From: Vibrio penaeicida
GTDB taxonomy: Bacteria > Pseudomonadota > Gammaproteobacteria > Enterobacterales > Vibrionaceae
DNA: 64,000 nt
Direction of reading: 5' to 3'
Assembly: GCF_019977755.1 (NCBI RefSeq)
Contig: NZ_AP025145.1
Span: forward strand, 434,001-498,000
A program made the position numbers and the translations under genes. Each line of letters opens with the position of its first letter. The first letter of the stretch is position 1. Positions 1 through 64,000 of the stretch are shown here, piece after piece. Under the pieces are notes generated by a model that ran no database searches, had not been told where the DNA came from, and saw nothing but the letters and a program-made list of their open reading frames with translations.

Positions 1-1
1 C

Positions 2-1549
2 ACGACGTTTGCGAACAATGACAATTGGCATGATGACATCAGTGACGGCACAGTTCGAGCTTCCATCACTATTGATGGTGAAACGCATGACGCTGAACCC
101 GCCATGGTAGCAGTAACGCCGCCAAACTTTGCTCCGGGCATGCCCAGTGTCGTTACTATGTATGATGTTGTAAACGATCTGCTTAACGATAAGCCTCAAA
201 AAACGCAGTTTTATCGCGATATCTTCCCTATTCTTAATAGCTTAGTAGAGAACCAAGGCGTCAACTTGGGCTACTTTATGGCATTTGGTGACAATGCACC
301 TGCGAACTTCACCAAGCCTTCCATTTTAGAAAAACTGGAATCTTCAAGTGTTGATAATCTAGCTTTACGAGAGGCGGTGTTCAAACAATTCCGTATCACA
401 CCAGAGCTCACCGTGGCACAGAGAGCCGAAGAAGTTGAGAAGCTACTTAATTCACCGAACATTTCTGAATTGGATGAAAGTTTAAAATTGGACTTAGCAG
501 GTACATTTAACGAAGCCATCAAGAAAGCACAAGTGCAAGTGCAAGCCGATAAGCTTCCGCCAATTTTTGGGGACAGCTACGGTGACGCGCCAGATTCACC
601 TCTTGTGGGGTTGAGTCTAACTTCCACTCAATATCAACACATGCACAATTGGGCTATAGGTGAATTTGAGCTAGACACTAATCCCAAAGAAAACCCTACA
701 CCGCTAGATGGCATCAATGACCCACTGGAAACAATTTTCTCTGCAAAAGAACGCGCACATACACTTACCAAAACTAACCTGCAAGAGTGCCTCGGTGGAC
801 CGTTCCATCCCGGTATCGAATTAACGTGGTTTTTGCGCCGTGAGTCTATGTGGAATGTGTCTGATAGCGTCGACAGAATGCGCCTAAACGTTATAAACAG
901 AGGGGAAGAAGTACAAGATTACTTTGGTCCTATTTTAACTCCAGAAGTGGCGTTAAAAGATATGTTTAATGTTAGTGGTCCTGGCACACTAACGCGTTTT
1001 ATGGGCGTGCCTTGGCAATCGGATGAAGGGAGCTGCCGCTCGAACCAAGACTACGATACAGCGCAATACTTACCAACGATCACTTTCTGGTCTGCGCGTG
1101 TTCCCAATCAAGTGTTGAGCCAGCGTTCTTTCCAGCAGACTCAAAACACAGATCTATCTGCTGCACAGCGTCACAAGTTCTTCAGTTACCGCCAAGACTG
1201 GTTGCGATTCTTACGCGAAGGCGGACAGAACCCGAGAGTTACCATGGTCGATAACTGGGACAAAATTGGGATTGTTGTTAAGAAGCCTATTGATGACTTC
1301 GAAATAGACAGTGAAGAAGTGAAAAGTGCTTGGGTTGAATCACAAGTAAATGTGCGTTATTTGGCTCACGACGCAAGTTATCGACAATTGCTTAATTTAG
1401 AAACCCTGTCGCCTAAAGATATATTGCACAGTGCAAATAGCCTTTCCAAGACAAAGGAAGACATTGAAAAGCTAAATGAAGAAGACAAGGAAGTGTCTGA
1501 ATTAGGTCTCGTGCCTAGAATCATCCCAAGTCGCGAAAAGTTGAATTAG
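2..1549 (+). CDS. LodA/GoxA-family CTQ-dependent amino-acid oxidase, 5' end outside window
   Basis: The reading frame is open from the first bases of the window, so the true start lies upstream. About 515 C-terminal residues are present; LodA of Marinomonas is roughly 700 residues. The segment reads as LodA: a GGPFHPGIE motif, then VPWQSDEGSCRS and FWSARVPNQVL. In this family a Cys and a Trp form a cysteine tryptophylquinone cofactor. The candidates here are the Cys codon at 1034-1036 and the Trp codon at 1199-1201, about 55 residues apart. Known members deaminate lysine (LodA) or glycine (GoxA) and release hydrogen peroxide, which makes them antimicrobial; the substrate here cannot be read from sequence. 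The stop lies 2 bases before the flavoprotein gene, matching the lodA-lodB arrangement needed for cofactor maturation. Family assignment is strong and substrate is open. Confidence 0.85.
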   Translation, partial: TTFANNDNWHDDISDGTVRASITIDGETHDAEPAMVAVTPPNFAPGMPSVVTMYDVVNDLLNDKPQKTQFYRDIFPILNSLVENQGVNLGYFMAFGDNAPANFTKPSILEKLESSSVDNLALREAVFKQFRITPELTVAQRAEEVEKLLNSPNISELDESLKLDLAGTFNEAIKKAQVQVQADKLPPIFGDSYGDAPDSPLVGLSLTSTQYQHMHNWAIGEFELDTNPKENPTPLDGINDPLETIFSAKERAHTLTKTNLQECLGGPFHPGIELTWFLRRESMWNVSDSVDRMRLNVINRGEEVQDYFGPILTPEVALKDMFNVSGPGTLTRFMGVPWQSDEGSCRSNQDYDTAQYLPTITFWSARVPNQVLSQRSFQQTQNTDLSAAQRHKFFSYRQDWLRFLREGGQNPRVTMVDNWDKIGIVVKKPIDDFEIDSEEVKSAWVESQVNVRYLAHDASYRQLLNLETLSPKDILHSANSLSKTKEDIEKLNEEDKEVSELGLVPRIIPSREKLN

Positions 1550-1551
1550 CA

Positions 1552-2673
1552 ATGAAGGAATCACACTATCAAGTTGTGGTTCTTGGAGCAGGTGTTGCGG
1601 GTTTGTCTGCAGCACTTGCGCTGGCACAACAAGGCATCAAAGTCGCTGTATTTGATAAACAAACCGCACAAAAACAGAGTTTTGGTGAGTGTGTTCATGG
1701 AACCATGCAGCCTATTCTGTCAGAGCTGAAATTATTCGATAGTTTTATTAAAGACGCACACTTTGAACTTCAAGGATATCAAATCGATTGGGATGAATTA
1801 GGTCATCATGAACGGAGTTTGATCACCAGCCCATACGGGACAGGCTGGATCCTGAACAGAGAAAAGTTTGATACGAGTTTGATAAGTGCGGCTATAGAAG
1901 CTGGTGTCGATATCTTTTGGCAATCTCGTCTAACTGAATTCTCAGAGCAAAGTGATGGGTGGCAGCTTCATTTCATGCAGCCTGATACCAGCCAGTATGT
2001 GGTGGAATCCAATTTTATTGTTGATGCAACAGGACGTGCCCGAACTCTCACACGAAAGTTGAACATTGCAGAGAAAAAGGCCGATAGCTTGGTAGCTTGC
2101 TGCGCACATATAAATCACAGCGGTTCTGGTGCTATAGCAAGGCAAGAAGCCGTTATTCATAGCGGCCTAAATGGATGGTGGTATCTTGCTCCGTTTTCTA
2201 AAAACCAAGCAACACTGTGCTATTTCACCGACAATGATTTGGATATGCCCAAGACATTTTCTCAGCTTGTCGAGCTGGCATATGAACATGCTTCGTTGGC
2301 CCCCTATTTGGATTGCTGCGACTTAAACGACAACGCTCAAATGAAAATTACCCCAGCTTACTCATCTTGTATCGCAAAAAGCGTAGGCAATAACTGGTTG
2401 GCTGTTGGGGATGCATCTTGTAGCTACGACCCGCTATCTTCATACGGCATTACGTCTGCTCTTGGAAGTGCATTTTATGCCTCGAAAGCCATTACCCGCT
2501 GGTTTATTGGTCAGCCCCAATACCTAAAGGAATATGAAGCACTCATGCAGGATAGCTTTCTTTCATATTTGCCAAAGAAAAACGAAGAGTATGAAAAGGT
2601 GACCCAATTCAACTCTCCTTTTTGGCGAAGAAGGAACCTCAATCAACCACTTCATCATTTAACAAAGGAATAA
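1552..2673 (+). CDS. LodB-like FAD-dependent maturase/oxidoreductase
   Basis: A 373-residue flavoprotein. The N-terminus holds a Rossmann FAD motif (GAGVAG, residues 12-17) followed by an acidic strand end. A second FAD-contact motif, VGDASCSYDPLSSYG, lies about two thirds along, as in p-hydroxybenzoate-hydroxylase and tryptophan-halogenase type proteins. There is no signal peptide. LodB proteins are flavoproteins of this type, encoded next to lodA and required to build the CTQ cofactor. The 2-base gap from the oxidase gene supports that role. A free-standing monooxygenase is possible but less likely in this context. Confidence 0.8.
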   Translation: MKESHYQVVVLGAGVAGLSAALALAQQGIKVAVFDKQTAQKQSFGECVHGTMQPILSELKLFDSFIKDAHFELQGYQIDWDELGHHERSLITSPYGTGWILNREKFDTSLISAAIEAGVDIFWQSRLTEFSEQSDGWQLHFMQPDTSQYVVESNFIVDATGRARTLTRKLNIAEKKADSLVACCAHINHSGSGAIARQEAVIHSGLNGWWYLAPFSKNQATLCYFTDNDLDMPKTFSQLVELAYEHASLAPYLDCCDLNDNAQMKITPAYSSCIAKSVGNNWLAVGDASCSYDPLSSYGITSALGSAFYASKAITRWFIGQPQYLKEYEALMQDSFLSYLPKKNEEYEKVTQFNSPFWRRRNLNQPLHHLTKE

Positions 2674-2677
2674 TCTG

Positions 2678-3166
2678 ATGACACGTATTTACTTCCTATT
2701 CACACTCATTTTTGTATTGGCAGGGTGCCAAAGTACCGACGTCCCAACAGAAAAAACGGGCATGTCTGAAAATGAAGTCATTACTGAGCTGCAAAGTAGG
2801 CTTATAACCACTTCCTACCTTTTAAAAGAATCGAAGTTTGTTGAACGAAACCAAAAAGTAATCTGTAAAGGTGTCGATTTTGCGCAAGGTAAGTGCTTTG
2901 CCCCTGCATGTGCCCCATGCGAACCTTCTGCATTTAAAAAAGACAAGATAGGTTGCCTAGATCCAGGTCCGCTAGGCACAGGGTTATTGTGCCAAGTTAC
3001 GAATGGTGAGGTTTCGGATAAACCCTGCTGCATTGATGGGCAAAGTTGTGAGTTGGAATCCTCCCCTCCGGTTTCCAAAACAAACGAGAAGAGCATGAAC
3101 TACCAACTGTTTCCATCTTTGACTGATCGTAAGTTTGAAAATAACAAGTGTGTTTCAGTGAAGTGA
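2678..3166 (+). CDS. Cys-rich predicted lipoprotein of the lodAB-like operon
   Basis: A 162-residue protein beginning with a lipoprotein signal peptide: a short basic start, a hydrophobic core and the lipobox LAGC with the lipidated Cys at residue 17. The mature part is rich in cysteine, including PACAPCEP and a KPCCIDG segment, with about ten Cys in a 70-residue stretch; this suggests disulfides or metal binding outside the cytoplasm. It starts 4 bases after the flavoprotein stop and is followed by a strong terminator, so it is the last gene of the operon. I do not recognise the family. It may be an envelope partner of the oxidase, but that is inference from position only. Confidence 0.7.
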   Translation: MTRIYFLFTLIFVLAGCQSTDVPTEKTGMSENEVITELQSRLITTSYLLKESKFVERNQKVICKGVDFAQGKCFAPACAPCEPSAFKKDKIGCLDPGPLGTGLLCQVTNGEVSDKPCCIDGQSCELESSPPVSKTNEKSMNYQLFPSLTDRKFENNKCVSVK

Positions 3167-3189
3167 TATGTTTTGCAAACCCGCTTATA

Positions 3190-3225
3190 AACCGATTTGT
3201 TAATACAAGTCGGTTTTTGTTTTTA
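3190..3225 (+). terminator. Rho-independent terminator of the lodAB-like operon
   Basis: A 10-bp stem (AACCGATTTG at 3190-3199 with CAAGTCGGTT at 3206-3215, one G-T pair) closes a 6-base loop. It is followed by TTT-G-TTTTT. It sits 23 bases after the lipoprotein stop. Confidence 0.85.
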
Positions 3226-3250
3226 GGCAATATGAGCAAGCACACTAAAT

Positions 3251-3925
3251 CTACATTTTATCGTTATCTGAGCGGTAGTAGAGATAATCTGATTTGGTAC
3301 TGTCCCACCGGAAATAGGAGATATTAGTATCGATGCATTGTTTGATGTCGTCTATTACGTCTTGTACGTGTCCTTTTTTAATCGTTTGAAGATTGGCGAT
3401 CCGATGATAAAAAACAGTCCAAGACACAACCGCATTATCCCAACGGACGCCGCCATCATCACTGGTGGTAAATATGTAGCTGGGAGGGTCTATTTTTTCG
3501 CTATGCTCCCATTCTTCAGCAATCAACCTGTCTAACCCTTGATTACCAGCTTCACAAGATGAGAGTGATACAAAGACTTCACCATCGTAGTCATTCATGT
3601 CGGTAAAAATGGGTTTCATGGCCTCAAACATCTCTCGTCATCTGAGAAAATCGCTACCAAATTCAATACCTTTTTTGTTGCCGTGAGCAGAAATATGAAT
3701 ACACAAAGGCATATCTTCTTCCCCTCTAGGACCGTGGCTAGAATCAATGGAGGAGATGTAGCGACAATACTTGATGAGATCTTTTTCAGAATAAGCGATG
3801 AACTTAGCCACTTTATGCCCAAAAATTTTACACACCTGCTCTAGTGCTTCTGCTTCTGAACGCTCATTAAGCAAATCCATAGGGTCAACGCATTCAATGA
3901 TAAAAAGCCTGATTTTGTTATACAT
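3251..3925 (-). pseudogene. Caspase-like (CHAT/peptidase C14-type fold) gene interrupted by an in-frame TGA
   Basis: Two open segments on the minus strand, 3925-3641 and 3637-3251, lie in the same frame and are separated only by a TGA at 3640-3638. Joined, they give about 223 residues. The first half ends with a hydrophobic strand and ISAHGN; the second half has VFVSLSSCEAGN. A His-Gly after a beta strand and a later SxC-x-G are the spacing and flavour of the His-Cys dyad of caspase-like/CHAT proteases, with His just before the stop and Cys after it. The residues around the stop read DFLR-stop-REMFEAM; one G-to-A change from TGG (Trp) would explain it. A downstream ATG at 3631 exists, but a product starting there would lack the His. 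A remnant or a programmed stop are both possible; a recent nonsense mutation is simplest. Confidence 0.6.
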
Positions 3926-4021
3926 TTTTCTAGCCTATGGTTTAGCCTTGATTTAATTGATAGGAGAGTAATTTAAAGCGCGAGGTTTTAGGAGGGGTTC
4001 AGGTTACTGGGTTTGAAAATG

Positions 4022-4055
4022 CGACCGAAGTAACAAAGTTATTTCGGTCGTTTTT
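4022..4055. terminator. Hairpin terminator between the T6SS effector operon and the caspase-like gene
   Basis: CGACCGAA at 4022-4029 pairs with TTCGGTCG at 4043-4050, and an inner TAAC/GTTA extends the stem. A T run (4051-4055) follows on the plus strand. On the minus strand the stem is followed only by CATTTTC. Its place just after the minus-strand immunity gene suggests it ends that operon, though the better U-tract faces the other way. Confidence 0.55.
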
Positions 4056-4086
4056 GAACAAACGAAAGCCTCAGTAAAGCAAAACA

Positions 4087-5040
4087 CTAAGAGTTTGTTG
4101 GTTCAAAAATATCAATACTTGGTCCTGTTGTAGGCAGCTCGCGTTGCTCTGTTCTTAATTTGGATAGAGCCGCCTCAAACTCTTCATCCGTCATATCTCG
4201 CCAGTACCTTGGCTTTCTGCTTGTTTGTTCGTCGTGTGCTGTGGTGACGGAGTCTTTTGGTCTTGCAGGTTCAAGAATCATGATATCTGGTATCGGCTGG
4301 CTCACGTCCATATAGCGTTGAATCATGTTCCATAGGCGGTAGTACTCGCCAACAGGTTGATTTGGCCCTATCAAGGTTCCGATGGGGACGCCAAACGAGT
4401 AACCCATATAGCGATGCACCAAAAACAGGCTGTAACTTAAATGTCCTTGGTGAGAAGGGGCAGACATCAAAACGCAGTCAAATTCAATGAATGGATGGGT
4501 AAAGCGAACTTTATTGCCTTTTTTATACAGTGTGACCATGCCAGTTTCGCGGCTCAGATCAAAAGACCGTTTACTCTTAAGGAACGGTGCTAAGAATAAA
4601 TACCCCCTAGAAATCAATATAAAGTGCAAATAAACAAGTGCAGATGGGACCAAGAAATATGAGATGCTAGTAATTATTGCAACAAGTAAATCTGCAGTAA
4701 TTGGAGTATCGGGATTAAAAAATGGGAGAGATGAAGCAAGAATCATTATAGGTACTACGACATAAAGTCCAACTTTAGCCATTGCCACTAAAAAGAAATA
4801 GAGTTGTGACCAAGCGGATAAAGATTCCTGCTGCAGGTCTCTTTCATCCCAAAACATGCCTTTTGAGGTGTCTTTCTCCATCTCCCTAAAATCTGAAGGC
4901 TTTAAGTTTTCGATGCATGAGACCGAAACAACCGAGCTGGCTTTGGAAAAGCCCAACATTTGCCCTTTGGAAAAAAAAGTCGTGTGCGTGTTGGGTTGCT
5001 GCTTGGAGTAACTCTCAGAGTTATAAATAGAATTCTTCAT
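4087..5040 (-). CDS. TsiV2-position membrane protein (DUF6708-like), presumed immunity protein for the VasX-like effector
   Basis: A 317-residue protein with an N-terminal cytoplasmic stretch and two hydrophobic segments (about residues 80-106 and 115-143). These are followed by a soluble domain with SRETGMVTLYKKGNKVRF and SYSLFLVHRYMG, features I associate with DUF6708. It is the last gene of the minus-strand operon, 30 bases after the effector gene. In V. cholerae the gene at this place, tsiV2, encodes the inner-membrane immunity protein against VasX. The same order here (hcp, vgrG, vasW, vasX, this gene) and the membrane topology support an immunity role. Neutralisation of this particular effector is inferred. 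Confidence 0.7.
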   Translation of the reverse strand: MKNSIYNSESYSKQQPNTHTTFFSKGQMLGFSKASSVVSVSCIENLKPSDFREMEKDTSKGMFWDERDLQQESLSAWSQLYFFLVAMAKVGLYVVVPIMILASSLPFFNPDTPITADLLVAIITSISYFLVPSALVYLHFILISRGYLFLAPFLKSKRSFDLSRETGMVTLYKKGNKVRFTHPFIEFDCVLMSAPSHQGHLSYSLFLVHRYMGYSFGVPIGTLIGPNQPVGEYYRLWNMIQRYMDVSQPIPDIMILEPARPKDSVTTAHDEQTSRKPRYWRDMTDEEFEAALSKLRTEQRELPTTGPSIDIFEPTNS

Positions 5041-5070
5041 TAATTACGCTTTCTCTATTGGTTCCAGTTT

Positions 5071-8000
5071 TTATGGTCGCACAATGGCAACCCCTCTGAG
5101 CCAATCCTTATCCTTTTTATTAAAATTTGGAGAGCTACTGACTTTTGAATTATCAAACGTTTCATCCAACTCTGGTCCGGGGTAAATCGTATCGTTTGCT
5201 CTAAGCCGAACGCGAATGTTAAATGCCCTAAAATAGGTGTGAGTATAAGCCCTAGTCTTGAACATGTTGGTTTCCAAATTTGTACTTTTTAAAGGAAGAT
5301 CATGTTTTACAAAAAAGGCATACCCATCAAAAGTATTTACCGTTTTTAGCACACTTAAGTTGTTTGAACGTACCTCCGAAAGTTCTGCGGAGTAATCAAT
5401 ACCCATTTGGCTGGTCTCTTTCGTTTTCCGCCAGATTCCTTGCCTAGCAAAAAACTCTATCTTCAATTTTTCCTTATTGAACAAAGAGGCGAGGTTGGTG
5501 TTCACCCATATTACGTGAGTCGCCCCCAATGCTTTTACTTCCTCGGTAATAGAGGCGGGTAATTTCGTTTGCTTTTCAACTGAATACGATTTGATCGAAA
5601 TATTGAATATCAACCCGATAAATCGGTTAAATGCGGTTTTTGGATCTTGTAAGTGTTTGTATTCTTTAGAAGGGTCTTTACCGAATGGGCCGTTTTTTAG
5701 CCACACTTCAATTGGTGTGTCTTTAAAAATGGTGTAAAGCACGAACCCGAGCACCGCGATCCCGACCCCAATCCAAGCTATGGGACCAAGGCCTAGAAAA
5801 GTGGCAGACGAGGTAAACAACCCTGTCGCTAGTGTGGTGACCAGCGTGCCCATTGCAACCATGCCCATTGCCAAACCCGCATCGGTATCGTTTGATTCGA
5901 AGAGGCGGTAGCTGTCCCAAGCAGCTATGCCTGCAGTCAAAAGTCCCCCAAAAATCCCAATGGTCCCTAGCCGGCTAATATTACTGACTAAAGTCGTTGT
6001 ACCGTTTTGAAAGGTAAAGCGAGCAACAAGGCTCGGTGGAAAACGAATCAAAGTCTTAGCGCTATTGATGGCAAAGGAGGACGCATTAGATGTGTAAAAA
6101 TTTGCAGAGTGCGCAAGTGCTACTCCCAAATCTAATATAGTGCTAGCCACGTTAGCGATAGAGTGAGTGGAGAATTTCCCTTCAGATAGATTTTTATAGT
6201 GTTGTAAGTTGTTGATTAGATTTATTGTTTCAATCACCGTGATAAAGTAGGGGACTTTCAATGCTTCATAAATGTTACTCCCAGTCGCTCCTTTCTTACC
6301 AATATCTTGCAATGTTCTTTGCGTAGCTTCTCTATTTAAAGCTTCGGCGACTTCTGAACCTTCCGGTACCACCACCACTTTAAGCGGTAGCTTTTTACCG
6401 ACACTTTTAGTTCCTGATATTACATCATTTGCATGAAACGCTTTTTTCCCAGTAGAAGCGATCAGTTTTCCATCTTTATCGTACAAACGCCCCATAGGGG
6501 TTTTATTTTTCTTACTTTGTATATGCTTACGTTCTACATCCAACACGCCGTAACTTAAGCCGTGACCATGTACGCCAACCACTGCCCCTTTCAATTCTGA
6601 ACCGCCGACAGGCACATACAGTGCCTCCCCCCAAAGCTTTGAGTTTGTGGACTTTAACAATGCGAGTACGGGCGCATAAGCTGAATTGAATTCCACCACT
6701 TTAGCGTGTTCGCTAATGTTTTTAGATAGCGCGAGTACTGCGTCGAAGTAGCCTCGTAGAATGCCATCGGTTGTGTTTGAAATTCTGCGTACTGTAGCAA
6801 AAGGACCTTCGGAATTGTCATTTGCCTTAGCCATGAATGCTAAGTCCATGACCTTTAGGGCGTCATCCTCAATGATAAAGTGTTCACTTTCCCATTGCGC
6901 GAGGGATTCAGGGGTCGCGAATCCCGTTCCTGAATTGAACGGCTCTGGTGGCGTGTATTTATCTTCCAGTGAAACCAGTTCAGTTGATGGAAATAAAATT
7001 TTATGGAGTGGGTGAGGGCTGCCGCTTTTGAGGATATGTCTTACTGTCGGCATAAAGCTCACAGGCTTTTTATCCTCTGGAATGGTCATCGAATCAAGGT
7101 TGTCGATATTCATACTTAATGCGGTTAAGCCATACCCAGCAATGACGTGGGCTGCAGAAGCGTTCACCCCATTTAGCGAGCTGATATCTCGCAGTACCTG
7201 TGCAGTGCGTGTCGCGTTCATTTTCAGCTCTACGGCTTCTTGAATTTCTTTCACATCTCGCACGCAGATCTGTCGTTCAATGGTTCTCATTGTGCGATGG
7301 AATCGCCCTCCAAAAAATGTATCGAACTCGTCTTTATGCTCGTAGAATGGGTTCTCTTGCTTGCCGAATTTCTTTGGCAAAACGAATCGTTGAACCAGCT
7401 CAGCGCATTGGAAATACTCTTGTTTGGACATGTCCGTATAGACTTGCTGCAAATAACCAATGCCATACATCACAGTAAAGGCGTTGTGCCTAAGGTCAAA
7501 TAAAGGGTCGTCTAGAACAATGGCTCGGAGTTTACGTTCGCGTGCGTCAGCCAAACAATCTTGAAGAGCGTCGGTCTTCCATGCATCTTCGCTAGAATTT
7601 TCTGGCGAAACAATCGCCTCCAGAGCCGCATGTTTCATCCCATATTCGTATTGGAAAGATTCATTGTATCTGAGGACAGCCAACGCACTTTTTCCATCAG
7701 CCGAGATGGTTTTGAATTTGTTTTTTATTTCTTGGTATTGAGTACTAAGCCAATTTCCAGAAAGGTCACGACTTAGGTATCTGGGTTCAGCACAAAACAG
7801 TTCAATCTCGGGCTGGCGAGCTCTCATCTCAGGCAATGCTTTGGCATGAAGAACATCAACAGAGTCTTTCACATTCAGTTCATGAAAGGCAGACAAACGA
7901 CGTGAGCGATCATATTCATTGGATTCTAGGTAATTTAAGTACTGTGCACTCCATTGAACTTCAGAATACGCAAAATGAACTGTTGCTCTGCTGCCATTTG

Positions 8001-8592
8001 ATTTTGCAGGCACCCAAATATCGCTGATGGGTAAGCCTTCAGGTTCTCTCTCTTCGATTTTGAAAGGCTGATCCGTTGCTTCCCGGTGCTTATACAGGTC
8101 GATGTCTCTGAACTTGATAGAGCCATCCTCTTGCCTACGAACTTCAATCTCTCGCCATGCTTTATCGTTGTAGAAAATATAGAGATACCCATTTCGGACT
8201 GGGGCAACTCTGTCTTTGTAATTCAGATCTTTGTCAAAAGTTGGCAAAAGAGCGAGTGGAACAATGGAGTGAAGCAAGTAATGTTGTTCTTTGGATTGCC
8301 TCTCTTTGGGCTGAATATCTGGGTACAACGGTAGATTTATCTGACCGGTTTCCTTAGACACTGCTAACCAAGCGTTAATTTGCGCGTTTTGACCAGACCA
8401 ATCCCAACTATGAATCGTCGTGTTATCGAGTGTTTCGATTTCTATTTGCTGTTCTAACCATTCCTGTCGTACCAAATCGCCTTCGTCGTAGAACATAATT
8501 GACTGCTCTGGATTGTGCTGAGTACCAGTTACTTCAACGAATACTTTCTTTGACTCACAGGCAGGTTTTGAGCTGAGCTTATTCGCCGACAT
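5071..8592 (-). CDS. vasX: VasX-like pore-forming T6SS effector (BTH_I2691 family, MIX-type motif)
   Basis: A 1173-residue protein starting at the ATG at 8592, preceded by a GAGG ribosome site inside the end of the upstream gene. The N-terminal part resembles VasX and BTH_I2691-family effectors. The segment VRNGYLYIF (about residues 132-140) fits the MIX marker pattern hRxGhhY. A hydrophobic region near residues 880-955 has several candidate membrane helices (LGTIGIFGGLL, GLGPIAWIGVGIAVLGFVLY), followed by a W-K-GPFG segment seen in this family. V. cholerae VasX is a T6SS effector that permeabilises membranes of bacteria and amoebae. Carriage by the neighbouring VgrG with the DUF4123 adaptor is inferred from order. 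It is slightly longer than VasX (about 1085 residues). Confidence 0.85.
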   Translation of the reverse strand: MSANKLSSKPACESKKVFVEVTGTQHNPEQSIMFYDEGDLVRQEWLEQQIEIETLDNTTIHSWDWSGQNAQINAWLAVSKETGQINLPLYPDIQPKERQSKEQHYLLHSIVPLALLPTFDKDLNYKDRVAPVRNGYLYIFYNDKAWREIEVRRQEDGSIKFRDIDLYKHREATDQPFKIEEREPEGLPISDIWVPAKSNGSRATVHFAYSEVQWSAQYLNYLESNEYDRSRRLSAFHELNVKDSVDVLHAKALPEMRARQPEIELFCAEPRYLSRDLSGNWLSTQYQEIKNKFKTISADGKSALAVLRYNESFQYEYGMKHAALEAIVSPENSSEDAWKTDALQDCLADARERKLRAIVLDDPLFDLRHNAFTVMYGIGYLQQVYTDMSKQEYFQCAELVQRFVLPKKFGKQENPFYEHKDEFDTFFGGRFHRTMRTIERQICVRDVKEIQEAVELKMNATRTAQVLRDISSLNGVNASAAHVIAGYGLTALSMNIDNLDSMTIPEDKKPVSFMPTVRHILKSGSPHPLHKILFPSTELVSLEDKYTPPEPFNSGTGFATPESLAQWESEHFIIEDDALKVMDLAFMAKANDNSEGPFATVRRISNTTDGILRGYFDAVLALSKNISEHAKVVEFNSAYAPVLALLKSTNSKLWGEALYVPVGGSELKGAVVGVHGHGLSYGVLDVERKHIQSKKNKTPMGRLYDKDGKLIASTGKKAFHANDVISGTKSVGKKLPLKVVVVPEGSEVAEALNREATQRTLQDIGKKGATGSNIYEALKVPYFITVIETINLINNLQHYKNLSEGKFSTHSIANVASTILDLGVALAHSANFYTSNASSFAINSAKTLIRFPPSLVARFTFQNGTTTLVSNISRLGTIGIFGGLLTAGIAAWDSYRLFESNDTDAGLAMGMVAMGTLVTTLATGLFTSSATFLGLGPIAWIGVGIAVLGFVLYTIFKDTPIEVWLKNGPFGKDPSKEYKHLQDPKTAFNRFIGLIFNISIKSYSVEKQTKLPASITEEVKALGATHVIWVNTNLASLFNKEKLKIEFFARQGIWRKTKETSQMGIDYSAELSEVRSNNLSVLKTVNTFDGYAFFVKHDLPLKSTNLETNMFKTRAYTHTYFRAFNIRVRLRANDTIYPGPELDETFDNSKVSSSPNFNKKDKDWLRGVAIVRP

Positions 8593-9520
8593 AGTGCTTA
8601 TCCTCAATCATTTTTTGTTCTAGAGCGTGAAATTTGGAACTCGAATCCAATGGTTTTAAATGCATTAGATGTTCAATGTTTTCAGGTTGCGTTTCATAGT
8701 GATCGCATAGTTGGAAGAACTGAGCGATGTCATCGGGTTGGCTGAGATTTAGATTTTCAGAGAGAATGTAAAGTTTTCGGTATCGCTGCCATTGTTGAGC
8801 ATCACAATGGGTTATTGATTGTTTGGACAAATATTCGCCAATAATTTTGTCGTCATGAAGGCGTTCCAGAGCGATTTGTTGAGAAGGTGAAAGCACTTTT
8901 TGTGTATCCACTTTCGAGATTGCGATGCCGAGGTTTTCTGCTGAGCCATCGAAAAAGCAGACTGAACCATTGCTCGGAGAGTCTGATGGTGAAATCCAGG
9001 TGACTTGCCTAATTTCACCAAGCCATGTTTGCGTATCAGACGGATCGGACTCACCAAAGAAATAGTGAGCGACTCGTGGGTTGTAAAAATGAAAGACTCC
9101 CCTTCTCGCCCCATCAAAAGAGAGGGTGAGGCTACTTCTCAATTGGCGAAGGAGATGATCGAATAACATTGATGTTGGAACAGATACAAGAATCCAAGAC
9201 CAATCAAAATCTGAGGGTGTCCCCTCCACTAGGCGTCTAAATAGGGTGCTTTTGGTTTCAACTCTAGCGACTATTGGGCTGATGGATACGAATTCTTGGA
9301 GTTCACTTTCTGCATAAAGAGGCTCTATTTCGGAAGTCTCCGAAAACGCATATATTTCTTGAGCGGTTGAGCCACTATAAGATGCAATGATGTAGTGTTT
9401 CAAGTTGCTCTGATTCAGTTCCAGCAGAGTGGGGCGCACATTCGCGTTATTTGCTTCCGGCATGGTGACTATCTCGGTCATATTGCTCAATTCCGACATG
9501 GACAGTTTGCTAGCGGGCAT
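8579..9520 (-). CDS. vasW: VasW-like DUF4123 T6SS adaptor/chaperone
   Basis: A protein of up to 313 residues. The central part (about residues 40-160) reads as DUF4123: ETKSTLFRRLVEG, SWILVSVPTSMLFDHLLRQLRSSLTL, then VFHFYNPRVAHYFF. Such proteins load effectors onto a specific VgrG tip. The gene overlaps the end of vgrG by 34 bases and its own end overlaps the effector start, so translation is probably coupled. The start is uncertain: ATGs at 9520, 9499 and 9481 are in frame, and the last lies right after the vgrG stop. In V. cholerae VasW is required for VasX secretion. Confidence 0.8.
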   Translation of the reverse strand: MPASKLSMSELSNMTEIVTMPEANNANVRPTLLELNQSNLKHYIIASYSGSTAQEIYAFSETSEIEPLYAESELQEFVSISPIVARVETKSTLFRRLVEGTPSDFDWSWILVSVPTSMLFDHLLRQLRSSLTLSFDGARRGVFHFYNPRVAHYFFGESDPSDTQTWLGEIRQVTWISPSDSPSNGSVCFFDGSAENLGIAISKVDTQKVLSPSQQIALERLHDDKIIGEYLSKQSITHCDAQQWQRYRKLYILSENLNLSQPDDIAQFFQLCDHYETQPENIEHLMHLKPLDSSSKFHALEQKMIEDKHYVGE

Positions 9521-11622
9521 GAGCCATCAGGTTGCTTTTGGCAAATTTCGGTGATTGCCATGTCCGAAGAGCTATCACTCTGGATCCTCTGCATCAATAC
9601 AGGGGTTGCCGGGATGGATGTTTTGACATTTGCATCTAGGCTTTGTTGAGATGCGCTAAAAGGAGAGAATTCTTGCACCTCTGGCGCAGCCAACCCTTCT
9701 AACTCCAATGGCAACTCAGCACCTTGCCCACCAAATCCACCGCCGCTACCTGCGCTGCCACCTGAATTCAGGTTGATCTTAGAACCAACAACATGCACGC
9801 CTGCGGGGTCTACTTTTACAAAATTGCCGCCTACTTTTAGGGTGAGTTCGCTCCCGGCTTCCAACACAATTTTAACGCCGGATTTCAGGTGAATTTCAGT
9901 TGCAGCTTCACTTGCCCAATTGCTTCCTGCTTTCTGATGGATAGATCCATCGACGACCAATGATTGATCGGCAGTGACTTTAGTTCGGCTTTCCCCGTCA
10001 ACGGCTAAATGACGAGCGTTTTTGATGCGCATGAACTGATCGTTGTCGACTGTTGCGTGCTCGTCGTGTCTTATGTGGCTAAGGCTGTCGTTTTGAACTT
10101 CTCGCTCCAAATCTTTTTGGGCATGCAAGTAGACCTTTTCATTGTCGGCTTGGTCTTCAAAGCTAAGCTCGTTGAACCCTTCCCCTTGGTGCGTCTCTGT
10201 ACGAATAACTGTCTTGGTTTTGTTGTCTGCCAAAGCATAAGGAGGCGTATTAATAGCGTGATAGGTTCTTCCCGTTATGATTGGCTGATCAGGGTCGCCA
10301 TTCAGAAAAGAGACAATAACCTCGTGCCCGATTCGGGGAATTGCCATCACACCGAATTGGCTACCTGCCCATTCTTGGGAAACTCGCACCCAACAAGAAC
10401 TGTGTTCGTCGCCGTTTGAATAGCGATCCCAAGGGAAATGCACTTTCACACGACCGTGTTCGTCACAAAATATTTCCTCACCGTCGGGGCCAACAACCAT
10501 CGCCATGGCAGGACCATCGACTTGTGGTTTGGGCAATGGTGTCGCTCGCCACTGACTACTGGCTGGTATAACAGTGAATTGATTGCTGTAAGTCGTTGCA
10601 CCACTGCCCCCTTCTTCTTCTAACGCTTGAGGCTGAGTGCCAGAATGCGTCACCTTTACAACAATCCAAGAGCGATTGCATTTAGGGTCTAAGTGATCTG
10701 TAAGCGTAAACTTTACACCGGCATGTAAGCCCGCATGGTTACTTTTTCCTTCTGCGGTATGCGATTCGCGTCGGAGGAATTCTAGGCGATATTGGCTGAA
10801 GGCTTGACCACTCTCATCATCTTTGTAGCGCGTGGGGGCATCATAGTGCTCGTATCCATCGCGCTGATAACTCATGTTTTGTCCTATCTGCTCTTGTTTG
10901 AACGAATAGGTGGGCTTCTTAAAGCTGTATTCCTGAAACACGACACTGGTGACATCTGAACGCACTCTTTCAGTGAATCCAAAAACATAAGGCGTATCAG
11001 CTTGCCCTCCAGCGATGGCGTTGTAAGTGATTGAGGCCGGTAACGCATCGTAGGTTTGGCTATCGTCGCTGAAAATAATCGTATGTTTAGTTTTTTCGTG
11101 ATTGAAGCGATACACCAAGCCTTCTTCTGCCGCGAGCCGATGCATAAAGGCCAAATCGGTTTCGCGGTATTGAACGCAGAACTCCCTTGGCTGGCAGGAC
11201 CGTTTCAGGGAAAAGGCATAATCGTTGATGCCCATTTCCTGAAAAAGCACTGAGAGAATATCGGGTACAGATTGGTTTTGAAAAATGCGGCTATTTTGCC
11301 TTAAAGAAAGTCGCTCTATGGCTGGCACTAATGTGAGCGTATAAAAAGTATGTTGTCGACCTGTGTCACCTTTAAAAAAGGCACGAACAATACCGTGAAC
11401 GGTTTGTGTGACTTCGCCATTTTGAGTGACGACTAGGCACGCATCTTTGTCGACCACTTGGTTCGGCTGAATATCCATAGAGCGGCTAGCTAACTCAATC
11501 TGGTAGCAAAAACCATGGCATTCTCCATCGTGTGATAGAGACTCCTGTCCTTGATATTCGCGAACAATCAAAGTATTTGGAGCTAAGCCTTCGACATCCA
11601 GAGAGAAGCTTAATTTGCCCAT
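9487..11622 (-). CDS. vgrG: VgrG spike protein (TssI)
   Basis: A 711-residue VgrG with the gp27/gp5-like core: CVQYRETDLAFMHRLAAEEGL in the N-terminal part, VKVHFPWD and WVRVSQEWAGSQFG in the OB-fold region, then EVIVSFLNGDPDQPIITGR. The repetitive beta-helix needle region follows (HLKSGVKIVLEAGSELTLKVGG). The tail after about residue 610 is a Gly/Ser-rich linker and a short extension ending CPLANCPC, with no recognisable toxin domain, so this is a structural VgrG carrying its cargo through the adaptor. It forms the puncturing tip on the Hcp tube. The start has a GGAA ribosome site. It is separated from hcp by two intrinsic-terminator-like hairpins. Confidence 0.93.
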   Translation of the reverse strand: MGKLSFSLDVEGLAPNTLIVREYQGQESLSHDGECHGFCYQIELASRSMDIQPNQVVDKDACLVVTQNGEVTQTVHGIVRAFFKGDTGRQHTFYTLTLVPAIERLSLRQNSRIFQNQSVPDILSVLFQEMGINDYAFSLKRSCQPREFCVQYRETDLAFMHRLAAEEGLVYRFNHEKTKHTIIFSDDSQTYDALPASITYNAIAGGQADTPYVFGFTERVRSDVTSVVFQEYSFKKPTYSFKQEQIGQNMSYQRDGYEHYDAPTRYKDDESGQAFSQYRLEFLRRESHTAEGKSNHAGLHAGVKFTLTDHLDPKCNRSWIVVKVTHSGTQPQALEEEGGSGATTYSNQFTVIPASSQWRATPLPKPQVDGPAMAMVVGPDGEEIFCDEHGRVKVHFPWDRYSNGDEHSSCWVRVSQEWAGSQFGVMAIPRIGHEVIVSFLNGDPDQPIITGRTYHAINTPPYALADNKTKTVIRTETHQGEGFNELSFEDQADNEKVYLHAQKDLEREVQNDSLSHIRHDEHATVDNDQFMRIKNARHLAVDGESRTKVTADQSLVVDGSIHQKAGSNWASEAATEIHLKSGVKIVLEAGSELTLKVGGNFVKVDPAGVHVVGSKINLNSGGSAGSGGGFGGQGAELPLELEGLAAPEVQEFSPFSASQQSLDANVKTSIPATPVLMQRIQSDSSSDMAITEICQKQPDGSCPLANCPCRN

Positions 11623-11653
11623 GCAGTCATTCCGTTTAGCGATCGAACTTGTT

Positions 11654-11715
11654 AAAAATCTGCATTAAAGATGCAGACAAATGAAAAAACGCAAAGCCAC
11701 GCAATGTGACTTTGC
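11654..11715 (-). terminator. Tandem intrinsic terminators between hcp and vgrG
   Basis: Reading on the minus strand, the first hairpin pairs GCAAAGTCAC (11715-11706) with GTGGCTTTGC (11700-11691), one G-T pair, and is followed by GTTTTTT. The second is a perfect 7-bp stem, TCTGCAT (11677-11671) with ATGCAGA (11665-11659), followed by TTTTT (11658-11654). Both lie after the hcp stop and before vgrG, so vgrG expression from the hcp promoter would need read-through. This would favour far more Hcp than VgrG, which suits their copy numbers in the apparatus. Confidence 0.75.
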
Positions 11716-11807
11716 CATCATGCGAACAACCTAATCCGTAGGGGGAGAGCACCAACAAAATGGGGAGCAAATCATTGGTGCGAATACGGTGTTGGTCGAT
11801 TGCTTGA

Positions 11808-12326
11808 TTATGCTTCGACTGGTTTACGCCAATCATCTGAACCAGATGTACCTGCGTTTACGTGGTCCCAGTTGATCTTACGGTAAGACAGAGACACCGT
11901 AACGTTCTGAGTAAAGTCAGACTTAGTTGGATCTTGGCAGTGAGGCATCTCACAGTGAATATCTACGATAGACGCACTTTCTAATACAGTGGTAAAGAAG
12001 TTCTCTTGCTTACCTTCGATTGAAGTACGGTACCATTTCAATTCAACAGTCTTCATTTTTTCGCCCGAAGCCAATGCGTTGTACAGCAATGGAACGGCTT
12101 TGTTCAGCGCAACCGTGAACTGAAATGGTTTGTGAACACGTTGACCGGATGGTTGACCAGACTGAGGATCCGTTGGAACCGTCACGTTGTGGTTAAATTC
12201 TTGAACCAGCATTTGGTCTTCATGACCTTCAACAAACGCGTCACCGATAGAGTCGGTAGACAGTGCGCCAGCAGTAATAAGCCCCTGTGTTTCACCTTCA
12301 ATGGAGATATAACATGGAGTTGGCAT
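11808..12326 (-). CDS. hcp: Hcp tube protein (TssD)
   Basis: A 172-residue Hcp, the usual length. It begins MPTPCYISIEGETQG and contains HKPFQFTVALNKAVPLLYNALASGE and EIxLKWYRT-like strands typical of the V. cholerae Hcp type. Hcp hexamers stack into the T6SS inner tube that is expelled on contraction; the protein has no signal peptide. A strong ribosome site (AAGAGGA) lies 6-7 bases before the ATG. It is the first gene of the minus-strand effector operon, with a leader of roughly 150 bases downstream of a sigma-54-type promoter. Confidence 0.95.
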   Translation of the reverse strand: MPTPCYISIEGETQGLITAGALSTDSIGDAFVEGHEDQMLVQEFNHNVTVPTDPQSGQPSGQRVHKPFQFTVALNKAVPLLYNALASGEKMKTVELKWYRTSIEGKQENFFTTVLESASIVDIHCEMPHCQDPTKSDFTQNVTVSLSYRKINWDHVNAGTSGSDDWRKPVEA

Positions 12327-12492
12327 ATTTAATCCTCTTGTAGAGTTGAATGTTACTGGTCCAGTCGCTTCCCAACCTCAATATGCAGGTTGACCTAGGC
12401 AAGCGGCTAAATCCTTTTATAGCAACAAATAAATAACAATAAATTATGAAGCGCTTTTTGCGCGAATTAGTGTCGATAGACAAGAAGTAATA

Positions 12493-12510
12493 GAGCAAAC
12501 AGTGTGCCAA
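12493..12510 (-). promoter_or_regulatory. Sigma-54 (-24/-12) promoter of the hcp operon
   Basis: The minus strand reads TTGGCACACTGTTTGCTC, with the invariant GG and GC separated by exactly 10 bases and TGGCAC-N5-TTGC matching the RpoN consensus. Transcription would start near 12480, about 155 bases before the hcp ATG. The sigma-54 activator VasH is encoded in this window, and hcp operons of V. cholerae are known to depend on VasH and RpoN. Confidence 0.8.
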
Positions 12511-13616
12511 TTAATAATTTTATTTAAAAACAAATAGTTATGGCATTTGAGTTATTGTTCAAGCAATAGATTGCTATATTGCGGGCAATTTATTGCTCGA
12601 ATAGCGGATTAATGCCTGGATCAGAGTCACATCAATATATATTTCATGGTTCTTTATGATATTTTTGTTTTGTGATGTTAATACAATAATTAATATAATC
12701 ATCAATTTCTTTGTTTGCGGGAATGTCTCATTTTTGATTTTATACATGCCCATAAAATATAGACTGTCTCGAATATATGAATGATGCATGAAGTATCGAT
12801 TTGTTTTGGCAAATTAATACGTTTTATAGTAAAAGAGAATAAGGGATATCAAATATTCCATATCAAACAAAGACAGATTGATTTGATACTTACCTACTGA
12901 TATTAAACGAAATTTACAGCCATTTATTGCATTGAAACCTAACGATTAGGTTTGATGATTAATGATTGTATTTTATACACTTAGGGCTGGCGTTGTCTTT
13001 TAAATGAGAATTTTATCATCTTATTTTTGTGATGACAGTAACGGTTTTACTTTATCCTGATATAGTAGGTTAAATACGTAAATTGAATGATTAAGAACAG
13101 AGAATAAAAAGTGATAGTTGTTCTTAAAAATATAAAAAATAATCTTAAAGATGAGAATTTAATTACATTTTCACTTTGGCTAGTGGATTTCTAGACTAAA
13201 AAATTAAAAATTTATTCTATTAGGCTTTAATGGTGTATACAGATATATCGTACATAAAATGTACGCGCTTTCTTGTACCTTTCTTATACGTCATCCTGTC
13301 GAACTTGACTCCCCTAATTAGAAGCTCACAAGCAGAATTTAATAATTTTTGCTCTGATTGTCAGAGCGAAATGGTGTTTGTTTATTGCTATTTAGCCTGA
13401 TTTGGAACTGAAAGTCGTTGTTATTGGAAAGGTTCGTTGTTGGAATTTTTCTTTTTGGAAGCAGTGGTATTTCTGAAGAACAGCGGTTAATTCCAAGTCT
13501 TGAGCACAAGACTGATATGCCAAGTTTAAGTGCAAAATCAGGCTCGCTCAAATAAGCGCTTGCTCGTAATAAATTCAACATTAACAGCAGTTGGGACAGA
13601 CGAAGGAGACCGTAAT
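12511..13616. other. AT-rich divergent intergenic region between hcp and tssB
   Basis: About 1.1 kb with no convincing gene; short open frames on either strand lack ribosome sites and recognisable sequence. It is clearly AT-rich compared with the flanking genes. It must hold the tssB operon promoter and probably silencer and activator sites. I saw no clear sigma-54 promoter facing tssB. A perfect inverted repeat lies at 13249-13265. Confidence 0.7.
13249..13265. promoter_or_regulatory. Perfect inverted repeat, candidate operator upstream of tssB
   Basis: CGTACAT-AAA-ATGTACG is a perfect 7-bp inverted repeat with a 3-base centre, about 350 bases before the tssB start. It has no T run, so it is not a terminator. 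A regulator binding site is possible; I cannot name the regulator. Confidence 0.35.
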
Positions 13617-14138
13617 ATGTCCAAAGAAGGCAGTGTTGCCCCGAAAGAAAGAATCAATATCAAATACATTCCTGCGACGGGCGACGCTCAGGCGGAAGTG
13701 GAATTGCCGTTGAAGACATTGGTGGTTGGAGACTTTAAAGGGCACGGTGAAGAAACCCCTTTAGAGGAACGTAAACCCGTCAGCATCGACAAAAACAATT
13801 TCGAATCCGTCATGAAGGAAAGCAAACTAACGCTTTCTACCTCGGTTTCAAGCAAGTTAGTGGATGAGGACGACGCTAACTTGCCAGTCGAATTGTCATT
13901 TGAGTCTCTTGCAGACTTCTCACCAGACTCCATCGTTAAGCAAGTTCCTGAACTAAATAAACTGATCGAATTGCGTGAAGCGCTGCTGGCTCTTAAAGGT
14001 CCGCTAGGTAATGTGCCTGCATTCCGTTCTCGTTTACAAGAGCTGCTTGCTTCTGATGACTCACGAGAGAAGCTGTTGGCGGAACTCGATCTTGTGGCAA
14101 CTGATGAGAAAGAAACGTCTGATCAGGGAAATGAATAA
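13617..14138 (+). CDS. tssB: TssB/VipA sheath small subunit
   Basis: A 173-residue protein starting at the ATG at 13617, which has a GAAGGAG ribosome site 8 bases upstream and gives the VipA-type beginning MSKEGSVAPKERINIKYIP. The TLVVGDFKG motif and VPELNKLIELREALLALKGPLGN are characteristic. TssB and TssC form the contractile sheath around the Hcp tube. The C-terminal acidic tail is as in V. cholerae VipA. It is first in the long plus-strand T6SS operon, and tssC starts 35 bases later. An upstream in-frame start at 13530 was rejected as it lacks similarity and a ribosome site. Confidence 0.96.
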   Translation: MSKEGSVAPKERINIKYIPATGDAQAEVELPLKTLVVGDFKGHGEETPLEERKPVSIDKNNFESVMKESKLTLSTSVSSKLVDEDDANLPVELSFESLADFSPDSIVKQVPELNKLIELREALLALKGPLGNVPAFRSRLQELLASDDSREKLLAELDLVATDEKETSDQGNE

Positions 14139-14173
14139 CCAGCGTGAAAAACAGGAACGAAAGGATAATTCCG

Positions 14174-15652
14174 ATGACAACAAATGAAGTCGCTGTAGAA
14201 AGAACGATTGAACAGCAGCAAGGCAATTTACTTGATGAAATCATGGCGCAAACGCGCATCGCACCGAACGAAGAAGCATACGATATTGCTAAAAAAGGTG
14301 TGGCAGCGTTTATCGAGAACCTCGTTGGATCCAACCGCACAGAAGAGCCAGTAAACAAAGCGCTGGTCGACCAAATGCTGGTTGAACTCGATAAAAAAAT
14401 AGGCGCTCAAGTTGATGAAATTCTTCATGATGACGGTTTCCAAAACCTAGAATCATCATGGCGTGGTCTGAAGTTAATGGTAGACCGCACCGATTTTAAT
14501 GAAAACAACAAAATCGACCTATTGCACGTGACGAAAGCAGAGCTTTTGGACGATTTTGAATTCGCACCAGAAACAACTCAATCTGGCTTGTACAAGCACG
14601 TTTACTCTTCTGGTTATGGTCAGTTTGGTGGTGAGCCGACAGGCGTCATCATTGGTAACTATTCCTTCACGCCATCAACGCCAGACATGAAGTTACTTCA
14701 ATACATGGGCTCGTTGGGTGCGATGGCACACGCACCATTTATTTCAAGTGTTGGTCCTGAGTTCTTTGGCATCGATTCGTTTGAAGAATTGCCTAACCTG
14801 AAAGATCTTAAGTCTACTTTCGAAGGGCCTAAGTACACCAAATGGCGTTCGTTGCGTGAGTCGGAAGATGCGCGTTACCTAGGTTTGACTGCGCCGCGTT
14901 TCCTTCTTCGTGTCCCTTACGATCCAACGGAAAACCCGGTTAAGTCCTTCTCTTACGAAGAAAATGTGAGCAACTCACATGAAAGCTACCTATGGGGTAA
15001 CACAGCGTTTGCTTTTGCCACTCGTCTAACCGACAGCTTTGCGAAATACCGTTGGTGTCCGAACATCATTGGTCCACAAAGTGGTGGTGCTGTTGAAGAC
15101 TTGCCTGTTCACGTTTACGAGTCAATGGGTGCACTGCAATCTAAGATCCCAACCGAAGTTCTGGTCACCGACCGTAAAGAATTCGAATTGGCTGAAGAAG
15201 GCTTTATCGCACTAACGATGCGTAAAGGTAGCGATAACGCAGCATTCTTCTCTGCAAACTCTATTCAAAAACCAAAGATCTTCCCGAACACCAAAGAAGG
15301 CAAAGAAGCGGAAACCAACTACAAGTTGGGTACTCAGCTGCCTTATATGATGATCATCAACCGCCTTGCGCACTACATTAAAGTGCTTCAGCGCGAGCAA
15401 ATTGGTGCTTGGAAAGAGCGTCAAGATCTTGAGCGTGAACTCAATGGCTGGATCAAACAATACGTTGCCGACCAAGAGAACCCGCCAGCAGACGTGCGCA
15501 GCCGTCGTCCACTTCGTGCAGCCGCTATCGAAGTGCATGACGTTGAAGGCGAGCCAGGCTGGTACCAGGTATCGCTGTCGGTTCGTCCTCACTTCAAGTA
15601 CATGGGTGCGAACTTTGAGTTGTCTCTAGTAGGACGCTTGGATCAAGCCTAA
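14174..15652 (+). CDS. tssC: TssC/VipB sheath large subunit
   Basis: A 492-residue protein, the same length as I recall for V. cholerae VipB. I chose the ATG at 14174 (MTTNEVAVERTIEQQQG) over one at 14144 because it has an AAAGGA ribosome site and matches the family's beginning. Family marks include LESSWRGLKLMVDRTDF, FGALIGDY-like GVIIGNYSFTPSTPDM and APFISSVGPEFFG. The end ADVRSRRPLRAAAIEVHDVEGEPGWYQ precedes VRPHFKYMGANFELSLVGRLD. It is the main sheath wall, recycled by ClpV. The stop overlaps the tssE start by one base. Confidence 0.96.
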   Translation: MTTNEVAVERTIEQQQGNLLDEIMAQTRIAPNEEAYDIAKKGVAAFIENLVGSNRTEEPVNKALVDQMLVELDKKIGAQVDEILHDDGFQNLESSWRGLKLMVDRTDFNENNKIDLLHVTKAELLDDFEFAPETTQSGLYKHVYSSGYGQFGGEPTGVIIGNYSFTPSTPDMKLLQYMGSLGAMAHAPFISSVGPEFFGIDSFEELPNLKDLKSTFEGPKYTKWRSLRESEDARYLGLTAPRFLLRVPYDPTENPVKSFSYEENVSNSHESYLWGNTAFAFATRLTDSFAKYRWCPNIIGPQSGGAVEDLPVHVYESMGALQSKIPTEVLVTDRKEFELAEEGFIALTMRKGSDNAAFFSANSIQKPKIFPNTKEGKEAETNYKLGTQLPYMMIINRLAHYIKVLQREQIGAWKERQDLERELNGWIKQYVADQENPPADVRSRRPLRAAAIEVHDVEGEPGWYQVSLSVRPHFKYMGANFELSLVGRLDQA

Positions 15653-16092
15653 TGGGATACATCGCCCCAGAAGAAAGTGTTTATGGTGTCAGCCTCTTTG
15701 AGCGTTTAGAGGCTGACGCTAAACCCATGTCACTTTCGAAAGGACCCGATTCCGCTGAGGTGCTTCGTTCCATTAAACGGAATGTGTCTAACATTCTGAA
15801 TACCAGAATCGGAGAGTCATTGAGCTCTCCGAATTTGGGCTTAGTGGATTTTAACGATGCCACCATGGCGATGTTGGACCTTTCCATTCGAGTGAAGCTG
15901 TCTATAAAGCGATGCTTAGAGGAATTTGAGCCAAGGCTAAAAGAAGTCGACGTTCTTGTGATTCAGGACGAGGCGGAACCGCTTAATTTGCGATTTAGCG
16001 TAGCAGCAACCATAGACACCTCCGCCGTTCATGAAAGAGTAAAAATTAGTTTACTCCTTGATAATAATAGAAAATACCGAGTAGTAGGGTAG
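15652..16092 (+). CDS. tssE: TssE baseplate protein (gp25-like)
   Basis: A 146-residue cytoplasmic protein of the gp25/lysozyme-like baseplate family. It carries SIKRNVSNILNTRIGESLSSPNLGLVDFND near the middle and the conserved FEPRL motif followed by a beta-rich end. TssE joins the sheath base to the TssFGK wedge. It begins on the last base of the tssC stop and ends 7 bases before tssF, so the three are read as one unit. Confidence 0.92.
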   Translation: MGYIAPEESVYGVSLFERLEADAKPMSLSKGPDSAEVLRSIKRNVSNILNTRIGESLSSPNLGLVDFNDATMAMLDLSIRVKLSIKRCLEEFEPRLKEVDVLVIQDEAEPLNLRFSVAATIDTSAVHERVKISLLLDNNRKYRVVG

Positions 16093-16099
16093 TTAGCTA

Positions 16100-17863
16100 G
16101 TGGCACAAGACAAATATTTCAGAGATGAGCTGGCGTTTTTAAAAGACCAAGGGAAACAATTTACCGAGATTCATCCTCAACTTTCTCGCTTTTTGAATGG
16201 TCGGAACACCGATCCAGATGTCGAGCGCCTACTCGAAGGCTTCGCGTTTCTAACCGGTAAGCTGAGAGAGAAAGTCGAAGATGAATTTCCAGAGTTAACT
16301 CACTCCATCATCAACATGCTTTGGCCGAATTACCTTCGTCCAATCCCCAGCATGAGCATCCTAAAGTTCAGCCCTAAACGTAACTTCAGTACACGTCAGA
16401 TCATCAAAAAATCCACAACAGTGGATTCTATTCCCGTGTTAGATACAGCGTGCCAATTTCGCACATGTCGAGATGTTGAGATTTACCCGTTAGTGTGCGA
16501 TCGCGTTTCTGCTGTGCACACTAAAGACGCCAGTAAAGTCTCGCTTGAGATGGCGATGATCAATAAGGACGATTCGGTTAAGTCGATCGAGCTGGATTCG
16601 CTGCGTTTCTATTTGGGTGGCGACACCTACAGCGCACAGAATCTGTATCTTTGGCTTGGGCACTATATCGATTCCATTGAAGTGGAGTATGAAGGCGGCA
16701 GCGTTAAGGTGCCAAAAGATGTGTTTGATGTCGTTGGGTTTGATAACGACGGCTTACTGCCATACCCAAAGAATGTTTATCAGGGTTATCGCATATTTCA
16801 AGAATACTTGGCGTTTCCAGAGTCCTTTCATTTCTTCGAACTCAAGCATATCGGGCGTTACATTCCGGATCATGTAGCAGGTAAATTTACGATTCGCTTT
16901 AACTTCACCCAAACCTTGCCTGGCAGTACGCAAGTGACCAGTGAAAGCTTTACGTTGTACGCCACGCCTATTGTTAACTTGTTTAAGCACGATGCCGACC
17001 CGATTGATTTAACGGGCAAGCGCCCTGAATACCGTTTGTCGCCATCGAGCCGTTACCCAAGGCACTATGAAATTTTCAGTGTTGACCATGTAGAAGGTTG
17101 GCAAGAAACCTCCGACGGTCGAATCCGTGGTCAGCGCCGAGTTTACACCCCGTTTGAAAGCTTTCAGCATGAAATTGAATTGGCACGTAAGCGTCTCGCT
17201 CTTTACTACCGTGTTCGAGTAAAAGACAGCATTCGCAAGGATGGATTCGATCATTTTATCTCGTTCGTAAGGGGCGATGAAACGACAGGTTACTTGCAGG
17301 ATGAAGCGGTTACGTTAGAGCTCACGTGCACCAATCGCCAGTTACCGGCGGAGTTGGGCGTAGGTGATATATGCGTAAGCACCGACACCTCTCCTCCGTT
17401 TGCCGATTTCGAAAATATTACGATCCCCACGCAAACCTTGCGCCCTGTATTGGATGGCAGTTTGCTGTGGACATTGATCTCAAATTTATCTCTCAACTAC
17501 TTGTCGCTTCTTGATAAGAAAGCGCTGTGCTCGGTCCTTCGCGCTTACGATTTTCGCTCTTTAGTGGATCAGCAAGCCGCGCGTATTTCTCGCCAACGCA
17601 TGGAAGGCATTGTCTCTATCGAATCCGAGCCGCTCGACAAACTCATTAAAGGCATGCCTGTTCGAGGTCTACTCTCAAAAATCACCATGGATCCAAACGC
17701 ATTCGGATCCGAAGGGGATTTGTATTTGTTTGGCACAGTTTTGAGTCAGTTTTTCGCTTTGTACGCCAGCATCAACTCATTCCATGAATTAGTGGTGGTG
17801 AATGCAGAAAGTCGTGAAGAGTACAGCTGGGGTAATCAGCATGGAATGCAGCCACTGATATGA
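16100..17863 (+). CDS. tssF: TssF baseplate wedge protein (VasA)
   Basis: A 587-residue protein of usual TssF length, starting at a GTG. It begins AQDKYFRDELAFLKDQGKQF and contains DPDVERLLEGFAFLTGKLREKVEDEFPELTHSIINMLWPNYLRPIPSM, the strongly conserved N-terminal signature. The C-terminal part has LRPVLDGSLLWTLISNLSLNYLSL, also typical. TssF pairs with TssG to form the baseplate wedge. Its stop overlaps the tssG start (ATGA). Confidence 0.94.
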   Translation: MAQDKYFRDELAFLKDQGKQFTEIHPQLSRFLNGRNTDPDVERLLEGFAFLTGKLREKVEDEFPELTHSIINMLWPNYLRPIPSMSILKFSPKRNFSTRQIIKKSTTVDSIPVLDTACQFRTCRDVEIYPLVCDRVSAVHTKDASKVSLEMAMINKDDSVKSIELDSLRFYLGGDTYSAQNLYLWLGHYIDSIEVEYEGGSVKVPKDVFDVVGFDNDGLLPYPKNVYQGYRIFQEYLAFPESFHFFELKHIGRYIPDHVAGKFTIRFNFTQTLPGSTQVTSESFTLYATPIVNLFKHDADPIDLTGKRPEYRLSPSSRYPRHYEIFSVDHVEGWQETSDGRIRGQRRVYTPFESFQHEIELARKRLALYYRVRVKDSIRKDGFDHFISFVRGDETTGYLQDEAVTLELTCTNRQLPAELGVGDICVSTDTSPPFADFENITIPTQTLRPVLDGSLLWTLISNLSLNYLSLLDKKALCSVLRAYDFRSLVDQQAARISRQRMEGIVSIESEPLDKLIKGMPVRGLLSKITMDPNAFGSEGDLYLFGTVLSQFFALYASINSFHELVVVNAESREEYSWGNQHGMQPLI

Positions 17864-18879
17864 GATCGACAATGCTTGAGTCAATTCGGGATGAAATGAC
17901 AGACATAAATGAAGTAACAGACATCGATCTAACCGACATTGATGTAAAAAGTTTCAACTTCTACCAATTGGTGGAATTGCTGCTGCAACTGAGCGAGCAC
18001 GATCCAGAAGATGAAGACTGGGAAAGGCAATGTCAGTTCGTGTTTAAGTCGAATCCGAGCTTAGGTTTTTCTACGTCAGATGTGTCTGGCTTGGACCAAA
18101 AACACGACGACCGATTGGAGTTGGAAACCACCTTTCTAGGGTTAACCGGCTCGCAATCTCCTTTGCCAGGCTACTTGCTGGAGCAAGTGTTAACAGAGGG
18201 CGAATTTGGTTTAAGAGGACCGTTTCTCGACTTCTTTAACAATCGAATGATCACGCTGGTGTACCGCATTTGGCGGAAGTACCGCTACTACATTCGATTT
18301 CAAGAAGGCGCGAGCGACGACTTTTCGGCTCAGTTATTTGCCTTGGTCGGGTTGGCGGACCCGGACATGCGCGGCGAAACGCCGATCAACTGGTGCAAGA
18401 TGCTCTCTTACGCCGGAATGCTGGCTGGGCGCAGCCGTTCACCGCAAGTGGTGTCGGGGATCATTGCGCATTGCTTCGATATTGAAGATGTGGACATTCG
18501 CCAGTGGGTACAAAGGAAAGTGGACATTCGCTTGAACCAACAAATGCAGTTGGGCATGGCGAACATGAATTTGGGCGACAACACCGTTATCGGTGAACGA
18601 GTGACAGAGTGTAACGGCAAATTCACCTTGGTATTGAAAGGGTTGAGCCAAGAACGGTTCAGAGACTTTCTGCCAACAGGCAAAGAGTATCAGCCACTTT
18701 GCAAAGTGGTGGAATTCGTGCTGCGAGAGCAAATGGCGTACGACCTAGAACTGCAGCTCGAAGAAGGCGCGGTGTCTGCCATGGTATTGGACAGCAAGGT
18801 CGACATGCCTTTGGGATGGTCGACGTTCTTGGGTGAAGGTGACACCAAACAGAGTGTCACGATTCAAGTCCGACAATAG
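17860..18879 (+). CDS. tssG: TssG baseplate wedge protein (VasB)
   Basis: A 339-residue protein of normal TssG length. SFNFYQLVELLLQL near the start, then FKSNPSLGFSTSDVSGL and LEQVLTEGEFGLRGPFLDFFNNRMITLVYRIWRKYRY are family hallmarks (the last ends in the usual Tyr-Arg rich wedge helix). WSTFLGEGDTK near the C-terminus matches the common GWSTWLG-type ending. An acidic Asp/Thr-rich N-terminal stretch of about 25 residues precedes the domain. It overlaps tssF by 4 bases. Confidence 0.94.
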   Translation: MRSTMLESIRDEMTDINEVTDIDLTDIDVKSFNFYQLVELLLQLSEHDPEDEDWERQCQFVFKSNPSLGFSTSDVSGLDQKHDDRLELETTFLGLTGSQSPLPGYLLEQVLTEGEFGLRGPFLDFFNNRMITLVYRIWRKYRYYIRFQEGASDDFSAQLFALVGLADPDMRGETPINWCKMLSYAGMLAGRSRSPQVVSGIIAHCFDIEDVDIRQWVQRKVDIRLNQQMQLGMANMNLGDNTVIGERVTECNGKFTLVLKGLSQERFRDFLPTGKEYQPLCKVVEFVLREQMAYDLELQLEEGAVSAMVLDSKVDMPLGWSTFLGEGDTKQSVTIQVRQ

Positions 18880-18922
18880 AAAGTCAGTCTGATAATCGAT
18901 AGCCAGGTTAGTTAATAGAGGC

Positions 18923-20524
18923 ATGGAAGTGGAACAGAATAAACGTCTTAATTTGATGGTATCAAACACCAAAGAATTGGAACCAGGGCTCACCCCTTCC
19001 TGTGAATTTACGGAAGAGGGCGGGGTGATTGGTTCGAGCCCGAGCGCGTTTTGGGTTTTGCAAGACCAACGCCGAGACGTGCAAGGCAGCCATTGCGAAA
19101 TCTTGGTGTACGACAGTCATTTTTGTGTCAAAGACCTCAGCGGAAAAACCTACGTTAATGGCGCAACGATGCCGATTGGCGTGGGGAAAATGGCGCAAAT
19201 CACCACCAAAGACTCCCTTAAAATTGGCGTCTATGAGTTGATGGTGGTTAGCGGAGTTGGCCACTCTAGTATGTCGTCACACAACCAGTCTCTTGAGCAA
19301 CTGTTTATAGAAGATGCCGCCTTGGTGAAAGGCGATCCTGACTCCGTCGAAAGCCTATCCGTACCTGAAGAAATTACGTACATCGACCCACTCGATGTAT
19401 TAGATGGTGGAGACACCACCGCGAAAAGCGAAAGGCTATACGCCGAAGAAGAAGAAAAACTGTCAGACGACCAAATTGAAGCGAATAGGCTACTGGCGGA
19501 TGAAGAGCCAGAAAGCCGTGAAAAACCGACCCTTCAAGCGGACAGTGAATATGAAATTTCTTCTGCAATAAAGCTGAAAAAGCGCAGTCGATTTAATCCA
19601 TTTTCATTCTTTTCCAAATCAGATTCTTCGGAATCAGAGCAAGAATCTGCAAACTCAAAGCCAGATGCAGAAAAGTTAGAACCAAACATTTCAAACTCCT
19701 CACCCGCAATGGGAGCGGAGTCAGCAGCAGTGTCTGCCAAATCGAATCCGGTTGAGACATCTCAGCCTTCAACTCACACCTATGATCAGCTCTTGGCAGA
19801 AGAGACTGGTGCACAAAACGCGTTCAGAACAGAGGGCTACAAGATGGACGATAAAACCCTAGATTTATTAGAAGAAGAAATCGCCCAAAATGAACAATTC
19901 AAAGCGGATATGCCGCTTGGCGATGAAAACAACCACCTATTGTCTGGCCCGTTATTTCGTGGGCTAGGTGTATCGGTGACCCCTTCGCACCACTCTGGTG
20001 ATGTGCAAATGACATCCGAAGAAATGGGGGCAGCACTGCAAGCCGCAGTGAAAGGTTTACTGGATTTGCATCAACACGTGGATAACAGCCGCTACGGGGT
20101 GATCAATAAAAACCTGCAACCGATAGAAGACAACCCGCTTCGTTTAGGTATGTCTTATGAAGACACGGTGAAAACCTTATTCAATACCAATCCTGGTGCG
20201 GTTCACCTCTCAGCACCTTCTGCGATATCTGAAAGTTTGAAAAACCAGAAAGATCACAACGATGTCGTGCAAATGGCCACCACGTTAGCGCTCGGGCAAA
20301 TCGTACGTGCGTTTTCACCAGAAGTATTGATGAAGCGATTTGAAAATTACCGCCGCTCTTACCAAACCCCAGAACAGAACACTGATGCGTGGGCGTGGGA
20401 AATGTACCAAAGCTACTACAAAGAACTGACTTCCGATCGTCAGCAAGGCTTTGAGAAGTTGTTCTGGGAAGTATTCGATCAAGCGTATGACCGCTTACTT
20501 CGTGAGAAACAGATGGAGTCGTGA
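18923..20524 (+). CDS. vasC: FHA-domain T6SS protein VasC/TagH
   Basis: A 533-residue protein. Residues about 15-110 form an FHA domain: GSSPSAFWVLQD, GSHCEI, DLSGKTYVNG. A long acidic, Ser/Glu-rich low-complexity linker (about 120-330) follows. The C-terminal 200 residues, starting near LSGPLFRGLGV, match the TagH/VasC C-terminal region (MTSEEMGAALQAAVKGLLDLHQ and FWEVFDQAYDRL). FHA domains bind phosphothreonine; in some systems this couples to a PpkA kinase, but no T6SS kinase or phosphatase gene is present here. It lies 43 bases after tssG and overlaps tssJ. Confidence 0.9.
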   Translation: MEVEQNKRLNLMVSNTKELEPGLTPSCEFTEEGGVIGSSPSAFWVLQDQRRDVQGSHCEILVYDSHFCVKDLSGKTYVNGATMPIGVGKMAQITTKDSLKIGVYELMVVSGVGHSSMSSHNQSLEQLFIEDAALVKGDPDSVESLSVPEEITYIDPLDVLDGGDTTAKSERLYAEEEEKLSDDQIEANRLLADEEPESREKPTLQADSEYEISSAIKLKKRSRFNPFSFFSKSDSSESEQESANSKPDAEKLEPNISNSSPAMGAESAAVSAKSNPVETSQPSTHTYDQLLAEETGAQNAFRTEGYKMDDKTLDLLEEEIAQNEQFKADMPLGDENNHLLSGPLFRGLGVSVTPSHHSGDVQMTSEEMGAALQAAVKGLLDLHQHVDNSRYGVINKNLQPIEDNPLRLGMSYEDTVKTLFNTNPGAVHLSAPSAISESLKNQKDHNDVVQMATTLALGQIVRAFSPEVLMKRFENYRRSYQTPEQNTDAWAWEMYQSYYKELTSDRQQGFEKLFWEVFDQAYDRLLREKQMES

Positions 20525-20997
20525 TCGTGAGACAAATGCTGTCCATATTTTTGGGCGTTTTGCTGCTAGTAGGGTGTAGCTCTAGTGAAGATGTTAGAGA
20601 GCTACCATCTGTCGTGTCGTTCAGCATGGTGGCAGATGAAGGGGTGAACCCCAATGTGTTTGGCGAATCGTCCCCCGTTGAAGTTCAGGTCTTTGAGCTG
20701 GTGGATGACTCCATGTTCATGTCTGCGGATTTTGATCAAATCAATGAAGATCACAAAAAGGTATTAAAAAGCAATTACATACAGGTATACGACTACGTAT
20801 TGACGCCAGGCCAATTTAAGTACGTCGACGACGTAGTGGTGGATGAAGACACCCGCTACATCGGCGTGTTAGCGAAGTTTGCCGAGCCAGAACTGAGCGA
20901 ATGGAAAAAAGCAGTGAAGATCATCAATTTAGGTCGGAAGTACCACTTGCTGATGCTGTTTAAAGATTACGACATTAAGTTAGATAAGGTTGAGTGA
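20521..20997 (+). CDS. tssJ: TssJ outer-membrane lipoprotein (VasD)
   Basis: A 158-residue lipoprotein with signal peptide and lipobox LVGC (lipidated Cys near residue 19). The mature part has the transthyretin-like TssJ pattern: SPVEVQVFELVDDSMFMSADFDQI and a later KIINLGRKYHLLMLF. TssJ anchors the TssJLM trans-envelope complex to the outer membrane and binds TssM. The start is a GTG overlapping the vasC stop (GTGA); an ATG 15 bases later is possible. It overlaps the next gene region by 4 bases. Confidence 0.92.
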   Translation: MIVRQMLSIFLGVLLLVGCSSSEDVRELPSVVSFSMVADEGVNPNVFGESSPVEVQVFELVDDSMFMSADFDQINEDHKKVLKSNYIQVYDYVLTPGQFKYVDDVVVDEDTRYIGVLAKFAEPELSEWKKAVKIINLGRKYHLLMLFKDYDIKLDKVE

Positions 20998-20999
20998 GT

Positions 21000-22334
21000 A
21001 TGTATTCACGGAATAGAGTCGTTTGGAGCGAAGGATTATTCATTAAGCCACAGCATTTCCAGCAACAACAACGTTACATGGAATACGCGTTAGATGAGCG
21101 AGTGTCATCTGCCAGCCAATACCTATTTGGGGTGTCAGAGCTGTCGCTGAATCCGGAATACCTAAGCTTTGGTCGAATTGCTATAGAGCGAGCGGTTGGC
21201 GTGATGCCCGATGGCACCGTTTTTCGAATTCCTCAAGAAGATCTCATGCCTGAAGCGCTGGAAATCACCGACGATTCTCTTGCTAACCAGATTGTGTATC
21301 TCGCGTTACCACTTCGCAGTGATTCATTAGCTGAAATCAGCTTTCCTGATTCTCAAGGAACGGGGCGATATACCGCTCGTAAGCAAGAAGTACGCGATGT
21401 GCATACACCTCAAGGGGACAGCACCGTATTGGATGTGTCACCTGTACAGCCGCGCTTAATGTTAGAAAAACAAGATCGAAGCGCATTTGCTTCCGTTGCT
21501 ATTGCGAGAATTCTAGAAAAGAGACCCGATGGCAGTGTCATGCTGGATCCGGACTTTGTGCCTTGTCATTTCAATGTTGTCGGTGTTCCGCATTTGCACC
21601 GATTCATCAGCGAAATGTCGGGATTAATGCGCGAACGTGCAAAAAACATCGCCCAGCGAATTGGTTCGCCAAGCCAAGGTGGTGTTGCTGATGTCTCCGA
21701 TTTTATGTTGCTGCAATCACTTAACCGCTTGCAACCGCAACTTCAGCATTTGTCATCGCTAAGAAGCTTACACCCAGAGCGTTTATACGAATCGCTCAGT
21801 GCCATCTGTGGTGAGCTGGCCACCTTCACAGACGAAAGCCGCATGCCTCCGCAATTTACGGTGTACCAACACGAAATGCCGACCGAATCATTTCAGTCTT
21901 TGATGCTCAAATTACGCCAGTCTCTCAGCATTGTGCTGGAACCAAGAGCGGTGTCGATTCAGCTACAAAAACGCCGTTACGGGCTTATGGTTGCGCCTAT
22001 CCAAGATCAAAGCTTGTTGGAATCTGCCGATTTCATTTTGGCCGTTCGAGCGCGTATGCCTTTGGAAGATTTGCGTCGTCTGTTTGTGCAGCAAACCAAA
22101 GTCGCTTCGGTTGAAAAAATCCGCGAGCTTATTTCGTTGCAGCTTCCGGGCGTTCCCGTCAACCCATTACCCGTTGCACCAAGGCAATTGCCATACCACG
22201 CAGGTTACACCTACTACCAATTGGACAAAACCAGTGAAGCGTGGCGCATGCTGCAAAACGCCAGTGGGTTTGCTTTCCATGTTGCTGGTGAGTTTGACGA
22301 ATTGGACCTGCAGTTCTGGGCCATTAGGAGTTAA
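21000..22334 (+). CDS. tssK: TssK baseplate-membrane connector (VasE)
   Basis: A 444-residue protein starting at the ATG at 21000, giving the classic beginning MYSRNRVVWSEGLFIKPQHFQQQ. A GTG at 20994 is in frame but less likely. Typical marks follow: YLALPLR, MLEKQDRSAFASVAIARILE, and YYQLDKTSEAWRMLQNASGFAFHVAGEFDELDLQFWAIR at the end. TssK trimers link baseplate wedges to TssL and TssM. It follows tssJ directly and stops 2 bases before tssL. Confidence 0.95.
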   Translation: MYSRNRVVWSEGLFIKPQHFQQQQRYMEYALDERVSSASQYLFGVSELSLNPEYLSFGRIAIERAVGVMPDGTVFRIPQEDLMPEALEITDDSLANQIVYLALPLRSDSLAEISFPDSQGTGRYTARKQEVRDVHTPQGDSTVLDVSPVQPRLMLEKQDRSAFASVAIARILEKRPDGSVMLDPDFVPCHFNVVGVPHLHRFISEMSGLMRERAKNIAQRIGSPSQGGVADVSDFMLLQSLNRLQPQLQHLSSLRSLHPERLYESLSAICGELATFTDESRMPPQFTVYQHEMPTESFQSLMLKLRQSLSIVLEPRAVSIQLQKRRYGLMVAPIQDQSLLESADFILAVRARMPLEDLRRLFVQQTKVASVEKIRELISLQLPGVPVNPLPVAPRQLPYHAGYTYYQLDKTSEAWRMLQNASGFAFHVAGEFDELDLQFWAIRS

Positions 22335-22336
22335 TC

Positions 22337-23116
22337 ATGATCGTCACTGAAGAATTCAATAAAGACCGTTACGACGAACTTCTGTTTGATGAAGTAAAGA
22401 GCATCGATGCGGATCAGGATTACTGGTTCAAGCTGCGTGGTGACAACCAAAACAAAATGGTCGATGCGGCTACCCCTTTGCTGGGTTTGTCGCTTCGTAT
22501 TCGCTCTTTGGCGCAATGTGAAAACATTGAAACCATCTATAAACAGGCACAAGAAGAAATCAAAGCCATCGAGATGGAGTTGGTTCAAGCCGATATCGAA
22601 CACGCCATGATCATGGCCTATCGCTATGTGCTCTGCGCCGTATTGGATGAAGCGGTCATGAGCACGCCATGGGGCGCCGACAGCTCGTGGGCGGAGCATT
22701 CTCTGTTAACTCGTTTTCACAACGAAACATGGGGTGGGGAAAAGGTCTTTACCATTCTAAATCGCTTACTGAGCGATCCACCAAGATATCGCGATTTGCT
22801 GGAATTTATTTACCTCTGCCTGATGCTCGGGTTTGAAGGCAAATACAAAGTGGTGGAAGGCGGGAAAGAAGAACGCGAACGCGTCGCCATCAAGCTTTAT
22901 GAAACACTTTCAAGGCTGGATGACAAAGAGCCAGAAGAGCTAACCAGCGCGACAGATCACGTGGTAGCGACCAAATATCGACTAAGCCGCCAAATGCCGA
23001 TATGGCTGATTTTCGCGGGTTTTGCTGGGCTTTGGGCTGTGGTGTTTTTTGTCTATCGCTATCTGTTGCACAGCAAGTCACTCGACGTACTGAGCCAGCT
23101 AAACCAAATTTTATAA
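22337..23116 (+). CDS. tssL: TssL/DotU-like inner-membrane protein (VasF)
   Basis: A 259-residue protein with a cytoplasmic DotU-type domain: MVDAATPLLGLSLRIR, MIMAYRYVLCAVLDEAVMSTPWG, HNETWGGEKVFTILNRLL and LMLGFEGKYKV. One C-terminal membrane helix (MPIWLIFAGFAGLWAVVFFVY) is followed by a short periplasmic tail. TssL is part of the membrane complex with TssM and TssJ. There is no peptidoglycan-binding OmpA extension in this version. It is followed by a 95-base gap before clpV. Confidence 0.94.
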   Translation: MIVTEEFNKDRYDELLFDEVKSIDADQDYWFKLRGDNQNKMVDAATPLLGLSLRIRSLAQCENIETIYKQAQEEIKAIEMELVQADIEHAMIMAYRYVLCAVLDEAVMSTPWGADSSWAEHSLLTRFHNETWGGEKVFTILNRLLSDPPRYRDLLEFIYLCLMLGFEGKYKVVEGGKEERERVAIKLYETLSRLDDKEPEELTSATDHVVATKYRLSRQMPIWLIFAGFAGLWAVVFFVYRYLLHSKSLDVLSQLNQIL

Positions 23117-23211
23117 AACAAATGCTATAGCTCATACGTTACAGATGAAACGTTATAGCCCAAAAAGACCAATAGATTTTATTTTTAATTTTCAATGTCA
23201 AAGGTTGCGCC

Positions 23212-25809
23212 GTGATTCGAATCGAACTCCCAACATTAATCAGTAAACTGAACGAACAGAGCAAGTTAGCCCTCGAGCAAGCGGCTTCACTGTGTTTAGA
23301 ACATGAACACTCAGAAGTGACGTTTGAGCATTACCTGCATGTGTTGCTGGATAACCCACTGAGCGACGTACGTGAAATCCTGCGCAGCAGCGATACCGAT
23401 CATCATGAAATTCAAGACATGGTGCATGGCGCTTTTCCGCGTGAAACGGGTCACGATACGTACCCCGTTTTTTCGCCGCTCCTGATTGAGTTGTTGCAAG
23501 ATGCGTGGCTGTTGGCGTCGACCGAAATGAACCTTGATCACCTTCGTTCTGGTGTTATCTTTTTAACCGCCATCATGCGCCCCGATCGTTACTTACCTGT
23601 CACCTTATCTAAGCGATTTGATCGTTTAAACCGTGAAACCATTCGTCGCGAATTCTTCACCATTCTTAAAGATTCCTCCGAGACGCCCGTTGAGGCTTCT
23701 GGGAAAAAAGGCAAAGCCCCTGTATCAAATGACGGAAACCGCGCACTAGACAAATACTGCGCCAACGTCACGGCACAAGCGCGAAACCAAGAATTGGATC
23801 CAGTGTTATGCCGTGATGAAGAAATCAATTTGATGATCGACATTCTTTGTCGTCGCCGCAAAAATAACCCAATAGTGGTGGGCGATGCGGGTGTCGGCAA
23901 AAGTGCTGTAGTCGAGGGTTTGGCGCTGCGTATTATTGATGGGAAGGTACCGGATAAGCTGAAAAACATTGAACTGATGAGCTTAGATCTCGGTCTACTC
24001 CAAGCAGGCGCAGCCGTGAAAGGCGAATTTGAAAAACGCCTTAAATCCATCATTGATGAAGTGAAATCTTCACCGACGCCCATTATTTTGTTCATCGATG
24101 AAGCGCATACCCTTATCGGTGCGGGCAATCAGGAAGGGGGCGGCGACGCTGCTAACCTGTTGAAACCAGCACTAGCAAGGGGCGAACTGTGTGCCGTAGC
24201 CGCTACAACGTGGAAAGAATACAAAAAATACTTCGAGAAAGATCCTGCGCTTAGCCGTCGTTTCCAATTGGTGAAGCTAGACGAGCCTTCGGCAGATCAA
24301 ACCGTCGATATCCTTCGTGGATTGTGCGAAGTGTATGAGAAAAATCATCAGGTACTCATTTCAGACAGCGCATTGAAAGCGGCTTCTCATTTGTCGGCAA
24401 GGTATGTGTCTGGTCGTCAACTACCAGATAAAGCGATTGATGTTTTAGACACCGCCTGTGCCCGTATTTCCATTAACCTCAGCACGCCACCCGCCCGAAT
24501 GTCTGAACTGGAAACACTTCAACATCAATACGAGTTGGAGCGCAAAATGCTGGAACGCCAACTTCAGATCGGGCAATCGATTGATGAAGAGCGCCTTGCC
24601 ACACTCATTGCTAAAGACGAAGAATGCCAAGCCGAATTCCACGAAACCGAGCGTGCGTGGGTAAAACAGCGCGATTTGATCAATCACATGATCGAACTTC
24701 GTACCAAGCTGCTTTCTGATGAATTAGAACCAGAAGAGCTTGAGGAAACAAAGCAAGCACTTGAAGTGATGTACGAAGAACTCGAGCAGACACCGTTTAA
24801 TGATCGCCTCATTCACCCAGAAGTCGACGAGCAGCAAGTTGCCGAAGTGATTGCCGACTGGACAGGTGTGCCGATCGATCAAATGAACACCGATGAGCTG
24901 ACGAAGCTGACTCATTTGCCGGACATTCTTGAAAAAGCCATCAAAGGTCAGGATGTGGCGATTCAGCGAATTCACAAACACCTACTAACGGCCCGTGCCG
25001 ACTTAAGAAGACCCGGCAGACCGAAAGGCGCGTTCCTACTTGTAGGGCCAAGTGGTGTTGGTAAAACAGAAACCGTGGTGCAACTTGCTGAAGAGTTATA
25101 CGGCGGCAAGCGATTCCTTACCACGATCAACATGTCTGAGTACCAAGAGAAACACACTGTATCGCGTTTGATTGGTTCGCCTCCGGGCTACGTAGGCTTT
25201 GGTGAAGGCGGCGTGTTAACGGAATCCATTCGTAAAATGCCGTACTCCGTTGTATTGCTTGATGAAGTCGAAAAGGCACACCCAGAAGTACTGAACTTGT
25301 TCTATCAAGCGTTCGACAAAGGCGAGTTAGCGGATGGAGAAGGGCGTCTGATTGACTGCCAAAACATCGTGTTCTTCTTAACGTCTAACCTTGGTTTCCA
25401 AACCATTGTCGATTACGCCGACCGCACCGATGAAATGGACGATGCGTTGTACCCAGAACTCGCCGCGTTCTTTAAGCCAGCGCTACTGGCGCGTATGGAA
25501 GTGGTGCCTTACTTACCATTAGGCGAAGAGGTGATGGAGAAAATCGTGCGCGGCAAATTGGCTCGCCTTGAGTCTGTGCTTACCGAGCGTTATAAGGCGA
25601 CTGTGGATATTGCCTCTAGTGTTATCGACGAGATCTTGTCTCGTACCACTCGCTCCGAAAATGGTGCGCGAATGCTAGAAGCCATTATTGAAGGGCAAAT
25701 GTTGCCACCGATTTCATTGGCATTACTGGAAAAGTTAGCCAATCAAGAACCGGTATCGCACATCAGCATTTGTGCTCAAGATGGCGAATTCATCGGTAAG
25801 GTGGAATAG
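23212..25809 (+). CDS. clpV: ClpV ATPase of T6SS (VasG, TssH)
   Basis: An 865-residue AAA+ ATPase with a GTG start. The N-terminal domain (LSKLNEQSK-type, ALEQAASLCLEHEHSEVTFEHYL) binds sheath protein. Two nucleotide domains are complete: Walker A GDAGVGKSA with Walker B ILFIDEAHTLIG, and Walker A GPSGVGKTE with Walker B SVVLLDEVEKAH; a coiled middle domain lies between them. ClpV disassembles contracted VipA/VipB sheath for reuse. It begins 95 bases after tssL with no clear terminator, so it is probably in the same transcript. Confidence 0.95.
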   Translation: MIRIELPTLISKLNEQSKLALEQAASLCLEHEHSEVTFEHYLHVLLDNPLSDVREILRSSDTDHHEIQDMVHGAFPRETGHDTYPVFSPLLIELLQDAWLLASTEMNLDHLRSGVIFLTAIMRPDRYLPVTLSKRFDRLNRETIRREFFTILKDSSETPVEASGKKGKAPVSNDGNRALDKYCANVTAQARNQELDPVLCRDEEINLMIDILCRRRKNNPIVVGDAGVGKSAVVEGLALRIIDGKVPDKLKNIELMSLDLGLLQAGAAVKGEFEKRLKSIIDEVKSSPTPIILFIDEAHTLIGAGNQEGGGDAANLLKPALARGELCAVAATTWKEYKKYFEKDPALSRRFQLVKLDEPSADQTVDILRGLCEVYEKNHQVLISDSALKAASHLSARYVSGRQLPDKAIDVLDTACARISINLSTPPARMSELETLQHQYELERKMLERQLQIGQSIDEERLATLIAKDEECQAEFHETERAWVKQRDLINHMIELRTKLLSDELEPEELEETKQALEVMYEELEQTPFNDRLIHPEVDEQQVAEVIADWTGVPIDQMNTDELTKLTHLPDILEKAIKGQDVAIQRIHKHLLTARADLRRPGRPKGAFLLVGPSGVGKTETVVQLAEELYGGKRFLTTINMSEYQEKHTVSRLIGSPPGYVGFGEGGVLTESIRKMPYSVVLLDEVEKAHPEVLNLFYQAFDKGELADGEGRLIDCQNIVFFLTSNLGFQTIVDYADRTDEMDDALYPELAAFFKPALLARMEVVPYLPLGEEVMEKIVRGKLARLESVLTERYKATVDIASSVIDEILSRTTRSENGARMLEAIIEGQMLPPISLALLEKLANQEPVSHISICAQDGEFIGKVE

Positions 25810-25810
25810 C

Positions 25811-27361
25811 ATGGCGGATTGGCTTAACGTTTCCGACAAACTGGTCAACGCAAGAGAAGCCTCTGGCCTGGTACAGGTTTTGCTCGATACGTTAGAGCAA
25901 GACTTGCAAGTCGACAAAAGCTTTTTTGTTGCTGTGACACCGGACGGTCGCCAGTTGCTGACCCTAAACCGTGTGCCTGATCTTTGTTGGAATGTCACTG
26001 ATTTTGAATGCCCATTTGCGCATGTGCTGCAAAATGGCGGGCAAAAAATCATTAATCACGAGCACCTTGTGTATTGGCAGGGTGACAGCAATTTCACCTC
26101 ACTGATCGAAGGCTGCCGACCGGATCAAAAAATCGTCGTGACCCCTTTACCTAGCCGTCACGGCGCGGTTGTGGCTTTGTCTGTGAACTTGGTTCACGTC
26201 GATAGTTGGAAAAACGCCCTCGGGCAATCTCACTACGACCGCTTCTTGGCGTTGTTTACTCGTCATTGGGAAAGGTTAAGTGAGTTGAACGAAGCGTCTG
26301 TCTCGAAGAGTAATCTTAAAGAGTCACTGTCCTACGTTGAAAAAACACAAACCATTTTAAAGCAGTCGGATGCGATCAAGCACAAGCTTGTGGGTGACAG
26401 CACGGCGATGAAAAAGCTGCGCGAGCAAATCGCCACCGCCTCTCAATCCGACATGACGGTATTGATTCAAGGTGAAACGGGAGCAGGTAAAGAAGTCGTC
26501 GCGTCTGCGATTCACGACCTTTCTTCTCGTCGTAAAAAGTCACTGGTGGCGATTAACTGTGCTGCCATCCCTGAAAACTTGTTAGAAAGTGAGCTGTTTG
26601 GCTACACCAAAGGGGCGTTTTCTGGTGCTACCACCAACAAACCGGGCTTGATTGCACAAGCTGATGGCGGAACGCTGTTTCTGGATGAGATCGGCGATAT
26701 GCCTCCCATTCTCCAAGCGAAGCTACTGCGGGTGCTAGAAACCCGAACTTACCGCCCTTTGGGGGCTGAAAAAGAGCAAAGTTCCGATTTTCGTTTGGTG
26801 GCGGCAACGCATGTCGAGCTGCGTCAGAAAATTGAAGAAAAAAGCTTCAGACAAGACTTGTACTACCGTTTGTACCAATTCCCTTTGTCTGTCCCCAGCC
26901 TCAAAGAGCGCATGGGCGATGTTGAGATTCTGGCGAAACACTTTATCGACCAATTCAACCAAACCCACGGTACTCGCGTTCGCGGTATTCATTTCAAAGC
27001 GCTGGATATGCTCATGCAATACCCGTTTCCTGGGAACGTGCGAGAGCTTCGCCATTTGATCGAATTCGGCTGCGCGCACCTTCACAACGGTCATGAACTT
27101 ATGGCCGATGAATTGGGGCGTTACATTCAAGATTCTCCAGGAATGGCGGCCAATGAAGACAATGTCCATGACGTGCCGGATGAAGAACAAACTCTGCTTT
27201 CCATCTCGGATTTACGTTCTGCCGTGAAAAGCTACGAATCCAAAATTATTGCGCTGCGTTTGCGTCAGTACAAAGGAGACCGATCTCGCGCGGCAGAGAG
27301 TTTAGGCATACCCAAGCGAACATTGGCCGACAAATGTTCCAAACTGGAGATCAATATCTGA
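25811..27361 (+). CDS. vasH: VasH sigma-54-dependent transcription activator
   Basis: A 516-residue enhancer-binding protein. I chose the ATG at 25811, one base after the clpV stop, over an upstream in-frame ATG inside clpV. The N-terminal 170 residues look like a GAF-type sensor. The AAA+ domain has Walker A GETGAGKE, the sigma-54 contact loop as GAFSGA (canonical GAFTGA, a Thr-to-Ser variant) and Walker [12 protein letters not shown]. The C-terminus is a Fis-type helix-turn-helix ([18 protein letters not shown]). VasH activates hcp operons with RpoN in V. cholerae, and a matching promoter lies before hcp here. Confidence 0.93.
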
Positions 27362-28053
27362 TGGTTAAACGCACACTCACGATCGCCAGCTTTTTGCTTA
27401 GTTGCCTCGGTAGCCTAGCGTTTTCAGGATACGCGTTAGCACAGGAAGTGACAGAAACGTCGTTGCTGGAGCGAGCACAAACTTGCCGTGCCATTTCAGC
27501 TAAAGTTGATCGCTTGGCGTGTTTTGATGGGCTGTTCGGTACGCCAATTACCCAAGCGCCTACCACAAAGGCTTTGGTGCGCCCAGAACCTTGGCAGCGA
27601 GCTGTGAAAAGTGAAGCGCGCCGCTCAGATATGCGAAACGGCGACGAGCCTTATGGATGGATTCGTAACGAAACCACCGACGGTAATGGTGATAAAGCAT
27701 TGTGGTTTACGTTGAACGCCATGCCTCGAGTCGACAGTGAACAAGCTCCTGTGGTTCTCATGGCGAGCTGCATTAAGAAAATCTCTCGGTTAGAGATCAT
27801 TTTTCCAGATCAGCAGGAAGGGGCTCGCGCCGATGTTTCGCTAGGATCGGAGCGTCAACGCTGGACGTTCGATGAACAAGGCATGGTGCTTCGTTCGGGG
27901 CGTGGATTGGCGGCGATCAGCATTTTGAAACCTCTGGCTCGCCAAAAACAAATCCACGTTCGTTCGAATTCAGAACGCATTGATGGCTTAGTGTTTGAGA
28001 CACCGAATTCAAAAGACACCCTTTCGGAGTTAAGGGAGCTTTGCCGATGGTAG
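27361..28053 (+). CDS. vasI: VasI/TagO-like T6SS accessory periplasmic protein
   Basis: A 230-residue protein with a signal peptide ([27 protein letters not shown]). Two cysteines come early in the mature part: TCRAISAKVDRLACFDGLFG, a motif of the VasI/TagO family. The C-terminal half is beta-rich. Its role is accessory and poorly defined. The ATG at 27361 overlaps the vasH stop by one base, and the stop overlaps the next gene's start. Confidence 0.85.
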   Translation: MVKRTLTIASFLLSCLGSLAFSGYALAQEVTETSLLERAQTCRAISAKVDRLACFDGLFGTPITQAPTTKALVRPEPWQRAVKSEARRSDMRNGDEPYGWIRNETTDGNGDKALWFTLNAMPRVDSEQAPVVLMASCIKKISRLEIIFPDQQEGARADVSLGSERQRWTFDEQGMVLRSGRGLAAISILKPLARQKQIHVRSNSERIDGLVFETPNSKDTLSELRELCRW

Positions 28054-29522
28054 CCATGGACGATCAACACACCAACATCATGGATGATAACTTGGCGAAT
28101 GATAAGGCGATCCGAGCCAAACTGAGTGCCCCAATTTCTGAAGAAAGCGCGGTCGGGGAAAGAGTCTTAGACGATCCAGTTTTCGATTTTGTTGAAAGCC
28201 AAATGATGAAAGTCGGTTCTTTGTCGCACGCTGACGTTCGCTGGGAAGAAGTGGAGACAGGCATTCTTTCCTTGATGGAAAATAAGACCAAGGATCTCAA
28301 GTTACTGGCGCATTTGCTCCAATGCTTTCACCACAGTAACTCTGTTTCTCGTTTTAACCTCTCCATTCAAGTGACAGCGGACTTTATGGCGGCGTATTGG
28401 GAAACCTGTTTCCCGGCACCGGGTGCTCGTGGATTGTTGCCAAGAAGAAAGTTCTTTAGCCAGATTTTGCAACGATTTGATGCGGCACTAGACAAGTTGG
28501 TGAAAGGGACGATTCCTGTTTCAGAGGCGCAAAACGAATCTATAGCGAAAGCAAAAATTGCTTGGAGTGCTACTGCGGAATCTCTGTCACTCGATGACGA
28601 GAATTTTATTGCGTTCATTCGCAAGCTAGAACGTTGGCTGGAATCGAATAAGCTGCAAGATCTGCCGTCTTCACCGAGCCAGCCTGCGACGCAAGAAACA
28701 GCTTCCGCTTCGCCTTCTTCTGGTGGTACGTCGACATCGCCTCGCGCTGTTTCTATCGATACGGGGAATGACAAAGCAACGAAAGCATCGCTGCAAAAAG
28801 TGGCGGATTTTCTCACCGAGTTTGAATACGGCCATGCACTGAGTATTCGAGTGCGTCGCTTTGCGGTTTGGTCGACCATTAGTACGCCGCCGGACGCCAA
28901 TCACAAAGGTGAAACTCAGCTTCGTCCTATGGTGGGCGAGCGTGTGAGTGATTACCTCGAGCAACTACAACGTAACCCAGACTTGGCGTTATGGCGCAAA
29001 GTAGAACAAAGCCTCACCATCGCACCGTATTGGTTTGATGGTCAGCATCTCAGTGCGCAAATTGCGCTAAAGCTTGGGCAACCCACTTGGGCTGCTGCCA
29101 TTTTGGAAGAATCGCAACATTTTCTCGAACGCATCCCAGAACTCGCCACTATGAGTTTTAAAGGCGGTGTTCCGTTCATAAATGAAGAAACAAAAAACTG
29201 GCTGCGTTCTAACGAGCGCGTTCAATCGGCGTCGTCTGTTAACAGTTGGGATGATAAACGTGAAGAAGCGTTTGTGATGGCCAAAGAAGCGGGGCTTTCC
29301 GTTGCTATGGCAATGCTTAATGAAGGGCTTGCGTCAGCAAAAGAACCAAGAGACATATTTTACTGGCGGCTGCTAACCGCCGATTTATTAGCAAACAACG
29401 GGCTAGAAGCGATGGCGCATCAGCACTATCAATCCCTTTACCAAACGGTCATCAAATCCAAAGTGGAAGACTGGGAACCATCGCTCATCAATCAATTACA
29501 ACAATTCGTCGTAACGGAATAA
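28047..29522 (+). CDS. tssA: TssA (VasJ, ImpA N-terminal domain)
   Basis: A protein of about 491 residues. The ATG at 28047 has an AAGGGAG ribosome site; a TTG at 28041 and an ATG at 28056 are alternatives. The N-terminal half is an ImpA-type domain: DVRWEEVETGILSLMENKTKDLKLLAHLLQC, then FMAAYWETCFPAPGARGLLPRR. A Ser/Thr/Pro-rich linker (about 215-245) leads to a C-terminal helical domain. TssA caps the baseplate and coordinates tube and sheath growth. Confidence 0.92.
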   Translation: MVAMDDQHTNIMDDNLANDKAIRAKLSAPISEESAVGERVLDDPVFDFVESQMMKVGSLSHADVRWEEVETGILSLMENKTKDLKLLAHLLQCFHHSNSVSRFNLSIQVTADFMAAYWETCFPAPGARGLLPRRKFFSQILQRFDAALDKLVKGTIPVSEAQNESIAKAKIAWSATAESLSLDDENFIAFIRKLERWLESNKLQDLPSSPSQPATQETASASPSSGGTSTSPRAVSIDTGNDKATKASLQKVADFLTEFEYGHALSIRVRRFAVWSTISTPPDANHKGETQLRPMVGERVSDYLEQLQRNPDLALWRKVEQSLTIAPYWFDGQHLSAQIALKLGQPTWAAAILEESQHFLERIPELATMSFKGGVPFINEETKNWLRSNERVQSASSVNSWDDKREEAFVMAKEAGLSVAMAMLNEGLASAKEPRDIFYWRLLTADLLANNGLEAMAHQHYQSLYQTVIKSKVEDWEPSLINQLQQFVVTE

Positions 29523-29537
29523 CACAAGGTAAGAAAC

Positions 29538-32500
29538 ATGGGGAAGTTTATCAGCGGCTTGCTTAAAAAAATGGGTCAGAGCTTCAAGTCGGCCATACCG
29601 ATTTTAATGGTCGCATTGTGTGTGTTGATCATCGTTGCCATTTGGTGGGCGGGTCCCATGTTGGAGTATCAAGAAACCAAACCGCTCTCGACCATTATGT
29701 CGCGCGTGATCGCCAGCGTGATCTTCTCGCTGATCTGTGTGGCGTTTTGGGGCATGTACCAATGGAAAGCGCTCAATCGTTTTAAAGCTGGCATTAAACG
29801 CGACGAACAGTTGAAAGCCGATCCGATTCTTCAATACGAAGAAAGGCAAGAGGTTGAGCTAAACCAAATCATGGTCAACATGAAGGAGAACCTCAACAAG
29901 CGCAATCATTTGTATGCGCTGCCTTGGTATTTGGTTATTGGATTGGAAAATGCCGGTAAAACCAGTTTGATTAACCGCTCTGGCCAGAATTTTGTGTTCT
30001 CTACCGTGATGCGCGCATCGGGTAAGAAGACGGAAAATCCATACAGCTTTGACTGGTGGATCGGCGAAGAGTCCGTACTGATAGACCCTGATGGTGAGCT
30101 GTTAACTCAGGGGTACAACAATGAAGATAACGACGGTCAAATGGAACGTCGCTTATGGATGCACTTCATCGAATGGTTGGAGCGCACGCGTAGCCGTCGC
30201 CCACTAAACGGTGTGGTGATCGCCATTGATGTTGCTCAGTTAGCTTCGGGTACAACATCAAGCCGTAAAGCCTATGCAAGTTTGCTGCGCACACGTCTTA
30301 GAGAGTTGATGGAAACCTTGTCGACTCGAATGCCTGTGTACGTCACGCTAACCAAAATGGACTTGCTGCACGGCTTCGAACCTTTCTTCCGTCATTACCC
30401 GAAAAGTAAGCGCGACGAAGTGATGGGCTTTACCTTCTCGTTGGATTCCGTCGACAACCTTGATAAATGGCTACATGAATTTAGTGAAGACTACAGCCGC
30501 TTTGTCGAGCGCATTAAAGAGTCGTTGCCTTTGTCGTTACTTGAAACGATGGATAACGCAGAGCGTCGCAGTATTTATGGCTTTACCCGCCAGATTTCGG
30601 GTTTGAAAGAAGTACTCCACGAGTTCTTGCAAGATGCCTTAGGGAGCGATCAATTCTCAACCTCGGCATTGGTTCGTGGCGTGTACTTTACTTCAGTGTT
30701 CCAGCAAGGGGTGCCTTCGAATGCGTTCGACGATGCTGCGTCACGTCGCTACGGCTTAACCCACGCGATCAACCGCGCGCAAGATGCTAAAAATTCCACC
30801 GTTTACTTTACGCAAAAGCTGTTTAATCGAATTGTGTATCCCGAGGCTGGCTTGGCATCGGATAATTTCCGAGTCGCGAAGCAAAAGCGCAGAATTGTAT
30901 TCCTTTCGTGCGTGGTGTGTTTGATAGCCACCTTTATGCTGTTCGGTAGTTGGCATGGGTACTACATCAAAAACGTCAATCAAGCCGATGCTGTATTGGC
31001 CAAGGTGAACGAGTTCAGAAATAAGTACCCTGAGGATCTTTCACAGCTGAATCAGAAAGAAATCTTAGAACCGCTGGATACCATTCGTGAAGCGACGCTG
31101 GAATTTGGTTTCTTCCGTGAAAAACCTGAATACATTTCCGATATGGGTTTATACCAAGGGCACATGATTGGTCCTAAGGTGGAACAAACGTATTTGGCGT
31201 TGTTGGAAAGTCGTTACCTACCTTCACTGATGAAAGACATCGCCTTAGAGCTCTCGAATGCGGAAAACGAAGAGCATCAACTGGAAGTCCTTCGTGTATT
31301 CCGAATGATGATCGACAAAAGCGGACGTTATAAAGAATTCGTGATGGATTACTTCTCTAAGAACTGGCAAAAGCAGTTTGTGGGTAATCGTGTCACACAA
31401 GAACGTTTGCTGGAGCACTTAGACTACGCCATGAACCACACTGATTTGGCGACTCAGTATAAGGAAGGCAACCAAGCAGCGATTGCCTCGGTTCGCCCTT
31501 ATGAAGGGATGATCGCGAAGGCGCAGCGTGATTTGAGCGCGATGTCTATTGAACAGCGTGTTTACCGTAACTTGAAGTCCAATTCATCGACGTACCTTGG
31601 CGCGCCTATTAATCTGCGTAACCAAGTAGGTCCGGTATTTGATGTGGTGTTTGAGGAGCGTGTTATCGACAGCGATAACCTAATGATCCCACGCATGTTG
31701 TCTAAACAAGGTTTCGATAGTTACTTCATCGAGCAATCGGATTCGGTGTCGGAACTCGCTTTGATCGACAGTTGGGTGCTTGGGCAAACGCAAGTGGCGG
31801 AATTCAGCGCGGCAGACAAGATCGCCCTGAAAAACAAGATCCGCTCTCAGTATGTGGTCGACTACACCAACACGTGGCGTAATGCGTTGAACGAAGTGGA
31901 TGTGAAGTACTTTGTTGATATCAACAATGCCGTATTGGTACTGGACAACTTAACAGGCAGTACTCAACCTTTCACGCGCTTGCTTCAAGCTCTGGAAGAC
32001 AACACGCGCTTGTTCAGTGAATTACCGGAAAATGAAGAAGCTAAAGAAGAGTTGCTGAAGTCGCCAAAATACAAAGTGGCGTCCATGATTCACGCGCCGT
32101 TTTCTGAGTTGAATTCCATGCTGCATGCACAAGGTGCGCAACCGGCGTATTTCGACGAAGTACAAACCGCCGTTGTGCAACTGCTGAATTACTTGAAGGC
32201 CATCCAAGATGCACCAGACGTTGGCCGTGCAGCGCTGGATGCCACCAAAGCGCGTATTAGCCTGAGTAATGCAGACCCAATCTACACCCTAAAGCGCATC
32301 GCGTCTGGTTTGCCTAGCCCGCTAGATAACATGGTGACGAAAATTGCCGATGAAAGTTGGTATGTGGTGAAACAAGAAGCCATCAAACACCTAGAGATTC
32401 GCTGGCAGCGTGACGTGTATTCGGTATTCCAAGAGAAATTTGCGGCTCGCTATCCGTTCGATCAAGGTTCGCGCAAAGATGTAGCCTTAGAAGACTTCGA

Positions 32501-33083
32501 AGAGTTTTTCTCGCCTAGCGGCACGCTGGATAGCTTCTACAACGAACAGCTGAAAATGTTTATTGAAGAAGGCATTTCGATATCGGAAGACTCGGCGCAG
32601 CAATCACTGATTCGCCCAGAAGTATTGGCGCAACTAAAACAAGCGAAAAAGATCCAACGTGCGTTCTTTAACCGCAAAGGCATCTTGGATGTCGCGTTCT
32701 CGTTGGAGCCTGTGCGCTTAACGTCGAACAAGCGCCGTGCGGTCATTAATATCGATGGTCAGTACGTGGAATACAGCCACGGACCTCGACAAACCGTGGA
32801 ATTGATTTGGCCTAACACGCTACGCGGAAGCTCGGTATCGAAAGTGACCTTAGTACCGACTAAGCGGAATTTGTCGCCAAGAAGTTTGGAACGAAAAGGG
32901 CCATGGGCATTGTTCCGCTTGTTAGACAAAAGTGAAGTGGTTGGGGGAAGCTTGACCAGCGTGGATTACAAGTTCGCGATTGATCGCGGAGATGTGTCTT
33001 ATCGCTTGTATTCAGAGGCGTCGGTGAACCCGTTCAAAGAACGGTTGTTTGATTCGTTCCGATTGTCTGGAACCTTGTATTAG
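29538..33083 (+). CDS. tssM: TssM inner-membrane protein (VasK, IcmF family)
   Basis: An 1181-residue protein of usual TssM length. Two N-terminal membrane helices (about residues 18-65) flank a cytoplasmic turn. A GTPase-like domain follows with the P-loop GLENAGKTSL. A third helix near residues 440-465 leads to a large periplasmic region ending in the beta-rich domain that binds TssJ (PRQTVELIWPNTLRGSSVS, then DRGDVSYRLYSEASVNPF). TssM spans the envelope as the core of the membrane complex. It has a good ribosome site 15 bases after tssA. Confidence 0.95.
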   Translation: MGKFISGLLKKMGQSFKSAIPILMVALCVLIIVAIWWAGPMLEYQETKPLSTIMSRVIASVIFSLICVAFWGMYQWKALNRFKAGIKRDEQLKADPILQYEERQEVELNQIMVNMKENLNKRNHLYALPWYLVIGLENAGKTSLINRSGQNFVFSTVMRASGKKTENPYSFDWWIGEESVLIDPDGELLTQGYNNEDNDGQMERRLWMHFIEWLERTRSRRPLNGVVIAIDVAQLASGTTSSRKAYASLLRTRLRELMETLSTRMPVYVTLTKMDLLHGFEPFFRHYPKSKRDEVMGFTFSLDSVDNLDKWLHEFSEDYSRFVERIKESLPLSLLETMDNAERRSIYGFTRQISGLKEVLHEFLQDALGSDQFSTSALVRGVYFTSVFQQGVPSNAFDDAASRRYGLTHAINRAQDAKNSTVYFTQKLFNRIVYPEAGLASDNFRVAKQKRRIVFLSCVVCLIATFMLFGSWHGYYIKNVNQADAVLAKVNEFRNKYPEDLSQLNQKEILEPLDTIREATLEFGFFREKPEYISDMGLYQGHMIGPKVEQTYLALLESRYLPSLMKDIALELSNAENEEHQLEVLRVFRMMIDKSGRYKEFVMDYFSKNWQKQFVGNRVTQERLLEHLDYAMNHTDLATQYKEGNQAAIASVRPYEGMIAKAQRDLSAMSIEQRVYRNLKSNSSTYLGAPINLRNQVGPVFDVVFEERVIDSDNLMIPRMLSKQGFDSYFIEQSDSVSELALIDSWVLGQTQVAEFSAADKIALKNKIRSQYVVDYTNTWRNALNEVDVKYFVDINNAVLVLDNLTGSTQPFTRLLQALEDNTRLFSELPENEEAKEELLKSPKYKVASMIHAPFSELNSMLHAQGAQPAYFDEVQTAVVQLLNYLKAIQDAPDVGRAALDATKARISLSNADPIYTLKRIASGLPSPLDNMVTKIADESWYVVKQEAIKHLEIRWQRDVYSVFQEKFAARYPFDQGSRKDVALEDFEEFFSPSGTLDSFYNEQLKMFIEEGISISEDSAQQSLIRPEVLAQLKQAKKIQRAFFNRKGILDVAFSLEPVRLTSNKRRAVINIDGQYVEYSHGPRQTVELIWPNTLRGSSVSKVTLVPTKRNLSPRSLERKGPWALFRLLDKSEVVGGSLTSVDYKFAIDRGDVSYRLYSEASVNPFKERLFDSFRLSGTLY

Positions 33084-33145
33084 GCCAACAGGCCCTAGGG
33101 CTACCCCTTTAATGGGATAACACCCTTAGATTTTTTAGTCGTACG

Positions 33146-33164
33146 TGGCGCAGCCGTTGCGCCA
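33146..33164. promoter_or_regulatory. GC-rich hairpin between tssM and vasL
   Basis: TGGCGCA-GCCGT-TGCGCCA is a perfect 7-bp inverted repeat in the 100-base tssM-vasL gap, 20 bases before the vasL GTG. No T run follows. The same bases also show GG-N10-GC spacing, but a sigma-54 start would fall almost on the vasL start codon, so an RNA hairpin (processing or translation control) is more likely. Confidence 0.35.
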
Positions 33165-33183
33165 TCAATAAAAAGGTATTCTG

Positions 33184-34494
33184 GTGTCAAACAGAATTTA
33201 TATCGACCATGGAATTTTCACCATACTGAGCGACCAACCGTCGCTCAGGGACTCCGAACGTTATCAGAAAATTCGCAATGAAATAAATGGTCGTATGGGG
33301 TTTCTTTCTGGTTCGACTCAATGGGAATCGGTTTTTAATGAATGCGTAAAGCTGGGCACAGAAATCGGTATGGATTTTCTGCTGACCAGTTATTTCTCGG
33401 TTGCGGGCTTTAAAGTGGAAGGGATCAAAGGGTTTGCCTCTGGTCTTGAGCTTATGCTTGGTGCGTATGTGGAAGACAGCGAGCACAAGGCATTATCTAG
33501 CCGACACAAGCAAGAAATTATCCAGTGGATGACCAGCAAGGTTACGTCGGATCTAAAGCTGATTAAGCCCAATAGAGACCAGATCCGCGATTTGTATCGC
33601 TGTGAACGCGCATTGCAAGATTTGCACGAACTGTGTGAGCGTTTTCAGCCGGAAGAGCTTCCGAAGTTTGAAAGTATTGCTTTCTCCATTTTCGAGCATA
33701 TTGATCGCATTGAAACAGTGACAAGACCAAATGCACCAGTATCAGACTTGCCTATAGATAACTCACCAAAAACAAGCCGAAATATTTGGATGTTTTTGTT
33801 TGTTTTAGCGTGGGCGCTGACCCTCGGCGCCGCGTATTACTATTCAATTGAGCGGTTAAAAGTTTGCCATGCTTTCGAAGGCATGAAGAATACCGTGTCA
33901 GCACCAACTGAAGAATTGCTGTCGAAGATGACAGAAAAGTCGGTTGCAGAATTGCCTCTGGATGAACAAAACATCATTCGTTCGGCGCTGGTGGATGCGA
34001 TGGACAAAGATCTTGAGATCACCGTTTATCAGCAATACATCAATATCATTATGTTGATAGATAAGGCGAAAGAGCTGTTCCCAGATAACTCTGAAGTGGA
34101 AGACGCGATAGAGCGTGTAGAAGCCCAAAGCCAAACCTATAAAGTGGAATTGGAGCGTGATTTGGAGCGTTTTTATTCGGCGAGAACATTGGCTGCTAAC
34201 TTAGTCGGTGGATCTAAACATGCGAAGAATAAGGAAAGCGCTGAAAGGTTAGAGCAATACATTTTGAGCCTATCCCCAATTTACAGCCGAAATGCTTACA
34301 TTCAGGAGCAAATCGATAAGCAAAACTACGATCTCGCCAAAGAGGAGCTCGCGGTGCTGCAAGAGCGTGTTGCTCGTATCGTTTGGCAATTGTCGTCTTA
34401 TCAGAAAGCGCTTTCAGGCGTGGCGCAATATCCTGCGGTTGCGGCTAAAAGTGCAGATGACACGGACCAAGAAGAGACGGTGGTAGGGCAATGA
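33184..34494 (+). CDS. vasL: VasL, TssA-like T6SS accessory membrane protein
   Basis: A 436-residue protein with a GTG start and an AAAAAGG ribosome site. The N-terminal part is ImpA-like (YQKIRNEINGRMG, WESVFNECVKLGTEIGMDFLLTSYFSVAGF). One membrane helix (WMFLFVLAWALTLGAAYYY, about residues 203-221) separates it from a helical C-terminal half rich in charged residues. Proteins of this type end the V. cholerae T6SS cluster (VCA0121) and are thought to act at the membrane with TssA-type functions. The stop overlaps the next gene (ATGA). Confidence 0.88.
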   Translation: MSNRIYIDHGIFTILSDQPSLRDSERYQKIRNEINGRMGFLSGSTQWESVFNECVKLGTEIGMDFLLTSYFSVAGFKVEGIKGFASGLELMLGAYVEDSEHKALSSRHKQEIIQWMTSKVTSDLKLIKPNRDQIRDLYRCERALQDLHELCERFQPEELPKFESIAFSIFEHIDRIETVTRPNAPVSDLPIDNSPKTSRNIWMFLFVLAWALTLGAAYYYSIERLKVCHAFEGMKNTVSAPTEELLSKMTEKSVAELPLDEQNIIRSALVDAMDKDLEITVYQQYINIIMLIDKAKELFPDNSEVEDAIERVEAQSQTYKVELERDLERFYSARTLAANLVGGSKHAKNKESAERLEQYILSLSPIYSRNAYIQEQIDKQNYDLAKEELAVLQERVARIVWQLSSYQKALSGVAQYPAVAAKSADDTDQEETVVGQ

Positions 34495-35492
34495 AAGGGG
34501 TGATCCGTGTTTTGTGTGGAATGCTACTTGGCGTGTCGCTGAGTAGCTTCGCCATCAATGAAATCGAGGATATCTCACCGCAAGACGCATTTGAAAAAGG
34601 CAGTACGTTAAGGTTGCAATACCACAACGAGCAGGCGCTGCATTATTTGAAGTACGCTGCTGATGAAGGGCACTCTATGGCGGCGTTGCTATACGCAGAT
34701 GAGTTGGCAACACTGCCACATGCGGCGAGGCGGGAAGATGAAATTGTCGAGTACACCTTTAAGTCCGCTGACAGTGGTAACGTTTGGGCGATGCAACGGT
34801 TAGCTAAAACCAATCGATCCGGTGACGAGGAACAGCGTATTCAATGGCAAACTCATTTCCTTACCGCACTAGAAAAAGCCGCAGAAGAAGGAAACAGTAA
34901 AGCCATGCTGGCGCTGTTTTATCGCGACAGAGAAGACAACTATAAGCAGGCAAAATTTTGGCTGCGTAAAGCTCTGGAACAGGGATATTTACCGGCACAA
35001 TATGCCAAGATAGAGTTGGTAGAGCACGGCTATGAGGAGTGGTTTGTGTTGCCTGGTAACCGCCTGAAAACGGTCAAAAAGCAGTATGTGGAATTAGCGG
35101 AAACGGGATACCTTCCAGCGATTAAGAAAACCATACAGCTGATGATCGATACCGACAAAACGCATGAAGCCGTGGTTTGGATGGAGAAAGCGGTCGATCA
35201 AGGCGACGCAACATCTTTGGCACTTCTTGCCAAGGCGTACGCGGGTAATTTCACGAAAACCAGAGTCGAAACAAATTTGGTGAAATCGTACAGTTACTAC
35301 CAAAATTATTTGGATGCGATTGGCTCCGATAGGTTAATTGGAACACGCAAACGAATTGAAAAAGAAGAGCTGGCGGTGAAAGAAAAACTCACTGAGGAGC
35401 AACTGGCGGCTGCGGACTTACTTCATCAGGAATATCGAGCATCACATACCGTTAAGCAATTTGAAATGCCATGGAAATACGAAATGGAGTAA
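34491..35492 (+). CDS. Secreted Sel1-like repeat protein at the end of the T6SS operon
   Basis: A 333-residue protein with a probable signal peptide (MKGVIRVLCGMLLGVSLSSFA). Several Sel1-type helical repeats follow: ALHYLKYAADEGHSMAALLYAD, SADSGNVWAMQRLAK, KAAEEGNSKAMLALF, WLRKALEQGYLPAQYA, WMEKAVDQGDATSLALLAKAY. Such repeats mediate protein contacts. It overlaps vasL by 4 bases and sits where V. cholerae VCA0122 lies, so it is probably an accessory T6SS gene. No terminator is evident in the following 260 bases. Confidence 0.82.
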   Translation: MKGVIRVLCGMLLGVSLSSFAINEIEDISPQDAFEKGSTLRLQYHNEQALHYLKYAADEGHSMAALLYADELATLPHAARREDEIVEYTFKSADSGNVWAMQRLAKTNRSGDEEQRIQWQTHFLTALEKAAEEGNSKAMLALFYRDREDNYKQAKFWLRKALEQGYLPAQYAKIELVEHGYEEWFVLPGNRLKTVKKQYVELAETGYLPAIKKTIQLMIDTDKTHEAVVWMEKAVDQGDATSLALLAKAYAGNFTKTRVETNLVKSYSYYQNYLDAIGSDRLIGTRKRIEKEELAVKEKLTEEQLAAADLLHQEYRASHTVKQFEMPWKYEME

Positions 35493-35752
35493 ACGCTTTT
35501 TATTGGTATGTAATTCGATATGAGGCTGTTCAAAAATGAGATTTAAGTAAAGACGTGTTATTAGTGAGAATGATTAACTTGGCTCATACCAATACACATA
35601 TTTTGTTAACATTGCGGACAAAATAATTGCTGCAGTGTGCTAAAAATAGTGATGGATAGGTTATTAGATCAACAGAATCTAAGTCTAAATCTATGACGTG
35701 AGAGTAGATATTACTATTGCACTATTTTTGAACAACGGGCTAAGTTGGCAAA

Positions 35753-37309
35753 ATGAAATCAGATTCAAGAGAGCAACGCCTTTTCTTAAAAGCTTTCGCG
35801 ATATCATTCGTGATCTCTCTTTTAAGTTATTTTTCTATTCAAGGCACCGTTAACTACTATCTGTGGTTGGAACAAAATGACGATGCAGAAAGTGTTCTCG
35901 AAACGATCGGTAATGTTCACAGCGAAGTCATTGATGTTTTAACACGTCTAAATCGTCTTAATCTGCGCAGCTGTTCCGAAGAACACAACTTAATGATGCG
36001 CAAACTTCTGTTCACCTCAGACTACGTCAAAGATATTGGCTATCTAGAAAAGCAAACGTTGTTTTGTACCACTGGTAAAGGAAAGTTATCACCCCCGTTT
36101 GTCGGCGGTGCAACCCCACATCTTGAAACAAAAACAGGCTTTAAGTTTTGGCGACACGTTAAGCTGATTATTCTGGATAATACTTACGACTCTCTTGTGA
36201 TTCGAAAAGGCAATTATAATGTCGTTTTGGATGAAGGTGCGCTGCGCGAGTTGATTGATGATCGATTCTTATGGGAGCTGGTATACCTCAGAAATAACAA
36301 GCCGGTTTATTTCGACGGCTTGGAAGGGTTGTACGCAAAGCCTTTGCCAAACACGCTCGACTTTCTCACAGGAGAAGATCACAACATTGTTAAACATTGC
36401 GATACGGTCAGTCGATTTTGTTTAGCGATCAAATATGACCCTGAGAAAACCGACAGTGACTCAGTGGTGCTTCAAGTATTCACTATTGCAACCAGCCTAC
36501 TAATAGGGCTGTTTGCCTACATGATAAGCGCTAAGTGGTTACGATACCTTTCTTCAAAACTCTATCGTATTCGCAAAGCCATCAAACAAGACAGCTTTCA
36601 CTGCGTTTATCAGCCTATTGTGGATCTGAAAACCAGCAAAATGATTGGTGTTGAGATGCTGGCTCGCTTCACGGATCGTCAAGGCTGTATATACCCCACG
36701 GAGTTTATTCCAATCATCATTCAAACAGGTCAAACTTGGAAATTCACGCAGAATATGATGAAGAAAGCCATCAGTGAGCTTCATCAAATAGAAGACCTGT
36801 CGATCGATTTCAAACTCAACGTGAACATATTTTCGACTGATGTGAATCAGAAATCGGTTTTAGAGCTCACAGCCGAGGAGAGGGAGTACAAATTCAAGGG
36901 TGTTTTGGTCCTTGAAGTGACAGAAAGTGAAGAACTAGAAGACAGCTCTGCACTGCATAAGCTTCGTGTATTAAGAGACAAAGGTATTCAAATTGCAATT
37001 GATGACTTTGGTACAGGTTATTCTAATTTACACCAACTGCGTAAGATGAATGCGCATTGTCTGAAGATAGACAGAAGCTTTATTCAAGAGATGGAAGATG
37101 CTTCTATTCGTTCGTCGCTGATAGAGCACATAGTTGCTATCGCGAAGCAAGAAAACTTACTTTTAGTCGCAGAAGGCATTGAAAACTCGATCCAGCATCA
37201 GATCCTGACTGAAATGGGTGTGGAGTACGGGCAGGGCTGGGCGTTTTCAAAAGAGCTGCCTTTAGCAGAGTTGATTGAGTATTGCGAAACCGAATTTTCA
37301 CAAGAGTAA
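35753..37309 (+). CDS. CSS-motif EAL-domain c-di-GMP phosphodiesterase
   Basis: A 518-residue inner-membrane protein. An N-terminal helix (about residues 10-35) and a second near 235-260 flank a periplasmic domain with RSCSEEHNLMMRKLLFTSDYVKDIGYLE and a later FCTTGKGKLS, the pattern of the CSS-motif redox-sensing domain. The cytoplasmic EAL domain has VYQPIVDLKTSKMIGVEMLARF (EML for EAL), LNVNIF, EVTESEELED, IDDFGTGYSNL, LKIDRSFI, AEGIE and QGWAFSKELP. All metal and catalytic positions look intact, so it should cleave c-di-GMP. Its signal could feed the PilZ-controlled synthases at 46-57 kb, but that link is only inference. Confidence 0.88.
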   Translation: MKSDSREQRLFLKAFAISFVISLLSYFSIQGTVNYYLWLEQNDDAESVLETIGNVHSEVIDVLTRLNRLNLRSCSEEHNLMMRKLLFTSDYVKDIGYLEKQTLFCTTGKGKLSPPFVGGATPHLETKTGFKFWRHVKLIILDNTYDSLVIRKGNYNVVLDEGALRELIDDRFLWELVYLRNNKPVYFDGLEGLYAKPLPNTLDFLTGEDHNIVKHCDTVSRFCLAIKYDPEKTDSDSVVLQVFTIATSLLIGLFAYMISAKWLRYLSSKLYRIRKAIKQDSFHCVYQPIVDLKTSKMIGVEMLARFTDRQGCIYPTEFIPIIIQTGQTWKFTQNMMKKAISELHQIEDLSIDFKLNVNIFSTDVNQKSVLELTAEEREYKFKGVLVLEVTESEELEDSSALHKLRVLRDKGIQIAIDDFGTGYSNLHQLRKMNAHCLKIDRSFIQEMEDASIRSSLIEHIVAIAKQENLLLVAEGIENSIQHQILTEMGVEYGQGWAFSKELPLAELIEYCETEFSQE

Positions 37310-37319
37310 TCCTATACCC

Positions 37320-37352
37320 TATACCCAAGTATCTTGAGATAACTTGGGTATA
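37320..37352. repeat. Palindromic intergenic repeat between convergent genes
   Basis: An 11-bp perfect inverted repeat: ATACCCAAGT (37321-37330) with ACTTGGGTAT (37342-37351), plus one more pair outside. An inner ATCT/AGAT extends it. No T run follows on either strand. It resembles the CCCAAGTATCTTGAG palindromes I recall as frequent between Vibrio genes. A diverged inverted copy lies at 38031-38052 and a partial match near 63033-63048. Confidence 0.6.
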
Positions 37353-37363
37353 TTGTCGCTAAA

Positions 37364-38008
37364 TCACTTTTGCGCGAGTTTGCTTTCAAGATCAGAAATT
37401 CGAGCTTCGAGCGATTGAATGTAAGCCATGACATTTCTTCCGCCGATGATGGCCATTGGTGTCATGAGCATTTTGTCTGCCTCTACCAGTGATGTGGTCA
37501 CAGACTCCGCATCCACAGTTGTAGCGCTTTGTTTACCGTAAATAAATTCTTCGAACTTAAGGCTGCCTGCTTTAAGGGACGTTTCTGTGCGTCCAACCGA
37601 AAATTTGTTCTTTAGAGTAACATCTGTTGCTCTTACTAGCGTCTCATGCTGACCACCTTCCATCTTGTTGGCGACATACACAATATTTGGGTTTATCTCG
37701 GTGTAATTGGTCATCCCATCACCGGAAAGAATACGTTGTGACGTTATGCCATTGCGGAATCGTTGAGGGTGGTCATGCAGCACGGTTGTTAAGCCTCTAC
37801 GACATTCTGGAATGCTTTCCCAAAACCATGAACTACTCACATCAGTGCCTTTTTGCGGATCATTTTTGGCTTTGTAAAAAGCGCCATCCTTCTGAATTTC
37901 ATCTCCGTTAATGTATTGCTTGTGTTCACTAAAGTTTGGGCAATTATCAGCAAGTGCAGGGAAGCTAAACAATGCGATTAGCGTAGAGGTTAATAGCTTA
38001 AGTTTCAT
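37364..38008 (-). CDS. Small secreted protein with chitin-binding-like N-terminal module
   Basis: A 214-residue protein with a signal peptide ending near ALA-DN (residue 20) and a GAGAGGAAA ribosome site. The first mature 50 residues, YINGDEIQKDGAFYKAKNDPQ then SSSWFWESIPEC, follow the GD-x-V-x-x-x-G-x-x-Y / W-x-x-x-C pattern of type 5/12 carbohydrate-binding modules. The middle is unknown. The last 25 residues (MAYIQSLEARISDLESKL) form a short coiled coil, so it may oligomerise. Function unknown. The gene stands alone and is flanked by inverted copies of a palindromic repeat. Confidence 0.65.
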   Translation of the reverse strand: MKLKLLTSTLIALFSFPALADNCPNFSEHKQYINGDEIQKDGAFYKAKNDPQKGTDVSSSWFWESIPECRRGLTTVLHDHPQRFRNGITSQRILSGDGMTNYTEINPNIVYVANKMEGGQHETLVRATDVTLKNKFSVGRTETSLKAGSLKFEEFIYGKQSATTVDAESVTTSLVEADKMLMTPMAIIGGRNVMAYIQSLEARISDLESKLAQK

Positions 38009-38030
38009 CGTGTTTCCTCTCGTAGTGGAT

Positions 38031-38052
38031 TTATCTCAAGTAGCTTGGGATA
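38031..38052. repeat. Diverged inverted copy of the 37320-37352 repeat
   Basis: The minus strand reads TATCCCAAGCTACTTGAGAT and continues AA, against TACCCAAGTATCTTGAGATAA at 37322-37342. The two copies face each other around the small secreted-protein gene. Confidence 0.45.
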
Positions 38053-39120
38053 TGAGAATATTGAACCTATTGGAGATATAAACTGATTTTATATAGTTAT
38101 CAGTTGTTTATATTTTATTCGAGAGGTCAATGTTTCGACAGTTAGGAATTGCGACGTGATTGGCAAAGTCATGTAATCAATTTGTTAGGCAATAATGTTA
38201 TTTATGCGATAAATCTAAAAAATGGATAGAGAGTCAAATTTTTCAGAGTTAAATTACATTCATAAAAATATGCAAAAGAAATGAAATACCAAGATGATAA
38301 TACGATATTGATTCCATTGAGCTAAAAGCGGAATTATTTAAATGGAAAGATACCGCATATAAGCTATTGAATGAAATTGGTGGAAGTATTTCCCTAGACA
38401 TTATTTTATTTGCACTACCTAAGGTGCTTTAAATTTTCTCTCTTTGTTTATTTACATAACATAAAACATATTTATGTAAATAGAATGAGCTTGAAATTCA
38501 ATCTGTAATCTAAAGTCATTAAATACAATGACTTATGTTTGTTTATTCGAATGATTGTAAGCGAGTTAACTATTAAACCTTAAGAATTCTGTGATTCTCA
38601 TTCCGCTTATGGCTAATATTAATGGTTATTGTGTGATTGTACTCACATCGAATTAATGATTGACGATTTGAGTATGTACTTAGATTTAATTTTCGATAAT
38701 TTAATTGAACTATTAATTTATAAATTAAATGAAATAGGAGGTGTTATTTAAATGGAATAATTAGTCACTTTAAATATATAAATAGCAGATATAAATATCA
38801 ATTATAGCTCTAGGTTCACTCCTAAGGCTTAGGGTAATATTTACCTGAAAAATTGATTCTAAATTATAACTAAATAACTTAAGTGTTGATTCACTTAAGG
38901 CGAGTAATTATGCCTGAAACTCTTTATTTATACACGGGCAGTTTTTATTTTCACTAAAGCTAATTTGGCTTGTTTTGGTGAATGGTTAGATTGAGTTTAA
39001 TTTGAGTTGTTCCACGTGAAGTACAGAGACTACCCGCCAAGAACTTGATGAGATTTTATTAAAAATATTATGGGTGATTTGGCTGGGTATATAGGAAATA
39101 AATACATTTAAGGAATTAAA
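38053..39120. other. AT-rich spacer without a gene
   Basis: About 1.07 kb, strongly AT-rich on inspection, between the small secreted-protein gene and the protease gene. I found no frame longer than about 60 codons with a ribosome site. A CACGTG-centred TTCCACGTGAA palindrome lies near 39009-39019, about 100 bases before the protease start, and may be a regulator site. Otherwise nothing recognisable. Confidence 0.6.
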
Positions 39121-40113
39121 ATGAAAGTACAAGTAAAACTTCTCAGCGTATTAATTGCAGGTGCATTCAGTTCTGCTTTTGTTCAGGCAGACGACAATTC
39201 AGTGAGCCCTCGTATCATTGGTGGTTCGGAAGTGTCACATTCAACGGTGCCTTATCAGGTTGCATTAACACGGAACAGAAACCAATTCTGTGGCGGTACC
39301 TTGATTGCACCGAACTGGGTGCTGACTGCCGCACACTGTTTAGATGGAGTATCAGCAAGCCAAATGCAAATTCGCATAGGTGCTACAGACTTGCGTACCA
39401 ATCAGGGTGAATACCACAATGTATCTCGTATTCACGTGCATGAGCAGTGGAGTGGCAATGTCACCCGTGGTCGAGATATCGCTTTGTTGAGATTGTCTTC
39501 ATCGGTGAGCTCTCAATACAAACCTGCGAAATTGCCGACTCCTGCATTGAAGGCACAGTTGGCATCTCCTGGTAGTGATGTAAAAGTATCTGGTTGGGGG
39601 CGTTATACACGATCTTCCAGAGCTGGAAGCCCAGTTTTGAAAGCGACAAACTTGCCGGTGATCAGTAATGCTCAATGCAGTAACTTCATTGGTCACAATA
39701 CCGCTACGGGGCAAGTTCCAAGCGATAATATTTGTGGTTACGATACGCGCTCAACAGCGTGTCATGGCGACAGTGGTGGTCCGTTTGTTAAGCAATCCGG
39801 CAACGATTTCTATGTGTTTGGGGCAGTGAGCTGGGGATCACCGCAGTGTGACAGCGCGACGGCATTTGCAGATGTCACACAATTTGTCCCTTGGATCACT
39901 CGTAAATCGGGTATTTCGCCAGATGGCGGCACTACGACACCACCAGCAGATGCGTGTTCTGGTGTAGCATCTTGGGAACTGTACAAGCAATACAATCAAG
40001 GTGATCGTGTGATTGCTAACGGGTCTCTATTCGAGTCCAATGTTAGCCAATGGGGTGTGAACCCATTCAGCGATTACTGGGGTTACTGGAACCTAGTCCA
40101 AACGTGTAATTAA
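39121..40113 (+). CDS. Secreted chymotrypsin-family serine protease with C-terminal chitin-binding-like module
   Basis: A 330-residue protein with a signal peptide (cleavage near VQA-DD, residue 23), a short propeptide and the activation site R31-IIGG. The catalytic triad is His72 (LTAAHC), Asp119 (RDIALL) and Ser218 (CHGDSGGP). The residue at the S1-pocket base (chymotrypsin 189) is Thr212 rather than Asp, so Lys/Arg preference is not expected. After a Thr/Pro linker (about 268-276), SWELYKQYNQGDRVIANGSLFES and YWGYWNLVQTC resemble a CBM5/12 chitin-binding module. It is probably exported by type II secretion like other Vibrio proteases of this type, without a GlyGly-CTERM tail. It has a good AAGGAA ribosome site. 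Confidence 0.9.
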   Translation: MKVQVKLLSVLIAGAFSSAFVQADDNSVSPRIIGGSEVSHSTVPYQVALTRNRNQFCGGTLIAPNWVLTAAHCLDGVSASQMQIRIGATDLRTNQGEYHNVSRIHVHEQWSGNVTRGRDIALLRLSSSVSSQYKPAKLPTPALKAQLASPGSDVKVSGWGRYTRSSRAGSPVLKATNLPVISNAQCSNFIGHNTATGQVPSDNICGYDTRSTACHGDSGGPFVKQSGNDFYVFGAVSWGSPQCDSATAFADVTQFVPWITRKSGISPDGGTTTPPADACSGVASWELYKQYNQGDRVIANGSLFESNVSQWGVNPFSDYWGYWNLVQTCN

Positions 40114-40177
40114 TTCGGCGCGTTTAATTTCTCAAGCGAGACTGTTTTAGTTCACGCTTTGAGAATCAGTACACTAT

Positions 40178-40200
40178 CGGCTTCTTCGGAAGCCGTTTTT
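40178..40200 (+). terminator. Rho-independent terminator of the protease gene
   Basis: A perfect 7-bp stem, CGGCTTC (40178-40184) with GAAGCCG (40189-40195), closes a TTCG tetraloop and is followed by TTTTT. It lies 64 bases after the protease stop, between convergent genes; the minus-strand side has no T run. Confidence 0.92.
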
Positions 40201-41182
40201 AGATCTGTTTGCAAAGGGATGACAAGAGTTGTAACCCTTGCTCTATTTTATGTGCAATATTTTTATCGGGTATCGCTTGGTACTTCTGGTAGTGCAAATT
40301 TAGCCACCAACACTGACGAATCACAATAAGCAAAGGCAATATACTGAGGTCTAATTGTTCTGGTTCTTGTACTTGCTCTAAGTACCCTGAAAGCCCTGCA
40401 TGCCAGAGTGGGGCAGACAGCCGTTGCGATAGCGTCGACCATATCATTGTCGCAAGATCGTATTCCCTTGGTGCTAAAACCACATCTTCAAAATCCATCC
40501 AAAGCCATTCATGTTGCGGCGTCACCATGCAGTTAAGGCGATGCGCATCACCAATGCAGACCTTACTCTGCGTTTGCTTTAATTTAGGATCTTGTTGCAG
40601 CTTCTGATCTCCTTGCAATAAAGACGAATGGTAAGCACGCCATATGCCATCGAAAAGGGCTGGTGCGTTGAAAGGGAGTGCATGGTTATGTACCGCGTTT
40701 GTCGAATCGGATCGCACAAATTGCTCACATTGTTGGATTTGCGCTTTAGTGTTGAATTCTGAGCAACGAGTTTTTAGGGTAGGTATTCGGTCAAAATGAG
40801 CGTGCAGTTCAGCAAGAGACTGCCCCAATAGGAAAAAATCGCTGGGTGTATTGTCTGGGTGTTTACCTTCAATAAAAGGGCGAACCAACACATAACCTTG
40901 GTTTGTAGATTCTCCGAAGGGGCTTTCTCTATTGATGACACTTATCCATGAATTTCCATGAATCGTGATTTTAGGGGCGCAATAAGACAGCCCCATACAT
41001 TGGTATATTTCGGCTTCGTGGGAAAGGGTAAAAGGGGGCGAGCTTTGGTATTTCACAACCCACTCACCGTTTGCATCGCGCAATTTATAGAGCTGCGCTC
41101 TGCCTTTGGTGAGTGGCTCGATGGCTTTGACCTCCAATTGGTAATCGGAGATCAAAGTGTGAGTGAGAGATGGCGGAATCAT
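40199..41182 (-). CDS. APH-fold small-molecule/peptide kinase of the putative RiPP operon
   Basis: A 327-residue protein of the aminoglycoside-phosphotransferase/choline-kinase fold. Seen: an ATP-site lysine in VVKY (K44), the catalytic loop IGDAHRLNCMV (D212, N217), the metal-binding MDFED (D230), and YDLATMIW after it, as in this fold. The usual HGD is IGD here. Length is normal, and all catalytic residues seem present. It overlaps the preceding radical-SAM-like gene by 4 bases, so it is part of the four-gene operon. It could phosphorylate the product (for self-protection or as a modification step) or a precursor. No substrate can be read from sequence. Confidence 0.72.
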   Translation of the reverse strand: MIPPSLTHTLISDYQLEVKAIEPLTKGRAQLYKLRDANGEWVVKYQSSPPFTLSHEAEIYQCMGLSYCAPKITIHGNSWISVINRESPFGESTNQGYVLVRPFIEGKHPDNTPSDFFLLGQSLAELHAHFDRIPTLKTRCSEFNTKAQIQQCEQFVRSDSTNAVHNHALPFNAPALFDGIWRAYHSSLLQGDQKLQQDPKLKQTQSKVCIGDAHRLNCMVTPQHEWLWMDFEDVVLAPREYDLATMIWSTLSQRLSAPLWHAGLSGYLEQVQEPEQLDLSILPLLIVIRQCWWLNLHYQKYQAIPDKNIAHKIEQGLQLLSSLCKQI

Positions 41183-42069
41183 TCAGTGCCAAACGCCGAA
41201 TACAAGTGTGCGGCACAAGCACTGGGCATTTCAGGATACCGAGACGTGCCTATACTCTTATCTTGCTCATTGATGGGTGGACCTTGCGTAGCCCACTGGT
41301 TGATCAGATCTTGTGATTTAGGGTTGCTTAGCAAGGTTTCTTCCAAAGGTTGGTAGATGTCGCCTAAGCAAAACTCTTCCAACCCAACCAAGCTCATGCA
41401 TGGGTAAATTAACCCATCGTCGTCTACACACAGTTTCATTCTTCGAAAGCACGCCATCATGGTATCTGTGTTATTGCCCATTGTTTCGTTTACCTGAAAC
41501 CACTCAATATTCCCTCTATTCAGCCACTGCTCATCAAAAATATTGAGTTGGCTCATCACCGAGTACGAAGCAATAAAGGCGATATTTTTGTCTCGTGATA
41601 ATGCTTCCAGCCCTGCTTTTATCCGGCTTGCCTTTTCTGGAGTATCAACGTCTGTTGCTAAGATAACTAAACAAAACAGTTCTATGGAGTCTGCTTGCTG
41701 CATGCGCCTTATGAGCGTTGAGTCGGTGTGAAAAGCAGCGGCTTCAACCGTTACGCTAACACCAAATCCCGCTTGATGAATACCTGAACTGACGTTGATA
41801 ATTTCGTCTAGCCTAGGCACCACACTGTCGCCAGAAAAAGTCACGTCTCTGTCGTACATACAATGAATATTGCGGTTTTTCGAGATACCGACACTTTCCT
41901 GAAAAAACTGATCGTAGGTTTTCAGCCATTTAAGGAAATCATCGTAGGGAGCAACTTCATAATTTCTCTGAGATATCATCACTAATGACCGAAGCCATTG
42001 CATGGGGGTATCACATTTCCAAGGTTGCGCACTGATTGGGCTAACCTCCGTGATTTTAATTCTGTCCAT
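41179..42069 (-). CDS. Radical-SAM-like partner protein lacking the CxxxCxxC motif, with SPASM-like C-terminus
   Basis: A 296-residue protein. The N-terminal two thirds have alternating strands and helices like a partial TIM barrel (DRDVTFSGDSVVPRLDEI, GFGVSVTVEAAAFH, IELFCLVILAT, IAFIASYSV), but no CX3CX2C cluster motif. The C-terminal part, ACFRRMKLCVDDDGLIYPCMSLVGLEEFCLGDIYQPLEE, closely follows the SPASM/twitch pattern of radical SAM peptide maturases, with four or more cysteines. It overlaps the true radical SAM gene by 14 bases and the kinase by 4. A degenerate barrel that binds precursor or scaffolds its partner is the likeliest role; this is inference. Confidence 0.6.
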   Translation of the reverse strand: MDRIKITEVSPISAQPWKCDTPMQWLRSLVMISQRNYEVAPYDDFLKWLKTYDQFFQESVGISKNRNIHCMYDRDVTFSGDSVVPRLDEIINVSSGIHQAGFGVSVTVEAAAFHTDSTLIRRMQQADSIELFCLVILATDVDTPEKASRIKAGLEALSRDKNIAFIASYSVMSQLNIFDEQWLNRGNIEWFQVNETMGNNTDTMMACFRRMKLCVDDDGLIYPCMSLVGLEEFCLGDIYQPLEETLLSNPKSQDLINQWATQGPPINEQDKSIGTSRYPEMPSACAAHLYSAFGTE

Positions 42070-43114
42070 AATTTGCCTCTTTCAGCTCTTCTAAACTTTG
42101 TAGCATTTTAGATAGTGCTAATTTTGTACTGACGTCACTGATACTTTTTATAACTTCCACTGCCTCGGGGTTAGAAAATATTTTCCAACATAGCTGGCAC
42201 ATATTGGTGAACTTATCGCCCACTGATATACCCGCTGCTTCCAAAACCGGAAGGAATGTTCCTGGTCCTGAGAACACCAACATTCGAATGATCGGATCTC
42301 TATTCATCCTGTTTGTGATGTTCACGATGGACTCTTGGTTAATATTCCCTAGCTTGTAAAGCTGTGTTTGATCAAAGCCTGCACAACAAGGAGAAACGTA
42401 CCCAGCCGCATTAATGGTTAAATTTAACGAGCTGTGGCAACTCCCTGATTCTGCATTTTCAGATTCGTATATTTCCTCACTTTCGATTTGTTTCTCTGCA
42501 CGTCCTGTTCTGAACACGGGAGATGAGGTGATGCGATTAACTCTCGATACCGCATCTGGCGCGAGCAGTTCTAGAGCTTCTCCTACGTGGTGTTTTTTGG
42601 TGGTGAGCAGCCGAAGATTGATATCGATACCCGCATTGGATAAAGCGACGAGCGCATTTGATACGGCGGTAGGGTTGATGTGTTCTAAATGCCAATAGTC
42701 CCAACTGATTTCTGCACTGGTAAGCCCTGCTTCTTTCAATTGGTCAGCGACGCGTTGGGCTTTTTTGGCGTTTTCACCCCAATACGCGTTGGTCGTTACG
42801 GTGATATCGAGAAAGCCAGCCTCTTTACCGGTTTCGACGAGCGAGAAAACATCTTTGTGGCGCAAGAAGGCTTCACCCCCTGCGATATGTAAGCGTCGAG
42901 TTAATGTTTCAATTTTGGGTGCTTCACGTACAGCCTGAAGGAGCTTTTCCATGGATATAGAGTGAAGACCTAGCCTATCCGATCCTTTAGGACCGGAACT
43001 TTGATAGCACATTGCACACTGAGCGTTGCAGCGGTTAGTGGTTTCTACCACTAAGCCGCTGTATCTTATTGGCATCCAGTGAACAAGTGACGTTATGATG
43101 TCTGCTTGTTGCAT
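42056..43114 (-). CDS. Radical SAM protein with SPASM-like C-terminal cysteines, putative peptide maturase
   Basis: A 352-residue protein. The radical SAM motif CNAQCAMC (C29, C33, C36) is intact and followed by LHIAGGEAFL, the GGE motif that holds SAM. Further strands (DITVTTNAYW, AEISWDYWHL, INLRLLTTKK) fit the barrel. The C-terminal third has CHSSLNLTINAAGYVSPCCAGF, LGNI and CQLCW, a SPASM-like set for extra iron-sulfur clusters. Such enzymes install epimerisations, thioethers or other links in ribosomal peptides. Its start lies 8 bases after the stop of the Ala/Val-rich protein, whose stop overlaps this gene's AGGAGG ribosome site, so the two are translationally coupled. Confidence 0.82.
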   Translation of the reverse strand: MQQADIITSLVHWMPIRYSGLVVETTNRCNAQCAMCYQSSGPKGSDRLGLHSISMEKLLQAVREAPKIETLTRRLHIAGGEAFLRHKDVFSLVETGKEAGFLDITVTTNAYWGENAKKAQRVADQLKEAGLTSAEISWDYWHLEHINPTAVSNALVALSNAGIDINLRLLTTKKHHVGEALELLAPDAVSRVNRITSSPVFRTGRAEKQIESEEIYESENAESGSCHSSLNLTINAAGYVSPCCAGFDQTQLYKLGNINQESIVNITNRMNRDPIIRMLVFSGPGTFLPVLEAAGISVGDKFTNMCQLCWKIFSNPEAVEVIKSISDVSTKLALSKMLQSLEELKEANYGQN

Positions 43115-43122
43115 GGAGCCTC

Positions 43123-43761
43123 CTAGCGCATAAATGCACCTCTATTGATGCTTCTCAGCCTTGTGACGTCTCTAATTCCCGTTCGATCATGGAACTTGAT
43201 TCGACCGGGTAAAAACGTGCCCTTGCCTAGCCCTTGCAACTCGTACAAATCGGCTGCACGACCTGCCCTGACAAGCGTAACCACCATCGTTACAACAACA
43301 GCCGCCGCAACAACAACTGCCGCTGCTGCTGCAACCACAGCCGCTGCTGCTGCAACCACAGCCGCTGCCGCCGCCAAACCGGGTCCTTCGCCGATGACAG
43401 GACCAGCCAAGTCTGTTGGGGGTTTGTTCTCGAAACGGTTACGAATATCTATGATGTCTTTGGTCACATGAATGCCCGCTTCTTCAGCGAATTCAACATC
43501 TAGATTGATGTCGAAAAGCGTCTGATTTACGGTTTTAGCCACAACGTTTGGGTGAAGCAAAACACCATGTTCTACTGAATAAGTTTTAGGGTCAGACAAA
43601 AACTTCTGCGCTTCATCTGGCTTTTTTATCAGCTCTTTGATGAATGCGACTTGCCCTTCCAAAGGTGTAAACGCCACATTGTTCAGCTTATCCAGTTTTA
43701 CTTTGCGGGATTTTGCCGTTGATTTGTCAAATTCATTGACCGAACTTGTTTCATCAGGCAT
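43123..43761 (-). CDS. Ala/Val-block protein, candidate RiPP precursor with NHLP-like leader
   Basis: A 212-residue protein with a strong AAGGAGA ribosome site. Residues about 30-85 (EGQVAFIKELIKKPDEAQKF, then LSDPKTYSVEHGVLLHP) recall NHLP/nitrile-hydratase-type leaders: a helix, a DP turn and a HG-V-L-x-P segment. An acidic middle ends GEGPGL, then residues 130-164 are almost only Ala and Val in blocks (AAAAAVV repeated, then VVV-AAA-VVV-TMVV). The last 48 residues are basic with several Arg and Gly. There is no signal peptide. It leads an operon with a radical SAM protein. Ala/Val-rich cores with NHLP leaders occur in proteusins, whose radical SAM enzymes epimerise such residues. A membrane-anchored protein with an odd helix is the main alternative. 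Length is large for a precursor. Confidence 0.55.
   Translation of the reverse strand: MPDETSSVNEFDKSTAKSRKVKLDKLNNVAFTPLEGQVAFIKELIKKPDEAQKFLSDPKTYSVEHGVLLHPNVVAKTVNQTLFDINLDVEFAEEAGIHVTKDIIDIRNRFENKPPTDLAGPVIGEGPGLAAAAAVVAAAAAVVAAAAAVVVAAAVVVTMVVTLVRAGRAADLYELQGLGKGTFLPGRIKFHDRTGIRDVTRLRSINRGAFMR
43319..43375. repeat. 21-bp tandem repeat encoding AAAAAVV units
   Basis: Two perfect 21-bp copies (43319-43339 and 43340-43360) and a 15-base partial third copy with synonymous changes. Each copy encodes seven residues, five Ala and two Val, on the minus strand. Adjacent 43296-43318 is also repetitive (ACAACAACA, GCCGCCGCA) but not the same unit. Confidence 0.85.
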
Positions 43762-43834
43762 GTTATCTCCTTGTTATTGTTGATGTTATTCCATTGATTA
43801 CAATCCAACAACGACCAATGAAGATGTCGTAAAA

Positions 43835-43856
43835 GCGCACTTGTGAACAAGTACGC
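43835..43856. promoter_or_regulatory. Palindrome upstream of the Ala/Val-protein operon, candidate operator
   Basis: GCGCACTTGT (43835-43844) and ACAAGTACGC (43847-43856) form a 10-bp inverted repeat with one mismatch and a 2-base centre, about 75 bases before the start codon. No T run follows. A regulator site is likelier than a terminator; no regulator gene is adjacent. Confidence 0.4.
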
Positions 43857-43986
43857 AATGGATAACTTAGTCTATAAATGGAGCTCATAAAATGAACTAT
43901 GTAAGAATATTAGCGAGTTTTTATATAATGTTTATTCATGTATCAATAATGAGATAAAGAGACATAGGTGAATTATCAATATGACA

Positions 43987-44016
43987 TTGATAACATATTG
44001 AAAAGTAGGCTAAAGT
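43987..44016 (+). promoter_or_regulatory. Possible sigma-70 promoter of the 44051 gene
   Basis: TTGATA at 43987 and TAAAGT at 44011 with an 18-base spacer, 35 bases before the start codon. Match is only fair. Confidence 0.3.
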
Positions 44017-44050
44017 GCCTTCAAACTTAATCAAGACTAAGGAATAGTGG

Positions 44051-44269
44051 ATGCGCGACTCGCTAAGACAAAAAGTGGTACAGGTATGCAACAAAAAAAT
44101 TGCCCAAAAAGGCGATAACGTAGGCGTGTCTTTTTATGCATTCTTCGCGAATAAAAATGATGATCCGGAGTTACTAATGGAAGCCGCAACATGGTGGATT
44201 CAAACTCACAAATTGGATCATTTTGAAAAAGCGCACAAAATCATCGCAATGATCGAAGAGGGGAAATAG
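44051..44269 (+). CDS. Small conserved protein (DUF6500-like)
   Basis: A 72-residue cytoplasmic protein with a clear AAGGAA ribosome site. It is helical and charged, with VGVSFYAFFANKNDDPELLMEAATWWI in the centre, a sequence I recall from small conserved gamma-proteobacterial proteins annotated DUF6500. Function is unknown. It is transcribed divergently from the Ala/Val-protein operon and stands alone, so no role can be inferred from neighbours. Confidence 0.72.
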   Translation: MRDSLRQKVVQVCNKKIAQKGDNVGVSFYAFFANKNDDPELLMEAATWWIQTHKLDHFEKAHKIIAMIEEGK

Positions 44270-44495
44270 CATCCTTACCTAACCTTCGAAGGACGAGAGC
44301 CGAAAGGGTGGGTCTCAATGGAGTTCACACTGTGCTTTCGATTCTTGATGTTGAGCAGTGATGTTTTCAAAATCGCTGCCTTTCCAAAAGTTCAATCTCT
44401 AGGGTCTGTTGATCTTTCGAGATGATTTTTGCAGCAATTTGTGGGTGATTTATACAAGGCAGAGCTTATTCGGTGTAGTCGCTCTGTATCAATGA

Positions 44496-44790
44496 GCGAT
44501 ATACTCAAACCACCTCAAGATGCTAGGTTCAGCGGCTTCTTATCTATAGATTTGGGGCTTGGTTTTCAGGCAAGGTACCAATTTGCAGATCTAGTGGCTC
44601 TAAATCAAGAATTGGTTACGCAGCATGAAAACCAAGCAAACTCGCCCTTGGGAGCTCATCTTCTGTCCCATTTCATCGTCAAAGAACTTGGAAAGGACTC
44701 GTCATTCCACTTCGTTCTTTTCCTTGAACTGACACAGAAGATAGAGCTCTGAATCCTGCACCTTGAGGTGGTTTGGTTTGAGTATAACGC
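44496..44790. mobile_element. MITE-like element with imperfect ~45-bp terminal inverted repeats
   Basis: The left end, from GCGATATACTCAAACC with ACCTCAAGATGC after it (44496-44545), matches the complement of the right end 44740-44788, which reads GCGTTATACTCAAACC and, after a 5-base insertion, ACCTCAAGGTGC. About 45 bases match over each end with few differences. A nested pair, GAGCTCATCTTCTGT near 44650-44666 against ACAGAAGATAGAGCTC near 44734-44750, extends the symmetry. The interior holds no credible gene; an open frame at 44429-44752 ends inside the right repeat and is rejected. I think similar elements occur in other vibrios, which needs a search. Confidence 0.6.
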
Positions 44791-45420
44791 AGTAGAAATA
44801 AAGACCTCGCTGTTGCTGATTGGTATAAATCAAACGATCATTCAAACGACTCTTGGTTCTGTCCATCCGTTTTTCTTAGTGGATAAGTGAGATGTTTGTC
44901 ACATTTCACCACTCTTTATAAAACCAAGCTCAATCAATTAATTAGTGAGATCTCACTCGAATATTCAAAAGAAACGAATAAATCCATATAGGGCTCAAAT
45001 GCCAATACTTTACGCCAAACTGGATCGGGTTGGCGTAGTGATTGCAAAATGATTTGCTTACTAACCAAACTATGGCGATTAATTATTGATTAAATCTTAT
45101 TCAATAGTGTGTTAATTCACCCATATTCCAGAATTGTTTTACATGAAATAATTAGCCTTGCACTTCTTTTCTTATTGGCTCAAATACTGTTTTTTACGGC
45201 TTTTCTTCAACTTGCGAACCCTCTCGCTAAATTTGATGAACCTCTAAATAATTGAATTATAAATAACAAATTTACGTCGTACTGTATTCTCCAATGTCAA
45301 TATTTAAATTCCATTTGTTTGACATTTATTGTCTTTGTTATAAGAATTGGCGACATTCGTCCCATATTACAAAATAGTGTGACGAACATTCGGATAAGGT
45401 TCGTTGTTAAAAAGAGATAA
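44791..45420. other. Upstream region of the first cellulose-synthase-like cluster
   Basis: About 630 bases without a gene, AT-rich towards the right. It carries two clean inverted repeats: AGTGAGATCTCACT (44944-44957), a perfect 14-bp palindrome, and TACGCCAA/TTGGCGTA (45011-45018 and 45030-45037) with an 11-base spacer. Neither has a T run, so both are candidate regulator sites. The promoter itself is not obvious. Confidence 0.5.
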
Positions 45421-45948
45421 ATGTTGATGAACATTAAAAGGGTATTTCTGCTCAGTGCGGTAAGTACTTTGCTAACTACAGGGTGTCAAAACACTCAACA
45501 AGTGCGTCAGAGTCGTGTTTATGACCCTACAGTAATTCAATCCAATGAATTGCCTATTTTGGTCGTCAATCAGGATGGTGAGCGCAGCTATCGTCAGGTT
45601 AGGGAAACCGAAACATGGTTTTGGACACGTTTGAAAAACGATACCTACTTACCTGGAGAAAACCTGGTTATTCAGGTGCTGGGAGATACTCCGTTAGAGC
45701 AACCCCCCGCTATATTTGCGTTTACCGTACCGGAAAAAGTGGGCACATTATCAATGAATCCATTGGGTCCGTTTCAATCTTGGACTCTCACAAAAAAGAG
45801 CGGAGAGCGCTGCCTTTCAGCCCGCCAGAATGCAAAAAAAAGTGGCCAATGGATTTCCATATTTACTCGCTATTGCACTTCCAACCCTCACCAAGATCTG
45901 ACTTGGATCGAAGACTACACACCGTCTATTCTGCTAGAGAAATACTAA
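45421..45948 (+). CDS. Lipoprotein, first gene of cellulose-synthase-like cluster 1
   Basis: A 175-residue lipoprotein: signal peptide and lipobox TTGC with the lipidated Cys near residue 22. An ATG 6 bases later is an alternative start. The mature part has YDPTVIQSNELPILV, ETWFWTRLKNDTYLPGEN and LGPFQSWT, all kept in the paralogue at 54140-54682. I do not recognise the family. It ends one base before the BcsA-like gene. Because the cluster has no outer-membrane BcsC, an envelope lipoprotein could help polymer export or retention; that is inference. Confidence 0.75.
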   Translation: MLMNIKRVFLLSAVSTLLTTGCQNTQQVRQSRVYDPTVIQSNELPILVVNQDGERSYRQVRETETWFWTRLKNDTYLPGENLVIQVLGDTPLEQPPAIFAFTVPEKVGTLSMNPLGPFQSWTLTKKSGERCLSARQNAKKSGQWISIFTRYCTSNPHQDLTWIEDYTPSILLEKY

Positions 45949-45949
45949 T

Positions 45950-48172
45950 ATGAAACCCGGCTTAACAAAGCAGATCTTTAAGGGTCTGCTGATGCTTTGT
46001 GCACTCTACGCATTGTACATTTTGGCGACATTAAACATTTCGACAGAGACGCATATTTGGCTTGCGTCTAGTGCCTTTGTTTTATTATTGCTCTTGTCGA
46101 AGAACCTATCGACAAGAGCCACAACATTCATTCTGATCATCGGCGCATTCATTTCGTTTCGTTATATCTATTGGCGATTTCAAGAAACACTTCCTTGGGA
46201 AAGTAGCCTAGACTTGCCGTTTGCAATGCTGCTTTTTATCGCGGAGTGCTACGGTATTCTGGTCTATATGATGGGTATGTTTGTAACGGTTAAACCTTAT
46301 GAACGGAAACGCGTTCCTTTAAATATAGATGCGCATTTACCTACTGTGGATATTTACATCCCAACCTACAACGAGCCTATGGATGTTGTCGGTCCTACCA
46401 TTTTGGCGGCATCTCGTTTGGAATACCCTGGTAACTTCCGCGTTTACGTTTTGGACGATGGCGGCACTCACCAAAAGTTAAATAATGAAAATGCTGAAGA
46501 GGCAAGCGAAGCGCGTAGCAGAGCTCAGGCACTGAAGGCATTTTGTGAAGACGTTGGTGCAAGTTACATCACGCGAGAAAAGAACGTTCAAGCCAAAGCT
46601 GGGAACATCAATCATGCTTTGGAGAAAACATCTGGCGAGCTTCTTTTGATTCTGGACGCCGACCATGTACCAACGCGTGATTTTCTGATGAACACAATCG
46701 GCTTGTTTCAGAAGGACCCCAAGCTCGGCTTTGTTCAAACTCCACATTTTTTTGTTACCCCTGGACCCGTCGAACGAAACTTGGGTATTGAAGATAAAGT
46801 CCCTTCAGAAAACGAGATGTTTTACAACAAGACACTGGTTGGAATGGACTTCTGGAATGGTTGCTTTTTTTGTGGGAGTGCAGCGGTTATTCGCAGAGTG
46901 GCGCTTGAAGAAGTGGGAGGTATATCCACCAAAACCATCACAGAAGATGCCGACACTGCGTTAAACATGCACTCCAATGGTTGGAGCAGCGCGTATCTGA
47001 ATATTGCAATGGTAGCGGGGTTATCTCCGGATACGTTTGGTGCTTACGTTACTCAGCGTTCTCGCTGGGCGCAGGGCATGATACAAATATTCTTACTGAA
47101 TAACCCTTTGTTTAAAAAAGGCTTATCGGTTCCTCAGCGCATTTGTTACCTAAACTCAACGCTATACTGGTTTTTCCCCATTTTCCGATCGGTGTTCCTT
47201 GTATCACCGCTGCTTTATCTCCTGTTTGATCTGCAGATATTTGTTGGCAACACGAAAGATTTTCTGATTTACGTTGTGCCCCATCTGGTGATCAGCGTCA
47301 TGATAACTCAACGATTGTTTGGCAAAACACGACGCGCATTTTTCTCTGAGCTCTACGAAACTGCCCTGTCGATATACCTCTGTTTGCCGACGCTTTCTGT
47401 ATTGCTAAAACCGAAGAAACCCAGTTTTGTGGTGACGCCAAAGGGAGAAACAACGCAAAAAGTGTCGTTCTCCAAGCTTACGCCTTTCATGGCATGTCTG
47501 TTCGGCTTAGTTGTTTTGGCCGAGGTGTGGGGGATTTACCGCTACGTAAGTTTTCCTGCCGAGCAAAGCCAACTTATGCTGGTGATCTTGTTCAACACCT
47601 TCAACTTGATTTTGATTGTACTGTGTTTGGGGGCAATGCTCGAAACTCAGCAGCGTCGGAGCGAACCGAGACTGCTGGTGAATGAAAAAGCGGTTATCAC
47701 GGATGGAGACAAACGCTTCAATGCCACACTGAACGATATTTCACTGAAAGGTGCGAGGCTGACTTTGAGCAGTGTAGAGCACGATATTTTGTCAGGCGAT
47801 ATTGTCACTGTTTCTTACTTTACTGAGAGTGGGCAAGCCGAGAAAGGTCAAAAACCACGCTACAAAATCGTCAGCCTAAATATGCGGGTGGTAGCGGTTA
47901 AAAATGGTCAGCAAGGCGTACAAGTAAGCTGTGTTTTGGTGAGCCAAGAAGCTGAGGACATGCAAGTACAATACGCTAAGGCATATGGGCAAAGCCGACG
48001 GTGGAGCCAGAGAAGGGAATATGAAGAAAGCTTGAAGCAAGGCGTTTTATCTTCGGTTATTGGGCTTTTCTCATTAGCGTGCCAACACCTTACACGAGTA
48101 TTAACGACGTCCGTAAAGCAAAAAGTTGAAACATCAAAGGTTCAGAGTAAAAAGGAGTTTCAAGGTGAATAG
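45950..48172 (+). CDS. bcsA: BcsA-like beta-glucan (cellulose) synthase with PilZ domain, copy 1
   Basis: A 740-residue inner-membrane glycosyltransferase (GT2). Seen: four N-terminal helices, YVLDDGG (D170), LDADHVPT (D236/D238), FFCGSAA, TEDADTAL (D333) and QRSRW (369-373), the complete D,D,D,Q(Q/R)xRW set. Further helices follow and the gating loop FVVTPKGE (493-500). The PilZ domain has RSEPR (570-574) and DISLKG (596-601), the c-di-GMP binding motifs. It should polymerise UDP-glucose (or a related sugar) and move the chain across the membrane when c-di-GMP is bound. The end overlaps bcsB. Cellulose itself is not proven. Confidence 0.9.
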   Translation: MKPGLTKQIFKGLLMLCALYALYILATLNISTETHIWLASSAFVLLLLLSKNLSTRATTFILIIGAFISFRYIYWRFQETLPWESSLDLPFAMLLFIAECYGILVYMMGMFVTVKPYERKRVPLNIDAHLPTVDIYIPTYNEPMDVVGPTILAASRLEYPGNFRVYVLDDGGTHQKLNNENAEEASEARSRAQALKAFCEDVGASYITREKNVQAKAGNINHALEKTSGELLLILDADHVPTRDFLMNTIGLFQKDPKLGFVQTPHFFVTPGPVERNLGIEDKVPSENEMFYNKTLVGMDFWNGCFFCGSAAVIRRVALEEVGGISTKTITEDADTALNMHSNGWSSAYLNIAMVAGLSPDTFGAYVTQRSRWAQGMIQIFLLNNPLFKKGLSVPQRICYLNSTLYWFFPIFRSVFLVSPLLYLLFDLQIFVGNTKDFLIYVVPHLVISVMITQRLFGKTRRAFFSELYETALSIYLCLPTLSVLLKPKKPSFVVTPKGETTQKVSFSKLTPFMACLFGLVVLAEVWGIYRYVSFPAEQSQLMLVILFNTFNLILIVLCLGAMLETQQRRSEPRLLVNEKAVITDGDKRFNATLNDISLKGARLTLSSVEHDILSGDIVTVSYFTESGQAEKGQKPRYKIVSLNMRVVAVKNGQQGVQVSCVLVSQEAEDMQVQYAKAYGQSRRWSQRREYEESLKQGVLSSVIGLFSLACQHLTRVLTTSVKQKVETSKVQSKKEFQGE

Positions 48173-50216
48173 GTTTTTTAATGGGAACGGGCTCTTCGCT
48201 TTCATTTTGCTGTTCACCAGTTGTTTGGTACATGCAAATAAAATGGTGGAAGTCCCACTCGCTTACGCGACAGACAATCAAGGTGACATTGTACTTCGTG
48301 GTCAAAATCAAACCATTTCTATCCCAATATCGATTCTAGATGGACAAGAGGTGGAAGAAATAGCGTTATCGTTGTCGATTTCCAATAACAACGACATCGA
48401 CCAAACTCTGCTTTGGGTAGCTGCAGGCAATAAAACGTTAGCAAAAATTGAATTAAAGCAGCGCAGTCAGCGCCAGAATATACGTATTGAGATTCCACCC
48501 GCACTGGTTTCTCAGGAAAATCCGCACCTAATTTTACGGGTGCAACACCTACTCAAGGACGACAAAGCAACGGTTAACTCCACATCGTTGAGCACACTTG
48601 TGAGTAGTGAGCATTCATTTTACTCACTCATGTACTCTGAAAGTTCGTCGCTAGACAGCCAAACGCTGTTGTCGTTTGATGAAATGGTGCAAAGCGATCA
48701 AAATTACAACTCTAAGGTGCATTTGATTTCGCTAATTGATCGCAATCCAACGTTAGCGTTAGGGACTGCTGCCTCTCTCGTGCAAGGCTGGGCGCTCAGA
48801 AGCGGGTCAGAAGACCATCAGTTTGACTATCGATCCGAAGGGGTATCCGGTACGCAAAGGGTAATTCGAACGGAACTGAGTGGACCAACAGTCGTGTTTG
48901 GCAACAAAGAAGCGCTGATAGAGCAAGGGTGGATCGATAACACTATTTATCAAAGCATCACCGGTCCATATTTAGGTTCAGGGGGATCGCGGAATGGGAT
49001 CGAATGGTTGCTCGTGGTTTCTGGTAACAGCGATCTCGATGTAAAACGCGCCGCTCAAGCGTTTGCGAATAACACTCGAGATCTGCCGGACACGCGTCAT
49101 ATGGTGATTCAGAAAATTGAGTCTGCACAAGATCGTTTTCTAAAAAGTGATGAGACTTACCGGTTGTCTGAGTTTACGAGCCAATCGGATCTTACTCATT
49201 CACCGTTGGAGCTCCGATTCGTGATGCCGAGCAATATCCTGTTTGGCACCGAAGATACAGCGAAAATAAATTTACTTCTCGAGCATACTCGCGTGGCACC
49301 GGGAGAGGGGTCGATGATATTGCGAGTGAACGATAAGTTCATCAGCAGCATGCCACTGCGTTCCAGTTATTGGCGCGACAGCCAACATTACCGTTTGAAT
49401 ATTCCAATGAGAGAATTTGAGCCCGGTATCAACAAGGTCAGTGTGGAAGTGTATGGTCCCATCGACATTCGCAGTCAGCAACGTCGATTCTCGGCGACGA
49501 TGTCTGAAAAATCCAATGTAAAGCTGGGGTCATGGGTTCATTTTATTCCAACAGAGAACCACCAAGTTGCCCCAACCGATTTTCTCGTGTTGACGGACAA
49601 CAATGGTAAATCGGCACAAATAACCGTTGATAAATCTGATCACATTCAAATGAACAACCTGTGGCGATTGCTGAGTTACGTGTCGCATCGAACCCAGCAA
49701 ACCGCGTCTGATTTGCTCATTACAGAGACCGAGAAGCAGCAACGTGAATTTCAGGTGATGCTTCGTCAGCCAATGAAAAGCAGTGAACAAAACCTGCAAG
49801 AAGAGGGTCGATTAGCAGAAGTGAAACAGCAATTATTCGATTACGTTGCCCATGAACAGAAAATAGCAAATGAAGAAAGGCAGGAACAGCAAGAGTCAGA
49901 ATACGCTGTGGTGGAATCGCCGTTTGAATTTGAAGCTGAAAAACGTGCTTATGTGAAGCACAACAATGGCAACGGTTGGTACCGAATTCAGTTGTTGGAA
50001 AGTACCGAATCGCAATTTGATGAATTCCTTAAAAGTGAGCCAACACAAACGCCGTCTGGCTTATTAAGCGAGCGAGATTTTTCGCGCAGCATCCATCAAT
50101 TCATAAAAGCGATTTTCATTGGTTACCCAATTGGGCTGGCGTTAGCGGCATTATTTATCATTTGGTGTATGTCTTCGATTGTTACCCGATATCTTGAGGA
50201 ACGAAAATGCGGATAA
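48165..50216 (+). CDS. bcsB: BcsB-like periplasmic subunit, copy 1
   Basis: A 683-residue protein. I chose the GTG at 48165, with an AAGGAG ribosome site 7 bases upstream, inside the end of bcsA. It starts with a signal peptide (about 30 residues, ending VHA). Next come carbohydrate-binding and flavodoxin-like domains with DIVLRGQNQTISIPI, EWLLVVSGNS, RFVMPSNILFG and RSSYWRDSQHYRLNIPM. One C-terminal membrane helix (YPIGLALAALFIIWCMSSIV) anchors it to BcsA. BcsB guides the nascent chain through the periplasm. A Gln/Glu-rich stretch near residues 570-595 is unusual. Confidence 0.85.
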   Translation: MNRFFNGNGLFAFILLFTSCLVHANKMVEVPLAYATDNQGDIVLRGQNQTISIPISILDGQEVEEIALSLSISNNNDIDQTLLWVAAGNKTLAKIELKQRSQRQNIRIEIPPALVSQENPHLILRVQHLLKDDKATVNSTSLSTLVSSEHSFYSLMYSESSSLDSQTLLSFDEMVQSDQNYNSKVHLISLIDRNPTLALGTAASLVQGWALRSGSEDHQFDYRSEGVSGTQRVIRTELSGPTVVFGNKEALIEQGWIDNTIYQSITGPYLGSGGSRNGIEWLLVVSGNSDLDVKRAAQAFANNTRDLPDTRHMVIQKIESAQDRFLKSDETYRLSEFTSQSDLTHSPLELRFVMPSNILFGTEDTAKINLLLEHTRVAPGEGSMILRVNDKFISSMPLRSSYWRDSQHYRLNIPMREFEPGINKVSVEVYGPIDIRSQQRRFSATMSEKSNVKLGSWVHFIPTENHQVAPTDFLVLTDNNGKSAQITVDKSDHIQMNNLWRLLSYVSHRTQQTASDLLITETEKQQREFQVMLRQPMKSSEQNLQEEGRLAEVKQQLFDYVAHEQKIANEERQEQQESEYAVVESPFEFEAEKRAYVKHNNGNGWYRIQLLESTESQFDEFLKSEPTQTPSGLLSERDFSRSIHQFIKAIFIGYPIGLALAALFIIWCMSSIVTRYLEERKCG

Positions 50217-51232
50217 AACGATCCATTTTAGTCTTGTCAGTACTCTCTTCTATTTGGGTGAGTGGTGCGAGCTTTGCGTCATCGCAATGCCATAGCGATC
50301 AAAGTATGTGGAGCACGTACAAATCCAGTTTTATTACACGCAATGGTCGAGTCATAGATAATGCCAACAAACACATTTCACACAGTGAAGGCCAAGGTTA
50401 CGGCATGCTTATCGCCGAGTATTTCGGTGACCAAAAGACATTTAGAAAACTTTGGAGTTGGACTCAAAAACACTTAAGCCGAGATCAAGACCCTTTGTTT
50501 TCATGGAAATGGCAGTCTAAAACACCCAATGTACCCGACAAAAATAACGCCAGTGACGGCGATATTCTTATTGCTTGGGCGCTGTTACGCGCGAGTAAAC
50601 GTTGGCCAAATCAAGGGTATCAATCCAGCGCCAAGGAAATCATTCAAGAGCTACAGCATTCTCACCTAAAAAGCCGAAAAGGTGAGGTGGTTCTATTACC
50701 AGGTAGTTACGGGTTTGAATTCAGTAGGCGAACGGTTGTTAATCCAGCGTATTGGGTCTTTCCTGCATTTGATGATTTCAGCCAATACAGCGATCAGTGG
50801 AAAGCGTTGTCGGAAAGTGGCGTGGCGATGCTAAACGCAAATCTCTACGGTCACCATTTGCTACCACCAGATTGGTTGGAAGTCAGTAAAAATGGTTGGA
50901 AACCCGCTCAAAATTTCCCGCCTCAGTTTAGTTACTCAAGTTACCGAGTGCCGCTCCACCTGGTGTGGGGAGGGCGTTCTCATCGAATCAATTGGCTTTA
51001 TAACAATTGGTTGGAAAGCAGTAACAAAGCGTGGGTGGATGTGACAACAGGAGAGTTAGCACCTTATCCACCTCCAGAAGGTGCAACCGCAATCGCTCAA
51101 CTGGTCGAACGCGCCAGTAAACCAAGCGCCTCTCAAAAAGGGATCTCTGTGTATCCCAAAGGAAAAGATTATTACTCCGATAGCTTAGTGCTGCTATCGC
51201 ACATTGCTTACAACGAAAGGATTTGCCAATGA
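50207..51232 (+). CDS. bcsZ: BcsZ-like GH8 endoglucanase, copy 1
   Basis: A 341-residue secreted glycosidase of family GH8. A signal peptide (to about residue 26) is followed by the catalytic acid region SEGQGYGM (E61) and NNASDGDILIAWAL. The later FEFSRRTVVNPAYWVFPAF and SYSSYRVPLHLVW also match the family. BcsZ trims beta-1,4-glucan during export and is needed for proper cellulose formation in E. coli. It overlaps bcsB by 10 bases and the next gene by 4 (ATGA). Confidence 0.9.
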   Translation: MRIKRSILVLSVLSSIWVSGASFASSQCHSDQSMWSTYKSSFITRNGRVIDNANKHISHSEGQGYGMLIAEYFGDQKTFRKLWSWTQKHLSRDQDPLFSWKWQSKTPNVPDKNNASDGDILIAWALLRASKRWPNQGYQSSAKEIIQELQHSHLKSRKGEVVLLPGSYGFEFSRRTVVNPAYWVFPAFDDFSQYSDQWKALSESGVAMLNANLYGHHLLPPDWLEVSKNGWKPAQNFPPQFSYSSYRVPLHLVWGGRSHRINWLYNNWLESSNKAWVDVTTGELAPYPPPEGATAIAQLVERASKPSASQKGISVYPKGKDYYSDSLVLLSHIAYNERICQ

Positions 51233-52686
51233 AACGTTACCTTGTCATCGCAGCACTGATATCCCTGCCAGTACATGCGCAAAAACAACAAGACGTTACT
51301 GTTTTCGACGAGCGAATTGTTGTCGAAGTGAGCTCAGAATCTCAACCTGAATTTGATGAAAGCTTATATTGGGAAATACTCAACAATACAGGCTGGAAAC
51401 AAGCAAAAGAAGCATCGAAAGGGCTGACTATTTCACCTGCTCTCAAAGAGGAAATTGAATACAAAGAGTCTCTTGAACGTTTGAGCTACCTTGTTAAGAA
51501 ACGAAGAACAAGTAACGCGAATGCCTTGATCCTTGCTCATCCAGAGTGGCGCACTTGTGACCGTGTTCAATGGCTTTGGTTGGATTTAAAAAATGAAAGC
51601 AGCACGGGGTATGGCAGCAACGCGAAATCTAAATATCAATTTATTCTAGATAATTGTGAAGGGCATGAATTGAGTACCACACAAAAGTTACTCAGTTGGA
51701 CCGGACAAAGTGCGCAAAATGACATTTTGGCAAGATACAAAGCGGCTCCCAATTATAATGCAAAAGCGGCGGCTAAAATCCGTCACGATTTGAAAATGGA
51801 TCGGTTTGCCGCGGGTAAAGTCAGTGTAAATGAATTGGTGGAGCTCGAAAAAATCGTGATGCGTAAAAAAGACGCAGAACTTGCCGAATTGGTCGCTTGG
51901 AAATACCTTGAAAATCAACAGCCCTCAAAAGCGCTAGAATGGTTTGAAACGGCAATCGGCTGGGCAGGAGCAACAAACAAACGCATTGAAGGAAAATTGC
52001 TGAGCCTTCAACAAATGGGCGAGCAAAACCGCCTTCAAGTCGAATACAAGATTTGGTCGAAAGAATACCCTGCCATCGCTAAGTGGGATATCGGTTCCGA
52101 TGAGGAAATGGATTTGGCGTGTGAAGAATCTACCGTTAAATGTTTACAATCTTTGCGTGATAAGCCTGAATTGTCTGCGCAGGAATACGCGTTGAAAGGG
52201 TGGAAATTATACGAACTATCACGCCCAATATCGGCAAAGTTGGCGTTCGAAAATGCTATTAACCGAATGTCCCCTGCTGATGAAGAGTGGGATTTAACGC
52301 AATATGGTTACATGCTTTCACTGGAACAATCGGGTTATGTTGATAAAGCTGATCTGCTTGCCCAGCAAATAAATGACTCAGACAAACGTCGGAAAATAGA
52401 CAAACAAACCGCATTAAAACAAGTGTACTTCGCGTTCGACAGCAAAGATTACGATGAAGCCCTATCTCGAATTGATGAGTATGAAGAGTTGTATGGAAAA
52501 GAGGTCCAGCTAATTGAAATTAAAGCTTGGTCACTTTATAACAGTGAACGCCAAAAAGAAGCATTGAGTGAATTCGCTGTACTTGCCGAAGCCTTCCCAC
52601 ATGATAAAAAAGTACAGCACTCTTATTTGGTGATCAAATGCAGTGTTTTCTCACACAAAACTGAGTGCAGAGAGTTAGGTTACTAA
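51229..52686 (+). CDS. Periplasmic TPR-like protein closing cluster 1
   Basis: A 485-residue protein starting at the ATG overlapping the bcsZ stop. It has a short signal peptide (to about VHA, residue 17) and then helical repeats: ALEWFETAIGWAG, YALKGWKLYELSRPISAKLAFENAI, DYDEALSRIDEYEELYGKEVQ and ALSEFAVLAEAFPHD. These resemble TPR units. It ends in a short Cys-containing tail (KCSVFSHKTEC). BcsC has a TPR region followed by an outer-membrane barrel; here the repeats stop without any barrel. It may replace the TPR part of BcsC with a pore encoded elsewhere. No outer-membrane porin gene is nearby. Confidence 0.75.
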   Translation: MKRYLVIAALISLPVHAQKQQDVTVFDERIVVEVSSESQPEFDESLYWEILNNTGWKQAKEASKGLTISPALKEEIEYKESLERLSYLVKKRRTSNANALILAHPEWRTCDRVQWLWLDLKNESSTGYGSNAKSKYQFILDNCEGHELSTTQKLLSWTGQSAQNDILARYKAAPNYNAKAAAKIRHDLKMDRFAAGKVSVNELVELEKIVMRKKDAELAELVAWKYLENQQPSKALEWFETAIGWAGATNKRIEGKLLSLQQMGEQNRLQVEYKIWSKEYPAIAKWDIGSDEEMDLACEESTVKCLQSLRDKPELSAQEYALKGWKLYELSRPISAKLAFENAINRMSPADEEWDLTQYGYMLSLEQSGYVDKADLLAQQINDSDKRRKIDKQTALKQVYFAFDSKDYDEALSRIDEYEELYGKEVQLIEIKAWSLYNSERQKEALSEFAVLAEAFPHDKKVQHSYLVIKCSVFSHKTECRELGY

Positions 52687-52714
52687 GGTCGACAGACTGA
52701 ATAAGACAAGTTGG

Positions 52715-52740
52715 AACCCTCCTTTATTGGGAGGGTTTTT
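52715..52740 (+). terminator. Rho-independent terminator of cluster 1
   Basis: AACCCTCC (52715-52722) pairs perfectly with GGAGGGTT (52730-52737) over a 7-base loop, followed by TTT and then G. It is 28 bases after the TPR-gene stop. Confidence 0.85.
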
Positions 52741-52842
52741 GATTCATCGGTGAAAGTTAAATTGATGGACTCATTAAACTCAGTGAAATAAGGTGATTAG
52801 TCATTTCGTATCATAACGAGTTAAAGAAAGGAATAGTGATAC

Positions 52843-53376
52843 ATGAAGGACAAGTTTGAGGCACTCAAAGCATTAGGTGCAGGGGATTTTCAGCATTTAA
52901 ATGGCTCTTTAATCGCTCATTTGGAAGGGACGCAACGTATTCTTAAGGAGTGGGGTGCATCTGAAGTACTGCAAACCGCAGGGCTGTTTCATGCAGCATA
53001 TGGAACCGCAGGGTTCGATGAAATCATGGTGTCTTTGGACAAGCGCAATGACATCGCAGACGTAATTGGAGTTGCAGAAGAAGAACTTGTTTATCTCTAC
53101 TGCTCATGCGATAGGGATAGTGTATTTCCGCAATTTGATGGCAGAGACCCTATTCGGTTCAAAGACCGATTTGTTAGCAAAACGTTTGACTTGGATAAAA
53201 GCACTTTACGTCTGTTTTGCGAGTTAACCGTCGCGAATGAACTTGAATTGGTGTACGCAAGCGATGAATTTAAGAAACAGTATGGCAAAGAACTGTTTAC
53301 TCTATTTGAGACAATGCAGCCGTACCTCTCACTCAACGCAAAAAGCGCTTATCAAAACGCTCTCGCCAACGTATAA
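52843..53376 (+). CDS. DUF6817-like (HD-type) protein between the two clusters
   Basis: A 177-residue cytoplasmic protein with an AAAGGAA ribosome site. FQHLNGSLIAHLEGTQRILKEWGASEVLQTAGLFHAAYGTAG has the look of an HD-fold metal site (H...H, then LFHAAYG) and I associate it with DUF6817. It is transcribed after the cluster 1 terminator and shows no link to glucan synthesis. Whether it is an enzyme is unknown. It and the next gene separate the two paralogous clusters. Confidence 0.7.
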   Translation: MKDKFEALKALGAGDFQHLNGSLIAHLEGTQRILKEWGASEVLQTAGLFHAAYGTAGFDEIMVSLDKRNDIADVIGVAEEELVYLYCSCDRDSVFPQFDGRDPIRFKDRFVSKTFDLDKSTLRLFCELTVANELELVYASDEFKKQYGKELFTLFETMQPYLSLNAKSAYQNALANV

Positions 53377-53426
53377 AAGATAGATACTAAATCAAAGGTA
53401 GATATTGCGCATACGAAGGCTCGCTT

Positions 53427-53789
53427 ATGACATACGAAGAGTTTAACCAATTCTGTGGCTCCTTAGTAGCAACGACTCACGTTGTGCAATGGGGCGATTC
53501 TCATGTGTGGAAAGTTGGTGGCAAAGTGTTTGCGATAGGAGGTTGGGGCGATAACAAACAACCCGCTTATATCTTCAAAACGTCCAATAATAATTTTGAT
53601 TTTTTAAGCGACCATGATGGCTATCGTCCTGCTCCGTACTTTGCGACTCGTGGTATGAAGTGGATTCAACAAACGGATACCGTTGGCGATAAAGATGAAG
53701 AGCTGATCTACTACATTAAAGAGTCTTATCGAATTGTTTCACTGGGGTTGACCAAAGCCAAGCAAAAAGAATTGGGCTTAAACCAGTAG
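53427..53789 (+). CDS. MmcQ/YjbR-family protein
   Basis: A 120-residue protein matching the small MmcQ/YjbR family: FNQFCGSLVATTHVVQWGDSHVWKVGGKVFAI, FLSDHDGYRPAPYFATRGMKWIQQ, and IKESYRIVSLGLTKAKQKELG at the end. The fold is a double-wing DNA-binding-like domain; its role is not established. It begins 50 bases after the preceding gene and may be cotranscribed with it. A GAAGG ribosome site is present. Confidence 0.8.
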   Translation: MTYEEFNQFCGSLVATTHVVQWGDSHVWKVGGKVFAIGGWGDNKQPAYIFKTSNNNFDFLSDHDGYRPAPYFATRGMKWIQQTDTVGDKDEELIYYIKESYRIVSLGLTKAKQKELGLNQ

Positions 53790-54139
53790 CGATCTCCACC
53801 TCATTCCTACGTAAACTTCCTCTTTAGATAGAAAGCAACAGACCTTAATTAGAGCTGAGGCTATTGATATATTTAGACCAATACCTCGGCTGCTAATACA
53901 CATTCGAAACGGACTGTTCGAACCTGCTGAATGCCTCTTTCTTTACGCTGTTTTTCATTTTCAATGTCAGATTGAGAAACTTAAATCGATACCACCAAAA
54001 ATTAATCTCTATTTGCGATAGTGATTGTTTGGTTTTTATATCTATTTGAAATGTAAAATAAAAAAGCATAGATCTCATATGGCAAACATATTGCTTGTAC
54101 CTATCCCTACCAAGATTGGATAGACAAGAGCAGGGGCAC
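53790..54139. other. Upstream region of cellulose-synthase-like cluster 2
   Basis: About 350 bases without a gene. A short CTATCC/GGATAG inverted repeat lies near 54100-54124, just before the lipoprotein gene. No clear promoter, and neither palindrome seen upstream of cluster 1 is repeated here, so the two clusters may be regulated differently. Confidence 0.45.
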
Positions 54140-54682
54140 ATGGACTTTAAAACGGTATCGATAGTAAAGGGGTTGATTGCTCTTTCATTAGGCTCTCTTT
54201 TATTAGTGGGCTGTAAAACCACCCAGCAGGCGGGACTTGGGCAAAATAGAACGTACGATCCCAATCAAATTGAAGACTACCAGCTTCCAATCTTAGTTGG
54301 TGATATCCAAACCCAGCGTAGCTTTCGCCAGTTTAAAGCACGAGAAACATGGTTCTGGGCACTACTTAATAACGATACCTTCCTTCCTGGTGAAAACGTC
54401 ATCGTTCAAATCATCAGTGATACGCCTTTAAAGCAGCCCCCAGAAATATTTGCATTCTCGGTTCCCGAGTCAGCTGGGGATTTGGCGTATAACCCTATCG
54501 GTCCCTTTCAATCGTGGACAACCAAAACCAAGAGTGGCGGTAAATGCATACAAGCTCACCAAAATATAAAAATGAAAGGTTACTGGATTTCCATTTTCAC
54601 CCACTACTGCACACAGGATAAAAACCAAGACCTATCGTGGGTAAGCGACTTTCAACGTTCTCCAATGCTAGAGGGATTCTAG
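54140..54682 (+). CDS. Lipoprotein, first gene of cellulose-synthase-like cluster 2
   Basis: A 180-residue lipoprotein, paralogue of the one at 45421. I chose the ATG at 54140 because it has an AGGGG ribosome site and gives a proper signal peptide with lipobox LVGC. An upstream in-frame ATG at 54095 would add a charged extension that spoils the signal. It keeps YDPNQIEDYQLPILV, ETWFWALLNNDTFLPGEN and IGPFQSWTTKTKSGGKC. The function is unknown. It ends one base before the BcsA-like gene, as in cluster 1. Confidence 0.75.
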   Translation: MDFKTVSIVKGLIALSLGSLLLVGCKTTQQAGLGQNRTYDPNQIEDYQLPILVGDIQTQRSFRQFKARETWFWALLNNDTFLPGENVIVQIISDTPLKQPPEIFAFSVPESAGDLAYNPIGPFQSWTTKTKSGGKCIQAHQNIKMKGYWISIFTHYCTQDKNQDLSWVSDFQRSPMLEGF

Positions 54683-54683
54683 A

Positions 54684-56918
54684 ATGACAACTAATCTTCC
54701 AAAGCTGCTGTTTAAGGTTTTGCTCGTGTTATGTGCGATCTACTGCCTTTTCATGTTAGCCACTTTGAACATTTCGACCGACACACATATTTGGTTGGCA
54801 TCTAGCGCGTTTATTTTAATTCTTCTTTTATCAAAAAACATGTCGACTAGGGCGACGACGTTTATTCTGATTATCGGTGCATTTATTTCTTTCCGTTATA
54901 TTTATTGGCGCTTCCATGAAACCCTTCCATGGGAAAGCCAAATTGATTTGCCCTTTGCCATGCTTCTATTCTGTGCCGAATGTTATGGTATTTTGGTGTA
55001 TGTCATGGGCATGTTTGTAACGGTAAAACCCTATGAACGTAAACGTGTACCTATAAATCCAGATGTGGCTTTGCCCTCCATTGATGTGTTTATACCAACA
55101 TACAATGAACCGATCAGTGTCGTTGAGCCTACGATCCTTGCTGCGAGCAGAATGGAATACCCGGGAGAAGTGCGGGTGTATGTGCTGGATGATGGCGGGA
55201 CATACAATAAACTCAATGATGAAGATGTAGACGCCGCACATTACGCGAAAAAGCGCGCCAACACCCTAAAAGATTTTTGCGTAGAAGTGGGGGCAACCTA
55301 CATGACTCGCAAAAAAAATGAGTTGGCAAAAGCAGGGAATATAAACCACGCGTTAAGTAAATCATCTGGCGACTTAGTATTGGTTCTCGATGCCGATCAC
55401 GTTCCGACTCGCGACTTTTTAATGAACACCGTCGGTATGTTCCAAAAAGAACCAAATTTAGGATTTGTGCAAACCCCTCATTTCTTTATCACACCGGGAC
55501 CAGTAGAGAAAAACCTTGGTATTGAAGACAAAGTCCCTTCTGAAAATGAAATGTTTTACAACAAAATCTTGGTGGGTATGGATTTTTGGAATGGTTGCTT
55601 TTTTTGCGGATCCGCAGCGATTATCCGCCGTGTCGCATTGGAAGAAGTTGGAGGTATATCCACTCGAACCATCACTGAAGATGCGGACACAGCCTTAAAC
55701 ATTCATTCAAAAGGTTGGGATAGCGCTTACTTAAACCGAGCTATGGTTGCTGGCTTATCTCCAGACACATTTGGTGCGTATGTGACTCAGCGGTCTCGGT
55801 GGGCACAGGGAATGATACAAATATTTTTGTTGAACAACCCTCTATTAAAACGTGGTTTGAGCCTAGGACAGAGAATTTGTTACTTAAACTCGACTGTGTA
55901 TTGGTTCTTCCCAATCTTTAGAACTGTGTTCCTGATTTCGCCATTGCTGTATTTGTTACTCGACCTCCAAATATTTGTGGGTAACGCGACGGACTTTTTG
56001 ATTTTTGTTGTTCCTCACTTAGTCATAAGCATTATGATCACCCAGCGATTGTTTGGTAAAACTCGGCGCGCATTCTTTTCTGAGTTGTACGAAACCGCTT
56101 TGTCGATATACCTTTTCTTACCTGCCTTATCGACCCTAATTCATCCTACGAAACCCAGTTTTGTCGTCACCCCTAAAGGGGAAACAACCCGTAAAGTCTG
56201 CTTTTCAAAACTGACGCCGTTCATGGCATTTATCTTTGGGCTGGTGGTAGCAGCAGAAGCTTGGGGAATTTATCGATACATGCAATTCCCTACCGAACAA
56301 AGCCAGCTGATTTTGGTTATCGTGTTCAACACTTTTAACCTTTTACTCATCATTCTGTGTTTGGGGGCGATGCTGGAAAAGCAACAGCGTCGCAGTGAGC
56401 CTCGTTTATTGGTGAATGAAAAAGCGGTAATCAAAGTTGGTGAAAGAAGCCTGAATGCGACTTTGAACGATGTTTCGATCAAAGGAGCAAGACTGACTCT
56501 TCAAGACCCGGATCATGATATTCATCGTGGCGATACCGTTGATGTGGTTTATTTCACCGAGAACGGGAAATGCAGTACGGGCAAAACACTCTACAAACAA
56601 GTGCATTTAAACATGCGAGTTGTTGCCGTTAAAAATGGGCACCATGGCATACAAGTCTGCTGCTTGATGGAGAGTAACTTAGCGGAAGATATGCAGATTC
56701 AGTACGCTAAAACGTATGGTCAAAGTAGCCGTTGGGACGACAGAAGACGCTACGAAGAAGGGCTGCATCAAGGGCTGTTTTCGTCAGTCTTGAGCTTGTT
56801 TTCACTGGTGTGTGAGAACCTAACTCGAGTACTGACAACGTCGGTTAAACAGCAACTGGATTCATCGAAAGCGCGCGGCAGTAAAGTGAGCGGTAAAAAG
56901 GGATTTCAAAATGACTAG
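54684..56918 (+). CDS. bcsA: BcsA-like beta-glucan synthase with PilZ domain, copy 2
   Basis: A 744-residue paralogue of the 45950 protein, very similar throughout the membrane and catalytic parts. It keeps YVLDDGG, LDADHVPT, FFCGSAA, TEDADTAL, QRSRWAQGM and the gating loop FVVTPKGE. The PilZ motifs are RSEPR and DVSIKG, so c-di-GMP control is expected. Differences concentrate in the extreme N-terminus, the linker after the first catalytic Asp and the C-terminal tail. It overlaps bcsB copy 2 by 8 bases. Two intact copies suggest either dosage or distinct products. Confidence 0.9.
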   Translation: MTTNLPKLLFKVLLVLCAIYCLFMLATLNISTDTHIWLASSAFILILLLSKNMSTRATTFILIIGAFISFRYIYWRFHETLPWESQIDLPFAMLLFCAECYGILVYVMGMFVTVKPYERKRVPINPDVALPSIDVFIPTYNEPISVVEPTILAASRMEYPGEVRVYVLDDGGTYNKLNDEDVDAAHYAKKRANTLKDFCVEVGATYMTRKKNELAKAGNINHALSKSSGDLVLVLDADHVPTRDFLMNTVGMFQKEPNLGFVQTPHFFITPGPVEKNLGIEDKVPSENEMFYNKILVGMDFWNGCFFCGSAAIIRRVALEEVGGISTRTITEDADTALNIHSKGWDSAYLNRAMVAGLSPDTFGAYVTQRSRWAQGMIQIFLLNNPLLKRGLSLGQRICYLNSTVYWFFPIFRTVFLISPLLYLLLDLQIFVGNATDFLIFVVPHLVISIMITQRLFGKTRRAFFSELYETALSIYLFLPALSTLIHPTKPSFVVTPKGETTRKVCFSKLTPFMAFIFGLVVAAEAWGIYRYMQFPTEQSQLILVIVFNTFNLLLIILCLGAMLEKQQRRSEPRLLVNEKAVIKVGERSLNATLNDVSIKGARLTLQDPDHDIHRGDTVDVVYFTENGKCSTGKTLYKQVHLNMRVVAVKNGHHGIQVCCLMESNLAEDMQIQYAKTYGQSSRWDDRRRYEEGLHQGLFSSVLSLFSLVCENLTRVLTTSVKQQLDSSKARGSKVSGKKGFQND

Positions 56919-58884
56919 ATTCTTCTTCCTATTATGTTTCGTTATCTCATTGAATGCGGTTGCAGAAAAAAAGGTGACCGTACCTTTAACGTATTCCACT
57001 GTAAATCAGGGTGATATTGTCTTACGTGGTCAGACACAAATGATCAACCTGCCTATTTCGATACTTGAAGGTCAAAAGGTGGAAAAACTCCATCTTTCTT
57101 TGGCGGTATTTAATAATAATGCAGTTGATAAATCGTTGCTCTGGATTTCAACCGGTAAGCGCACTTTGGTCAATATCGAGCTCAAGCAGCGCTCTCAATT
57201 TCAGCAATTGGATGTGACCATTCCTCCCGAGCTGATCTCCAAACGCGACTCCAGTTTGAATATAAGAATTCAACATATTTCAAATGACCCCTCACACGTG
57301 GTTGATGCAACCGAGCTGACAACGGTGATTAATGCGGAAAGCTCGAACTATTCTCTAACCTACATCGAAAGCACGAATACAGTAGATCAAACGCTGCTTG
57401 CATACAACGACATGATTCGAAGCGGGCAAGGGCATGGGTTACCTGTTCAAATGGTGTCTTTGGTGGAGGACAATCAAGATCTCTCTTTGGGTATTGCAGC
57501 TTCTTTGGTGCAGGGTTGGACACTTAAAAGTGGTTCTGAAGACTACAAGTTTGACTATATCACTTCCCGTTCAGCTTCCTTCTCGACTACAAAACCTACT
57601 GTGGTGTATGGCACACGGGATAATTTGCTGAATTCGGGTTGGATAGATTTAGAGACGCATAACGCCATTTCTGGTCCGTACCTAAAAACTGGGAAAAACC
57701 CGAAAGGTATTGATTGGCTTCTAGTGATATCAGGGAATAGCCCAATGGAAGTGAAACGAGCGTCTAAAGTTTTTGCCAATAACTTACGTCGGCTCCCCGA
57801 TAGCGCTTCGAGTGTCATAAAAGTCGATGATGCGATGAAAGACACGTCACTAAAAAGCGCAAAAAAATACTTGGTGTCCGAGTTTACCGATCAGGTCGAA
57901 CTAACCGATTCGCCTCTCGCCTTATCGCTTATCATGCCGAGCAATATAATGTTCAGTAGTGAAGACAATGCCAAGCTAAATCTATTGTTACAGCATTCCC
58001 GCGTGTCACCTGGTGAAGGCTCTATGATATTGCGTGTAAACGGGAAATATGCGAACAGTTTGCCTTTGCGTTCCAGTTATTGGCGGGACAATCAGCACTA
58101 TAGAATCAACATCCCCATGAAAGACTTTAGACCCGGAATCAATCACATAAGTGTTCAAGTTTATGGGCCCGTCGATATTCGCAATCAACAGCGGCGATTT
58201 AAAGTGTACATGTCGGACAACTCGAATCTTCATTTAAGCTCTTGGGTTAAATTTATTCCTACAGAAGGTCATAGTGTTTCTCCTACGGATTTTCTCGCCA
58301 TAACCGACGATTGCGGTAAGCAGGCTCAGATAACATTGGATCCAGGCAACCCAGAGCAGCTTACAAAACTTTGGAGATTGCTCAGCCATGTATCGCATCG
58401 CACACACAAAGCCATGCCCGGGTTATTGGTGACGAGCGAAGCGCAACAAAAGCGCCAACTCCATATAAAGCTGAATGAAACGAACGAAGAAAACTTTGTT
58501 TTTGAGCAAACCGAGAGCGACTCTAAGTGGGAGGAACTCAAACATACTCTGTTCGATTTTATTGCGCACTCAGAAAGCGAAACGGATGATTTTGGGCAAT
58601 CGTTAAATGCTCATGAGTTGGCTTATGTAAGACACACCAATGACAAAGGTTGGTATCGACTTCAGTTAACGGAAAGCTCGCCAGAAAAGTTTGATGACTT
58701 TCTACGCAGTGAATCCAGTGCCCCTCCGAAGGGTGTATTAAGTGAAAAAGAATTTTCGAGTAATTCATCGCAGTTTTTTAAAGCTGCTTTTATTGGGTAC
58801 CCCGCAGCACTGTCCGTTATTGCTCTCATCATTATTTGGTGGATGTCGGCATTTGTATCTCGTTTTTTGGAAGCGCGAAAATGA
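56911..58884 (+). CDS. bcsB: BcsB-like periplasmic subunit, copy 2
   Basis: A 657-residue paralogue of the 48165 protein, clearly more diverged than the BcsA pair. It has a signal peptide (to about VAEK, residue 18). Shared motifs are DIVLRGQTQMINLPI, ASLVQGWTLKSGSEDYKFDY, DWLLVISGNS, LIMPSNIMFS and RSSYWRDNQHYRINIPM. The Gln/Glu-rich insert of copy 1 is shorter. A C-terminal helix (YPAALSVIALIIIWWMSAFV) anchors it. It overlaps bcsZ copy 2 by 4 bases. Confidence 0.85.
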   Translation: MTRFFFLLCFVISLNAVAEKKVTVPLTYSTVNQGDIVLRGQTQMINLPISILEGQKVEKLHLSLAVFNNNAVDKSLLWISTGKRTLVNIELKQRSQFQQLDVTIPPELISKRDSSLNIRIQHISNDPSHVVDATELTTVINAESSNYSLTYIESTNTVDQTLLAYNDMIRSGQGHGLPVQMVSLVEDNQDLSLGIAASLVQGWTLKSGSEDYKFDYITSRSASFSTTKPTVVYGTRDNLLNSGWIDLETHNAISGPYLKTGKNPKGIDWLLVISGNSPMEVKRASKVFANNLRRLPDSASSVIKVDDAMKDTSLKSAKKYLVSEFTDQVELTDSPLALSLIMPSNIMFSSEDNAKLNLLLQHSRVSPGEGSMILRVNGKYANSLPLRSSYWRDNQHYRINIPMKDFRPGINHISVQVYGPVDIRNQQRRFKVYMSDNSNLHLSSWVKFIPTEGHSVSPTDFLAITDDCGKQAQITLDPGNPEQLTKLWRLLSHVSHRTHKAMPGLLVTSEAQQKRQLHIKLNETNEENFVFEQTESDSKWEELKHTLFDFIAHSESETDDFGQSLNAHELAYVRHTNDKGWYRLQLTESSPEKFDDFLRSESSAPPKGVLSEKEFSSNSSQFFKAAFIGYPAALSVIALIIIWWMSAFVSRFLEARK

Positions 58885-59900
58885 AAAAGAAAACCGGTTT
58901 CTTAGTAGTTGCAGCGACGAGCTTAGTGGTAAGCACCAATGCTATGGCGCTTGCCATGTGCGAAAGTGATATTGGCATGTGGCATACGTTCAAGAACAGC
59001 TTTGTTAACCAAGATGGGCGTGTTGTGGACGTGGGCAATCAAGGCATATCACACAGTGAAGGGCAGGGGTACGGAATGCTTATCGCTGAATATTTTGGTG
59101 ACAAAGCGACGTTCGACCGTATGTGGCATTGGACCAAAAAAAACCTACAACGAAAAGAAGACGGCTTGTTTTCTTGGAAATGGCAGCCGAAAAAGCCGCA
59201 TATCCCCGACAGAAACAATGCCAGTGATGGCGATGTGCTGATTGCATGGGCACTGCAACGAGCTCAGAAGCAATGGTCAGGTCAAGGGTATGGTTCTAGT
59301 GCGAAACAAATCGTTAATGAACTGCAAAAATCCCATATAAAAACGGTGAACCAGCAGAGCGTATTACTCCCCGGAGCGTATGGATTTAGTTTTGATGATC
59401 GTACGGTCGTTAACCCTGCGTATTGGGTGTATCCGGCGTTACAGGATTTCAATCAATACAGCCGCCAATGGTCGAAATTATCCAATAGCGGATTATCGAT
59501 TCTTAATCAAAACCTTTACGGGCGTGAAAAGCTGACATCGGATTGGCTGGAATACAAAAATGGTGGCTGGAAACCGGCCTCTGGCTTTGAATCACGTTTC
59601 AGTTACTCGAGTTATCGCATTCCGCTTTACGTTATTTGGGGTGGGCAATCACACCAACTGAATACGCACTACACTAGCTGGCTTAATCAGAACACGGCGT
59701 GGGTGAATGTTCGTTCCGGTGAGTCGGCCAGTTACCCACCACCTGATGGTGCCATCGCAATTGCTCAACTTGTTCGACTCTCCCGCGCTTCACGGAAAAA
59801 AGGACAAGGCATAAAAGTGTACCCCAAAGGAAAAGACTATTACTCCGACAGCTTGGTGCTGTTGTCCCATATCGCTTATAACGAAAGGATTTGCCAATGA
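58881..59900 (+). CDS. bcsZ: BcsZ-like GH8 endoglucanase, copy 2
   Basis: A 339-residue paralogue of the 50207 protein, starting at the ATG that overlaps the bcsB stop. A signal peptide (to about AMA, residue 24) is followed by SEGQGYGM and NNASDGDVLIAWAL with the catalytic acids. The stretch SFDDRTVVNPAYWVYPAL and the C-terminal GIKVYPKGKDYYSDSLVLL are nearly the same in both copies. An upstream in-frame start at 58836 was rejected. It overlaps the TPR gene by 4 bases. Confidence 0.9.
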   Translation: MKKKTGFLVVAATSLVVSTNAMALAMCESDIGMWHTFKNSFVNQDGRVVDVGNQGISHSEGQGYGMLIAEYFGDKATFDRMWHWTKKNLQRKEDGLFSWKWQPKKPHIPDRNNASDGDVLIAWALQRAQKQWSGQGYGSSAKQIVNELQKSHIKTVNQQSVLLPGAYGFSFDDRTVVNPAYWVYPALQDFNQYSRQWSKLSNSGLSILNQNLYGREKLTSDWLEYKNGGWKPASGFESRFSYSSYRIPLYVIWGGQSHQLNTHYTSWLNQNTAWVNVRSGESASYPPPDGAIAIAQLVRLSRASRKKGQGIKVYPKGKDYYSDSLVLLSHIAYNERICQ

Positions 59901-61354
59901 ACAGATACATCTTATTGGTAGCGCTAACTGCGTTGACAGCACAGGCTCAAGATCATCATGAAATAACGGTTTTTGATGACCGTATTCAAGTCGAAGTCAC
60001 CACAAAAGCCCAAACAGGGTTTGATGACACGATTTATTGGAATATGTTGAAGAAAAAAGGGTGGAGGGCGACCCAAAAAGCAACAGAAGGTCTGAGCATT
60101 TCTTCAGGGTTAAAAACAGAGCTTAACTATCAAGAATCGCTATACGAATTAAATCGGCACTTGAAAAATCGCAGACTGACAACCGCTATAGCGCTCCTCG
60201 AAAAGTACCCCCAGTGGCGAACATGCGATCGCATCCAATGGCTATGGCTAGATTTAAAAAATGAAACCATGACGGGCTATGGCTCGAATGCACAGGCTAA
60301 ATATCAGTCGATTCTCGACAACTGCAAAGGGCAAGAGTTGAGTACGACGCAAAAGTTGTTGAGCTGGACACCGTCAAGTGCAGGCAGCGATATTCTCGCG
60401 AGATATAAAACATCAGCGGGCTACGATAGAAAGTTTGCCGCGCAATTAGAATACGACAATCGATTGAGCCAGCTAGAATCAACGAATATTTCTGATAACC
60501 AATTAGAGAGTATTGGGCGATCTGCTAAATCGAGAAAAGATGCGAAAACCGCTGAAGTTATCGCTTGGAAATACATGGAGTCGGAGCAACCAGATGTTGC
60601 ACTTGGTTGGTTTGAAAGCGCAATCAATTGGGGGGGACCGAACGAAAAGCGCATTGAAGGCAAATTACTCAGTTTGCAGGCGATGGAAGATCTAGAACGT
60701 TTGCATATGGAGCATCAGGTTTGGTCGGAAAAGTACCCATCCATCGCAGAAATGGATATCGGAACTGGCGCTAAAGAAGATCTGGAATGTGAGGAATCTG
60801 CCGCGAAATGTTTGGAAAGCCTGAATAACAAACCCAATCTAACTGCCCAAGATTATGTGATGAAGGGCTGGAAGCTTTATGAACTTCAACGCCCGATGTC
60901 GGCATCGCTCGCGTTTGAAGAGGCGCTCGACATGATGCCAAAGGACGATCCACAAAGAGATCTTACTCAGTATGGATATGTATTAGCGTTAGAAAAAATG
61001 GGGTATTCAGATAAAGCCATCGCGTTGGCCATGCAAATCAATGATGTGGAAAAACGCGCCGAAATAGATAAGAAGGTTGCGGTAAGAAGGGTTTACTCAG
61101 CCTTCCAAGCAGAAGCTTATGAAGAAACTCTCGCTCGTATCGAACAGTACGAACAAGACTATGGTAAAGATGTAAAACTCATCGAAATCAAAGCATGGGC
61201 GCTCTATAACAGCCAACGTAAAGAAGAAGCGTACGCTGAATATACGGTTTTAGCCGAAGCCTTCCCCCACAATGAGGAAATGCAACGCTCCTACTTGATC
61301 ATAAAATGTGGCTTTGCTGAACACGCGTCAGTGTGTCACGACCTTGATTATTGA
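59897..61354 (+). CDS. Periplasmic TPR-like protein closing cluster 2
   Basis: A 485-residue paralogue of the 51229 protein, exactly the same length. It has a signal peptide to about AQA (residue 17), then WRTCDRIQWLWLDLKNETMTGYGSNA and TPR-like repeats (VALGWFESAINWGG, YVMKGWKLYELQRPMSASLAFEEAL, AYEETLARIEQYEQDYGKDVK). The Cys-containing tail (KCGFAEHASVC) is also kept. As in cluster 1 there is no outer-membrane barrel. No terminator is obvious before the next gene 65 bases away. Confidence 0.75.
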   Translation: MNRYILLVALTALTAQAQDHHEITVFDDRIQVEVTTKAQTGFDDTIYWNMLKKKGWRATQKATEGLSISSGLKTELNYQESLYELNRHLKNRRLTTAIALLEKYPQWRTCDRIQWLWLDLKNETMTGYGSNAQAKYQSILDNCKGQELSTTQKLLSWTPSSAGSDILARYKTSAGYDRKFAAQLEYDNRLSQLESTNISDNQLESIGRSAKSRKDAKTAEVIAWKYMESEQPDVALGWFESAINWGGPNEKRIEGKLLSLQAMEDLERLHMEHQVWSEKYPSIAEMDIGTGAKEDLECEESAAKCLESLNNKPNLTAQDYVMKGWKLYELQRPMSASLAFEEALDMMPKDDPQRDLTQYGYVLALEKMGYSDKAIALAMQINDVEKRAEIDKKVAVRRVYSAFQAEAYEETLARIEQYEQDYGKDVKLIEIKAWALYNSQRKEEAYAEYTVLAEAFPHNEEMQRSYLIIKCGFAEHASVCHDLDY

Positions 61355-61385
61355 GTATACGTTCCGCAAATTGAGGCTGCTTGGG

Positions 61386-61391
61386 TATAAT
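61386..61391 (+). promoter_or_regulatory. Possible -10 element before the hydrolase gene
   Basis: A consensus TATAAT lies 29 bases before the start codon at 61420, but no good -35 box is seen 16-18 bases upstream. Confidence 0.3.
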
Positions 61392-61419
61392 GGACGCGGC
61401 TTTAATATGAGGATTTGAA

Positions 61420-62238
61420 ATGTGCAAATGGACTTTACCCGATACGTTTGAATTTGAGGGGCGACAAGTTAAATATGGCATTGAAGGTGAAGGGGAGCCT
61501 TTGGTGATAGTGCATGGTACGCCCTGGTCTTCTTTTAACTTAAGACACCTGATCAGCGAGTTATCTCGCCATTATCAAGTTCACTTTTTTGACCTTCTCG
61601 GCTATGGAGAGTCAGACAAAAGCGAAGCGGATGTTTCTCTAGGAATACAAAATTCATTGCTGGATGCGTTAATTGAGCATTGGCAGATCGATACTCCGTA
61701 CATTGTTGGGCATGATTTTGGTGGTACAACGGTATTAAGAAACCATATTTTAGATAAGCGAAAATACAAAAAGATAGCAGTGATCGATCCTGTTGCCTTA
61801 TCACCTTGGGGGTCGCCATTTTTCAAACATATCGAGGAGCACGAAGCCGCATTTTCTGGTGTCCCGGATTTTATTCATGCGGCAATTGTTGAGGCTTATA
61901 TAAAGACCGCAGCTCATCAAGAACTCGATGCAGAAACGATAGAGGGCATTTTGTCCCCTTGGATGGGAGAGTTGGGCAAGCCCGCATTTTACCGTCAAAT
62001 AGCGCAAGCGGACTCAAAGTATACAGATGATTTTCAGGATAGGTTTTCAGAGGTAAGTGCACCCACTCTTATTCTGTGGGGTCAAGAAGATCAATGGATA
62101 CCTTGCGAGCAAGCTTACCAACTTCAAAATAAGATTGAGGGCGCTAAATTGGTCACAATTCCTAATACTGGTCATTTAGTCATTGAAGAAAACCCGAAAG
62201 CGCTGGTAGCAGAAATACAAAAATTCTTTGTGGGTTAG
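61420..62238 (+). CDS. Alpha/beta hydrolase with Asp nucleophile (haloalkane dehalogenase/epoxide hydrolase-like)
   Basis: A 272-residue cytoplasmic alpha/beta-fold hydrolase. The oxyanion motif VHGTPWS (HG at 32-33) is followed by the nucleophile elbow GHDFGG with Asp99 rather than Ser, then Asp224 (WGQEDQW) and His252 (NTGHLV). An Asp nucleophile marks dehalogenases and epoxide hydrolases, not esterases. The cap domain (about residues 130-205) sets the substrate, which I cannot assign. It has a GAGGAT ribosome site and probably its own promoter. Confidence 0.85.
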   Translation: MCKWTLPDTFEFEGRQVKYGIEGEGEPLVIVHGTPWSSFNLRHLISELSRHYQVHFFDLLGYGESDKSEADVSLGIQNSLLDALIEHWQIDTPYIVGHDFGGTTVLRNHILDKRKYKKIAVIDPVALSPWGSPFFKHIEEHEAAFSGVPDFIHAAIVEAYIKTAAHQELDAETIEGILSPWMGELGKPAFYRQIAQADSKYTDDFQDRFSEVSAPTLILWGQEDQWIPCEQAYQLQNKIEGAKLVTIPNTGHLVIEENPKALVAEIQKFFVG

Positions 62239-62257
62239 AGGCTCTTTGATTGGGCGG

Positions 62258-62292
62258 AAAACCTCCCCTCAGCTAAGCAGAGAGGAGGTTTT
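62258..62292. terminator. Bidirectional terminator between convergent genes
   Basis: AAAACCTCC (62258-62266) pairs perfectly with GGAGGTTTT (62284-62292), with a partly paired inner CCTC/GAGA region. A/T runs on both flanks let it serve the hydrolase gene and the convergent membrane-protein gene. Confidence 0.8.
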
Positions 62293-62335
62293 AATTTAGC
62301 AAGTTAACTGTCTGCTGATTTAGCTATCTATTGAG

Positions 62336-62767
62336 TTAACTTTCTTTTGAATTGGATGGTGATTTGTAACCCAGGGTATAACTGTCGAAATCTCGCATTA
62401 AGTAAAGTACAAGGCAGGCGGCGAGCATTGGCCAAGCCGTAAAGAACAGCAAGTTACCTAGCGGGTCCAGATATTTCATGAAAGATGAAAAAGTCGAGAA
62501 GCTATGAAGAATCAGCGCAATCAGGTATGTCTTAGAACGTTGAATGCCGAGTAAGAATGCGCCAACAAATACAAGCTGAACAATGCCAATGATCACAGAA
62601 AAACCAGAGGATACGTCCAGGCCATAGAAAGCTGAAAATACCTTAGTGGAATGTTCCGGTGCGAGGATTTTGTCGAATGCCCACACAAAGAAAACAAGGG
62701 CAATGGTAACGCGTAGAGCCAATAAGCCGAGTGCGAGGTGTTTTTGCTGCTGAGGTGAGATGTTCAA
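62336..62767 (-). CDS. DoxX-like four-helix membrane protein
   Basis: A protein of about 143 residues with four hydrophobic segments: LGLLALRVTIALVFFVWAF, FSVIIGIVQLVFVGAFLLG, YLIALILHSFSTF and LLFFTAWPMLAACLVLYL. Size and spacing resemble DoxX/MauE-type small membrane proteins. No ATG is available; I prefer the TTG at 62767, which has a GGAGAAA ribosome site, over a TTG at 62782. The cytoplasmic tail is short and polar. Function unknown. Confidence 0.6.
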   Translation of the reverse strand: MNISPQQQKHLALGLLALRVTIALVFFVWAFDKILAPEHSTKVFSAFYGLDVSSGFSVIIGIVQLVFVGAFLLGIQRSKTYLIALILHSFSTFSSFMKYLDPLGNLLFFTAWPMLAACLVLYLMRDFDSYTLGYKSPSNSKES

Positions 62768-63094
62768 GATAAATTTCTCCAAGTATATGAATGCGGAGAA
62801 TACAGACCGAGCGGCTTTTCAAATTATTTCTGAATGACTGGTTATTTTATAAAGTAACCGGCAATTTAAAGTTAAATAGGAATGAAAATCACATTGTGAG
62901 TGGATGAGAATAATGCGAGCCACTTCTATTGTTTCCGTGAAACGGCTGTTTATTCAAGATATTAACCCACGTTCATCATGCTATTCTTCTTGCGACTAGA
63001 AAGTCGTTGATTGAAGAAAAAGAATTACTTGCCCAAGTATCTTCAGGTCAATGAGCACAGTTTGTATAGAACGTGAAATCATTAAAAGGGATTT
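62768..63094. other. Intergenic region between divergent membrane-protein genes
   Basis: About 325 bases without a gene. It contains GCGACT-AGAA-AGTCGT (about 62992-63007), a small hairpin, and a partial match (CCCAAGTATCTT, near 63034) to the palindromic repeat at 37320. Promoters for both flanking genes should lie here but none is clear. Confidence 0.4.
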
Positions 63095-63940
63095 ATGACT
63101 AACCAAGTTTTTCGTTATAGCAAGGAATGGCAAAAAGCCGCCAGAATCTGTGTTGTTGTATTTGCATTGATGGGGAGCGTTTTTTTGTACCTCACTCAGT
63201 ACGATGCAGAGGGTATCGATGTATTGGGTATTCTGGCTTCAATACCGTTTCTGTTACTTGCAGTTGTGTCGGCACATTTGGCACGTAACCTACCAAATAA
63301 AGCGATTGAGTTAAGCAATGATGGTGTTTGGTATCAACATGAAGGCGAAGTAAACGGAAAAGTGTTATTTGATCGTGTATGCCGTATCAAAGAACGTTTG
63401 TTTTTACAGCGATTAGATTTACTGGATCAAGAAGGTCGTAAGCTGATTAGTATCGATTATAAACTCACAGATTTTGAAATTTTAAGGTATGCGCTGTGTG
63501 ACAAGATAAACTCACACCTAACGGCGAAAGATCAGTCCGAATTTAGGAAAAGTACGCTGATTCGTGTTTCTCATTTGATAGGGGTTATCTTGTTTCCTTT
63601 CTTGCCTTTGGTCGCGTTTTGGACAGGGCAGAATTGGTTTTTGATAGTGGGAACTGGTTTTGTTGTTGTACTGATCGTGCACGAATATCTTAATACGCCT
63701 ACCGATTTAGTGATTAGGAAAAATGCGTTGTCGGTGCGTTATCGATTGCGCTATACCCATGTTGGGTTTGATGAAGTGATTGGTCTTCAAATGATCGACG
63801 GGCTAGAAAATAGTAACCGCATTCCTTATGTTCAATTGACTTGTAGACATTTAAGAAAGCCAATTAAGTTAAAAGACTTGGGTGTGGATGTGAATAGATT
63901 GTTTTCAATACTCGAAAATACAATAACAAAAAAGCAATAA
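63095..63940 (+). CDS. Membrane protein of unknown function
   Basis: A 281-residue protein with an AAAAGGG ribosome site. Two N-terminal helices (about residues 17-35 and 43-62: VVVFALMGSVFLYLTQY, ILASIPFLLLAVVSAHLA) are followed by a polar domain. Two more helices (LIGVILFPFLPLVAFWTG and WFLIVGTGFVVVLIVHEYL) and a C-terminal polar domain of about 75 residues complete it. The polar parts resemble each other loosely as PH-like (bPH2) regions: NDGVWYQHEGEVNGKVLFDRVCRI and RKNALSVRYRLRYTHVGFDEVIGL. I do not recognise the family. It is complete within the window. Confidence 0.6.
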   Translation: MTNQVFRYSKEWQKAARICVVVFALMGSVFLYLTQYDAEGIDVLGILASIPFLLLAVVSAHLARNLPNKAIELSNDGVWYQHEGEVNGKVLFDRVCRIKERLFLQRLDLLDQEGRKLISIDYKLTDFEILRYALCDKINSHLTAKDQSEFRKSTLIRVSHLIGVILFPFLPLVAFWTGQNWFLIVGTGFVVVLIVHEYLNTPTDLVIRKNALSVRYRLRYTHVGFDEVIGLQMIDGLENSNRIPYVQLTCRHLRKPIKLKDLGVDVNRLFSILENTITKKQ

Positions 63941-64000
63941 CGAAAGTAATAATAATGCGTCTATCCAAACGATATCGATAAAAGAGAGACGCTTTGGGCA

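Follow-up and report, generated by a model that had tools for sequence, protein, structure and literature searches.

The stretch of DNA analysed here, referred to as the window, comprises 64,000 nucleotides of Vibrio penaeicida and contains a run of four consecutive minus-strand genes, located where an earlier note had placed them and in agreement with the list of open reading frames. The first encodes a precursor-like protein of 212 residues (43123..43761, minus strand), defined by its open reading frame, a family of 27 hits with a 27-row alignment, an AlphaFold2 model, and its composition and hydropathy. It is followed on the same strand by the genes for a YydG/EpeE-like radical SAM/SPASM protein of 352 residues (42056..43114), assigned through Pfam, NCBIfam, PDB and alignment comparisons, for a partner of 296 residues with a SPASM-like tail but no CxxxCxxC motif (41179..42069), and for an accessory APH-fold kinase-like protein of 327 residues (40199..41182). 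From precursor to kinase, the genes are separated by a gap of 8 bases at the first junction and overlap by 14 and 4 bases at the second and third; the spacing of 8 bases or less described previously thus holds for the gap and the shorter overlap but not for the longer one.

Sequence constraint on the four genes was assessed by a simple pN/pS count against two V. penaeicida strains, which differ by approximately 3-12% in the operon genes and whose nucleotide identity to the operon-bearing stretch is 90.1% and 95.1%. The ratios were 0.03 and 0.04 for the precursor gene, 0.02 and 0.02 for the radical SAM gene, and 0.04 and 0.02 for the partner gene, in the range of a neighbouring gene at 45950-48172 (0.02 and 0.02). 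The kinase gene, with values of 0.21 and 0.17, evolves faster than the other three. The four operon genes are thus genuine, and purifying selection acts on them. Promoter-like sites were of no use (2 found, 6.7 expected), and no transporter gene adjoins the operon among the window's open reading frames. On the plus strand, a gene for a trypsin-family protein (39121-40113; PF00089, 176.3 bits) runs convergently towards the end of the operon; the protein also shows a weak CBM5/12 match (E 0.018). This gene was considered as a member of the system, prompted by a Trypsin_2 protein in Tropicibacter oceani, and was set aside, as it lies on the opposite strand and has no tie to the operon.

The precursor contains the 35-residue block of nearly pure Ala and Val that first drew attention to the locus: 31 of the 35 residues at positions 130-164 are Ala or Val, and the runner-up blocks among the 59 window open reading frames of at least 100 residues reach 20/35 and 14/35. 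The protein is divided into a helical leader (approximately residues 1-111), a Gly/Pro-rich hinge, the Ala/Val block and a conserved tail. In the AlphaFold2 model the leader is entirely helical (pLDDT 83-93 for the blocks up to residue 110), and residues 130-167 form a helix of low confidence (pLDDT blocks 53-64). Hydropathy averaged over 19 residues reaches 2.81. The family of 27 hits comprises one protein 95% identical to that of the window (P0121) and 26 others, and the alignment of 27 rows contains the window protein and those 26. Across these rows G96, R107, A147, A148, A152, V156, V160 and V161 are invariant, T162, V164 and R165 are near-invariant, and conservation is highest from A147 to R165. 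All 27 cores lack Cys, which makes thioether chemistry unlikely; none offers the core Cys that serves as thioether donor in sactipeptides and ranthipeptides. The window core additionally lacks Trp and His. For 7 of the 27 precursor-family matches, the longest contig has the same size as that of a radical SAM cluster (among the 120 listed), an agreement that suggests that precursor and radical SAM genes lie on shared contigs.

Comparisons of the precursor with known families and folds gave little. A profile search of the PDB gave no meaningful match (20 chains with E values of up to 10, the lowest being 0.19), Foldseek with the model yielded a best E of 5.0, and Pfam returned no consistent family across the 27 members. 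The earlier note had described the leader as NHLP-like. This view finds no support in curated models: of the 2 NCBIfam families that the window precursor matches with E up to 1, none is NHLP, and the NHLP-clan model NF038399 is touched by 2 of the 27 members with a best E of 0.017 (25 of 33 matched families shown). NHLP membership was rejected on these grounds. By eye, the leader motif F..DPK.Y..EHG recalls NHLP leaders. A genome search with TIGR03793 returned no match anywhere and was uninformative, the positive controls being likewise blank.

The codons for residues 130-165 (43267..43374, minus strand) form imperfect 21-base repeats that encode the 7-residue unit AAAAAVV. Versions of the protein in the two V. 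penaeicida strains have 205 residues, one AAAAAVV unit fewer than the window protein, and the length of the block therefore varies in frame. Within the repeats, a hairpin of 14 pairs that resembles a terminator arises from the Ala/Val codons on the coding strand (43304-43335). This hairpin is likely a by-product of the GCN/GTT codons, and it may favour repeat slippage.

Pfam identifies Radical_SAM and SPASM domains in the enzyme. The best of its 42 NCBIfam matches is TIGR04078, the YydG family epimerase, which aligns over model positions 3-302 of 309 at 117.8 bits, far below the curated cut-off of 300 bits, so that the same function is not implied; the next match scores 45.1 bits. Each of the 32 rows in an alignment of relatives also hits TIGR04078, with E values below 1e-10. 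The nearest solved chains are those of YydG/EpeE (8ai1-8ai6; E 3e-22 by sequence and 1.6e-35 by profile), followed by tetraether synthase (E 2.8e-6 and 3.3e-7, respectively). The CxxxCxxC motif of the enzyme corresponds to C29/C33/C36, and further cysteines include C226, C243, C306 and C309. In the alignment with EpeE, entry 8ai3 reads PCA where the wild type has PCC; by their titles, 8ai3 is the C223A variant and 8ai6 the D210A variant. Because PCA occurs in the C223A entry, Cys223 of EpeE, the proposed hydrogen donor, is the second Cys of PCC and equates to C244 of the window enzyme. C29/C33/C36 and C244 are invariant in all 32 aligned rows, which include one T. oceani protein twice, and C244 is also invariant in the 7 rows of a separate alignment. 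A difference is found at Asp210 of EpeE, which aligns with Asn231.

The earlier proposal that a radical SAM enzyme is paired with the Ala/Val precursor is supported, and the enzyme can be specified further as being of the YydG/EpeE type. PoyD-type epimerases are distinguished by a single cluster and an RRE, and the window enzyme is instead SPASM-bearing and YydG-like. Epimerases of the YydG/EpeE type have been described as having no significant homology to those of the proteusin (PoyD) type (PMC8326336).

The third gene encodes, as had been suggested, a second radical-SAM-like protein without the SAM-cluster motif. CxxxCxxC is absent from all 6 aligned partners, and Pfam finds no radical SAM domain in the partner of the window. 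Its NCBIfam matches are of a weak SPASM type (TIGR04085, 20.4 bits against a cut-off of 27), and 4 of the 6 partners match TIGR04085 at E up to 0.1. TIGR04347, which from its model name we take to describe a pseudo-radical-SAM protein lacking the SAM cluster and encoded beside an active one, is not among these matches. Residues C207, Y222, P223, C224, C285 and H288 are invariant across the 6 partners, and the position after C224, which corresponds to the donor Cys of the enzyme, is occupied by M, I, L, L, G and G. A profile comparison with hhalign places C207/C224 of the partner on C226/C243 of the enzyme (E 5.8e-4, with a probability of only 29%), and fold matches to EpeE were found with what is a poor model of the partner. 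We infer that the partner is related to radical SAM proteins but has lost the SAM site, and it may keep a 3-Cys-1-His cluster. For PapB, it is reported that turnover of a radical SAM enzyme can require intermolecular electron transfer (PMC10470005).

These properties of the enzyme and its partner also bear on an alternative in which the two proteins cross-link the precursor through C-C or C-O bonds, desaturate it or alter its backbone, and no epimerisation takes place. Such chemistry would accommodate the score of the enzyme, which falls well short of the epimerase equivalog cut-off, the Asn in place of Asp210 and the presence of a second subunit, which EpeE is not known to have. It would also accommodate the T. 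oceani operon described below, whose additional radical SAM/SPASM maturase-like gene makes more than one chemistry possible there. On the other hand, all 32 rows retain the donor Cys, and a window core without Cys, Trp and His provides few handles for cross-linking. On balance, we consider the alternative unlikely.

The assignment of the fourth gene to the APH fold was confirmed by PF01636 (30.9 bits; cut-off 23.2). The window kinase is 31% identical to a T. oceani homologue, with D212, N217 and D230 common to both. Its standing as a core member of the gene set could not be upheld, as a kinase gene is adjacent in 2 of the seven systems compared below, those of the window and T. oceani system 1; its absence from two others, L036 and L038, carries less weight, with contigs of just 7.1 and 6.8 kb. 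A weak match of the T. oceani kinase to homoserine kinase models (35.3 bits; cut-off 271) leaves open a possible small-molecule substrate. A protein substrate is suggested by comparison with class V lanthipeptides, in which an APH-like protein is likewise encoded next to the precursor; the cacaoidin kinase CaoK has been reported to phosphorylate Ser/Thr residues of its own precursor (PMC9486802). In contrast to these lanthipeptide systems, no HopA1-type lyase is found among the four window proteins (E up to 1), and the precursor has no Cys for lanthionine formation.

Seven systems were compared: that of the window, with which the two V. penaeicida strains are counted, one in S. humi (L023), two on a T. 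oceani plasmid (L025), and one in each of three genomes of a single small class (L036, L037 and L038). The enzyme and partner genes are adjacent in all seven, and a precursor is present in all seven, giving eight precursors in three arrangements. The complete four-gene set put forward in the earlier note recurs in the same order on the T. oceani plasmid, where genes for a second radical SAM protein, a Trypsin_2 protein and an M23 peptidase come after the kinase gene. T. oceani system 2 (L025:23559-26310) has its own enzyme and partner, together with a convergent precursor with a different Ala-rich core. The precursor cores of L036, L037 and L038 are rich in Ser, Ala and Asp rather than in Ala and Val.

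Several of these loci contain additional features. The second radical SAM/SPASM gene of T. oceani (L025:19795-21417, 540 residues) scores 430.9 bits against TIGR03913 and 427.6 bits against TIGR04103, both below cut-off, and its sequence suggests a possible further modification in that organism. In L036, two Ser/Ala-rich precursor-like proteins (3520-3999 and 6307-6840) flank one enzyme-partner pair. A weakly M50B-like peptidase (L037:7514-8056; 23.5 bits, cut-off 26) is encoded upstream of the L037 precursor.

The fate of the precursor is a point on which the loci can be read in two ways. It could be that the precursor is never released and functions as a whole membrane-associated or structural protein, with a helix that is edited or tuned in length by the number of repeats. 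Conservation of the tail after the helix, the low pN/pS of the precursor gene (0.03-0.04), a 19-residue hydropathy of up to 2.81, the gain or loss of a repeat unit in frame among strains and the lack of a transporter adjoining the window operon would all fit such a protein. The Trypsin_2 protein and M23 peptidase in the same T. oceani gene run argue against it, as they fit cutting or export. This alternative overlaps with the reading favoured below, from which it differs in the fate of the product, and it is a serious though less probable contender. The conserved tail and the strong constraint fit both readings equally, a peptide that is released and a protein that is retained, and the product may be the whole protein.

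The notion that the four genes might be shared across vibrios was not supported: among 247 genomes of the family to which the window belongs, the enzyme was found in one (E up to 1e-20). A V. parahaemolyticus relative (P0069) is 46% identical to the window enzyme and groups in a tree with a cyanobacterial protein (100/100), apart from the window enzyme, as horizontal transfer would give. At a threshold of 1e-60, the enzyme occurs in 4 of 398 genomes of the phylum, in 1 of 369 genomes of the window's class (the window itself), in 3 of 48 genomes of the small class and in 1 of 198 genomes in the phylum of S. humi (G273, the query's own genome). It was found in none of 194 genomes in the phylum of G274, a search that had no positive control. 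The families of G536 and G489 gave 2/18 and 1/8, all previously known members. Viral contigs yielded no match, nor did phage records at the DNA level, and plasmids yielded one matching record, from T. oceani. Protein hits also named Paenibacillus, Evansella, Nannocystis and others, and systems were seen in Vibrio, Tropicibacter, Sphingobacterium and the three genomes of the small class. The gene set is thus rare and scattered across distant bacteria. Among the open-licence PMC papers listed by literature searches, no title or abstract opening describes it, which is no proof of its being unpublished.

The precursor profile matches the same four of the 398 genomes of the phylum, drawn alike, as the enzyme profile. 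Three of these four supplied rows to the precursor profile, so that the informative part of the comparison is G586 together with the 394 genomes without a match. An Ala/Val protein occurring without the enzyme, the observation expected to refute the proposed pairing, was not seen in the 398 genomes. That the Ala/Val protein is not the substrate of the enzyme and that the genes are neighbours for another reason appears very improbable: a leader-homologous precursor accompanies the enzyme in 7/7 systems and three arrangements, and the precursor is found in none of the other 394 genomes.

Based on these comparisons, the best explanation of the locus is that an EpeE-like enzyme and an inactive-looking partner act on a long-leader Ala/Val precursor to give an epimerase-modified ribosomal peptide, a reading to which we assign a probability of about 0.58. 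It is favoured because TIGR04078 is the top match of the enzyme, EpeE is its nearest structure, C244 is invariant, the cores are free of Cys, the genes co-occur and pN/pS is low. Ribosomal synthesis would provide a 212-residue precursor in which a folded leader of helices precedes an Ala/Val helix approximately 35-40 residues long. The enzyme would then remove the alpha-hydrogen from chosen Val residues, and perhaps Ala, in this helix, and Cys244 would return hydrogen from the opposite face, converting L residues to D. The partner, presumably unable to bind SAM in the usual way, would most likely act as a substrate holder or as an electron carrier through the 3-Cys-1-His cluster. The kinase may be an optional module, and its most likely role would be to phosphorylate either the precursor, where the near-invariant Thr162 lies in the core, or the product. 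Judging from hydropathy and the epipeptide precedent, membrane action of the product is plausible.

The closest known systems to this proposal are the epipeptides of Bacillus and others, in which EpeX/YydF is modified by EpeE/YydG. They resemble the window system in the near-full-length alignment of the enzyme, the placement of the donor Cys and the presence of hydrophobic Val among the likely targets. They differ in that the window enzyme falls below the TIGR04078 cut-off and has Asn for Asp210, and in that systems of the window type add a partner protein and sometimes a kinase. The window precursor, moreover, has 212 residues with a folded leader of approximately 110, whereas the epipeptide precursor leader is given as 32 residues (PMC8326336). 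Proteusins, such as PoyA modified by PoyD in the polytheonamide group, share the long leader, the Ala/Val-rich core and the expected epimerisation. The window leader, however, has no match to an NHLP model and is modelled as all-helical, whereas the solved structure of a proteusin leader contains two strands in addition to three helices (PMC10858898), and the window enzyme is EpeE-like rather than PoyD-type. Epipeptides (EpeE) and proteusins (PoyD kind) are treated as separate, with different leaders, in the account cited above for the epipeptides (PMC8326336). What sets the window system apart is that it combines an EpeE-like enzyme with an Ala/Val precursor that has a long leader, together with a dedicated partner without a SAM site.

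A more speculative form of the epimerase model, which we regard as doubtful, would assign the radical SAM enzyme and its partner to a single two-subunit epimerase. Its dead half would grip or measure the substrate while the epimerase walks along the AAAAAVV heptads, producing a length-variable, D/L-patterned membrane-spanning helix, and the same pair would elsewhere edit Ser/Ala/Asp repeats. If so, the pair would represent a general machine for the stereochemical editing of repetitive helices. More generally, if the epimerase model is true, the system would offer a direct route to how such enzymes pick sites within repeats and a route to the role of radical SAM pseudo-enzymes, and it would constitute a scattered new source of D-residue proteins.
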